Shown: one piece after another, positions 1-42,378 of the stretch
Layout of the letters: each line of letters starts with the position of its first letter
How positions within the stretch are numbered: the first letter of the stretch is position 1
From: Nitrospirota bacterium
GTDB lineage: Bacteria > Nitrospirota > Nitrospiria > SBBL01 > JAADHI01
Assembly (NCBI GenBank): GCA_029261215.1
Contig: JAJDBT010000058.1
Coordinates: 1-42,378 of the forward strand
Length of the DNA: 42,378 nt
Direction of reading: 5' to 3'
Made by a program: the position numbers and the translations under genes
The notes under the pieces: generated by a model
What the model was told of the DNA's origin: nothing
Seen by the model: only the letters and a program-made list of their open reading frames with translations
Databases searched by the model: none

Positions 1-102
1 GAACCTTCGCTGAGAAAGATCAAAGGGTTTAAATTTCTTCCAATCCTAAAAAACAACATGAACAATTTTGACCAAGACAGAAATCAAATCAAAGCAGCAT
101 AG
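1..102 (+). CDS. possible C-terminal fragment of a gene cut by the window edge
   Basis: Frame 1 is open from the first base to a TAG at 100-102 and gives 33 residues. The segment reads LRKIKGFKFLPIL and then a polar tail ending in KAA. A basic-basic-[IV]-K-G-aromatic-x-x-L-P-x-L pattern reminds me of the C-terminus of some mutator-type (IS256-like) transposases, but this is recollection and the segment is very short. It could equally be a chance open frame. No start is visible. Confidence 0.25.
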   Translation, partial: EPSLRKIKGFKFLPILKNNMNNFDQDRNQIKAA

Positions 103-192
103 GTCATGGATCAATTTTCAACTAACTTTGGGATTGACTCGTGGAACACACAGGCTAATGTCTAAGGGAATCGTTCGCCCCTCAGGATACGT

Positions 193-645
193 ATGACCAC
201 AGTCCAGCGAGCCACAGTGAATGATGTGTCGGCACTCTTGCCATTGGTCGAAGCGTATTGGCGCTTCGAGGGTATCACGGGGTTCGAGTCTGAGCGTGTC
301 GCAACACAGATCAACCGCCTGCTTTCGGAGCCGAGACTGGGTGGCGGCTGGATTGCAATTGTGAATGGAACTGCCGTGGGCTACCTGCTTGCCGTGTACG
401 TTTTTAGTCTTGAGCACCTCGGCCTCACCGCAGAGATCGACGAATTCTTCGTGGCGCCATCGCGACGGGGACAAGATCTGGGGGCACAGCTTCTCAAGGC
501 CGCTGAATCTGAGTTCACGCAAATTGGATGTACAAACGTTTCGCTTCAGCTGGCCCGAGATAACGACGCAGCCCGGGCGTTCTATCGCCGCCATGCATAC
601 AGTGAAAGATCGGGCTATGAACTCCTCGACAAGATGTTTCCATGA
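193..645 (+). CDS. GNAT-family N-acetyltransferase
   Basis: This 150-residue protein has the typical length and fold signature of a stand-alone GNAT acetyltransferase, which transfers acetyl from acetyl-CoA to an amine. The N-terminus (TTVQRATVNDVSALLPLV) is the usual beta1-alpha1 start. Motif A lies around residues 80-100: a beta4 strand EIDEFFVAP, then RRGQDLGAQLL, the pyrophosphate-binding loop and helix. The C-terminal LQLARDNDAARAFYRRHAY is the standard motif B region. An AGGA five bases before the ATG supports the start. The substrate cannot be told. It stands alone next to repeats and an exported ankyrin protein, in a stretch that looks accessory. Stand-alone GNATs are frequent cargo of mobile DNA, but I see no integron site here. 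Confidence 0.88.
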   Translation: MTTVQRATVNDVSALLPLVEAYWRFEGITGFESERVATQINRLLSEPRLGGGWIAIVNGTAVGYLLAVYVFSLEHLGLTAEIDEFFVAPSRRGQDLGAQLLKAAESEFTQIGCTNVSLQLARDNDAARAFYRRHAYSERSGYELLDKMFP

Positions 646-759
646 CGCTTAACAAGCACGTGAAAAACAAAAGGCTCAGACCTTGTGTTGCACTTTACGA
701 CGGGCGATTGCTTGTCCTATGAATCACAAGAAGAAGCGAGCGGTTTCGGGCGAGGTCTT

Positions 760-787
760 CGTAGGGGCACACCCGTGTGTGCGCCCG
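760..787 (-). repeat. palindromic repeat element, copy 1 (inverted orientation)
   Basis: An imperfect hairpin pairs GGGGCACAC with GTGTGCGCCC around a short loop. Read on the minus strand it ends in GCCCCTACGAAG, the same junction as the copy at 1632-1675. It therefore appears to be the same element in the opposite orientation. Confidence 0.55.
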
Positions 788-883
788 CCTTTGACCTTGA
801 ATCATCCGTTTTACAAAGACCCGATGTCAAAACATTTGCTGTGGGTCGCCTTGTGAACCTTCCAATTCACAAAGACCGTCCGA

Positions 884-924
884 TCAGGGCGGGTTTAAAA
901 CCCGCCCTGACGAAGGGAAAAACC
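884..924 (+). repeat. palindromic repeat element, copy 2
   Basis: Bases 884-910 form a perfect palindrome: 13-base arms TCAGGGCGGGTTT and AAACCCGCCCTGA around a single A. The following tail (ACGAAGGGAAAAACCAGG, then T-rich) matches the tail of copy 3 almost base for base. The palindrome core is also shared with 13498-13526. Confidence 0.7.
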
Positions 925-1095
925 AGGCTTTTTCGACCCGTGCCTGCAAATCAGGAAACTCAGGTCTTGTCATATTATATTTGAGGCAGGCTAAAGATGG
1001 AAAAACACACGACCGTAAAACCTGGCCCGATTTGTTTCGTCAAAAATCAGCATCAAAATGATCCTCCCGATACAGGAAATTCGACAAGAGAGATC

Positions 1096-1629
1096 ATGTC
1101 ATTCGTGAAATACCTTATTGCGCTGCTTCTTATTGCAGGACCCCTGCAGGTCTTTGGCGGTGAATTGATCGACGCGGTCAGACTCAATGATGCCTTGAAG
1201 GTCGACCGCTTGATTGATGATGGCATTGACGTGAATGAAACGGAGCAGGACGGGGCAACGCCACTGTGGATTGCCTCAGCCTATGGACACCTTGAGATGG
1301 TCAAAAAATTGATCGACTCCAAAGCAAAGATCAACGCTGCGACTCACGAGGGGGTCACGCCTTTGTGGATTGCGGCCGCTGCGGGGCATTTGGAAATCGT
1401 AAAAGCGCTGATCAAGGCAAAGGCAGATGTGAATACGCCAAGCCTCACCGGCGTGCCCCCGCTTTTTATCGCTTCGGCAGAAGGCCGGACAGAAATTGTA
1501 AAACACTTGATCTCTGCCAAGGCCAATGTCAATGCAAGAACCCCCGATGGAAAAACCGCCCTCTGGATTGCTTCAAGCTCAGGCCGCACTGAAATTGTCG
1601 CCCTGTTGAAAAAAGCAGGGGCAAAATGA
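1096..1629 (+). CDS. exported ankyrin-repeat protein
   Basis: The chosen ATG at 1096 gives 177 residues and begins MSFVKYLIALLLIAGPLQVFGG, written here as a signal peptide of about 21 residues. The frame is open to an upstream ATG at 997, but that would bury the signal peptide behind a polar stretch, so I prefer the internal start; a weak AAGAGAGA precedes it. The mature part is about five ankyrin repeats of 33 residues. The consensus pieces are G-x-TPLWIA, GHLEIVKALI and AKADVN. The last four repeats are very alike (TPLWIAS-, TPLWIAA-, PPLFIAS-, TALWIAS-), which suggests recent internal duplication. Ankyrin repeats bind other proteins. The signal peptide places this one in the periplasm or outside the cell. 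The partner is unknown. Confidence 0.85.
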   Translation: MSFVKYLIALLLIAGPLQVFGGELIDAVRLNDALKVDRLIDDGIDVNETEQDGATPLWIASAYGHLEMVKKLIDSKAKINAATHEGVTPLWIAAAAGHLEIVKALIKAKADVNTPSLTGVPPLFIASAEGRTEIVKHLISAKANVNARTPDGKTALWIASSSGRTEIVALLKKAGAK

Positions 1630-1631
1630 TC

Positions 1632-1675
1632 AGGGCGGACACATCGGTCCGCCCCTACGAAGGGGAAAACAAGGA
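1632..1675 (+). repeat. palindromic repeat element, copy 3
   Basis: The hairpin GGGCGGAC / GTCCGCCC (1633-1640 and 1647-1654, six-base loop) lies immediately after the ankyrin stop codon. It is followed by CTACGAAGGGGAAAACAAGG and a T-run, nearly the same tail as copy 2. In this position it could also act as a transcription terminator for the ankyrin gene. Confidence 0.65.
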
Positions 1676-1708
1676 TTTTTAACTGTTTCACGGTATCTTG
1701 AGACTCTG

Positions 1709-1948
1709 CTACTGACCAAAACCCTCGACCGTTTTGAGACGATCTTCCTCGATTTGTTTCAATTTGCCTTCCAGTGCTTTGGCTTTGTTGATTGAATTGA
1801 TCTGAGGTTGTATCATCGAATCGACTGATTTTTGAAGCACGTTCGGCGCTTTCTTTTCCTTCATATTGACGGTATTGTTTTCGCTCGAACAGGCGACAAC
1901 CCCCAAAATAAAAATGCACACTAAAAAAATATGTGCGGATCTCATCAT
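1709..1948 (-). CDS. small secreted lipoprotein of unknown function
   Basis: This encodes about 79 residues with a short basic N-terminus, a hydrophobic core (IFLVCIFILGVVA) and a lipobox-like VVAC followed by SSENN. It is thus a candidate lipoprotein anchored by the cysteine at about residue 20. The absence of Asp at +2 would predict the outer membrane by the E. coli rule. The mature part is a charged, helical stretch of about 60 residues with no family I recognise. A strong GAGGAGG precedes three consecutive ATG codons (1951, 1948, 1945). Spacing of six bases favours the second, but the third is equally possible. The convergent neighbour is the ankyrin gene and the upstream gene is copA. 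Confidence 0.65.
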   Translation of the reverse strand: MMRSAHIFLVCIFILGVVACSSENNTVNMKEKKAPNVLQKSVDSMIQPQINSINKAKALEGKLKQIEEDRLKTVEGFGQ

Positions 1949-2032
1949 CATCGTCCTCCTCGTTGAAATGAATTGAATCAATGTTACCGCAAAAAATGTG
2001 ATCATGTGGAGGGGGGCAGAAGAAAGGGCCGC

Positions 2033-4501
2033 CTAAGATGAATCCGCCTTAAACTTCCTCAGCCGCAAGGCATTGCTCACGACACTGACGGAAGATAGGC
2101 CCATTGCGGCCGCCCCTAAAATGGGGGAAAGACGGATGCCCCACAAGGGGTAGAGCACGCCTGCGGCGACGGGGATAAGCACAATATTATAGATAAAAGC
2201 GAAAAAGAGGTTTTGCTTGATGTTGCGGATGGTGGCACGCGACAGCCGAAGCGCCGTGGCGATGCCTTTTAAATGGCCGCCCACTAAAATCATATCTGCA
2301 GAGGCCAGCGCAACGTCCGTGCCGGTGCCGATGGCGATACCGACATCAGCACCGGCCAAGGCAGGCGCGTCGTTAATGCCGTCGCCGACCATGGCCACAC
2401 GATACCCTTCTTTTTGAAGCCGTGTGACTTGAGCGGCCTTTTCATCCGGCAGCACTTCAGCAATGACCTCATCAATACCGACGGCTTTTGCAATCGCCTC
2501 CGCCGTCTTTTTTTGATCACCCGAAAGTAAAATCACTTTCAAGCCCATGTGGTGCAATGCGGCCACAACGGCTTTAGCGTCTTCTTTGACCGTATCGGCC
2601 ACGGCAATCAAACCGATCGCTTCTTGATCAACTGCCACAAACATCGGCGTTTTTCCAGCTTCGGCCAAAATCTCCACTTCTTTTTGAAGGGCTTCAATAT
2701 CGACCCCTTCTTCCTGAAACCAGCGGGCTGTACCCAAAAGCACGATTTTTCCGTCAATTTCGGCCTGAATGCCTTTTCCCGGTACGGCTTCAAAACACGT
2801 GGCATCGGACAGCGTAATGCCCTCTTTTTTCGCGGCGCTTAAAATGGCTTCGGCCAAAGGATGTTCCGAAGCTTTTTCGGCGCTCGCGGCATAAAAAAGC
2901 AGGTTTTGAGTGTCGTGCGATGCGGAAAGCATATCGGTGACGATTGGTTTTCCGTAAGTGAGCGTGCCGGTTTTATCAAAGACCACGGCGTTGATTTGAT
3001 AGGCATTTTGCAGGGCTTCACCGCTTCGGATCAAAATCCCCGTCTCCGCACCCCGGCTGATGCCCACCATCACAGAGGTCGGTGTCGCCAAACCGAGTGC
3101 GCAGGGACAGGCGACAATCAACACGGCCACCGCCGTAAACAAGGCGTGTGTCAAGACTGGCTCCGGCCCGACAAAAAACCAGACACAAAAGGAAAGCAGG
3201 GCGATCACCATAACGACAGGCACAAAGACCGAGGCGATTTGATCGGCCAGTTTGGCAATGGGTGGTTTGCTGCCCTGCGCGTCCTCGACCAGACGGATGA
3301 TTTGTGAAAGGGCCATCTCTGCCCCCACCTGTTTTGCCACAAACACAAAACGCCCGGTTTGATTCAGCGTGCCGCCGACAACGCGGTCTCCCACGCCTTT
3401 CTCTACCGGCAAGCTTTCGCCTGTAATCATGGATTCATTCACAGCGGAATAGCCTTCCGTGAGTTCGCCGTCCACCGGGATTTTTTCACCGGGACGCACG
3501 ACAACAAAATCGCCCACGGCCACATCGGCCAAAGGGACTTCTTTTTCTTCGCCGTTTTCCTGAAGAATACGCGCGGACTTCGCCTGCACGCCCATGAGTT
3601 TTCGGATGGCATCCGAGGTTTTGCGCTTTGCGCCATGCTCCAAAAGCCGTCCCAGCAAAATGAGGGCGATGATGGCCGCGGAGGTATCGAAATACACCGC
3701 AGAATCGATGCCGCCTGCGGCCAGCGCGCTTGGGAAAAACGTCGCGACCACGCTGTAAAAATAAGCGGCAGACGTCCCGACAGCGATGAGGGTATTCATA
3801 TCCGACGTACGATGCCGTGCCGCCCCCCATGCGCCCCGGTAAAACGGCCAGCCTGCCCAAAACTGCACCGGCGTGGCAAAGCTCCACTGCAAAAGGTTCA
3901 TTGTCATCGGTGTAAACCCCCAAAGATGGCCCAAAGGCATGAGGGCCAAGATCGCTAAAGTCAACACAGAAGCAGTGATCATTTTGCGTTTTAAAACGGC
4001 TTCGCCCAGGGCGGCCGGATCTTGGCTTCCATCAGATGCGGAAGTCAGTTCAAGCGCCGCATAACCCGCCTTTTGAATCACGGCTTTGATTTTCTTAAGA
4101 TCACTCACGGTGGGGAGATAGGTTACAGTGGCCTTTTCTGTGGCGAGATTGACGGAGGCCTTCAAGACGCCGGGCGATTTGAGTAAGGCACGTTCTACCC
4201 GTCCGACACAGGCAGCGCAGGTCATGCCGCCGACTTTAAGCGTGACGGATTCGGCAGGCACCTCGTACCCGATGCCTTCAACAACCTCGATCAGCGTTTT
4301 CAGGGAGGTGTTTTTATCGATTTGAAGGGTGGCCTTTTCCGTCGCCAAATTGACCGAAGCCTTCTGCACGCCCTCTGTTTTTTTGAGTGCGCGTTCGACG
4401 CGGGAAACACAGCTGGCGCAGGTCATGCCCGAAATCGGAAGATCAATACGGTCGAGTCTTTCAAGTACCTCTGCTTTGAGATTTTCTTTGTTTCTCATCA
4501 T
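2033..4501 (-). CDS. copA: copper-exporting P1B-type ATPase
   Basis: This 822-residue heavy-metal ATPase pumps Cu(I) out of the cytoplasm at the cost of ATP. Two N-terminal HMA metal-binding domains are visible, with GMTCASC (Cys28, Cys31) and GMTCAAC (Cys95, Cys98). The P-type core follows: an actuator TGES, the transmembrane CPC (residues 465-467, codons at 3101-3109) that defines copper or silver transport, the phosphorylated Asp509 in DKTGTLT, the SEHPLA motif of the nucleotide domain, and GDGINDAP. Length and domain order are normal for bacterial CopA. The start follows the stop of the glycosyltransferase gene directly (TAAATGATG), with no Shine-Dalgarno of its own, so translation is probably coupled to that gene. 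No CsoR or CueR regulator or CopZ chaperone gene is nearby. Confidence 0.95.
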
Positions 4502-5233
4502 TTAAGCATCATACCATTTGGCGAGTCGGCTTGGAGAAACTCCAAAAAAGTAAAGCCCCAGCAAGACCATATTCCGGAAACTGGTATAAAAATAACCCTG
4601 TTTTTCCCAACGTCGCGCAGAGGTTCGCACGGCTTTTTCCAATAACACGATTTTTCCCTCTTTTTTAAGTCTCCGAATAAATTCGACATCTTCCATCAAG
4701 GGCATGACCCGATATCCGCCCATTTTTTGAAAGACCTCTCGGCGCACGAAATAGGCCTGATCACCATAAGGCAGCCCTCCATAAAACGCGCGGAGGTTGG
4801 CTATTTTTTCAACCCCCTTCAAAAAAAAATGGGGGGAATCAATTTTCAAACGAAAAGCGCCGCCGACCACGCCGGGGTTTTTCATGCATTCACGAATCAC
4901 GTGGATGCCGCCATGCGGCAGCGTCGTATCGGCATGGAGAAACAAGATAATATCCCCCATAGCGGCCTCCGCTCCGGCATTCATTTGATTGGCACGACCC
5001 CGCTTTGAGACCAGACTTTTACGATCATAAGAGCCGGGGGCCGCTGTTGCCCAGATTTTAAGAAGTGCGGCCGTATCATCAAGACTGCCACAATCCACAA
5101 AAATGACCTCATCCACCTCTAGTGCCTCAAGCGATTTCAATAAAAAAGGAAGTCCTTCGGCTTCATTGCACACCGGAATGACAATTGAAAGCGCTGCCGG
5201 TTTTTTTTCTAATTCATTCAAACACACACCCAT
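4502..5233 (-). CDS. family-2 glycosyltransferase, TIGR04283 type
   Basis: This 243-residue GT-A fold glycosyltransferase starts with SIVIPVCNEAEGLPFLL after a short lead-in. The diagnostic pieces of the TIGR04283 group are present: FVDCGSLDDT (usually VDGGSxDGT, so Cys replaces Gly here), FLHADT as the metal-binding DxD region, GGAFRLKID, GDQAYFVRR, PLMEDVEFIRRL, TSARRW and the C-terminal GVSP-SRLAKWY. Members are annotated as arsenosugar-biosynthesis or selenodomain-associated transferases, although the true substrate is poorly known. No arsenic methylase or radical-SAM partner is in the window. Here the gene is immediately followed by copA without any gap, which suggests a shared transcript. 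Confidence 0.85.
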   Translation of the reverse strand: MGVCLNELEKKPAALSIVIPVCNEAEGLPFLLKSLEALEVDEVIFVDCGSLDDTAALLKIWATAAPGSYDRKSLVSKRGRANQMNAGAEAAMGDIILFLHADTTLPHGGIHVIRECMKNPGVVGGAFRLKIDSPHFFLKGVEKIANLRAFYGGLPYGDQAYFVRREVFQKMGGYRVMPLMEDVEFIRRLKKEGKIVLLEKAVRTSARRWEKQGYFYTSFRNMVLLGLYFFGVSPSRLAKWYDA

Positions 5234-5296
5234 TTGGAAGTAAAAGATGAGGACGTATCATTTCAACAGTTCATTCGAGGGATCACTTTCCCTTCC

Positions 5297-5302
5297 ATTA
5301 TA
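5297..5302 (-). promoter_or_regulatory. candidate -10 box for the glycosyltransferase-copA transcript
   Basis: A perfect TATAAT on the minus strand would start transcription near 5290, about 57 bases before the glycosyltransferase start. The matching -35 region is poor, so an activator may be needed, or the call may be wrong. Confidence 0.35.
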
Positions 5303-5344
5303 AGGAATCGCAAACAAAAGGCTGAAGCCGGTCTTTTTATTCTA

Positions 5345-5374
5345 TTGAAAGAAAAGGAGAAACCTGATTATAAT
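5345..5374 (+). promoter_or_regulatory. sigma70-type promoter of the RDD-mreBCD-mrdA-rodA operon
   Basis: TTGAAA (5345-5350) and a perfect TATAAT (5369-5374) are separated by 18 bases. Transcription would begin near 5381, about 60 bases before the GTG start of the RDD gene. No other promoter of this quality was seen before mreB. Confidence 0.65.
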
Positions 5375-5440
5375 ATCTTCCAATTTTGGTTGTAAAGGTA
5401 CCCTGAAAGAACGCATCAGGGGTACGGAAGGAAAGGTTTT

Positions 5441-6966
<1,526 letters not shown>

Positions 6967-7059
6967 TTTACAGGGCTGTTACTTCATCAACAAAGGCAAT
7001 GACGTTCACCCCGTATTGTTTTCAATTCAGGACAGCTCATCGGTGGTAAGGTCTTTACG

Positions 7060-7923
7060 ATGGTCTACCTAGCTAGTGCTTCAAAAAAACTGCTATATGT
7101 ACTGATCACACTTCTTTTTGTGTTTTTCCTCTTTTCTTCCGAGGCTCAGAAACAGCCACTCAAACTACTAACACTTCCGATCGGTACAGCCGTTTATTAT
7201 CTGCAAATTGGCTCAAATGGCTTATTTGACGGCTTTGAGCAACTATGGACCCACTATCTCAATCTGATTCAGGTTCAGGAAGAAAACGAACAGTTACGCC
7301 GCAAGATCTCAATGCTCACAATCGAAAACAACCAATTGAGGGAAAAAGGATTTTTAGCCGATCGACTTAAGACCATTCTGGAATACAAAGAACATTCTCA
7401 AGTGGATATGATCGCGGCGAGTATCATTGGACGAAAACCATCCCAGTGGTTTGACACCATCACGATCAATAAAGGCAGTGCAGACGGCATTCAAGTCGAT
7501 ATGGGAGTGCTCACCCCGCAGGGCGTGGTGGGAAAAATCATCGACACAGGACCGCACTACGCACAGGTATTACTCATCTCTGATCGAAACAGCGCAATTG
7601 GAGTGATGGTCCAGCGGACGCGGGACGAAGGCATTGTACAAGGCATTGACGACCAGACGCTTCAATTAAAATACCTGCCTCACGATACACCCGTTTCGGT
7701 CGGCGATACGCTCGTGACTTCCGGGATGGAGGGGAGTTTTATTAAAGGCCTGCAAATCGGACGGATAGAAACCGTTGAACAGGGCAAAGGGGAAATGTTT
7801 CTCAAAATTAAAGCCGCAATCAGTAGTGATTTACGCAAGATGGAAGAGGTCTTTGTGATTAAATCCATTGAAAATGAGCCTCCGGAAATTTCGATTGAAA
7901 CCACAAAAAAACAACAGGAATAA
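7060..7923 (+). CDS. mreC: rod-shape-determining protein MreC
   Basis: MreC is a bitopic periplasmic scaffold linking MreB and MreD to the PBP2-RodA synthase. The 287 residues contain a transmembrane anchor (about residues 10-27, LLYVLITLLFVFFLF), then a coiled coil (about residues 70-105, QVQEENEQLRRKISML and following) and the double beta-barrel MreC domain. Typical motifs are IIGRKPSQWFDTITINKGSADG, GVLTPQGVVGKI, LLISDRNSAIGV and GDTLVTSGMEG. The start is an ATG with GTAAGG eight bases upstream. It lies 93 bases after mreB. Confidence 0.95.
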   Translation: MVYLASASKKLLYVLITLLFVFFLFSSEAQKQPLKLLTLPIGTAVYYLQIGSNGLFDGFEQLWTHYLNLIQVQEENEQLRRKISMLTIENNQLREKGFLADRLKTILEYKEHSQVDMIAASIIGRKPSQWFDTITINKGSADGIQVDMGVLTPQGVVGKIIDTGPHYAQVLLISDRNSAIGVMVQRTRDEGIVQGIDDQTLQLKYLPHDTPVSVGDTLVTSGMEGSFIKGLQIGRIETVEQGKGEMFLKIKAAISSDLRKMEEVFVIKSIENEPPEISIETTKKQQE

Positions 7924-7929
7924 ACCAAA

Positions 7930-8466
7930 TTGAATTTGTTTTATAGAATTCTTATTGTGCTTTCGATCATTCCCCTGCAGACCGTATTTTTAGAAAAAAT
8001 ACAAATTGCAGGCGTTAAACCCGATATCGCGCTGGTGTTTATTTTTGTACAGGGATGGGTTTGGGGGAAAAGAAGCGGTTTTTTTTGGGGGCTTGTTCTG
8101 GGGGGAATGATTGATCTGTTCTCAACCGGCATTATCGGCCCGGCTTTTGTGATCAAAGGTCTTGTGGGGATCATTGCCGGGATGCTCGGGAAGTCGTTTC
8201 TCCACCTCTCATTACAGGGATATGTCATACTGTTCCTGATCATTTCACTCTTGCACGATCTCTCAGGCATTGTTTTTTTATACGGGCTTGGCACAGAGGA
8301 ACTCATGCCCCTTCTGACAGGGAAGGTTCTGATTCGGGCCATTTATAACGCTGTGATCGCCATTGCCGCTATCCTGATTGTTTGGGAAAAGTTCGACCAG
8401 AAAGGAACATTTGAATATGGGGGTGCGATTTTTTCCCCAGGAAGAAGAACGGGAACTCGAAAGTAA
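7930..8466 (+). CDS. mreD: rod-shape-determining protein MreD
   Basis: MreD is a small polytopic inner-membrane protein of the elongasome. This copy has 178 residues, mostly hydrophobic, with about five to six membrane segments and the family-typical KPDIALVFIFVQGWVWG and GFFWGLVLGGMIDLFS. It starts at a TTG six bases after the mreC stop, with ACAGGAA upstream. Its last 50 bases overlap mrdA in another frame. Identification rests on hydropathy, these motifs and the locus, because MreD sequences are poorly conserved. Confidence 0.92.
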   Translation: MNLFYRILIVLSIIPLQTVFLEKIQIAGVKPDIALVFIFVQGWVWGKRSGFFWGLVLGGMIDLFSTGIIGPAFVIKGLVGIIAGMLGKSFLHLSLQGYVILFLIISLLHDLSGIVFLYGLGTEELMPLLTGKVLIRAIYNAVIAIAAILIVWEKFDQKGTFEYGGAIFSPGRRTGTRK

Positions 8467-10306
8467 AAGTTATTGGTTTCTTGCTATCTTGATTACAGGT
8501 TTGGCTTTACTCCTGCTTCGTGCCTGGCATCTTCAGATCACAAAAGGGGCCTATTATCTTGAGCTTTCCGAAAACAACCGGCTTCGTGTTGTGGAGACCC
8601 CTGCGCCCCGTGGACGGATCTTTGACCGCAATGGCGCATTACTCGTCAACAATGTCCCCAGCTTTAACCTCTATGTCGTGCTTGGGGACATCAAACAGCG
8701 GGAACAAGTCATCCGCCGTATTTCCCAAATCATTAATATCCCCATAGACGAAATCACCGAGCAAATCCAAAAGAAAAAAAAGGGCGATCCCTATCATCCG
8801 ATTAAAATTAAAGAAGACCTCACGATGAGGGAAGTGGCAGTCATTGAAGGTCATGGACTCCAACTCCCCGGAATCAAAATTGAGGCCGAATATAAAAGAC
8901 AGGCGGTTTTTGGCTCTCTGGCCGCACACCTCCTGGGCTATGTCGGAGAAATTACACAAGATCAACTCAAACAAGAAAAATACCAGACCATCAATGGCGG
9001 AAGCATCATCGGAAAATATGGCGTTGAGCAGTCTTTCGATGCGATATTGAGAGGAACCTCCGGGGAAAAAAAGATTGAAGTGGACGCCCTCGGGCATGAG
9101 CAACAAGTTGTCAAAGAAATCCTGCCGCTTCGCGGAGATGACATTTACCTCACCATGGACCTCAAGGTTCAGAAGACTGCGGAAAACGTACTGGCAGACC
9201 GTCCCGGCGCAATCGTCGCCCTTAATCCCAAAAATGGCGATGTCCTCGCCATGGTCAGCCATCCCTCGTTTAACCCAAACGACATCTCTGGCGGGATCTC
9301 AACAAAAACATGGCAAACCCTGCTCAAAGACAAAAACCTGCCCCTGACCAACCGAACGATTCATGGAAAATACCCGCCAGGCTCCACGTTTAAAATTGTA
9401 CTCAGCGCTGCGATTTTGGAAACGGGCATTGCCAAGGCCAAAGACAGAATCAAATGTAAGGGAACATTCGAGCTCGGAGATCGAGAATTTAGAGATTGGA
9501 AAAAATGGGGACACGGCGAAGTCGATATGCATCGCTCACTCGTCGAGTCGTGTGACGTCTATTATTACGAAAAAGGCCTCGAGCTGGGCGTGGACACCAT
9601 CGCAAGGTTCTCCCATCTTTTTGGGCTTGGGAAACCGACTGGCATTGATCTCGCCTATGAAAAAGGAGGGCTCATCCCCACCAAAGACTGGAAAGAAAAA
9701 AACCTCAAAAAACCCTGGTATCCGGGTGAAACGCTTTCCGTTTCCATCGGTCAGGGATTTGTCTCCAGTACTCCCCTTCAACTGGCCACGATGATTGCCG
9801 CAATCGCCGGAGACGGGATTTGGTATCGCCCTCGTTTGCTTGTGAAAACCCGCGATACAGCCACAGAACAGTTTTCGGAAATTGAGTCCGCACAAGGGAG
9901 AAAGATTCCCATCTCCGCAGCGTCTTTGGCCACAATCAAAAAAGCCCTGGCCGGGGTCGTTTCTGAAAAACTGGGCACAGCCCAGGCATCAAAATCGGAT
10001 CTGTTTTCAATGGCCGGAAAAACAGGAACCGCACAAGTCGTAGGCCGGGAAACCATCGCATTTGACCTTGTGCCGGAAGAGTTTGCCGACCATGCCTGGT
10101 TTGTCGCTTTTGCGCCGGTCGAAAATCCGAAAATCGCAGTCGTGGTGCTGGTCGAAAATGGTGGTCACGGAGGCTCTGCCGCAGCCCCGCTTGCCCGCAC
10201 GGTCATCGAATCATACCTGGAACCACGCCAGGTCGAAACCCAGCCTATTGAGAATGCCATCGGCCACTCACCCGAACCCAGTCATCAGGATCAGGATCAT
10301 GGCTAA
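8417..10306 (+). CDS. mrdA: penicillin-binding protein 2 (peptidoglycan transpeptidase)
   Basis: PBP2 is the class B transpeptidase that cross-links new peptidoglycan during elongation, working with the RodA glycosyltransferase. From the ATG at 8417 it has 629 residues. A TTG at 8378 is in frame, but AAGGA ten bases before 8417 makes the ATG the better start. In order there is a cytoplasmic stub, one transmembrane helix, the pedestal domain beginning RVVETPAPRGRIFDRNG, LLGYVGEI and GKYGVEQSFD, and then the transpeptidase. Catalytic motifs are STFK (Ser323, Lys326), SCD in ESCDVYYYEKG as the SxN-type motif, and KTG at 535-537. The C-terminus overlaps rodA by eight bases. Confidence 0.97.
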   Translation: MGVRFFPQEEERELESKSYWFLAILITGLALLLLRAWHLQITKGAYYLELSENNRLRVVETPAPRGRIFDRNGALLVNNVPSFNLYVVLGDIKQREQVIRRISQIINIPIDEITEQIQKKKKGDPYHPIKIKEDLTMREVAVIEGHGLQLPGIKIEAEYKRQAVFGSLAAHLLGYVGEITQDQLKQEKYQTINGGSIIGKYGVEQSFDAILRGTSGEKKIEVDALGHEQQVVKEILPLRGDDIYLTMDLKVQKTAENVLADRPGAIVALNPKNGDVLAMVSHPSFNPNDISGGISTKTWQTLLKDKNLPLTNRTIHGKYPPGSTFKIVLSAAILETGIAKAKDRIKCKGTFELGDREFRDWKKWGHGEVDMHRSLVESCDVYYYEKGLELGVDTIARFSHLFGLGKPTGIDLAYEKGGLIPTKDWKEKNLKKPWYPGETLSVSIGQGFVSSTPLQLATMIAAIAGDGIWYRPRLLVKTRDTATEQFSEIESAQGRKIPISAASLATIKKALAGVVSEKLGTAQASKSDLFSMAGKTGTAQVVGRETIAFDLVPEEFADHAWFVAFAPVENPKIAVVVLVENGGHGGSAAAPLARTVIESYLEPRQVETQPIENAIGHSPEPSHQDQDHG

Positions 10307-11411
10307 GTCCCCCATCCTTTCAGGAATAGACAAACTCTTTTTTCTCGTCCTTTTTTTCATTCTTGCATTCGGTGTACTTTCAATCTACAGTGTCACCGGA
10401 GGCATCGCCGGGAGAAGTGGCACCCCTTTTTATTTAAAACAAATTACCTGGATTATCGTTGGCTGTCTTGCTTTCCTGGTGATGGCCTGGATTGATTATA
10501 GAGAAATGGCCCGATTTGCTTTTCCAATTTACGGGATCACATTGCTCCTCCTGGCGCTGGTTCCTTTGGTCGGGCGCACCGGCATGGGCGCACGCCGTTG
10601 GCTTGCCATTGGCTCATTTTCATTTCAACCCTCCGAGTTGGTCAAAATTGGCTTACTACTTGCGCTGGCAAAACATTTTTCTGATGACTACCCAAGGAGT
10701 GGTTTGGATCTAAAACGTTTAATGCTTTCAGGACTTTTTCTTCTGGTGCCTTTTGTTTTTATTTTAAAACAACCCGACCTCGGTACAGCCTTGTCGATAT
10801 CGACCATTTATTTGAGCATGATTTTTGTCCTGGGTTTAAAATCCAAATTTCTGATTTACTTTTCACTCATCTCGGCCATGCTCTCTCCCTTTGTCGGCCA
10901 TTTCGTGTGGAACAATCTTAAGGATTATCAAAAGAAAAGATTATTTACCTTTATGAATCCCGCAGAAGACCCGACAGGCACGGGCTATCAAATTATTCAA
11001 TCCAAAATCGCTATCGGGTCTGGTGGTCTTTTTGGAAAAGGGCTTTTTGGCGGTACACAAAGCCAGCTTAAATTTTTACCCGAGCGGCACACCGACTTCA
11101 TTTTTTCCGTGTTGGCCGAACAATGGGGCTTTATCGGCGTGCTTTTTCTTTTTATTCTGTTTTTCCTGGTTATTTTATGGGGAATCGATGTAGCTGTAAA
11201 AGCAAAAGACACACTCGGTTCTCTCATGGCCATTGGAATCATCGGACTCATCTTTTTTTATTTTTTCATCAATGTGGGCATGACATTAGGCGTCATGCCC
11301 GTCGTTGGCGTGCCCCTGCCGCTTGTCAGTTACGGCGGAAGCGCAATGGTGACAACACTTGGAATGCTTGGACTCCTGCTCAATATCAAGGTACGGAGAT
11401 TAATACGATAA
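10299..11411 (+). CDS. rodA: peptidoglycan glycosyltransferase RodA
   Basis: RodA is the SEDS-family polymerase that makes glycan strands from lipid II, paired with PBP2. The reading frame is open upstream inside mrdA, but homology begins at the ATG at 10299, giving 370 residues and an eight-base overlap with the mrdA stop, a sign of translational coupling. About ten transmembrane segments are seen. SEDS motifs include GARRWLAIGSFSFQPSEL, KQPDLGTAL with the essential Asp region, ERHTDFIFSVLAEQWGF and the C-terminal GVPLPLVSYGGSAM. Length and order are standard. Confidence 0.96.
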   Translation: MAKSPILSGIDKLFFLVLFFILAFGVLSIYSVTGGIAGRSGTPFYLKQITWIIVGCLAFLVMAWIDYREMARFAFPIYGITLLLLALVPLVGRTGMGARRWLAIGSFSFQPSELVKIGLLLALAKHFSDDYPRSGLDLKRLMLSGLFLLVPFVFILKQPDLGTALSISTIYLSMIFVLGLKSKFLIYFSLISAMLSPFVGHFVWNNLKDYQKKRLFTFMNPAEDPTGTGYQIIQSKIAIGSGGLFGKGLFGGTQSQLKFLPERHTDFIFSVLAEQWGFIGVLFLFILFFLVILWGIDVAVKAKDTLGSLMAIGIIGLIFFYFFINVGMTLGVMPVVGVPLPLVSYGGSAMVTTLGMLGLLLNIKVRRLIR

Positions 11412-11710
11412 ATACAATCAAACTCAGATGATTAAATGTCAGCTCTTGATCGATGAGATGACCGCTCGTGTGCTCACCCCTCAAAAAACTGGTTTGATGC
11501 ACACACCCGGAACATTCATTTCATCCGCTTTGGGGTTCAGACTTTTTTTTCTATCGAGTTCAATAAGGGATCTTATTATTCAGCCACTAACAACAAATCA
11601 CGTTCATTCTGGTTTCTACACAGCCCTGTTCAACACAGAGATTCGCACAGGGTAAATGAACAGAGACACTGTTTCTTCGGCTGAATACCTGTTCCCGGAA
11701 AGAGAAAACC
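11412..11710. other. 299-base gap between rodA and the ribonuclease gene
   Basis: I see no convincing gene. A 75-codon frame (11428-11655) lacks a ribosome site and family resemblance. An imperfect inverted repeat GTGTGCTCA ... TGATGCACAC spans about 11467-11503 and could be a weak terminator structure for the mre operon, but no T-run follows it. Confidence 0.5.
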
Positions 11711-13471
11711 ATGCCTATCGAAATCGTCATCAACGTCACGCCGGAAGAATCCCGTGTCGCGCTGATCGAGAATAAAATCGTTACAGAACTTTATTTTGAT
11801 CGTAAAAAAGAACGCGGTATTGTCGGGAATGTCTACAAAGGGAAAATCATCAAAGTCCTGCCGGGCATGCAAGCCGCATTTATCGATATCGGGATGGAAA
11901 AGGCCGCCTTCCTTTATGTTGCGGATATCATGACCCCAAAGGAAGTCGCTGCGAAAGAAGCAAAAAAAACAAAAAGACGAAAACCTTCCCGACAAAAACC
12001 GCCTATCGAAAACACTGCCCCGGAAGAACAACAGGACAGTCATGAGAAAGAAACCCATGCGGCCCTGAAAACTCCGTCTTCCCCAGAAATCACAGAAACG
12101 CTTAATGAAGAAGATTCAGATGAAGTCATCGAAGATGACATAGAAAACCTGGACATTGATGACGAACCGGAGCTTCTCCAGGACGAAGATGAGGAAGAAG
12201 AACTCGATCTTGATGAAAGCACGGAAGACGATCCGGTTTCCGTGATCAGACGACCCAAGAAACGCTCATCCAGGGCCATTGAAGACCTCATCAAGGAAGG
12301 GCAGGAAATCGTCGTCCAGGTTTCAAAAGAACCCATCGGGACAAAAGGGCCACGGGTGACCACCTATGTTTCACTCCCCGGACGCTACCTGGTCTACATG
12401 CCGATGGTGAATCAGGTGGGTGTTTCGCGCCGTATTGGAAAAGAAGGTGAACGGCAGCGGTTAAAAGAGATGATTCACCGGCTTCGTAAAAAAGGTGCAG
12501 GCTATATTGTCCGAACCGTAAGTGACGGGACGACAGAGGAAGAGTTTAAACAGGACGTCGATTTTCTTGAAGTCGTGTGGCAAAACATCCACAAAAAAGC
12601 GGCCAAGTTTCCCGCCCCGACCCTCGTACACAATGATCTGGACCTTGTGTTCAGAACCGTACGAGATCTTTTTACCAAAGACGTAGACAAACTGATTATT
12701 GATTCAAAAAATGAATACGATGGCATCATCGAATTTGTGGGAACCTACTTGCCTTCCTTTTTACCCCGGGTCAGTCTGTGGGATAAAAATGAACCAATTT
12801 TTGATGCCTATGGCGTGGAGGTTGAAATCTCCAAAGCGAGAAACCGCCGGGTTTGGCTGAAATCCGGGGGCTACCTCGTCATTGATCATGCCGAAGCCTG
12901 CACGGTCATTGATGTAAACACGGGCCGCTTTGTTGGAAAACGCGACCTCGAAGAAACCATATTTAAAACAAACCTCGAAGCCGTCAAAGAAATTCCCTAT
13001 CAAATGAGACTTAGAAATATCGGCGGAATCATCATCATCGACCTCATCGACATGGAAAAAGAACGCAATCGAGACAAAGTGATGAAGGTACTCAATGAGG
13101 CCTTTATCGGAGATAAAGCACGCATCAATATACTCAAGATCTCAGAACTCGGGCTCGTTCAGATTTCTCGTGAGCGGACTCGGGAAGATATTCTGAGTAT
13201 TCTTTGTGAGTCCTGCCCTTACTGTGAAGGCCGGGGCCTGGTCAAATCCGCTACCACCGTCAGCCATGAGTTATTTCGGGAAATCCGCCTCATTGGACCT
13301 TCTCCGCGAGAAAAGAAAATCATCGTGGGGGTTCATCCGACTGTGGCCGCATACTTATACGATGAAGCGAGAGAGAATATCGAAATGCTTGAAAAGCAGT
13401 ACAAGAAAAAGATTATCATCAAGGCAGACTCCCATCTACATATTGAGCAATACGATATCGTGACGCTTTAA
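11711..13471 (+). CDS. rng: ribonuclease G/E family endoribonuclease with acidic insertion
   Basis: RNase G/E enzymes cut single-stranded RNA in AU-rich regions during rRNA maturation and mRNA decay. The 586-residue protein begins directly with the RNase G N-terminus, followed by an S1 RNA-binding domain (GIVGNVYKGKIIKVLPGMQAAF and following). The S1 domain is interrupted at about residues 75-187 by a basic then extremely Asp/Glu-rich stretch. After that come the 5'-sensor region, the DNase-I-like catalytic part (IDVNTGRFVG and IIIIDLIDM carry the metal-binding Asp residues) and the Zn-link CESCPYCEGRG. There is no long C-terminal degradosome scaffold, so Rng (CafA) fits better than Rne. It lies after rodA, as often seen downstream of mre clusters. 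Confidence 0.93.
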   Translation: MPIEIVINVTPEESRVALIENKIVTELYFDRKKERGIVGNVYKGKIIKVLPGMQAAFIDIGMEKAAFLYVADIMTPKEVAAKEAKKTKRRKPSRQKPPIENTAPEEQQDSHEKETHAALKTPSSPEITETLNEEDSDEVIEDDIENLDIDDEPELLQDEDEEEELDLDESTEDDPVSVIRRPKKRSSRAIEDLIKEGQEIVVQVSKEPIGTKGPRVTTYVSLPGRYLVYMPMVNQVGVSRRIGKEGERQRLKEMIHRLRKKGAGYIVRTVSDGTTEEEFKQDVDFLEVVWQNIHKKAAKFPAPTLVHNDLDLVFRTVRDLFTKDVDKLIIDSKNEYDGIIEFVGTYLPSFLPRVSLWDKNEPIFDAYGVEVEISKARNRRVWLKSGGYLVIDHAEACTVIDVNTGRFVGKRDLEETIFKTNLEAVKEIPYQMRLRNIGGIIIIDLIDMEKERNRDKVMKVLNEAFIGDKARINILKISELGLVQISRERTREDILSILCESCPYCEGRGLVKSATTVSHELFREIRLIGPSPREKKIIVGVHPTVAAYLYDEARENIEMLEKQYKKKIIIKADSHLHIEQYDIVTL

Positions 13472-13497
13472 AGAGTCGAGACCCCATACGAAAAACC

Positions 13498-13526
13498 GTC
13501 GGGGCGGGTTTGAAACCCGCCCCGAC
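13498..13526. repeat. 29-base GC-rich palindrome, related to the 884 element
   Basis: Arms GTCGGGGCGGGTTT and AAACCCGCCCCGAC are perfect around one central G. The inner 17 bases match the palindrome core at 889-905 except for the centre base. It lies 26 bases after the rng stop. On the minus strand the stem is followed by GGTTTTT, so it could terminate leftward transcription. On the plus strand it is followed by an A-run. Confidence 0.65.
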
Positions 13527-13769
13527 AAAAAACGATACTTCGCACCAAATACGAAATAGAGGGTTCAATCCTCCCTACACGATAAAACAATCCGTGGTAT
13601 CTTTAATCGAACAACAGAGACACGGAGTTTACTTTCATAAACCCCACAATCCAGCCCTTTACTTGAGCCTTGACCCTGGGTTACGATGAGAATTTTTGAG
13701 TACAATGAGAAAAATGAATTGGTAACCTGCCTATACTTAAAATATGATTTATCCAGTCTGTTTAGTCCT

Positions 13770-13796
13770 ATTGAAATGCCTCTGACGCATTTCAAT
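13770..13796. other. perfect 10-bp hairpin
   Basis: ATTGAAATGC and GCATTTCAAT form a perfect stem with the seven-base loop CTCTGAC. No T-run follows. It could be an RNA structure or a protein-binding palindrome upstream of the SulP gene. Confidence 0.45.
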
Positions 13797-14010
13797 CCCA
13801 CTTGGATGAATCACCCAAGACCCGTAATTCCTCAAGTCATCTGAAAGACAAGGCTCGAAACAATTTTTTCCACTGAAGCATGCTAAACGGATGCACAGCT
13901 TGCTCTGGCCGATCAAACGTATTTTAAGATACTCGACGGCTTCAAATCAGGGAAATCTGCGAACGATCACATAGAAACTGAAATAAGAAAGGTTAAACGG
14001 ATCAACGAAA

Positions 14011-15657
14011 ATGTCAGATAAAAAACACACGACAGCGCACAGCAGCAGAGAAAATCGGTTCATCCCCTTAAAAATAAAACGACCTGAAAACATCAAAAAT
14101 GACATGCTTTCGGGCATAACCGTTGCCCTGGCCCTCGTGCCGGAGGCCATCGCTTTTGCCTTTGTCGCGGGTGTTCATCCAAAAGTCGGGCTTTACGCCG
14201 CCTTTATGATGGGTTTCATTACCGCCATTTTTGGAGGACGCCCCGGGATGATTTCCGGGGCCACCGGGGCCGTCGCCGTCATCTTTGCTCCACTTGTGGC
14301 CAAAGTCGTGTCTGAGGGTCAAACAGCAGGTATGAGCAGCGAAATGATCACGCAAAGCGCTCTGGGTTATCTATTTTCCGCCGTGATCCTGATGGGCATG
14401 ATTCAAATCGTTTGTGGACTGTTAAAGCTTGGCAAGCTCATTCGTCTGGTACCGCACCCCGTGATGCTGGGTTTTGTAAACGGGCTTGCCATTATTATCT
14501 TTAAAGCCCAATTTGATCAATTCACCGTCGGAGGGACCACCCTCTCCACCGTGCCACTGATTCTGATGTGTGCCTTAATCCTTTTAACCATGTCCATCGG
14601 TATCTTCCTGCCCAAGCTGACAAAAGCTGTTCCTGCGACATTGGTGGGCATTGTAGTGGTTAGCCTTATCGGACACTTTATTAATCAAAGCAGCCCCGGT
14701 CTCGTTCGTACAGTGCTGGACTTTGTACAGGATCGTAATGCCAGTATTACGACCATTGCTGCAGGATTGCCCATTTTTTCCTTACCGGCCGTTCCCTTCA
14801 CCTTTAGTGCCTTCAGCACCATTCTGCCTTATGCCATTCTCGCTGCAGCGGTGGGTTTGATTGAATCCCTCATGACCCTGACTTTAGTGGACGAGCTCAC
14901 AGAAACACGGGGCCGTGGCAATAAAGAATGCGTCGGACAAGGCATGGCCAACGTGGTCAATGGATTTTTTGGCGGCATGGGGGGTTGCGCCATGATCGGT
15001 CAAAGCATGATCAATATTCGAGGCGGCGGACGTGGACGGCTTTCCGGAATCACTGCTGCATTTTGCCTACTCGGTTTTGTTTTATTTGGGGCCGGATTGA
15101 TCGAAAAGGTTCCCTTGGCCGCACTGGTCGGGGTCATGTTCATGGTGGTCATCGGCACCTTTGAATGGTCCAGCCTGAGGCTGCTAAACAAGATTCCAGG
15201 ATCGGACATGCTCGTCATTATAGTGGTCTCTTCTGTCACCGTCGCGGTGGACTTGGCGATTGCCGTATTGGTCGGAATCATTATTTCCGCACTGGTTTTT
15301 GCTTGGGAACACGGAAAAACCATGCACGCTGAAAAAAAAGAGGTCAACGGGCGTACACTTTACAGCCTGCGCGGTCCTTTGTTTTTTGGCTCGGTGACTT
15401 CTTTTAAAAACGTGTTTGATTTTAAAAATGATACACCGCATGTGGTGATTGATTTTGAGGAATCCCGCGTCTGGGATCATTCGGGTCTTGAAGCCCTTCA
15501 AAATATCACGGAACGTTACAGCCAAAACGGGAAAAAACTACACTTGCTGAACTTGAGCAAAGAATGCCGGACGCTTTTAGGAAAAGCCGGAAATATTGTC
15601 GAGCTCAGTGTCATTGAAGATCTGGAGTGGCATATTGCGGCGGATACCCTGGCATAG
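14011..15657 (+). CDS. SulP-family anion transporter with STAS domain
   Basis: This 548-residue SLC26/SulP transporter probably moves an anion such as sulfate or bicarbonate. The transmembrane part (about residues 25-425) opens with the family signature region: DMLSGITVALALVPEAIAFAF, HPKVGLYAAFMMGF and the GATGAVAV motif. The STAS domain occupies roughly residues 430-548, with YSLRGPLFFGSVTSF and VVIDFEESRVWDHSGLEAL. The phosphorylatable Ser/Thr position is replaced by a DHSG loop that keeps the serine. The ATG lacks a strong ribosome site. Substrate cannot be read from sequence. It is transcriptionally separate from rng (540-base gap) and from rmuC (192-base gap). Confidence 0.92.
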   Translation: MSDKKHTTAHSSRENRFIPLKIKRPENIKNDMLSGITVALALVPEAIAFAFVAGVHPKVGLYAAFMMGFITAIFGGRPGMISGATGAVAVIFAPLVAKVVSEGQTAGMSSEMITQSALGYLFSAVILMGMIQIVCGLLKLGKLIRLVPHPVMLGFVNGLAIIIFKAQFDQFTVGGTTLSTVPLILMCALILLTMSIGIFLPKLTKAVPATLVGIVVVSLIGHFINQSSPGLVRTVLDFVQDRNASITTIAAGLPIFSLPAVPFTFSAFSTILPYAILAAAVGLIESLMTLTLVDELTETRGRGNKECVGQGMANVVNGFFGGMGGCAMIGQSMINIRGGGRGRLSGITAAFCLLGFVLFGAGLIEKVPLAALVGVMFMVVIGTFEWSSLRLLNKIPGSDMLVIIVVSSVTVAVDLAIAVLVGIIISALVFAWEHGKTMHAEKKEVNGRTLYSLRGPLFFGSVTSFKNVFDFKNDTPHVVIDFEESRVWDHSGLEALQNITERYSQNGKKLHLLNLSKECRTLLGKAGNIVELSVIEDLEWHIAADTLA

Positions 15658-15849
15658 TCCATCAATAAAAGGCTGTCCATTGATCCAGGTTTCCAATCAA
15701 CATCATCACGGATGAGACGAACAAAGACCGGGAATCACCTTCACCTTGCAGACATCTTGATTTGGCATAACTTTCAGATTGAAAGCGGAGCTGCCTTTTG
15801 ATTAATCAATGCGCTTCGTTTAATATCATCTCGGAAGATTGCTATTCGA

Positions 15850-17268
15850 ATGAGACCTTCTCCGATGATGATACCTGATCAGATGATCGTCCTTCTCGCC
15901 TTTTTTTCAGGTCTTGCACTTGGCGGCCTTTTTTCTTACCTTATCCTGCGATCAAGGGCCGAAAGCCGGCTGGCTGTTTTAAATGAACGCCTGAGCACAA
16001 AAGATCAAAAAGTCGCCGACGTCTCCGCAGAAAATTCAAGTCTGAAAACAGAAAACGATGCATTACAAAGGGCCGTCACCGAATTAAAAGTCGAACGGTC
16101 CACCCTTGAAACAATCCTTCAGAAGGAACAGGCCGCTGCGACAGAAAAACTCGCCGTACTCAATGAAGCCAAGACCAATCTTTCTGATGCCTTTAAAGCC
16201 CTCTCTGCTGAAGCCCTTAAAAGCAACAATCAAATGTTTCTCGAAGTTGCACAGGCCACTTTTGAAAAACTGCGCGAAGGAGCCGACGGCGACCTCTTAA
16301 AACGGCAAACAGCGATTGACCAGATTGTGAAACCGATTCAGGAAGGCCTGCTTCAATTTGACTCCAAAATTCAGACCTTGGAAAAAGCGCGGATCGGGGC
16401 CTATGAAGGACTCAATCAACAGGTTAAAAGTCTCATCGAAAGCCAGCACCAGCTACGATCTGAAACCACAAACCTCGTGAACGCCCTGAGAACCCCGCAG
16501 GTGCGGGGCCGCTGGGGAGAGATTCAACTGAAACGCGTTGTCGAAATGGCCGGAATGTTGAGTCATTGCGATTTTAAGGAACAGCCCGTCATCTCGAGTG
16601 AAGAAGGCATGCTGCGGCCTGACATGATCATCAACCTGCCGGGCGGCAAAACCCTCGTCGTCGATGCCAAAGTGCCTTTATCGGCCTACCTCGACGGGAT
16701 TGAATCCAATGATGAAACCATCAAACAAAAGAAACAGCAGGAACATGCGCGGCGGATACGGGAACACATGGCGCAATTGAGCCGTAAATCCTATTGGGAA
16801 CAGTTTTCAGAGGCTCCCGAATTTGTCGTGCTCTTTCTGCCGGGGGAGGCCTTTTTTAGCGCCGCCTTGCAGGAAGACCCCTCACTCATCGAACTCGGGG
16901 TAGGGCAAGGGGTGATTATCGCCACACCCACCACCCTGATCGCACTATTGAAAGCCGTCTCCTATGGATGGAAGCAGGAAATTCTTGCAGAAAATTCAAA
17001 AAAAATCGGCGAACTCGGCAAAGCACTTTATAAAAGAATCGCCGACATGGGCGGCCACTTCAGCCAGCTTGGAAACAATCTTCGAAAATCGGTCGAAAGC
17101 TACAACCGCTCACTCGGCACACTCGAATCGCGTGTATTGGTCAGCGCCCGCCGTTTTGAAGACCTCAAGGTGGCCGATGCAAATGATGTCATTCCAGTCA
17201 TTCCGCCTATCGACAATACGACACGTCATTTTCAATCCCCTGAAATGATTCAAAAAAAAAGACAATGA
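15850..17268 (+). CDS. rmuC: DNA recombination protein RmuC
   Basis: RmuC proteins limit recombination between inverted repeats and carry a PD-(D/E)xK-like nuclease fold. The 472-residue protein has one N-terminal membrane anchor (about residues 12-32, MIVLLAFFSGLALGGLFSYL), a long coiled coil (about 35-130) and the RmuC domain. Domain motifs are RTPQVRGRWGEIQLKRVVE, LPGGKTLVVDAKVPLSAYLD, FVVLFLPGEAFFSAAL and GVIIATPTTLIALLKAV. The start has GGAAGA eleven bases upstream. In-frame ATGs at 15865 and 15868 are alternatives. It precedes an ABC-class ATPase gene by 72 bases. Confidence 0.95.
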   Translation: MRPSPMMIPDQMIVLLAFFSGLALGGLFSYLILRSRAESRLAVLNERLSTKDQKVADVSAENSSLKTENDALQRAVTELKVERSTLETILQKEQAAATEKLAVLNEAKTNLSDAFKALSAEALKSNNQMFLEVAQATFEKLREGADGDLLKRQTAIDQIVKPIQEGLLQFDSKIQTLEKARIGAYEGLNQQVKSLIESQHQLRSETTNLVNALRTPQVRGRWGEIQLKRVVEMAGMLSHCDFKEQPVISSEEGMLRPDMIINLPGGKTLVVDAKVPLSAYLDGIESNDETIKQKKQQEHARRIREHMAQLSRKSYWEQFSEAPEFVVLFLPGEAFFSAALQEDPSLIELGVGQGVIIATPTTLIALLKAVSYGWKQEILAENSKKIGELGKALYKRIADMGGHFSQLGNNLRKSVESYNRSLGTLESRVLVSARRFEDLKVADANDVIPVIPPIDNTTRHFQSPEMIQKKRQ

Positions 17269-17340
17269 AGACGTTTAATACACCGGATTCCAGAAGGTCG
17301 CGATATACGTTCACTCGAAAACCGGCTTATTCCCTCTGTC

Positions 17341-19053
17341 ATGCCAACTGTTGACGATCTCAAAATAAAACTCCGCCAACTCGACGGACGGGGCTACAAG
17401 GCCTACAAGGACATCAAAGGCGTCTATTCCTTTCCCGGATATACGCTCCACATTGATTATGTTCAGGGCGATCCTTTTGCCACACCCAGCCGCTTTCGGA
17501 TGATCCTGCCACAGGAAACGACCCGCTTTCCCCAAGAACTCACACGTAACAAAGTCCGGCAAATCGCACTGGCGGATTATTTAATCCGGCAGTTTCATCA
17601 GCAAGCCCAAAAGAAATCCAAAAATAGAGGCATTGGGAAAAGCGGCCTTATTCAAATTGACTACCCCAAACAGGAAGTTTTGGAGCGCAGCTCCGCCACA
17701 ATCGACAATACCCGGCTTGAAATCCGCTTTTTCCTTGGCCTGCCCGCCCGCGGTCGAACAATTCTCGGACAAGCCGCCATTGAAATGATTCACGATGACT
17801 TGCCTTACATTTTTGAAAAAGCGCTGATATTTCAAAATACCGATCAAGCCGCTGTGCAGGCTTTTGTTGAAACTATTGAAGATGCAGAAGCCATGCGCAG
17901 CCAGCTCAAAACGCATGGCCTCGTTGCCTTTGTTGCAGATGGCGCGCTCTTACCAAGACGGAGCGGTATTGATTCCCGCCCACTCAAAAACAAGGGGATC
18001 CCCTTTCAATCTCCACCGGCCTTTCAAGTGACGCTCAATCGGCCTAATAGGGGTACAATCAGCGGCATGGGCATTCCAGGCGGGGTCACGCTCATTGTTG
18101 GCGGCGGGTATCATGGAAAATCAACCCTGTTACGCGCAATTGAATTTGGTATTTACAATCATCCCCCCGGAGATGGCCGGGAATATGTGGTCACCGACGC
18201 CGATGCCGTGAAAATTCGCGCGGAGGACGGGAGGGCCGTTTCAGGGGTTGATCTTTCCCCTTTTATCAACAAGCTCCCTCAAGAGCAATCGACCGAAGAT
18301 TTCTCGACCCAAAATGCCAGTGGCAGCACCTCACAAGCCGCAAACATTCTTGAAGCGCTTGAGGTCAAGCCCTCTCTTTTTTTGATCGACGAAGACACGG
18401 CGGCGACGAATTTTATGATTCGCGATCACCGCATGCAGGAACTGATTTCAAAAGACAAAGAACCGATCACACCCTTTATTGATAAAGTACGGCAACTCTA
18501 TCAGGAATACGGGGTTTCAAGCCTCCTGGTCATTGGCGGCAGCGGGGACTACTTTGAAAGTGCCGATCAGGTCATCGCCATGGAAAACTATCTACCCTGT
18601 GATGTCACGGCAGAGGCCAGGGCCATTGCCCTGAGATACGCTTCTGAACGCACACACGAAGGGGGCCGGGCTTTCGGGGAAATCCGTCACCGAGCACCGC
18701 TCCCCCAAAGCCTGAATCCAAAAACAAGCACACGCGCGCTTTACCTCAAAGTCCCTGATATCAAGACCATCCACATTGGCATGGAAAGAATCGACCTTTC
18801 CGCCATTGAACAATTAGTTGAACAAAGCCAGGTTCGCGCCATTGCTCACGCTTTACTTTATGCCAAAACACATTATATGGATGGGAGTCGGACTTTGGCA
18901 GAAATTACGGACGCCCTGATGAAAGACATTCAAAACGAAGGACTCGACAAACTCACCGGAATCCCTTATGGTGACTTGGCCTGCTTCCGGCGTTTTGAGT
19001 GGGTTTTTGCATTAAACCGCCTCCGTACACTAAAAGTAACGATCCTGAATTAA
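17341..19053 (+). CDS. predicted ABC-class ATPase (PF09818/COG3044 family)
   Basis: This 570-residue soluble protein belongs to the widely conserved but uncharacterised family of predicted ATPases of the ABC class. It has the family N-terminal region (LRQLDGRGYKAYKDIKG, then FRMILP) and a Walker A-like VGGGYHGKSTLLRAIEFG at about residues 255-270. The sequence GSTSQAANILEALE stands in place of an ABC signature, LFLIDEDTAATNFMIRD is the Walker B region with catalytic acidic residues, and LLVIGGSGDYFESADQVI follows. No transmembrane segment is present, so it is not a transporter subunit. Its role is unknown. It sits between rmuC and a YbdG-like channel gene, 20 bases before the latter. Confidence 0.9.
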   Translation: MPTVDDLKIKLRQLDGRGYKAYKDIKGVYSFPGYTLHIDYVQGDPFATPSRFRMILPQETTRFPQELTRNKVRQIALADYLIRQFHQQAQKKSKNRGIGKSGLIQIDYPKQEVLERSSATIDNTRLEIRFFLGLPARGRTILGQAAIEMIHDDLPYIFEKALIFQNTDQAAVQAFVETIEDAEAMRSQLKTHGLVAFVADGALLPRRSGIDSRPLKNKGIPFQSPPAFQVTLNRPNRGTISGMGIPGGVTLIVGGGYHGKSTLLRAIEFGIYNHPPGDGREYVVTDADAVKIRAEDGRAVSGVDLSPFINKLPQEQSTEDFSTQNASGSTSQAANILEALEVKPSLFLIDEDTAATNFMIRDHRMQELISKDKEPITPFIDKVRQLYQEYGVSSLLVIGGSGDYFESADQVIAMENYLPCDVTAEARAIALRYASERTHEGGRAFGEIRHRAPLPQSLNPKTSTRALYLKVPDIKTIHIGMERIDLSAIEQLVEQSQVRAIAHALLYAKTHYMDGSRTLAEITDALMKDIQNEGLDKLTGIPYGDLACFRRFEWVFALNRLRTLKVTILN

Positions 19054-19073
19054 ATAGAAAATGAGATATCACT

Positions 19074-20333
19074 ATGATTGAATTTTTAAGTCTTGCCTTC
19101 ATTCGACTTGATGTGAATGGAGAAATTGCGGCGATATTGGCAAGAACCCTGGCCATCGCCATTGTTTTACTTCTCGGAATCCTGGCCAATTTCCTAGCAA
19201 GAAAAATGCTTCTGACCGGACTTTCCTATGTTATCACCCGCTCAAAAACAGATTGGGACGATGCCCTTTTAAAACACCGGGTTTTTAATCATCTCGCACA
19301 TTTTGCCCCCGCCATTGTCATGATCCTTTTAACACCCCTGGCGCTTGAAGGGCACCCGAAATGGATACTGATTACGAGTAATGCCCTGAATATTTATATG
19401 ATCGTTGTCGGAGTACTTGCGATTGATGCTTTTTTAAATGCAACCCTCAGCATTTATGAAACATTTGAAATATCAAAAGAAATCCCGATCAAGGCATTTG
19501 TTCAGGCCGTCAAAATCGTCATTTACATTTTAGCTTTGATCTTCCTGATTTCCACCCTGCTCGATAAAACACCCTTGTATTTACTCAGCGGCCTCGGCGC
19601 GATGACCGCGATCTTTATGCTCATTTTTAAAGATGCGATTTTAGGCTTTGTTGCGGGGATTCAACTGACCGCGAATAAAATGGTTTCTCCCGGAGACTGG
19701 ATCGAAATGCCGAAATACGGGGCAGACGGAGACGTCATTGAAGTTTCACTCACTACCGTCAAAATACAGAACTTTGACAAAACCATCACCACCATTCCCA
19801 CGTATTCGCTCATCAGTGAATCGTTTAGAAACTGGCGGGGCATGTCTGAATCGGGAGGCCGGCGGATTAAAAGGGCGATTTACATTGACCTGAATTCCAT
19901 TCAGTTCTGCTCGAACGATATGATCGAAAAATTTTCAAAAATCCGCGCGATTTCTGAATACATCGAAAAGAAAAAGAACGAACTTGAAACATATAATGCC
20001 GAGCACAAACTGGATAATACCAGCATCGTAAATCGGAGACGCTTGACCAATATCGGAACATTTCGGGCCTATGTCTTCGCCTATTTAAAAAATCATCCGC
20101 AAATTCATCAGGATATGACCCTGCTGGTAAGACAGCTCGCCCCCACAGAACATGGATTGCCCATTGAAATTTATGTTTTTTGTAAAGATAAGGTTTGGAG
20201 CAATTACGAGGCGATACAGGCCGACATCTTTGACCATTTATTTGCAGCGGTGCCTGAGTTCGGGCTTCAGGTTTTTCAAGATCCCACAGGAAGCGATTTT
20301 AAATCTCTCGGCAACAGTACTTCTAATCGTTGA
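19074..20333 (+). CDS. mechanosensitive channel, YbdG-like MscS family
   Basis: This 419-residue MscS-superfamily protein has about five N-terminal membrane segments. The pore helix and beta domain then follow at about residues 165-260 (GLGAMTAIFMLIFKDAILGFVAGI, SPGDWIEMPKYGADGDVIEVSL, TTIPTYSLISESFRNW). The conserved NWRGMSESGGRRIKRAI and the extended C-terminal domain match E. coli YbdG in length (about 415) and layout. YbdG gives a small-conductance channel that opens under osmotic stress. A second, classical MscS lies at 34513. The stop codon overlaps the -35 box of the tRNA-Gly promoter. Confidence 0.92.
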   Translation: MIEFLSLAFIRLDVNGEIAAILARTLAIAIVLLLGILANFLARKMLLTGLSYVITRSKTDWDDALLKHRVFNHLAHFAPAIVMILLTPLALEGHPKWILITSNALNIYMIVVGVLAIDAFLNATLSIYETFEISKEIPIKAFVQAVKIVIYILALIFLISTLLDKTPLYLLSGLGAMTAIFMLIFKDAILGFVAGIQLTANKMVSPGDWIEMPKYGADGDVIEVSLTTVKIQNFDKTITTIPTYSLISESFRNWRGMSESGGRRIKRAIYIDLNSIQFCSNDMIEKFSKIRAISEYIEKKKNELETYNAEHKLDNTSIVNRRRLTNIGTFRAYVFAYLKNHPQIHQDMTLLVRQLAPTEHGLPIEIYVFCKDKVWSNYEAIQADIFDHLFAAVPEFGLQVFQDPTGSDFKSLGNSTSNR

Positions 20334-20358
20334 CAGGGCGCAAGAGATGCGATAAAAT
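20330..20358 (+). promoter_or_regulatory. sigma70 promoter of tRNA-Gly
   Basis: A perfect TTGACA (20330-20335) and TAAAAT (20353-20358) are separated by 17 bases. Transcription would start near 20365, 14 bases before the tRNA. The -35 box contains the TGA stop of the upstream channel gene. Confidence 0.75.
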
Positions 20359-20378
20359 CCGCTCCACCTTTCAAGAAC

Positions 20379-20453
20379 GCGGGAATAGCTCAGTGGTAGA
20401 GCATCGCCTTGCCAAGGCGAGGGTCGCGGGTTCAAATCCCGTTTCCCGCTCCA
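20379..20453 (+). tRNA. tRNA-Gly (anticodon GCC)
   Basis: The cloverleaf folds cleanly. The acceptor GCGGGAA pairs with TTCCCGC, the D-arm is AGCTCAGTGGTAGAGC, and the anticodon stem TCGCC/GGCGA carries the loop TTGCCAA. The T-arm is GCGGG-TTCAAAT-CCCGT, and the discriminator T is followed by an encoded CCA. It reads GGC/GGU glycine codons. Confidence 0.97.
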
Positions 20454-20529
20454 ATTTTCACGACAGCGGAAATCATCATCAAAAAAACCAGCCCAGGTGG
20501 ACGCCGCCGGGCCGTCTCGGTCATGTTCA

Positions 20530-20556
20530 GGCAGATCTGGGCGTTTAAGATCTGCC
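20530..20556. terminator. hairpin between tRNA-Gly and the convergent TraB/GumN gene
   Basis: A perfect nine-base-pair stem GGCAGATCT / AGATCTGCC surrounds a nine-base loop. It stands where convergent transcripts meet. There is no T-run on either side, so it is not a classical intrinsic terminator and the role is inferred. Confidence 0.35.
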
Positions 20557-20582
20557 GATCATCAATATGCGAGCAAATCTAC

Positions 20583-21440
20583 TTAAAACTGTTTTACCTC
20601 ATATCCGCGTTCACGTAACTGTTCTAATAAACCTTCAGTGCCAACAAGGTGGGCTGAACCGACGAGCACCATCTCCACCTCAGGGGTACTTAAAAAATGG
20701 GTAATTTGAGGCAGCCAGGCTTCATTTCGATCGACCAACAACATTTGATAAAGTTTTGGGTATGTCTTTTTCATCGGACTCACGGTTAATGTTTCCATCT
20801 TTTTCAGCTGCCCCGAACGCCATGCCGACTTCATCTCACCGATGAGCTTAGACGTTTCCCTGACTTCTTTCATTGTATTCAGAATAAGCTCATTCTCTTG
20901 GCCTTCCCCCATATGCGCAATGAAGTTCAGCTGATCCTCGACACCTTCAAGTCCAGCAACGTCTTTTCGGTCACGCCGCGCGCGCTCATAAAAAAACTGA
21001 TCCACGCCGATCCCGGCCAAACCAAGACGTTGTACCTCAAGCATCGCCAAAGTCATGGATACCATCCCCGGCTTGAATTGGGTTATGGAGGCAATCGGAA
21101 AACCAATTTCACGACAATATTGCTCCAGCGCCGCATAGGTTTCCGTATTCAGCACCGATTTTAGCGTGCGCCCATCCTGATAGGATGCGGCCCTGAACAA
21201 TTTTTTCTGGAAAGACGGGTCATTTACTTTGGAAAGATCCGTCTCAAAAACCAGGATTTTGGATTGTGCATACGCACGTTCATACTCCTCCGGCAAAGGA
21301 TAGTCTGATTCAGACAACATATGAACTGTTCCCGCTATAAAAAGCTGCCGTTCGCCTTTGTGGACTTGCCACAACATGGTTTCAGCACGACCAAATTCCA
21401 ACAGAAATAAAGATAGGATCAAAATAATAATGAATCGCAT
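20583..21440 (-). CDS. TraB/GumN-family protein, exported
   Basis: This 285-residue protein has an N-terminal signal peptide (MRFIIILILSLFLLEFGRAE, cleavage near residue 19). The mature part begins LWQVHKGERQLFIAGTVHML, the first conserved GTxH of the family, and ends with VLVGSAHLVGTEGLLEQLRERGY, the second conserved GxxH. TraB/GumN proteins (Tiki-like fold) are predicted metalloproteases on the basis of these motifs, but bacterial functions are mostly unproven. It stands at the far end of the minus-strand run, separated from the patatin gene by 168 bases, and has its own candidate promoter. GAGGA precedes the ATG. Confidence 0.88.
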   Translation of the reverse strand: MRFIIILILSLFLLEFGRAETMLWQVHKGERQLFIAGTVHMLSESDYPLPEEYERAYAQSKILVFETDLSKVNDPSFQKKLFRAASYQDGRTLKSVLNTETYAALEQYCREIGFPIASITQFKPGMVSMTLAMLEVQRLGLAGIGVDQFFYERARRDRKDVAGLEGVEDQLNFIAHMGEGQENELILNTMKEVRETSKLIGEMKSAWRSGQLKKMETLTVSPMKKTYPKLYQMLLVDRNEAWLPQITHFLSTPEVEMVLVGSAHLVGTEGLLEQLRERGYEVKQF

Positions 21441-21507
21441 GTGTCATTCCTCATATGGATGTAAAAAGATGTCATCGAAGATCACTTCCTTCGTGTAGAT
21501 GGAAAAA

Positions 21508-21515
21508 AGTATAAC
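21508..21515 (-). promoter_or_regulatory. candidate extended -10 promoter of the TraB/GumN gene
   Basis: On the minus strand TGTTATACT gives an extended -10 (TGn followed by TATACT). Transcription would begin near 21501, about 60 bases before the start codon. The -35 region is weak, as is usual for extended -10 promoters. Confidence 0.45.
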
Positions 21516-21608
21516 AGACTTCTCCCATGCTCACATAAGAGGAGAAAAGCTTGCCCGAATGACAGGCATGTGAAGCATAGTGCGGGGATGGAGAGTAAAG
21601 GCGGGGGG

Positions 21609-22520
21609 CTACTGACTGATCGTAATAAACTTTTTAACGCGTTTCCGCCAGAGCAGCTGTTTGAGGGGTTTAATCGCGGCACGCGCCGCTTCTTCCCCTT
21701 TTTGAATGGCTTCTTCAAATCGCCAAAAATCGGACCAGTGAATATGGCCGATCTCCGGACGAATTGAAAAATCGACGCCGCTCAATTGCCTGTTGGATAA
21801 AACACATCGGGTAATTTCATTGGCACGTAAGACAACATCCAGCCCGCTATCAAACATTTCGGGGGTTTCTGTGGTTTCTTCCGAAATATTAACGGCAATC
21901 ACAAAATCAATCCCTCGCGCCTCTAATGGCTCGACAGGAACCTGATTGACCCAGCCGCCGTCAATCAGTTGCGCCCCGTTTACATGAATTGGAGGAAGCA
22001 CACCCGGTATCGCGCAACTGGCTGCGACAGCACGCCGCACCGATCCTTCAGAAAGAACCACTTCACAACCATTGACGAGATCTGTCGCAACGGCGATAAA
22101 AGGGATTCTGGAGTCTTCTATCATCCTGTCCTCCAGAAGAAGGCCCATCTGAGATAAAAAAACCTCTTCTGAAATGAACGAGGTCCGTTGCAGGGAAATC
22201 CCCCAAAAAATACCTTTTTGAAGATAGGTCTTCAGGTTGGTCATGAAGCTTTTAGTTTTTTTCTCTTCATAGTGCCGCTTGATAAAAAATATTTTTGTCC
22301 GCCGAAAAGCTTCACTTTTTAAAAAAACCAGTACCCGTGCTTTTATTTCATCGATAGAGGGATTCTGAGCATACATCGCACCCACGATTGAACCAAAACT
22401 GGTTCCTGAAATCATATGGATATTTACGCCCTCCGATTCCAGAACCTTCAGAACACCAATATGCGCAAGTCCCCTGGCGCCGCCACCCCCAAGCGCCAGG
22501 CCAACTTTTAACGAGGTCAT
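21609..22520 (-). CDS. patatin-like phospholipase (RssA type)
   Basis: This 303-residue protein is a lipid acyl hydrolase of the patatin family, with a Ser-Asp dyad. The start at 22520 puts the family-typical LKVGLALGGGGARGLAHIGVL at the very N-terminus, containing the oxyanion GGGGARG at residues 11-17. The nucleophile is Ser41 in GTSFG and the dyad Asp lies in LIDGGWVNQVPV. DEIKARVLVF and the following helical region match the short bacterial RssA/YchK class. The start is two bases after the stop of the small basic-protein gene (TAAGATG), so translation is probably coupled. The cellular substrate is unknown. Confidence 0.92.
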   Translation of the reverse strand: MTSLKVGLALGGGGARGLAHIGVLKVLESEGVNIHMISGTSFGSIVGAMYAQNPSIDEIKARVLVFLKSEAFRRTKIFFIKRHYEEKKTKSFMTNLKTYLQKGIFWGISLQRTSFISEEVFLSQMGLLLEDRMIEDSRIPFIAVATDLVNGCEVVLSEGSVRRAVAASCAIPGVLPPIHVNGAQLIDGGWVNQVPVEPLEARGIDFVIAVNISEETTETPEMFDSGLDVVLRANEITRCVLSNRQLSGVDFSIRPEIGHIHWSDFWRFEEAIQKGEEAARAAIKPLKQLLWRKRVKKFITISQ

Positions 22521-22521
22521 C

Positions 22522-22725
22522 TTAGGAAGCGGTCTCTTCTTTCTTCTTCCCCTTGGAAGCAATAAATGCGGCACGCTTGACCATACAGTTTTTCTTCCGT
22601 TGTGCACGTTTTAATCGTTTTTTTGCAGACCGCAGTACAAGCGGATCTTTACCCGATTTTTTTTCATCTGTCATTTTTGTGTCCAAGACCTTGATTTTAG
22701 CTTCCAGTTTTTTAATATCCATCAT
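22522..22725 (-). CDS. small basic conserved-looking protein (67 aa)
   Basis: This 67-residue protein is about one third Lys/Arg. It begins with a helical heptad stretch (DIKKLEAKIKVLDTKM) and has a strongly basic centre (RSAKKRLKRAQRKK). I do not recognise a named family. It is likely a real gene because GAGGGAG precedes two tandem ATGs (22725 and 22722, the second better spaced) and its stop touches the patatin start. The composition would suit binding to nucleic acid or ribosomes, but that is inference. Confidence 0.65.
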   Translation of the reverse strand: MMDIKKLEAKIKVLDTKMTDEKKSGKDPLVLRSAKKRLKRAQRKKNCMVKRAAFIASKGKKKEETAS

Positions 22726-22762
22726 TCTCCCTCGTATTTAACAACCATCTGGAACAAGTGTT

Positions 22763-23680
22763 TTAACTGCCTTTAAAATAGTCAACGGTATTTTGCAGGC
22801 CTTCCAAAAAGGAAACCCTCGGTTCCCAATCCACTGCATTATAAATCTTTTTAGCATCAAGACAACTTCTCTTTTGCTCGCCTTTTTTTTCAGGCCCGTG
22901 AAGCTCTTTTAAATCTGAACCTGTAATCTCAAGCAAATGTTTAAAAAGGACATTGACCGTGCTTTCGATCCCGGTTCCAACATTAAAAATGCCATTGACC
23001 TTGTTATTAATCACAGCCATGTTTGCTTCGACGACATCTTTCACATAGACATAGTCCCGGGTTTGCATCCCATTCCCATTAATGGTCGGCTGCTCTCCTT
23101 TCAGGAGTTTCTCTGTAAAAATCGCCACCACACCGGCCTCACCATGAGGGTCTTGTCGCGGACCAAAGACATTCCCATATCGCAAAGCCGTATAATCCAA
23201 ACCACAAACCTTGTGATAATAATACAAATAATGCTCACTCGATAGTTTACTGACGCCGTAAGGAGAAAGCGGATGTGTAGAATGGGCCTCAGTCGCCGGG
23301 AAGGCATTCTGCTCACCATAAGCCGCCCCCCCCGAAGAAGCAAAGATAACGCGGCGCGACCCATTTTTCACTGCACATTCAAGTAAATTGATTAAGCCGA
23401 GAATGTTGCTCTTTGCATCAAAAGCAGGATCGGCCACAGATTTACGAACATCCATTTGCGCGGCATGATGACTAATCAATTCAGGTCTTTCTTTTTGAAA
23501 AATTTTCTCAAGACGACTGCTCAGAATATCAACCTTGTAAAAGGTGGCTTCTTTATTGATATTTTTCTTTTTTCCCGTTGAGAGGTCATCCACCACAACA
23601 ACTTCGTGTCCCTCTTCAATCAATCGATCCACAATATGGGAGCCAATAAATCCTGCACCACCTGTGACCATAATCTTCAT
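22763..23680 (-). CDS. NAD-dependent sugar-nucleotide epimerase/dehydratase (GalE-like)
   Basis: This 305-residue extended short-chain dehydrogenase probably acts on a UDP-sugar, most like UDP-glucose/UDP-galactose 4-epimerases. The Rossmann motif TGGAGFIGSHIVD (residues 6-18) binds NAD. DDLST follows beta2, SSGGAAYG carries the catalytic Ser/Thr region, YGVSK contains the catalytic Tyr and Lys, and RYGNVFGPRQDPHGEAGVVAIF is the classical substrate-side motif. The length is that of the shorter GalE/WbpP class. It lies 12 bases downstream of tlyA on the same transcript. The exact substrate is uncertain, so I give no gene name. Confidence 0.9.
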   Translation of the reverse strand: MKIMVTGGAGFIGSHIVDRLIEEGHEVVVVDDLSTGKKKNINKEATFYKVDILSSRLEKIFQKERPELISHHAAQMDVRKSVADPAFDAKSNILGLINLLECAVKNGSRRVIFASSGGAAYGEQNAFPATEAHSTHPLSPYGVSKLSSEHYLYYYHKVCGLDYTALRYGNVFGPRQDPHGEAGVVAIFTEKLLKGEQPTINGNGMQTRDYVYVKDVVEANMAVINNKVNGIFNVGTGIESTVNVLFKHLLEITGSDLKELHGPEKKGEQKRSCLDAKKIYNAVDWEPRVSFLEGLQNTVDYFKGS

Positions 23681-23692
23681 CCTTCGATCCTC

Positions 23693-24547
23693 CTATACAT
23701 CATCAGAATCAGTTTTCGAGGGATTTAACACCGAATGGACAGTGTTAGAAACCGGCTTCTGAAAATTGACGAGATATTCAATATTGCCTTTTTGACCTTG
23801 AATCGGCGAACACATCGAGCCCATCATCTGAAGACCCCATTCGTCTCCCTTATTACATATTTTCTTAACGACGGCATCTCTTTTTTCTGAATCACGCACA
23901 ATGCCGCCTTTTCCCACCTCACCTTTTCCCACCTCAAATTGAGGTTTAATCAGCGCAATAATCACACCGCCCTCTTTAATCCAAGGGATCACGCAAGGGA
24001 TCACTTTTTCCAATGAAATAAATGAAACATCAATCGTCGCCAGATCAAGCGGCTCCGGAATCACATCTTTTGACATTTTTCGTATATTCTGTCGTTCGAG
24101 GACAACAACCCGCTGATCCTGCCGAAGTGACCAGGCCAGCTGACCATAACCAACATCAAGGGCATACACGCGTATCGCCCCATGTTTTAAAAGACAATCC
24201 GTAAATCCGCCTGTGGATGCACCCACATCCATCACGACCTGCCCCTGAACATCGACGCCAAAAGTGCCCAATGCCGCTTCAAGCTTAATGCCGCCTCGAC
24301 TGACAAAGGGCAAGGGGGAACCGATTAGTTCTATTGTGACATCCGACTTGACCATGATCCCCGCTTTGTCTATTTTAGCACCATTTACGATGACTGTACC
24401 GCTGAGGATCAACGCTTTTGCGTGTTCCCGGCTTTTTGCCATGCCACGAAAGAGCATGAGTCGGTCTAAACGGTCTTTAGGGAGTTGGGTTGGCAAGATA
24501 TTTTCGGTCAAATCGTCACAGGAACCGTAACGAATTGAGGGCTTCAA
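23693..24547 (-). CDS. tlyA: TlyA-family rRNA 2'-O-methyltransferase
   Basis: TlyA proteins combine an S4 RNA-binding domain and an FtsJ-like methyltransferase, and methylate rRNA ribose (studied in mycobacteria). Here the S4 domain covers about residues 25-85 ([22 protein letters not shown], then GTVIVNG). The SAM-binding [16 protein letters not shown] follows at about 105-120, with [10 protein letters not shown] and the K-x-D-K-type IDVSF and ALIKPQFE motifs. The assigned start is a TTG overlapping the dxs stop by four bases. It gives an N-terminus about 20 residues longer than usual, so a later TTG start is possible. Confidence 0.92.
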
Positions 24548-26511
24548 ACGGCCTTTACATGAGAAGGTTTAAGCACATCAGATTTTGAATCGGGGTCTCC
24601 CGTCGGAATGGGAGCGCCAACGAACATAGCGACAGTCCGAGTAATCCCTTCAGGGTCAAGGCCAAAATCTTCCCGAAGGCGCTTCTGCCCCCCATGCTCC
24701 GTGAACATATCCGGAAGACCAATCCGGCAAACAGAGACAGGAAGCATATGACCGGCATTTTTTTCTTCTTCCAGCACGGACAGCACTGACTCTCCAAATC
24801 CGCCTGAGAGCATATGCTCTTCTAAAGTCACAATTTTTTTTGTGCGTTTTGCCGCCGAAACAAACAAGGCGCGATCCAAAGGCTTGGCAAAACGGGCATT
24901 GATGACACCCGCAACAATCCCCTGTTCTTTTAACTGCAATGCCGCAGTCTGAGCCGGATAAACCATGCTTCCAATGGCAATGAGGGCCACATCCCATTCT
25001 GCTTCATCTTCTCCAATCACGATCTCACCTTTTCCAATCGGGAGAGGCTGGGGTGTTTCATCCAATGAAACACCGAGACCGGCTCCCCTTGGATAACGAA
25101 TCGCGACAGGCTGTTTTTGCTGAAGGGCCGTTGTCAGCATCCGCTGAAGTTCATTCTCATCTTTGGGCGCCATGAGGATCATGTTCGGAACACCTTTTAA
25201 ATAGGCAATATCGAACACCCCCGCGTGTGTCGGGCCATCTTCACCCACAAGCCCGGCGCGATCCAGGCAAAATACAACCGGCAGATTCTGTAGCGCAACA
25301 TCATGAATAATTTGATCAAAACCCCGTTGCAAAAAAGTCGAGTAAATGGCGACGACCGGCCGAAGACCATCCGCCGCCATCCCCGCCGCCATGGTCACGG
25401 CATGTTGTTCTGAAATACCCACGTCATAAAATCGATCGGGAAAAACCTCAGCAAACTGACTCAGGCCCGTTCCCGCAGGCATCGCCGCCGTAATGGCAAC
25501 AATCGTGGGATCTTCTTTCGCCAACGCAATCACGCTTTTGGAAAAAATCGAAGTATAAGAAGGCGGTGCCTTAACGGCACTTTTTTTGGCTTTTCCTGTT
25601 GAAAGATCAAAGGCCGGGGTACCGTGATAGGTTGCGGGATCTGACTCAGCGGGCGCATAGCCCTTCCCTTTCTTTGTCACAACATGCAATAGGATTGGAC
25701 CCTCAAGATCTTTGATATTGTCAAAAGTCGTCAACAAATGATCGATCCGATGACCATCAATGGGGCCAAAATACTGGAAGCCCAGCTCTTCAAAAAGAAG
25801 TCCTGGTACGATCATCCCTTTAACGGACTCTTCCGCACGTCTCGCGACTTCCAGCATCGGCTGACCAATTTTGGGGATGTTTTTTAGGAGTGTGGCCGTT
25901 TCATTTTTAACCCGTGTGTACAATTTCCCTGAAAGAATCCGATTAAGATAGGCAGAAAATGCGCCGACATTCTCAGAAATGGACATTTCATTGTCATTTA
26001 AAATAACAATGAAATTCTTCTTTAAATGTCCGGCATGATTCAGCGCTTCATAAGCCATGCCTGCCGTTAAAGACCCATCTCCGATAATCGCAACGACGTG
26101 ATGTTTTTCACCTTTTTGATCACGTGCCTCGACCATACCGAGGGCGGCGGAAATCGACGTGCCGGCATGGCCCGCGCCAAAGGTATCGTACTCACTCTCA
26201 TTGCGGGAAAGAAAACCGCAAATACCGCCATACTGCCGCAAGGTTGGAAAAGCGTCCCGTCGTCCAGTTAAGATTTTGTGTGGGTAAGCCTGATGCCCGG
26301 TATCCCAGACAAGCCGATCTTTTGGCGTATCAAAACAGGCATGCAGCGCGATCGTTAATTCCACGGTACCCAGGCTTGCGCCAAGGTGTCCCCCTTTATC
26401 TGAAACCGTTTTAAGGATGAGGGTACGAATTTCCTCAGCGACTGTCGGCAATACTTTCCTCGGCACTGCTCTTAAATCTTGAGGAGAATTGATATTTTCT
26501 AATAAAGGCAT
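24544..26511 (-). CDS. dxs: 1-deoxy-D-xylulose-5-phosphate synthase
   Basis: Dxs condenses pyruvate and glyceraldehyde 3-phosphate with thiamine diphosphate, the first step of the MEP isoprenoid pathway. The 655-residue protein shows all the expected parts: [35 protein letters not shown], the thiamine diphosphate motif [18 protein letters not shown] ... [23 protein letters not shown], and the transketolase centre [18 protein letters not shown] and [11 protein letters not shown]-terminal tail of about 25 residues is longer than the usual 620-640. AGGA eight bases before the ATG supports the start. It sits between ispA and tlyA in the common xseB-ispA-dxs-tlyA order. Confidence 0.98.
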
Positions 26512-26537
26512 GGATTCATTCCTGATTTTATGATCGA

Positions 26538-27440
26538 TTATTTTTCCCGGTCGATAATGAAGCTTGCGATTTGACGAATGGGATCGGCCTCGGGCCCCAG
26601 GAACTCAATCTCGGATAAAGCCTCTTCGACCAAAACAGTCGCTTCTTTTTTTGCACGAGAAAGCCCCATCAGTGCGGGATAAGTACACCTTCCTTTGGAT
26701 TCATCCTGCCCCACCGGTTTACCGAGTGTTTGTGCCTCTCCTTCAACATCAAGCACATCATCCGCAATCTGAAACGCCAAACCGATTTTTTCACCGAAAG
26801 AGGTGAGGCTGGATAATTTTTTAGGACCTGCGCCGCCAAGAATACCGCCAACCCGGACAGAGGCTCGAATCAACACACCCGTTTTGTGGGAGTGTATTCG
26901 TTTTAATTTTTCCAATGAAAGATCGTCTTTTCCCTGGGCTTCGATATCGTTTAATTGACCACCCACCATTCCGGTACTGCCAGAAGCCGACCCAAGCTCT
27001 AAAATCACCCGGAGTATTTTTTTAGGAGAAACGGTACTGGAAAGCCCTTTCTCGGCGAGCATGGTAAAGGCCGCCGTTAATAAGGCATCTCCCGCCAAGA
27101 TCGCAGTACTTTCACCAAACATTTTGTGATTTGTTAATTTCCCTCTCCGATAGGTGTCGTCATCCATCGCCGGAAGATCATCATGAACCAGGGAATAGGT
27201 GTGAATCAATTCTATCGAAGCCGCAAAAGGAAGCGCGACTTCTGTTCGTCCCCCTACAGCTTCGCATGAAGCCAGACAAAGGATAGGGCGAATGCGTTTT
27301 CCTCCGGCAAAAAGAGAGTACCGCAGCGCTTCATGGAGTAAGGGCGGGTCACAGGTCGGGCCTGGGAGATACGATTGCAACACCCGATCCACCTCAGATT
27401 TTCGATCGGACAGATAGGTTTTTAATGCGGCCCTATCCAT
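26538..27440 (-). CDS. ispA: polyprenyl (farnesyl/geranylgeranyl) diphosphate synthase
   Basis: This class I trans-isoprenyl diphosphate synthase has about 300 residues. The first aspartate-rich motif is [10 protein letters not shown], in the DDxxxxD form typical of bacterial short-chain enzymes. The second is [18 protein letters not shown] near the N-terminus and [15 protein letters not shown] in the middle are also family motifs. It makes C15 or C20 diphosphate for quinones, undecaprenol or hopanoids. I chose the ATG at 27440, which overlaps the xseB stop by eight bases. An in-frame ATG at 27452 has its GAGG too close. It is co-transcribed with dxs. Confidence 0.95.
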
Positions 27441-27690
27441 TAAGCACTTCATCCTCAGACTCAGCCGGTTTTACAGAAAAAGAGCGGGGCTTTTTTGAGC
27501 CTTTTTTCCCTTCGATCAATACTTCAACCTTTTTTTCGGCTTCGGCCAACGTTTTCATACAGCTTTTCGAAAGACGAATCCCCTCTTCAAAAACCTTTAA
27601 GGCCTCTTCCAAAGGAAGCTCACCATCTTCTAAGGACTTAACCGTTTCTTCAAGACGCGTGAGCGCTGTTTCAAATTTAAGTTGTGCCAT
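27433..27690 (-). CDS. xseB: exodeoxyribonuclease VII small subunit
   Basis: XseB is the small helical subunit of exonuclease VII, which degrades single-stranded DNA. The 85-residue protein has the invariant pattern FETALTRLEETVKSLEDGEL, then PLEEALKVFEEGIRLSKSCMKTLAEAEKKVE. The C-terminus is extended by a short basic and acidic tail. The large subunit gene xseA is not in this window. It begins the xseB-ispA-dxs-tlyA block, 162 bases after the LolA-like gene. Confidence 0.95.
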   Translation of the reverse strand: MAQLKFETALTRLEETVKSLEDGELPLEEALKVFEEGIRLSKSCMKTLAEAEKKVEVLIEGKKGSKKPRSFSVKPAESEDEVLNG

Positions 27691-27852
27691 CTTTACCTCA
27701 GGACAACGATATCACACAAAGTTCGTCCATTATACAAAAGACCCGTTGGAGGTCAAGGGCTTTCTCAAGGAGAAAAACAAACCAGGCATCTGGCAATCCA
27801 TTCCATTCAATTTAGTCAAAGCTTATGGATTATTTTATGCGTACATGATGGG

Positions 27853-28668
27853 CTATCGGGTTTGCCCGCGCTTTAATGCCCGTTCTGTAAATTCCTGATC
27901 CTGAAGACCGATATTGACTTCCAGGTCACTCACTTCAAAAATTGTTCGGTGCCCATTTTGAATATTGGTCACCTTCGTCTGCTTCCAGACACTTAACCCC
28001 TTCAATTGTTGCCATTCTATGATCTGACGCTTCAAGAGTTTTTCCGCCCGATCATAATAATCAATTTTCAAGATCGTCCAGTCACTTTTAGAAACCCAGG
28101 AAAGCTTTTTGCTATAAATACTCTCTTTCTCGTTTGGCATACTGGCGACAACATAAGAGGGGATCCCGTGGTAGGTTTCCTCTTTCAGTAACCGATGTTC
28201 ATCTTCGTCAAGCCGACGTTGCCCCATATCCCCAAAAGTCAAATCTGAGCCGAGGAAAGCATCATTTAAATCCTGACCAGAAATCCGCCGAACCATTCTA
28301 AGCGCTGGAAGATATAACCACAGATCATCCGTTTTGTCTTTCTCTGCATAATCCCAAACCAGAAAAGCGACCCCTCGTGAATCATCAGGAAACTGGGTGA
28401 TAAGCAGCATTTTGCTGTCAATGCCTTCTTTTGCCCGATAATTTTTCCACAAACGCGAAGCCACGATTTGTTTTGTGGCGTTATCCCGCTCGATCAATGT
28501 CAGCGTCACAGTATTTTTCTGGTCTTCGACGCGATAGACCAGCTCCCTCGATTTTTTGATGATCTCGGTTCCGGAGAGGTCCGAGCCCTGGGCAAGCGCC
28601 CCACCTTCAAAAAAGACCCCGCTGGCTAAAAAACCTATCGCAGAAAAGAGCAAGATTCTCAAGTTCAT
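27853..28668 (-). CDS. outer-membrane lipoprotein-sorting (LolA-like) protein
   Basis: This 271-residue periplasmic protein matches the LolA-like group PF17131. It has a signal peptide (MNLRILLFSAIGFLASGVFFEGGALA) after an ATG at 28668; the frame is open further upstream, but that would bury the signal. The mature part has TLTLIERDNATKQIVASRLWK, LLITQFPDDSRGVAFLVWDY, DLWLYLPALRMVRRISG and FLGSDLTFGDMG, all typical of this family. These proteins are usually encoded beside RND exporters of the COG1033 class and are thought to shuttle lipidic substrates. A candidate partner here is the RND gene at 35541, though it is 7 kb away. Confidence 0.9.
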   Translation of the reverse strand: MNLRILLFSAIGFLASGVFFEGGALAQGSDLSGTEIIKKSRELVYRVEDQKNTVTLTLIERDNATKQIVASRLWKNYRAKEGIDSKMLLITQFPDDSRGVAFLVWDYAEKDKTDDLWLYLPALRMVRRISGQDLNDAFLGSDLTFGDMGQRRLDEDEHRLLKEETYHGIPSYVVASMPNEKESIYSKKLSWVSKSDWTILKIDYYDRAEKLLKRQIIEWQQLKGLSVWKQTKVTNIQNGHRTIFEVSDLEVNIGLQDQEFTERALKRGQTR

Positions 28669-28750
28669 CCTACTGAAGACCTCCAGAACAACGAGACAGC
28701 AAGACATGTAGAATAGAAAAAACCGATCAGACTAATGGGTGCACTTTCAT

Positions 28751-29830
28751 TTATTTTTTGGGCTTCTCTCCCAATAAAACAACAAAAGGGCTCGGTTCGG
28801 AAAGCGGCACAGTGCGTACATTTTTAAAACCTGTTTTGCTCATCCACTCCGACACCTCTTTTTCAGAATAAGCGGCGCCTCCCGGAGTATGAATCAACTG
28901 ATTCACCCCGATCAAGGCGGAAAGGGCCGGGCCCGTCTTTTGCCGGTTGAGCATTTGATCCTGAACCAGAACCAAACCGCCGGGTTCAAGCGCATTAAAT
29001 GATTTTTTGAGGATTTTACCCACAACCTTGGGCGATTCCTGATTAAACATTGATGATAAAAGAACCGCATCATAGCCTTTGCCAAAGGAGCTGTCTGTCA
29101 GGTAGTTACCAGGTTTTCGATTAATGCGACTTTCCAAACCAAAAGAAGTTACGATTTCTGTCGTAATTTCAAGGGTTTGCGGCAAATCCAGCACCGTCGC
29201 CGACAAGCCTTTGTTCTTTTGGCAAAACTTGACGTCAAAGGTGCCGGGACCACCCGCAACGTCTAAAAGATGCTTTTTGCCAGAAAAATCAATGTCTTTT
29301 GAAAGCAGGTCGCCCTGACCCATCGCACGGTAATGCATTCCGTAGATATAGTTTCGAAGCGCTTCCGCACCCTGATCATGAGGTTTATCCACCACGGGCT
29401 TTCCCTGAACAACTGCATCAAAAAGATTACCCCAGGCATCGTACCAGCTATCAAACATTGAAACGATACCGCCCTGAAATTTCTTGCTGCCTTTAACCAA
29501 AAATGTATTTGAAAGTCGGTTGTTTTTGTATTTTCCCCCGGTTTGATTCAATAAACCGAGTGATACGGCAGCAACCAGTAAAATCTCCAGACCGCGTTTG
29601 TCCGCTTTGCACTTATTCGCCAGCTGGATCGCCGTTAAGGGTCCGTCTTTTAAAAGCGTAAAGACATCCAGGCGCACCGCCGTATGAAGCACTTTCGCTT
29701 GCCAATAAGAAGAGGCAATCTGCATCACCTGCATCGGGTCTAAGGGATTGGTGGATGGCACGGCTTTTTTAGAACTTGCCTGAGTCGTTTTTTTAGGGGT
29801 CTTTTTTGCCACTTTCTCAGTTTTTTTCAT
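28751..29830 (-). CDS. SAM-dependent O-methyltransferase with basic N-terminal tail
   Basis: This 359-residue class I methyltransferase resembles the plant-type O-methyltransferase family (bacterial relatives act on bacteriochlorophyll or polyketide hydroxyls). A winged-helix dimerisation domain covers about residues 33-110 (ASSYWQAKVLHTAVRLDVFTLL). The SAM site is LLDVAGGPGTFDVKF at about residue 190, and DAVLLSSMFNQESP and LEPGGLVLVQDQML follow. A Lys/Thr/Ala-rich tail of about 30 residues precedes the catalytic part. AAGGAG with five-base spacing supports the ATG at 29830 over a GTG one codon earlier. The methylated substrate is unknown. Confidence 0.87.
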   Translation of the reverse strand: MKKTEKVAKKTPKKTTQASSKKAVPSTNPLDPMQVMQIASSYWQAKVLHTAVRLDVFTLLKDGPLTAIQLANKCKADKRGLEILLVAAVSLGLLNQTGGKYKNNRLSNTFLVKGSKKFQGGIVSMFDSWYDAWGNLFDAVVQGKPVVDKPHDQGAEALRNYIYGMHYRAMGQGDLLSKDIDFSGKKHLLDVAGGPGTFDVKFCQKNKGLSATVLDLPQTLEITTEIVTSFGLESRINRKPGNYLTDSSFGKGYDAVLLSSMFNQESPKVVGKILKKSFNALEPGGLVLVQDQMLNRQKTGPALSALIGVNQLIHTPGGAAYSEKEVSEWMSKTGFKNVRTVPLSEPSPFVVLLGEKPKK

Positions 29831-29839
29831 CACGTCTCC

Positions 29840-30481
29840 TTATGAACAATCTTTTGGATAAAAAGAAAAGGCATGTAGATTGGGCCAACGATCTGTGTAT
29901 TCGATCTCCGTCATCGAAGCATGTCGGATCACCAGGCGTTTAAAATTGACCATGGGCATTTCGAGGGCCGCCGCAACAATCATACGAATCGCTCCGGCAT
30001 GTGTGACCACAAGCACGGTCTCCCCAAAGTGCTTTGAAACCAGGGCGGCAACAGTTTCGTTCACCCGTTTTGAAAACTGGCTTAGGGATTCGCCTCCGAT
30101 CGGGGCAAAATGAACCACATCCTCACGCCACGCGATCCATTCTTCCTGATATTTTGATTTAATTTCAGACGCCGTTAATCCCCCCCAGCGGCCAAACTGC
30201 CACTCCTGCAAACCCGCCATGGTCTCACAATGCACATCGAGCTTTTGAGTGGCAATGTCTGCCGTTTCCTGTGTCCGACGTGAAGGACTCACATAAACCC
30301 CCGCAATCGGCTCAGAACGCGATTCCAGGTATGAAGGCCATAACCGGGCCTGCTGAAGCCCTGCGGGGTTTAGCGGCGGATCGTCAAGCACATCATCATA
30401 ATACCGCTCTTTGGGGTAATCAGTCTCACCATGTCGCAGAAAAAGCACAGTGGTTGATTTTCTGGGAGTATCGGTGTGCAT
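29840..30481 (-). CDS. histidine phosphatase family protein
   Basis: This 213-residue member of the phosphoglycerate-mutase-like superfamily has the catalytic RHGE near residue 17 (LFLRHGETDYPKERY). LNPAGLQQARLW and VSPSRRTQETADIA follow, with EWQFGRWGGLTASEI carrying the acid Glu region, and the second catalytic His lies in VVTHAGAIRMIVAAALEM. The layout is closest to small-molecule phosphatases such as CobC-type alpha-ribazole phosphatase, but no cobalamin gene is present, so the substrate is open. It starts four bases after the ABC permease stop and is followed six bases later by the methyltransferase gene, which indicates one transcript. Confidence 0.9.
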   Translation of the reverse strand: MHTDTPRKSTTVLFLRHGETDYPKERYYDDVLDDPPLNPAGLQQARLWPSYLESRSEPIAGVYVSPSRRTQETADIATQKLDVHCETMAGLQEWQFGRWGGLTASEIKSKYQEEWIAWREDVVHFAPIGGESLSQFSKRVNETVAALVSKHFGETVLVVTHAGAIRMIVAAALEMPMVNFKRLVIRHASMTEIEYTDRWPNLHAFSFYPKDCS

Positions 30482-30485
30482 CCGA

Positions 30486-31247
30486 TTATTCCACCTTTTG
30501 AAAAGTCATGATGGCCGCCATCACTGAAACAAGAGAAAACGACACGAGAACCCCAAGGCTGATCCAAAACGGCGGGTGAAATTGGCCTTGGTAACAGGCC
30601 CTTACGGCTTCGACCCCGTAAGTCACCGGGTTTGCACGACTGACGATTTGCATCCAGGGCGGCATAAAAGCCTCAGGCACAAGCGCCGAAGAGAAAAAGA
30701 GCAAGGGCAAGGTCAACATATTACCCATCACCACCAGCGGCTCTTCCTGCTTTAGAAACATCGCCAAGGCATTAGAAATGGCTGAAAACCCAATCGCCAA
30801 CAGCAGGACAACAACCCAGACCCAAAACAGGCCCTGGCCCTGCGGAAGCCCTGCGCCAATAAGGGCCGCAACCACGATCAGCAAAAACACCTGAATGACA
30901 ACGGTAAACCCGTTATGCAACAAGCGGCTTAGAACAATGGAGGACCGCATAATCGGGGCCACGAGCATTTTTTCCATGACGCCGTGACGTAAATCACGAA
31001 GCAGGCTGACCCCTGACCACGATGCACCAAATAAAACAGTCATCACAATCACGCCAGGCGCGAGAAACTGAACATAATCGCCTTCTGGAAATTGAGGGAG
31101 TTGGGACAAGCCCTTGAAGAGTTGGCCAAAAATGACCAGCCAAAGCAGCGGTTGAACCAGGCCAAAAAACGTCCACATCGGCATACGCCAGGTCAGTTTT
31201 AGATATTTAAAAAAAAGATACCGTGTATCGGAAATAAAATTAAGCAT
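30486..31247 (-). CDS. ABC-2 type exporter permease (DrrB-like)
   Basis: This 253-residue inner-membrane permease has about six transmembrane segments and the ABC-2 signature in the second half (SNALAMFLKQEEPLVVMGNMLTLPLLFFSSA, then the conserved PPWMQIVSRANPVTYGVEAVRA). The N-terminal RMPMWTFFGLVQPLLWLVIFGQLF is also typical. It pairs with the ATPase encoded eight bases upstream. Such pairs export drugs, lipids or polysaccharides, and the substrate is unknown. Confidence 0.92.
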   Translation of the reverse strand: MLNFISDTRYLFFKYLKLTWRMPMWTFFGLVQPLLWLVIFGQLFKGLSQLPQFPEGDYVQFLAPGVIVMTVLFGASWSGVSLLRDLRHGVMEKMLVAPIMRSSIVLSRLLHNGFTVVIQVFLLIVVAALIGAGLPQGQGLFWVWVVVLLLAIGFSAISNALAMFLKQEEPLVVMGNMLTLPLLFFSSALVPEAFMPPWMQIVSRANPVTYGVEAVRACYQGQFHPPFWISLGVLVSFSLVSVMAAIMTFQKVE

Positions 31248-31255
31248 CCATCGCT

Positions 31256-32755
31256 CTATTCTTTTTGATTTTTATCAGAGGCTTCATCATTGGGCCATTG
31301 CGACTGCCCCGGCTCATCATTTTCAGGCATTTTTTTTCCAGAACCCGATTCCGCACCTGCAGACCAATTCGAGTTCGCCTGATCGCCCCATTTTTTCCAG
31401 GGAGGATCTGCAACATCCGGGTTCACTTCACTCGATTGATGATCTTTTGGGGAAGTATCTTCCAGGGGGGGGGCCTGATCAGGGACATTTTTTTCATCAG
31501 AAGACCAGTCCGTACTAGCCTGATCGCCCCATTTTTTCCACGGTGGATCCTCTGAGACGGGCTCAGCTACGTCCGCTTTACTTGGGTCTTCTAAGCTGGT
31601 CTGGTTCGTATCACGAGATGGGCCGGAGGAGGCACCTTTGTGCCCTTCAGACCCATAACCACCCTCCTGCCCTGCCCATTTTTTCCAATCCTGCTCACCC
31701 TCGGATTCAGAACCTTCAACCCATTCCGACTCGGACGATTGTGCTTTATCCTGCCATTTTTTCGCCCACTTATTGTTTTTTGATCCGCCCCAGGCACCCC
31801 ATTCGTCTTCTGTGTTTTCATTGGCAAGAGCCCAATCTTTTCCAGTATATTTCAAATAGACGTCATCAAAAGTTGGGCGAGTGAGTAATACGGATTTGGC
31901 CGACAAGTTTAGGGTATCAATCCACTGGATCACCTTTGGCAAAAGCTGCTGACCATTCTGTAAATAAAAACGGACACCCTCGCCCTGCTGAATGACTTCC
32001 TGAAACCATTCTTTTTTCCGAAAAGTTTCCAGCAGTTCACTCCCAACCAGCTGATCAAACGAAAGATGAATCGCATCATGTCCCAAACTGTCTTTCAACT
32101 GATCGGGCGTACCCACAATCTGGATACGTCCTCCATCCAATATCCCGACTCGGTTTGCCAGCTGATCGACTTCATCCAGGTAATGCGTCGTTAGAAACAG
32201 GGTCATGCCTTCATCTTTATTGAGACGGCGCAGATAGGTCCATAAATCGGAGCGGCTCTTTGGGTCCAATCCGATAGTGGGTTCATCCAGAAAAAGGAGT
32301 TTTGGTTCATGGATTAAAGCCGTCGCAATATCCAGCCGTCGTTTCAATCCACCGGAAAGCGACCCGACCCACTGACCTCCCCGGCCTTCCATATCAAAAA
32401 GTTGAAGCAAGGCTTCCATGCGTTCTTTAATCTTTTTTTTGGGAAGATGATAAAGATGCCCTTGTAGAATCATGTTTTCCGAAACGGTTAACGCCGGGTC
32501 AACCCCACTTTGCTGGCCAACATAGCCAAAAGACATACGGACAGCCAGGGGGTCGTCCATCACATTATGACCAGCAACCGTTACCGTGCCGGATGTCGGC
32601 CGGAGAAGTGTGGTGAGGATTTTAATGGTTGTCGTTTTTCCAGCGCCATTGGGACCAAGGAAGCCGAAGACTTCTCCCGCATCGACATGCAGAGAGACAT
32701 CGTTTACTACGCGAACAGAATCAAATTCTTTTATCAGATGATCGATACGGATCAT
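31256..32755 (-). CDS. ABC exporter ATPase with Trp-rich C-terminal extension
   Basis: This 499-residue protein powers the ABC-2 permease encoded next. Residues 1 to about 312 are a normal DrrA-type ATPase: Walker [16 protein letters not shown]-loop YVGQQSG, signature [12 protein letters not shown], Walker B LLFLDEP and the switch His in TTHYLDEVD. The last 185 or so residues are unlike any ABC ATPase tail I know. They are acidic, low in hydrophobic residues except for about 14 Trp, and contain repeated W-x-x-W motifs (DWKKW once, PWKKWGDQA twice). Two DNA segments in this tail (about 31362-31411 and 31503-31553) are near copies, so the tail has grown by duplication. The ATG overlaps the moaC stop by four bases. 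Confidence 0.93.
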
Positions 32756-33255
32756 GGAAGGGGCTCAGGACGTGTATACGTCCCCGATTTACCACCACTC
32801 TTCTTGAGCAATCCAATTTTGCCAAAGCTGATGCCTTTATCGATTGCTTTACACATGTCATAAATTGTCAAGGCGGCCACACTCACGGCAGTCACCGCCT
32901 CCATCTCAACACCCGTCTGGCCTGATGTTTTCGCGGTCCCAGAGATTTCGATTGCGGCAATGCCCATTTCATTAGGCGGGATCACATTAAAGTGAATATC
33001 AACACTGGTAATCAGGAGAGGGTGACACATCGGAATTAAATCAGGCGTCTTTTTTGCGCCCATCACACCGGCCACTTGAGCGACAGCCAAGACATCCCCT
33101 TTAGCAATCTGGCCTTCTTCAATCCGCTTTAATGTCTCAGGCTTCATATACACTGTAGCCGTAGCGATTGCTTCCCGATGGGTATCTTTTTTCCCGGAAA
33201 CATCGACCATTCTGGCGCGGCCCTCTTGGTTAAAATGTGTTAAATTATCAGACAT
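32752..33255 (-). CDS. moaC: cyclic pyranopterin monophosphate synthase
   Basis: MoaC converts the MoaA product into cyclic pyranopterin monophosphate, the second stage of molybdenum-cofactor synthesis. The 167-residue length is usual. Recognisable parts are [16 protein letters not shown] at the N-terminus, [30 protein letters not shown] with the active-site His, and [24 protein letters not shown] near the end. GGAGG with six-base spacing fixes the ATG at 33255. No other moa or moe gene is in the window. A TTGACA on the minus strand at 33305-33310 may be its -35 box, with a poor -10. It leads the long minus-strand gene run. Confidence 0.96.
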
Positions 33256-33446
33256 ATTCACCCTCCAAAATTTGAAAGAAAGCTTAGCATAGGGTTTCAG
33301 AATGTGTCAATGAATCGGGGTTTTCAAACGCTATAACGTGTGATGTATTTTTATAAAAATTGATGAGTTAAGAGAGGGTTTTATTTCAACCATTGACGAA
33401 ATACACATTGATTCTGATTCGGCACCTGACTCAACATCTACATAAA

Positions 33447-33480
33447 AAAAAACGGCAGAACGGGTTCTGCCGTTTTTTTT
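33447..33480. terminator. bidirectional intrinsic terminator
   Basis: ACGGCAGAA and TTCTGCCGT (33452-33460 and 33465-33473) pair perfectly around the loop CGGG, with an A-run before and a T-run of nine after. On the minus strand it follows the DUF481 gene stop by about 35 bases, which it most likely serves. Confidence 0.88.
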
Positions 33481-33513
33481 TGACCAGGTCACTCTGGCAT
33501 TCAGAAACCGCCC

Positions 33514-34242
33514 CTAGAAATTCACCAGGAGAGAAACAGCCAAGATGGTGTCTGTTTTTTTGAGGCCAGCCGGAACCGGCTTATTATCAAACTTGATTTC
33601 ATAACTGGTTTTTAATGAGAAGTTTTGACTTAAAAGCGTAATCAAAGCAGTCTCTGTATTCACGTTGTAATTATCGGCATCATCAAAATCGTGCAGGTAT
33701 TCAACTGACTGCTTGAACTTGTTAAGCTCGGTAAAGTGGAATTGGTAAGCGCCAAACAAACGACCTCTCAAAAAATCGTTTTCTGTCTTATCTGTATATT
33801 CTTCAGAAACATAATCCAGCCCGACTTCACCACGGAGAAAGTGCTTTGGTCCAACCAAAAACTTATACCCCGCAAAAGGGCCCCCATAATATCGTGCATC
33901 AATACCTGCGAATTTATTTTTATTCCAACCCACAGCAAGACCGCCAAAAAAATGTTGAGAAAAAAGATAGTCACCGCGAAGTTCAGTCATATAATTCTCC
34001 GCACTTCTTACGCCTTCACTTTTACTGTTCATTGCAGCGGCTTTCCAGCTACCTTCCAATTTTTCACTAAACCCGTAAGTCAGCAAATTTTTTGCTGAAA
34101 AAGTAGCCACATTGGAATTCCCACCCGTGTTCACAGATGAAAGTTCGGCTTCGTCCTTCCATTTTTTTTCCTCAGCCCCTGCAACAGCCGCGATCAGCAG
34201 AACAGGCAGCAAGAATAAAACTAAATTTTTAAATGGGTTCAT
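33514..34242 (-). CDS. DUF481 outer-membrane beta-barrel protein
   Basis: This 242-residue protein of the DUF481 (salt-induced outer-membrane) family has a signal peptide (NLVLFLLPVLLIAAVAGAEE). After it come the family hallmark KDEAELSSVNTGGNSNVATFSAKN and alternating amphipathic strands such as DYLFSQHFFGGLAVGW, KHFLRGEVGLDYVSE and LRGRLFGAYQFHF. It ends in a C-terminal Phe (SLLVNF), a typical outer-membrane barrel signal for the BAM complex. GGAGG seven bases before the ATG at 34242 fixes the start. It is a single-gene unit, ending at the intrinsic terminator and divergent from mscS. The function is unknown. Confidence 0.9.
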   Translation of the reverse strand: MNPFKNLVLFLLPVLLIAAVAGAEEKKWKDEAELSSVNTGGNSNVATFSAKNLLTYGFSEKLEGSWKAAAMNSKSEGVRSAENYMTELRGDYLFSQHFFGGLAVGWNKNKFAGIDARYYGGPFAGYKFLVGPKHFLRGEVGLDYVSEEYTDKTENDFLRGRLFGAYQFHFTELNKFKQSVEYLHDFDDADNYNVNTETALITLLSQNFSLKTSYEIKFDNKPVPAGLKKTDTILAVSLLVNF

Positions 34243-34379
34243 TGTTCCTCCATATCTATACATTTCAATCAAAACATCTCAATAATCAATCATTAAAAAC
34301 CACAACGGTATGGAAAGTTATACAGTGATGAACAATCGAGATCAAGCGCTTTAACCTGTGAAAAAACAAATAATATGAT

Positions 34380-34408
34380 TGCACATCAGAATTTTTTGAT
34401 TGCATAAT
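34380..34408 (+). promoter_or_regulatory. weak candidate promoter of mscS
   Basis: TGCACA and CATAAT are separated by 17 bases. Transcription would start near 34415, about 98 bases before the channel gene. The -35 match is partial. Confidence 0.3.
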
Positions 34409-34512
34409 GACGACGACTAAAAGATGAAAAAACGGATTACAGGCGATGTAAACCACCGGGTAAACCGTGCATCAATAAGGGGATCTACGTCTTATAAATG
34501 AAAGAGGCCATC

Positions 34513-35325
34513 ATGAATGTAGAAAAAATAACCGAGACAATCACCGTCTTGCTCAGCACTTACTCCATCAAAGTTTTAGGGGCCATTCTTGTTTTTATCA
34601 TTGGAAAATGGCTCTCCCGAAAACTGGCGAACATCCTTAGAAAACTGCTAAAAACAAGCAAGGTAGACGAAACACTCATTAGTTTTTTAGGAAACCTCGC
34701 ATACTATACCTTGCTCATTGTAGTTGTCATCGCGGCTGCGGGACAATTGGGAGTTAACACCACTTCCTTTCTGACAATCGTGGGTGCTGCAGGTCTGGCG
34801 ATTGGCCTGGCCCTGAAAGATTCGCTTTCAAATTTTGCGGCCGGCGTCATGCTGATCTTATTTCACCCCTTTAAACTCGGGGATGTCATTACAACAGGGG
34901 GAACGACAGGTAAAGTCACAACCATCGCCATGTTTAACACCAGCTTAACAACACCCGACAATCAGCTTGTTTTTATTCCGAATAGCGCCATTACAGGCAA
35001 TGTCATTACAAATATTACAGCCAACACCACGAGACGTGTTGACCTTGTGGTCGGCATTGGATACAACGATGACATTGCCAAAGCCAAAACGGTTTTGACG
35101 AATATCCTCACATCCGACCCAAGAGTGCTTAAAGATCCCCCACCTGCCATCGCTGTCACAGAGCTCGGTGACAGCAGCGTCAATCTGGTCGTACGTCCCT
35201 GGGTCAATACCGGAGATTATTGGGGGGTTTATTGTGATTTAACTGAAAAAATAAAACTCACTTTTGATCAGGAAGGGCTAAATATCCCCTTCCCTCAACG
35301 CGATGTCCACGTCTATAATGCGTAA
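34513..35325 (+). CDS. mscS: small-conductance mechanosensitive channel MscS
   Basis: This 270-residue classical MscS releases solutes when membrane tension rises. It has three transmembrane helices. The pore-lining third helix reads TTSFLTIVGAAGLAIGLALKDSLSNFAAGVML, given here at about residues 85-116 (GAAGLAIGLALKD is the signature). The beta domain follows (FKLGDVI, VFIPNSAITGNVITN) and the alpha/beta domain ends in FPQRDVHVYN. Alignment by eye with E. coli MscS runs nearly full length. I chose the ATG at 34513 with AGAGG six bases upstream over the ATG at 34498. Confidence 0.95.
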   Translation: MNVEKITETITVLLSTYSIKVLGAILVFIIGKWLSRKLANILRKLLKTSKVDETLISFLGNLAYYTLLIVVVIAAAGQLGVNTTSFLTIVGAAGLAIGLALKDSLSNFAAGVMLILFHPFKLGDVITTGGTTGKVTTIAMFNTSLTTPDNQLVFIPNSAITGNVITNITANTTRRVDLVVGIGYNDDIAKAKTVLTNILTSDPRVLKDPPPAIAVTELGDSSVNLVVRPWVNTGDYWGVYCDLTEKIKLTFDQEGLNIPFPQRDVHVYNA

Positions 35326-35382
35326 AGCAATCAATCTGACGATCCTCTTTTCCCTGATCGGGCAGAGATAAACAAACCCTAG

Positions 35383-35416
35383 GCACACAAGCCTGCAATA
35401 GAGTCGGCTTGTGTGC
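35383..35416. terminator. hairpin downstream of mscS
   Basis: GCACACAAGCC and GGCTTGTGTGC form a perfect 11-base-pair stem with a 12-base loop, about 60 bases after the mscS stop. No T-run follows, so termination is plausible but not assured. Confidence 0.4.
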
Positions 35417-35540
35417 TTGAAATACTTTAAGGATCTCGCTAGAAGTTCATCCACGCTTTTCATTTAAAGAAATGTTAAGCTTGTATTATCTTCTTTCCTT
35501 GATTTATTTTGTATTTTCGGTAGACTAGCAACCACACTTT

Positions 35541-38222
35541 ATGAAAAAATTCGTAGAAAAAATAGTCCGCTTCCCAAAACTTGTCATCTTCCTGGTTTTG
35601 CTCATTACCTTTTTTTTCCTCGCTCAAATTTTTAGCATTGAATTAAAGTTTGATCCAAAAGCCATCCTGCCTCAGGACGACCCAATTGTTCAGCGCAACA
35701 ATAAAATTGAAGAAACCTTTGGCGGAAGCCGGGTTGTCGTCATCGGCGTACACAACAAAAAGGGTGATATTTTCAATACCGCCACACTCACAAAAATAAA
35801 AGAGATCACTGATGAAGTAAAACTCATTTCGGGCATTAAAGAGGAAAATGTCGTCAGTATTGCCGACCGGAAGATCAAACATATCGTCGGAACAGCCGGC
35901 GAAATTGATATCGCGCAGCTTATGCCAGAAGTCCCCACAACACCTGAAGGCATGGCCACCCTCAAAGAACGCATTTTTTCAAATGAACTTTTATTGGATG
36001 GACTTGTCTCACGAGATGGCTCCGCAGCCGCCATTGTTCTTGATTTTGCTCAAAATGTGCCAAAAGAAAGCTTTACCGGCTCAGACCTTCCGGAAGGCGC
36101 TTTCGAAGAATTTCCTGGCGCAAATAACGATTTTTCTGCACCAGGCCAATCGAGTACCGGACAGGAAGAATTTTGGGATAAAGAAAAAGCCGACGCTTCC
36201 CAAAACAATGCCCAGGATGAAATTCAAAACAAACCAAACATTGAAGAAAAAGAAACATCTGAAGCCGCACCCTGGGAAAAATGGCAAAAAAAATCCGATG
36301 CCGAACCCGCATCCTCCGAAGGGGAAGCAGATTGGCAACAATGGCAAGCCAAATCGGACTCAAGTTGCAGCGATTGGCAAATCAGCGGACCGGGAGAGAC
36401 GCTTCGGGATTCTTATATTTATTGCCAGATACAGGACATCCTCAAAAAACACACGGATGACAGTCATGCCTTCTATATCGGCGGGATGCCGGTGGTCCTC
36501 ACTTATTTTGAATCTGATGCCTGGCAGATGATCGTCATCCTCTTTCCGCTTTCGATTTTAATCATCGGAATTCTCCACTACCTGGCTTTTAAAACCTGGC
36601 AAGGACTGGTTATTCCGCTGGTCACCTCACTCCTGGCCGTGGTGTGGGCAATGGGGATTATGGGCCTCACGGGCACGGCGCTCGACCCCTGGAACGCGAT
36701 GACCCCGATCCTGATTCTCGCGATCGCTGCGGGCCATTCCGTGCAAATCCTAAAACGCTATTACGAAGAATACGATCGATTGGGAGATAACAAAGCCGCA
36801 GTCATCGAATCGACCACCAAAGTCGGACTCGCAATGATCACCGCAGGACTCATTGCCTCCGCCAGTTTTGCGTCACTCATCACCTTTAAATTAAAGACCT
36901 TTCAGGCTTTCGGCTTGTTCACCGCATTCGGCATTTTAAGCGCGCTGTTTTTAGAATTAACCTTTATACCGGCCCTGCGCTCCGTACTCAAACCCTCTAA
37001 AAAGAAAAAGAAACCACAAACCGGCCCCGACCTTTTGGATCGTTTCCTTATCCGCCTCGCGGCAGCCATCAACGGGGACGGCCGTAAAAAAATCCTGATC
37101 GGCGGCGTGCTCTTTTTCATCATCTCGATTATCGGCGCGATGATGATGGAGGTCAGCAACAGCAATCGTTCCCAGTTTTTTGAGAGTACCGACCTTAGAA
37201 AAGATGACAAAGCCTTGAATGAAAAATTTGGCGGCACCTCAACCTTTTACGTTCTTTTAGAAGAAACAAAAGAGGGCGCACTCAAAACGCCCGAAGTCGC
37301 CAACGCGATAGATCGTCTGCAGCGACGGCTCGAAACGGTTGAATCGGTTGGCAAAACCGAATCCTATGTCGACTACATGAAACAAATGAATCAAACCATG
37401 AAGGGCGGCGATCCCTCTTTACTGCGTGTCCCGGAAACCAAGGAAGAGATCGGACAGTTTCTCTTCCTCTATTCGATATCGGGAAACCCGGCCGATTTTT
37501 CGAGACTCATGCGTCCACAGCAAGATGAGGCGATTATCTGGGTCTTCATGCGAACGGACGACACCCAACTTGGCGAACACTTGATTCAATTGGTAGAGGA
37601 AGCCAAAACCACTGATTTTAAAGGATTGAATGTCGATATCGGGGTAGCGGGCAGCACACCCGTCGTTGTCGCGCTCAATCGGGAAATGGTACGCGGAAAA
37701 GCGCAAAACATGCTCCAAATTGCCGCCATTACCTTTTTAATGACCGCATTTTTTAGAAGATCCCTTTTGGGCGGCTTGTTTGTGATGATCCCGCTGGCGC
37801 TTTCTGTCTTGATCAATTTTGGCGTGATGGGCTTTGCCGGGATTCACCTCGGCATCGGCACTGCCGCGATTTCTGCGATGGCCGTGGGAATCGGAGCCGA
37901 TTACGAAATCTACCTCATCTTCCGGCTACGTGAAGAAATCCGAAAAGGAGGAGATGTCGCTGAAGCCGTCCGCACCACCCTACTCACCTCAGGAAAGGCG
38001 ATTATCTTCGTCGCACTCGCCGTCTCCTGCGGTTATGGCATGCTCGCCTTCACAGGCTACTACCTTCACATGGAAGGCATTTTAGTCCCGCTTGCCATGC
38101 TGACCAGCTGCCTGGGCGCATTGGCCATTCTGCCCAGCCTCGTCCTTGTTTTTAGACCCAAGTTCGTATTTGGCGGCATGGCTTTGGACACATCGCAGAC
38201 GCCCCTCTCCGATAAACATTAA
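35541..38222 (+). CDS. RND-superfamily (MMPL/COG1033) exporter with Trp-rich insertion
   Basis: This 893-residue inner-membrane transporter of the RND superfamily is built from two repeats, each with one helix, a periplasmic domain and a block of helices. The first helix is PKLVIFLVLLITFFFL. The first helix block starts near residue 325, and the second half restarts at about residue 510 (KKILIGGVLFFIISIIGA). SSD-like motifs in the late block include GIGTAAISAMAVGIGADYEIYLIFRLREE. The first periplasmic domain holds an acidic low-complexity stretch (about residues 195-285) with W-x-x-W motifs: APWEKW (Trp245, Trp248) and DWQQW (Trp265, Trp268). No Shine-Dalgarno precedes the ATG. Substrates of this class are hydrophobic, and the natural partner family is LolA-like (27853). 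Confidence 0.92.
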   Translation: MKKFVEKIVRFPKLVIFLVLLITFFFLAQIFSIELKFDPKAILPQDDPIVQRNNKIEETFGGSRVVVIGVHNKKGDIFNTATLTKIKEITDEVKLISGIKEENVVSIADRKIKHIVGTAGEIDIAQLMPEVPTTPEGMATLKERIFSNELLLDGLVSRDGSAAAIVLDFAQNVPKESFTGSDLPEGAFEEFPGANNDFSAPGQSSTGQEEFWDKEKADASQNNAQDEIQNKPNIEEKETSEAAPWEKWQKKSDAEPASSEGEADWQQWQAKSDSSCSDWQISGPGETLRDSYIYCQIQDILKKHTDDSHAFYIGGMPVVLTYFESDAWQMIVILFPLSILIIGILHYLAFKTWQGLVIPLVTSLLAVVWAMGIMGLTGTALDPWNAMTPILILAIAAGHSVQILKRYYEEYDRLGDNKAAVIESTTKVGLAMITAGLIASASFASLITFKLKTFQAFGLFTAFGILSALFLELTFIPALRSVLKPSKKKKKPQTGPDLLDRFLIRLAAAINGDGRKKILIGGVLFFIISIIGAMMMEVSNSNRSQFFESTDLRKDDKALNEKFGGTSTFYVLLEETKEGALKTPEVANAIDRLQRRLETVESVGKTESYVDYMKQMNQTMKGGDPSLLRVPETKEEIGQFLFLYSISGNPADFSRLMRPQQDEAIIWVFMRTDDTQLGEHLIQLVEEAKTTDFKGLNVDIGVAGSTPVVVALNREMVRGKAQNMLQIAAITFLMTAFFRRSLLGGLFVMIPLALSVLINFGVMGFAGIHLGIGTAAISAMAVGIGADYEIYLIFRLREEIRKGGDVAEAVRTTLLTSGKAIIFVALAVSCGYGMLAFTGYYLHMEGILVPLAMLTSCLGALAILPSLVLVFRPKFVFGGMALDTSQTPLSDKH

Positions 38223-38258
38223 CCCCAAAACCTCGAAGCCCGGGTCCTTTTAAATCGT

Positions 38259-39281
38259 ATGAATCCCAAAAAACTCGATAAAAAAATTGAAGCGCTGATC
38301 GAAGAAGCCACACACACAAGCGCACATGCCGAGTTGATTCGTGAAATCGTCATTACGGCCCTGCATCTCTCCGAGAATCATGTCACCGATAATGATGTTC
38401 AAATTATTCACACCGCTTTAAAAGAAATGCGGTTTGGATTTAAATTTTTTGCGCCCTATAAAGAAATTCGAAAAGTCAGTGTCTTTGGCTCGGCGCGCAC
38501 AAAGCCCAGTGAAGCAATTTATCAATATTCAACCGAGTTCGCACGCCAAATTGTAACCAAAGGATTCATGGTGATTACCGGCGCAGGTGACGGTATCATG
38601 CGGGCGGCCCAGGAAGGCGCAGGGCGGCAGAACAGCTTTGGCATCAACATTATCCTGCCCTTTGAACAATCGGCCAATGAATTTATTCTAAACGATCCCA
38701 AACTGATGACCTTTAAATATTTCTTCACACGAAAACTCTTTTTTGTAAAAGAAGCCGATGCCATCGCGCTTTTTCCCGGCGGCTTCGGCACCCATGACGA
38801 AGGCTTTGAATCACTCACCCTGCTTCAGACCGGAAAAACAGAACCCATGCCAATTGTGTTTATCGACGTGCCCGGCGGAACATACTGGGAGTCTTGGCTG
38901 GCATTCATCAAAGATGAACTGGTCGAAAACGGCCTGATTTCCCCCGAAGACCTTTCTCTTTTTAAAGTGACTGATCAGCTGGATCTTGCAGTCAACGAAA
39001 TTGCGTCTTTTTACCATAATTACAATTCCAGCTGTTTTTTGGATAAAAAAACCATTATTCGTCTGCATCACCCCGTAGAAAAAGAAATGCTGGAACAATT
39101 AAATGATCATTTTTCTGATATCATCGTTCACGGAAAAATCACCGCCACAGAACAGGATCCCGAAGAAGAGATCAAGGACGAAGATGGACTCCATCGGATG
39201 AGCTTCAATTTTAATCAAAGAAGTTTTGGACGATATCGAGAACTCATCAACATGATCAATCACTACCGTCCGACGGCCTGA
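38259..39281 (+). CDS. LOG-family protein (Rossmann fold, possible nucleotide hydrolase)
   Basis: This 340-residue protein has the LOG/lysine-decarboxylase-like core: VSVFGSARTKPSEAIYQYS, GFMVITGAGDGIMRAAQEGAG and LFPGGFGTHDEGFE, a variant of the PGGxGTxxE motif with one extra spacing residue. LOG proteins cleave the ribose-base bond of cytokinin-type or ordinary nucleoside monophosphates (for example PpnN-like enzymes). The N-terminal helical domain of about 65 residues and the C-terminal 100 residues make it longer than minimal LOG (about 190), so it is nearer the longer bacterial class. It precedes thrB by 22 bases and follows the RND gene by 36 bases, with no clear functional link. Confidence 0.85.
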   Translation: MNPKKLDKKIEALIEEATHTSAHAELIREIVITALHLSENHVTDNDVQIIHTALKEMRFGFKFFAPYKEIRKVSVFGSARTKPSEAIYQYSTEFARQIVTKGFMVITGAGDGIMRAAQEGAGRQNSFGINIILPFEQSANEFILNDPKLMTFKYFFTRKLFFVKEADAIALFPGGFGTHDEGFESLTLLQTGKTEPMPIVFIDVPGGTYWESWLAFIKDELVENGLISPEDLSLFKVTDQLDLAVNEIASFYHNYNSSCFLDKKTIIRLHHPVEKEMLEQLNDHFSDIIVHGKITATEQDPEEEIKDEDGLHRMSFNFNQRSFGRYRELINMINHYRPTA

Positions 39282-39303
39282 GTCGGAAGCATTAAGGAGA
39301 TCT

Positions 39304-40236
39304 ATGAATAACGCCGTGACTGTTTTTGCACCTGCATCGGTTGGAAATCTCGGACCCGGATTTGATGTGCTCGGCATGGCCTTATCCGGAATGGGAGACA
39401 CGCTCACAGCAGCACATCGTTCTAAACCAGGTATCATCATCAAAAAAATTACAGGGGATAACGGACAATTACCCACCGAAGCGACAGAAAATACCGCAGG
39501 GATCGCCGCACAAGCCGTATTGGATCATTTAAAGATCAAAGAAGGCATGAGCATCATACTGCACAAAGACATTCCGGGCACAGGTTTGGGCAGTAGCGCT
39601 GCCAGCGCCGTCGCCGGGGCATTTGCCGCCAACCAGCTTTTTGGTGCGCCCTTGCCTAAAGCTGCACTGATTCCCTTCGCCGCCATCGCGGAGGAAAAAG
39701 TCAGCGGCGCGCTTTTTCTGGATAATGTCGGCCCTTCTTTGATGGGCGGCGTGACCTGGAACAATCCCTTTACCCAGGAAGTGGTCTCACTCGGATACAT
39801 TGAAAGCGCCCTGATTATCATCGCCACCCCTGATTTTCGCGTATTGACAAAAGACGCACGCAGCGTACTGCCCAAATCCGTTCCGATGTCAGACTTTATC
39901 TTTAATATGACACAGGCCTCAATGATTTCGTGGGCCATCGCAAAAAAAGACCTCAAACATTTTGGCCGCGCGATACAGGATCGTATGGCCGAGCCAGCGC
40001 GCGCACCCCTGATTAAAGGCTTTGACGATGTAAAAAAAGCAGCGCTTGACGCAGGTGCGCTGGGCTGTTCTATTTCAGGCGCGGGCTCCACTATTTTTGC
40101 CGTCGCCGACGATAAAACCCTCGCGGAAAACGTCTCAGAAATAATGAAAAAACGGTTTTTAGATCACGGTGTCAAGGCCCAAACCCGTGTGACGACAATG
40201 GATCTGAAAGGCGCGCGGGTCGTCCCGCCCGCTTAA
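39304..40236 (+). CDS. thrB: homoserine kinase
   Basis: ThrB phosphorylates L-homoserine with ATP on the way to threonine. The 310-residue GHMP-family kinase starts VTVFAPASVGNLGPGFDVLG, the family motif 1. The ATP loop PGTGLGSSAASAVAGAFAAN follows at about residues 90-109, with the C-terminal motif 3 LGCSISGAGSTIFAVAD. AAGGAG five bases before the ATG fixes the start. No other threonine-pathway gene is adjacent. The next gene is fbp. Confidence 0.96.
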   Translation: MNNAVTVFAPASVGNLGPGFDVLGMALSGMGDTLTAAHRSKPGIIIKKITGDNGQLPTEATENTAGIAAQAVLDHLKIKEGMSIILHKDIPGTGLGSSAASAVAGAFAANQLFGAPLPKAALIPFAAIAEEKVSGALFLDNVGPSLMGGVTWNNPFTQEVVSLGYIESALIIIATPDFRVLTKDARSVLPKSVPMSDFIFNMTQASMISWAIAKKDLKHFGRAIQDRMAEPARAPLIKGFDDVKKAALDAGALGCSISGAGSTIFAVADDKTLAENVSEIMKKRFLDHGVKAQTRVTTMDLKGARVVPPA

Positions 40237-40313
40237 AAAACATTCGAAAACTAACCAGATTTTAAGGTATAAAAAGAGCACACACACTTTAGCCCGTCAA
40301 AAGGAGTTATGGG

Positions 40314-41306
40314 ATGGAACTGGGAACCACACTTACGCGCTTTATTATTGCACAGCAACGAAAATATCCGGGGGCTTCCGGCGATTTCTCCGGCCTGCTC
40401 GCGGAGATTGCAACTGCCGGAAAGGTCATCTCCCACGAAGTCAACAAAGCCGGCCTCATCGACATTCTGGGCTATAAAGGGAAAAAAAATATTCATGGTG
40501 AAGAAGTTCAGAAACTGGATGATTTTACAAACAAGGTTTTTATGAAAACCTTGAGTCATACCGGTCATCTGGCAGGCATCGCATCGGAAGAAATGGACGA
40601 TATTTACCAAATTCCGGAAGAGTTTCCAAGAGGGAAATACGTCTTTTTAATGGACCCGCTCGACGGCTCTTCAAACATCGATGTCAACATCAGCGTGGGT
40701 TCTATCTTCTCTATTTATCGCCGAAAGAGCAGCGGCCCTCTGGCGACAATGGCCGACTTTCTTCAGCCGGGGCGCAATCAGGTCTGTGCGGGGTATTTGA
40801 TTTATGGATCAAGCACCATGCTCGTCTACACCACGGGTCACGGCGTTCATGGCTTTACGCTTGATCCGGGCATTGGAGAATTTCTGCTTTCACATGAAGC
40901 CATTCAGATCCCGTCTCAAGCCACCATCTACAGCATTAACGAATCGTATGCCTCAGAATGGTCTGATGGTGTGCAGCAATACATCGAATACGCTAAAAAA
41001 GGCGACAAAACAGCACGTTATGTGGGATCGCTTGTCGCCGACTTCCATCGTAATTTATTAAAGGGAGGCATCTACATCTATCCCGGAGACAAAAAAAACC
41101 CCAAGGGGAAACTGCGTCTCTTATACGAGGCCGCTCCGCTCGCCTTTATTGCCGAACAGGCCAAAGGCCGCGCGAGTGACGGCCTATCCTCAATGATGGA
41201 CATCGTCCCGGAATCCCTTCACCAGAGGGTACCGCTCGTAATCGGCAGCCCCGAAGACGTGATACAGGCAGAAAAGTATATGTCAAAAATTGACAATCCA
41301 TCCTAA
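40314..41306 (+). CDS. fbp: fructose-1,6-bisphosphatase class I
   Basis: Class I FBPase hydrolyses fructose 1,6-bisphosphate in gluconeogenesis or carbon fixation. The 330-residue length is usual. Metal and substrate motifs are visible: IASEEMDD, FLMDPLDGSSNIDVNISVG (the inositol-phosphatase signature), YSINESYASEW, RYVGSLVADFHRNLLKGGIYIYP and GKLRLLYEAAPLAFIAEQA near the C-terminus. AGGAG seven bases before the ATG at 40314 decides the start; another ATG five bases earlier is out of frame. Its 3' end holds the tRNA-Ala promoter. Confidence 0.97.
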   Translation: MELGTTLTRFIIAQQRKYPGASGDFSGLLAEIATAGKVISHEVNKAGLIDILGYKGKKNIHGEEVQKLDDFTNKVFMKTLSHTGHLAGIASEEMDDIYQIPEEFPRGKYVFLMDPLDGSSNIDVNISVGSIFSIYRRKSSGPLATMADFLQPGRNQVCAGYLIYGSSTMLVYTTGHGVHGFTLDPGIGEFLLSHEAIQIPSQATIYSINESYASEWSDGVQQYIEYAKKGDKTARYVGSLVADFHRNLLKGGIYIYPGDKKNPKGKLRLLYEAAPLAFIAEQAKGRASDGLSSMMDIVPESLHQRVPLVIGSPEDVIQAEKYMSKIDNPS

Positions 41307-41318
41307 ATGTTTTATCTT
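41290..41318 (+). promoter_or_regulatory. sigma70 promoter of tRNA-Ala
   Basis: A perfect TTGACA (41290-41295) and TATCTT (41313-41318) are 17 bases apart. The -35 box lies inside the last codons of fbp. The expected start near 41325 leaves a leader of about 23 bases before the tRNA. Confidence 0.65.
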
Positions 41319-41347
41319 TTCCCACCTTTTCACCACCATGATTAAAT

Positions 41348-41423
41348 GGGGCTGTAGCTCAATTGGGAGAGCGCCTGGTTCGCAATCAGGAGGTAGGGGG
41401 TTCAATCCCCCCCAGCTCCACCA
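41348..41423 (+). tRNA. tRNA-Ala (anticodon CGC)
   Basis: The acceptor GGGGCTG pairs with CAGCTCC (one G-T pair). The D-arm is AGCTCAATTGGGAGAGC, and the anticodon stem CCTGG-TTCGCAA-TCAGG has the loop TTCGCAA. The T-arm is TTCAATC in a G/C-rich stem, the discriminator is A, and CCA is encoded. The anticodon CGC reads GCG alanine codons. Confidence 0.96.
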
Positions 41424-41461
41424 TTAAAATCATCCATTAAACGATTTCTTAAAAAAAACAT

Positions 41462-42067
41462 TCACACATTCAAACGAAAGAGCGCGACCACTTTACCCAA
41501 AATCTGCACTTCAGCGTCCTCTGCCGTAATCACAATCGGTGAAAAGGCTTCATTTTCGGGTTGCAATATAATTTCATTGCCCCGTTTAATGAGGCGTTTA
41601 ACCGTCGCCTCCCCTTCAATCATCGCGACCACGTTCTCTCCGGTTTCGGCGTCGGATTGCGGTTTCACCAGCACAAGATCGCCATCTAAAATCCCGGCGT
41701 CTTTCATGCTTTCCCCCTGCACCTTGAGTAAAAAAACATCTTCCCAGCGGGCGATGGTCGGGTCGAGCATCAAATGCCCCAACAAATGTTCCTCGGCCAA
41801 AATCGGCGACCCGGCCGCGACTTTTCCTAAAATGGGCACAGCCCGTCCCGAAACCTGCCCGGTCACTTCAATGGCCCGCGCCCCTTTTCCACGCCGGATA
41901 AAACCTTTTTTTTCAAGTGCGATGAGATGTTTCTCCACCGCCCGCGTCCCGACCATTTCAAAATGCCCGGCAATCTCCCGAAGCGAGGGCGGATAGCCCT
42001 GTGTTTCCACGGTTTTACAAATCATCTCCAATACCTCTTTTTGTCGTTGTGTAAGTTGAGTAGCCAT
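41462..42067 (-). CDS. lexA: SOS repressor LexA
   Basis: LexA represses DNA-damage genes and cuts itself when RecA filaments form. From the ATG at 42067 it has 201 residues, the usual size. The N-terminal winged helix (LTQRQKEVLEMI, then GYPPSLREIAGHF) is followed by the self-cleavage site Ala85-Gly86 (KVAAGSP), the catalytic Ser120 (GESM) and Lys157 (EATVKR), closely matching E. coli Ser119 and Lys156. The recognition helix reads GTRAVEKHLIAL, unlike E. coli, so the operator is probably not the E. coli SOS box. The frame continues ten codons upstream of 42067, but the promoter position supports the shorter form. Confidence 0.95.
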   Translation of the reverse strand: MATQLTQRQKEVLEMICKTVETQGYPPSLREIAGHFEMVGTRAVEKHLIALEKKGFIRRGKGARAIEVTGQVSGRAVPILGKVAAGSPILAEEHLLGHLMLDPTIARWEDVFLLKVQGESMKDAGILDGDLVLVKPQSDAETGENVVAMIEGEATVKRLIKRGNEIILQPENEAFSPIVITAEDAEVQILGKVVALFRLNV

Positions 42068-42076
42068 ATGCCTACC

Positions 42077-42105
42077 ACAATAGAACGCACGAAACATTTT
42101 GTCAA
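42077..42105 (-). promoter_or_regulatory. lexA promoter
   Basis: On the minus strand a perfect TTGACA (42105-42100) and TATTGT (42082-42077) are 17 bases apart. The expected transcription start is near 42070, only two to three bases before the lexA ATG, so the message would be nearly leaderless. GTTTCGTGCGTTC inside the spacer is a possible operator half. Confidence 0.6.
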
Positions 42106-42128
42106 GCGTGGGTGAAAATTGATCATGG

Positions 42129-42157
42129 TTGCAGTAGTTTATATCTGTTGGTATTAT
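42129..42157 (+). promoter_or_regulatory. candidate promoter divergent from lexA
   Basis: TTGCAG and TATTAT are separated by 17 bases. Transcription would start near 42164, just before the short reading frame at 42170. The -35 matches only three of six positions. Confidence 0.35.
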
Positions 42158-42169
42158 TCGAGGGAATGC

Positions 42170-42247
42170 ATGTCCAGGCTTTTTACATTCAAAGACTTCA
42201 TAGATAAAACAGAGCGAAGCTCATTTTATCTTCAAATCCTAGTGTAG
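42170..42247 (+). pseudogene. short 25-codon frame, possibly a gene interrupted by an IS630-type element
   Basis: ATG at 42170 is preceded by AGGGA with four-base spacing and by the candidate promoter. The peptide begins SRLFTFKDFIDKTERSSFYL and stops at the probable edge of the transposon. It may be the surviving 5' end of a gene cut by insertion, a leader peptide, or chance. An imperfect hairpin (42203-42230, GATAAAA...TTTTATC) lies within it, which weakens the gene reading. Confidence 0.3.
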
Positions 42248-42251
42248 TGTC

Positions 42252-42378
42252 CTAAACTAGTTGGAGTTTATCTAGGGTTGCACGGGCACGATCAACTTTT
42301 GTCAATATTTCTTCAGCAGATTTGGTCCATACGAAGGGTGCCGGATCATCATTATGCTTTTCGATATAACGAAGGATA
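42252..42378 (-). mobile_element. C-terminal end of an IS630-family transposase, cut by the window edge
   Basis: The last 41 codons on the minus strand read RYIEKHNDDPAPFVWTKSAE, then EILTKVDRARATLDKL and a TAG at 42252-42254. The pattern (I-x-x-HN-x-x-P-x-PFVWTKSA-x-x-IL-x-K) is the standard C-terminus of IS630-family DDE transposases. The element end should lie within the next 5-30 bases beyond the stop. TA dinucleotides, the IS630 target, occur at 42240-42241 and 42245-42246. The catalytic core is outside the window. Confidence 0.85.

Follow-up and report, generated by a model that had tools for sequence, protein, structure and literature searches.

A candidate LexA operator at the start codon of a lexA gene with a predicted near-leaderless transcript in Nitrospirota

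How might a LexA repressor control its own gene when the promoter seems to leave almost no leader and the familiar LexA boxes are missing? The question is raised by a lexA gene near one end of a 42,378-nucleotide stretch from an uncultured Nitrospirota bacterium (the window), which is contig C79 of a 3.37-Mb genome in 125 contigs. The gene lies on the minus strand (41462 to 42067), starts with an ATG at 42067, and encodes 201 amino acids. It is solitary, adjoins a tRNA-Ala gene, and has the contig end about 310 bases upstream.

The lexA gene and its promoter

The product scored 217.3 bits against the LexA repressor model TIGR00498 (cut-off, 110.95) and contained both Pfam domains, LexA_DNA_bind and Peptidase_S24. 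In a 15-row alignment, its A85-G86 cleavage site and catalytic residues S120 and K157 fell in invariant columns. Judged by these features, the protein is a standard LexA that is unusual only in its recognition helix, VGTRAVEKHL; a previous sequence-only reading of this stretch had likewise described GTRAVEKHL as atypical. The nearest LexA matches came from the Nitrospirota assemblies FO_M_Nitrospirota_01.1 (Nitrospiria; 93%), OFTM336 (87%), and OFTM249 (75 to 76%), and a copy on a Candidatus Manganitrophus plasmid was more distant. An in-frame ATG at 42097 was considered as an alternative start and found unsupported. In the two nearest relatives (L034 and L035), that stretch contains a stop, which excludes the longer frame there.

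Read on the minus strand, the upstream region consists of a -35 hexamer TTGACA (42100 to 42105), a 17-base spacer, a -10 hexamer TATTGT (42077 to 42082), nine bases, and the lexA ATG. This was the sole promoter-like match on the minus strand within 41300 to 42378, and the sequence-only reading had also named it as the only good lexA promoter. A scan of both strands of that interval returned 3 matches versus 1.4 (standard deviation, 1.2) in shuffled sequences, so the promoter match in the window by itself is weak evidence. Seven of the eight family promoters were compared with one another (L004, L034, L035, L036, L037, L008, and L015); the eighth, L089, has a 10-base gap and was omitted. The -35 hexamer was invariant in 7/7 promoters (6/6 columns), the spacer was invariant in 1 of 17 columns, and the -10 element was kept along with its distance to the ATG. 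No Shine-Dalgarno-like stretch before the lexA ATG was kept among the relatives. The nine bases from the -10 hexamer to the ATG, kept in relatives, are a placement expected of leaderless genes. The usual spacing between a -10 element and the transcription start predicts a start at 42069 to 42071, about 2 to 4 bases before the ATG, which agrees with the earlier estimate of 2 to 3 bases. Together, these sequence features support a near-leaderless promoter geometry that is conserved among the kin of this lexA.

The same geometry was counted across six genomes. The pattern TTGAC-N17/18-TANNNT-N5/7-ATG matched 168 times versus 31 for its reversed form, and the same pattern with N11/13 matched 95 times versus 26, in both cases unfiltered for gene-start status. 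The excess at leaderless spacing is real, though just about twofold over the longer spacing. Among IMS-family polymerase genes, all seven promoters seen had, by eye, TTGAC, TANNNT, six bases, and an ATG or GTG. Two of the seven belong to the window's genome (G000:C40:5517-5554 and G000:C21:927-964); both look leaderless, with TTGACG-17-TANNAT/TAAGAT and six bases to the ATG.

A palindrome on the start codon

Seven published LexA box patterns were sought in the 299 bases upstream of lexA and its first 31 coding bases, and none was present: the E. coli-type CTG-N10-CAG, the Gram-positive GAAC-N4-GTTC, GTTC-N7-GTTC, GGTT-N10-AACC, TTAC-N3-GTAA, CTAA-N5-TTAG, and GGA-N5-TCC. The absence of the first two had been reported correctly by the sequence-only reading, which went on to suggest an operator within the promoter spacer, GTTTCGTGCGTTC (42083 to 42095, minus strand). 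This stretch sits where a repressor could act, and it contains GTTC, which we take to be part of known LexA boxes. However, none of its 13 columns was invariant in the seven family promoters, the window's sequence there matched the other family promoters with an average identity of 0.37, and nine other bases upstream of the ATG were conserved far better. The search for the motif elsewhere in the genome, which had been suggested along with it, returned the single occurrence at lexA and no second copy even with one mismatch allowed. We rejected this candidate, and consider it extremely improbable that LexA binds there.

The relatives point to a different element, which the sequence-only reading had not noticed. 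The candidate LexA operator is an 18-bp palindrome, GGTAGGCAT/ATGGCTACT (42059 to 42076, minus-strand reading; here and below the slash marks the axis), recognized by its symmetry in 15 lexA genes. Its axis falls between 42068 and 42067, immediately before the A of the lexA ATG. In kin, the conserved dyad is GTAG-N8-CTAC, centred on the lexA start codon, and the class consensus is GGTAGNCAT/ATGNCTACC. When 85 axis positions were scanned in 15 representative genes (L012 to L014 were dropped as near-copies of L011), the axis before the ATG had a mean of 7.47 of 9 pairs, with at least 7 in 12 of the genes, while the best of the other 84 axes had a mean of 3.4. The window copy pairs at just 7 of 9 positions, so the weight comes solely from the relatives, which share ancestry and among which near-copies inflate the conservation. 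Three of the relatives (L034, L035, and L037) pair at 6 of 9 positions. G007 carries a perfect palindrome, GGTAGTCAT/ATGACTACC; the copies read GGTATTCAT/ATGGATACC in Manganitrophus-type genomes and TTAGTCAT/ATGACTAA in L102.

The two halves covary. Pairs 5 and 8 were each G-C in 13 of the 15 lexA genes and T-A in the other 2. Because the left members of these pairs are non-coding and the right members belong to codons 2 and 3, constraint on the protein cannot cause this covariation. The core pair 3 was C-G in 14 of 15 genes, and the window's CATATG has the CAN2TG dyad. Pair 4 was symmetric in only 5 of 15. Three right-hand positions are set by the ATG, so only the left side is informative there.

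Across Nitrospirota, lexA sites share the frame GGT-NNN-CAN/NTG-NNN-ACC. The triplet is AGN in the window's group, GAA in some relatives (as in the Gram-positive box), and ATT, CTA, or GTC in others. Most of the non-AGN sites lie between the -10 element and a separate start codon, as in GGTGAACATTTGTTCACC, and the site is found on the ATG in one LexA group only. In 17 of 59 scanned loci, the best dyad coincided precisely with the in-frame ATG from which lexA starts. An 18th ATG-centred locus is the Manganitrophus plasmid copy (L038/L107), in which lexA is frameshifted after the first helices and the start-codon-centred site, GGTATACGT/ATGAATACC, is intact. L108 has an in-frame ATG at the axis and a second ATG downstream after a purine-rich stretch, perhaps an intermediate arrangement, and three loci (L039, L040, and L112) have an in-frame TTG or GTG at the dyad axis. 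In a 51-row LexA tree, 14 start-codon-centred rows formed one group (support, 95/86; 94% of 200 bootstrap trees); the tree, rooted at its midpoint, speaks to this grouping and not to the polarity of change.

The triplet appears to vary together with the LexA recognition helix. In a comparison made by eye, helices of the form xVEKHL or xAEKHL were paired with TAG, GAFKHV or GVARHL with TAT, GAQKHL with CTA, AVKKHL or AVKGHL with GAA, and AVRKHL with GTC. L036/L037, with GVQRHL and TAG, is an exception.

Genomic matches and polymerase cassettes

Exact matches to GTAGNCANNTGNCTAC numbered 6 in six family genomes, every one at a lexA start codon, and of 4 further sites with one mismatch, 1 was at lexA and 3 were not. 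Within the window's genome, lexA was the only match at up to one mismatch, versus 6 for a reversed control. With two or more mismatches over the 12 positions, more than 100 sites would be expected by chance according to a hand estimate. The pattern GTATTCATATGAATAC, with up to two mismatches, gave matches that were all at lexA genes (7/7) in four Manganitrophus-type genomes (none in G011). When 16 bases were specified and up to three mismatches allowed, the window's genome contained 2 matches versus 10 for the reversed-pattern control: one at lexA and one at C83:7261, the latter within a reading frame of 666 codons. This comparison gives no excess across the genome, and the site may thus act on lexA alone.

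Two other near matches in relatives (G002:C36 and G007:C5) fall inside reading frames. A third, at G007:C17:30264-30301 (L132), places GTAGCCACAAGGCTAC within the spacer of a promoter with TTGACA; the two small genes that follow look, by eye, like a HigB/HigA toxin-antitoxin system. The promoters inspected singly for the operator were those of recA and IMS-family genes. No match occurred in the 260 bases before recA in six genomes, where recA has a Shine-Dalgarno sequence, and none in the IMS-family (dinB) promoters of six genomes.

Translesion polymerase cassettes are the other setting in which the site was seen. Several relatives have lexA as the first gene of an operon that also encodes an ImuA-like RecA-fold protein, which has weak Rad51/RadA matches, and a B-family polymerase (PF00136). 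A search for the ImuA-like protein gave 14 matches in 12 of 16 genomes, with the polymerase confirmed for part of the 14. Ten of these, with a visible promoter, carry the start-codon-centred site, nine via lexA and one (G001:C42) directly. Two others (G019 and G022) come after a lexA gene with its site away from the ATG. The remaining two, on C86 and C87 of the window's genome, come after LexA copies that the contig ends truncate at residue 73.

The G001:C42 cassette consists of imuA-like and polB genes with no adjacent lexA. It reads TTGACA-17-TATAAT-GGTAGGCATATG, and this copy of the operator, which has two mismatches, is separated from the imuA-like gene by 33 bases. The cassette retains the promoter, the left half, and the ATG, followed by a six-codon frame and then by the imuA-like gene with its own start. 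From its sequence, this operator is likely a trans target of LexA. The same region (L059:191-300) has an extra half-site, ATGCCTACC, beyond the -10 element, which creates an exact 9-base inverted repeat around TATAAT.

In the window's genome, C86 and C87 (L094 and L095) each contain the C-terminal half of a LexA-type protein, then an ImuA-like gene and a B-family polymerase gene. They probably represent a pair of near-identical cassettes, headed by lexA, that the assembly has broken. In this assembly, only the window's copy matched the model of the LexA DNA-binding domain, and the first halves of the C86 and C87 copies were not found. The operator was seen before the translesion polymerase in G001 and in those relatives whose cassettes begin with lexA; in the window's genome, the cassette promoters are cut off by the contig ends, so trans control there is argued by analogy with G001 only. 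On that analogy, the product of the window's solitary lexA probably acts as repressor both of its own gene and, in trans, of the C86 and C87 cassettes.

The cassette polymerase (L092:6184-8463 and L095:1410-3638) has DFASMYP as motif A, and a simple pattern found no DTDS-type motif C in it. According to PMC7544198, archaeal B2 and bacterial G2 polymerase groups have one Asp only in motif C. In Manganitrophus-type genomes, start-codon-centred lexA paralogues also precede a gene for a DEAD-box helicase whose domain 4 is of archaeal type (PF21280; L102:4072-7549 and L103:4726-8126) or lie upstream of a DnaE-type polymerase (L100:5632-11608).

Autorepression, its alternatives, and known systems

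We consider it likely that lexA is autorepressed through the start-codon palindrome at a near-leaderless promoter, with a regulon made up of lexA and the polymerase cassettes. LexA dimers would bind the 18-bp palindrome. With the promoter directly upstream and almost no leader, the operator would coincide with the region where transcription starts (about -7 to +11). LexA bound there would keep RNA polymerase from acting, presumably at open-complex formation. Upon DNA damage, RecA-stimulated self-cleavage of LexA would release the operator. Since the right half comprises codons 1 to 3, operator, start codon, and first LexA residues would evolve as one element. The targets would be reduced to lexA and the ImuA-like/B-family polymerase cassettes that are headed, now or formerly, by lexA.

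It is possible to read the palindrome as a feature of translation, kept for the sake of the ribosome or mRNA rather than LexA. The start codon is inside it, and with an mRNA that is probably near-leaderless, initiation signals must fall there. Yet the left half would be mostly outside the predicted transcript, the frame GGT-NNN-CAN/NTG-NNN-ACC recurs off the ATG and upstream of the start in other Nitrospirota lexA genes, and the G001 copy precedes an imuA-like gene with a separate start, 33 bases further on. In these genomes dinB, too, shows the leaderless geometry, yet it lacks such a palindrome. We regard this explanation as quite unlikely. The link between LexA and the site is drawn from sequence alone, and the palindrome could in principle be the operator of another regulator that controls lexA. 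We think this most unlikely, given that the site tracks lexA genes and cassettes and almost nothing else, even on contigs with different neighbours, and that variation of the triplet with the recognition helix is what autoregulation predicts.

Alternatively, a more distant upstream promoter could drive lexA and give its mRNA a normal leader, the near-leaderless promoter being incidental. The context between lexA and the contig end is partly unassembled, and the significance of the promoter scan is low for the window alone. We nevertheless give this scenario hardly any weight: there is no second promoter-like site on the minus strand, relatives preserve TTGACA and the distance to the ATG but show no visible conservation of sequence further upstream, nor do they preserve anything like a Shine-Dalgarno sequence ahead of the ATG.

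Under autorepression through the start-codon palindrome, a broader proposal can be made, on which we are evenly divided. In one Nitrospirota LexA clade, an 18-bp element may have come to unite the operator, the start region of the promoter, the start codon, and the first three codons, and its SOS regulon may have shrunk to itself and a portable lexA-imuA'-polB translesion module, with several paralogous modules per genome sharing the operator. If true, the operator and not the function of the protein would dictate the N-terminal residues of LexA, and changes in operator specificity would go along with changes in the recognition helix. The leaderless promoter would force the operator onto coding sequence, and the repressor's own first residues would carry its binding site. 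The site is a candidate LexA recognition class for Nitrospirota, for which our searches of the open-access literature found no described SOS box. The natural series of recognition helices paired with operator triplets bears on an old question, how LexA specificity changes.

The closest known counterpart is the Gram-positive (Bacillus-type, or "Cheo") LexA box, with the consensus GAAC-N4-GTTC. The Nitrospirota palindrome has the same CAN2TG core at the same spacing from the axis, and L017, L039, and L040 carry GGTGAACAT/TTGTTCACC, which contains GAAC-N4-GTTC itself. It differs in its triplet, AGN (or ATT) instead of GAA, and in its GGT/ACC flanks; the window lacks GAAC-N4-GTTC and has its axis on the start codon. 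The operator thus resembles a Gram-positive-type box with an altered triplet, placed on a near-leaderless start codon. The sequence-only reading had spoken of an undescribed operator; this holds in that no published box is present, but core and spacing are those of the Gram-positive box with the triplet changed. Leaderless mRNA promoters are known from Deinococcus and actinobacteria, with lambda cI as the textbook case. They share with lexA a -10 element close before the start codon and the lack of a Shine-Dalgarno sequence, and are enriched in these genomes, whereas lexA here is predicted from sequence to retain a leader of 2 to 4 bases.

Other LexA boxes include GTTC-N7-GTTC, TTAC-N3-GTAA, and GGTT-N10-AACC (PMC8565304) and, in Balneolaeota, TTACACATATTTTWTACATA (PMC7739468). 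PMC8565304 counts 17 distinct LexA motifs and links motif change to lexA duplication. In the portions of these two papers accessible to us, no box has GTAG-N8-CTAC and none is described on a start codon; as there, one repressor family appears to have shifted its site between lineages. The cassettes recall the imuA-imuB-imuC (dnaE2) mutagenesis cassettes, which are controlled by LexA according to PMC3901139. Both are LexA-linked operons of a RecA-fold protein and a polymerase, but here the polymerase belongs to the B family (PF00136) and lexA belongs to the operon.
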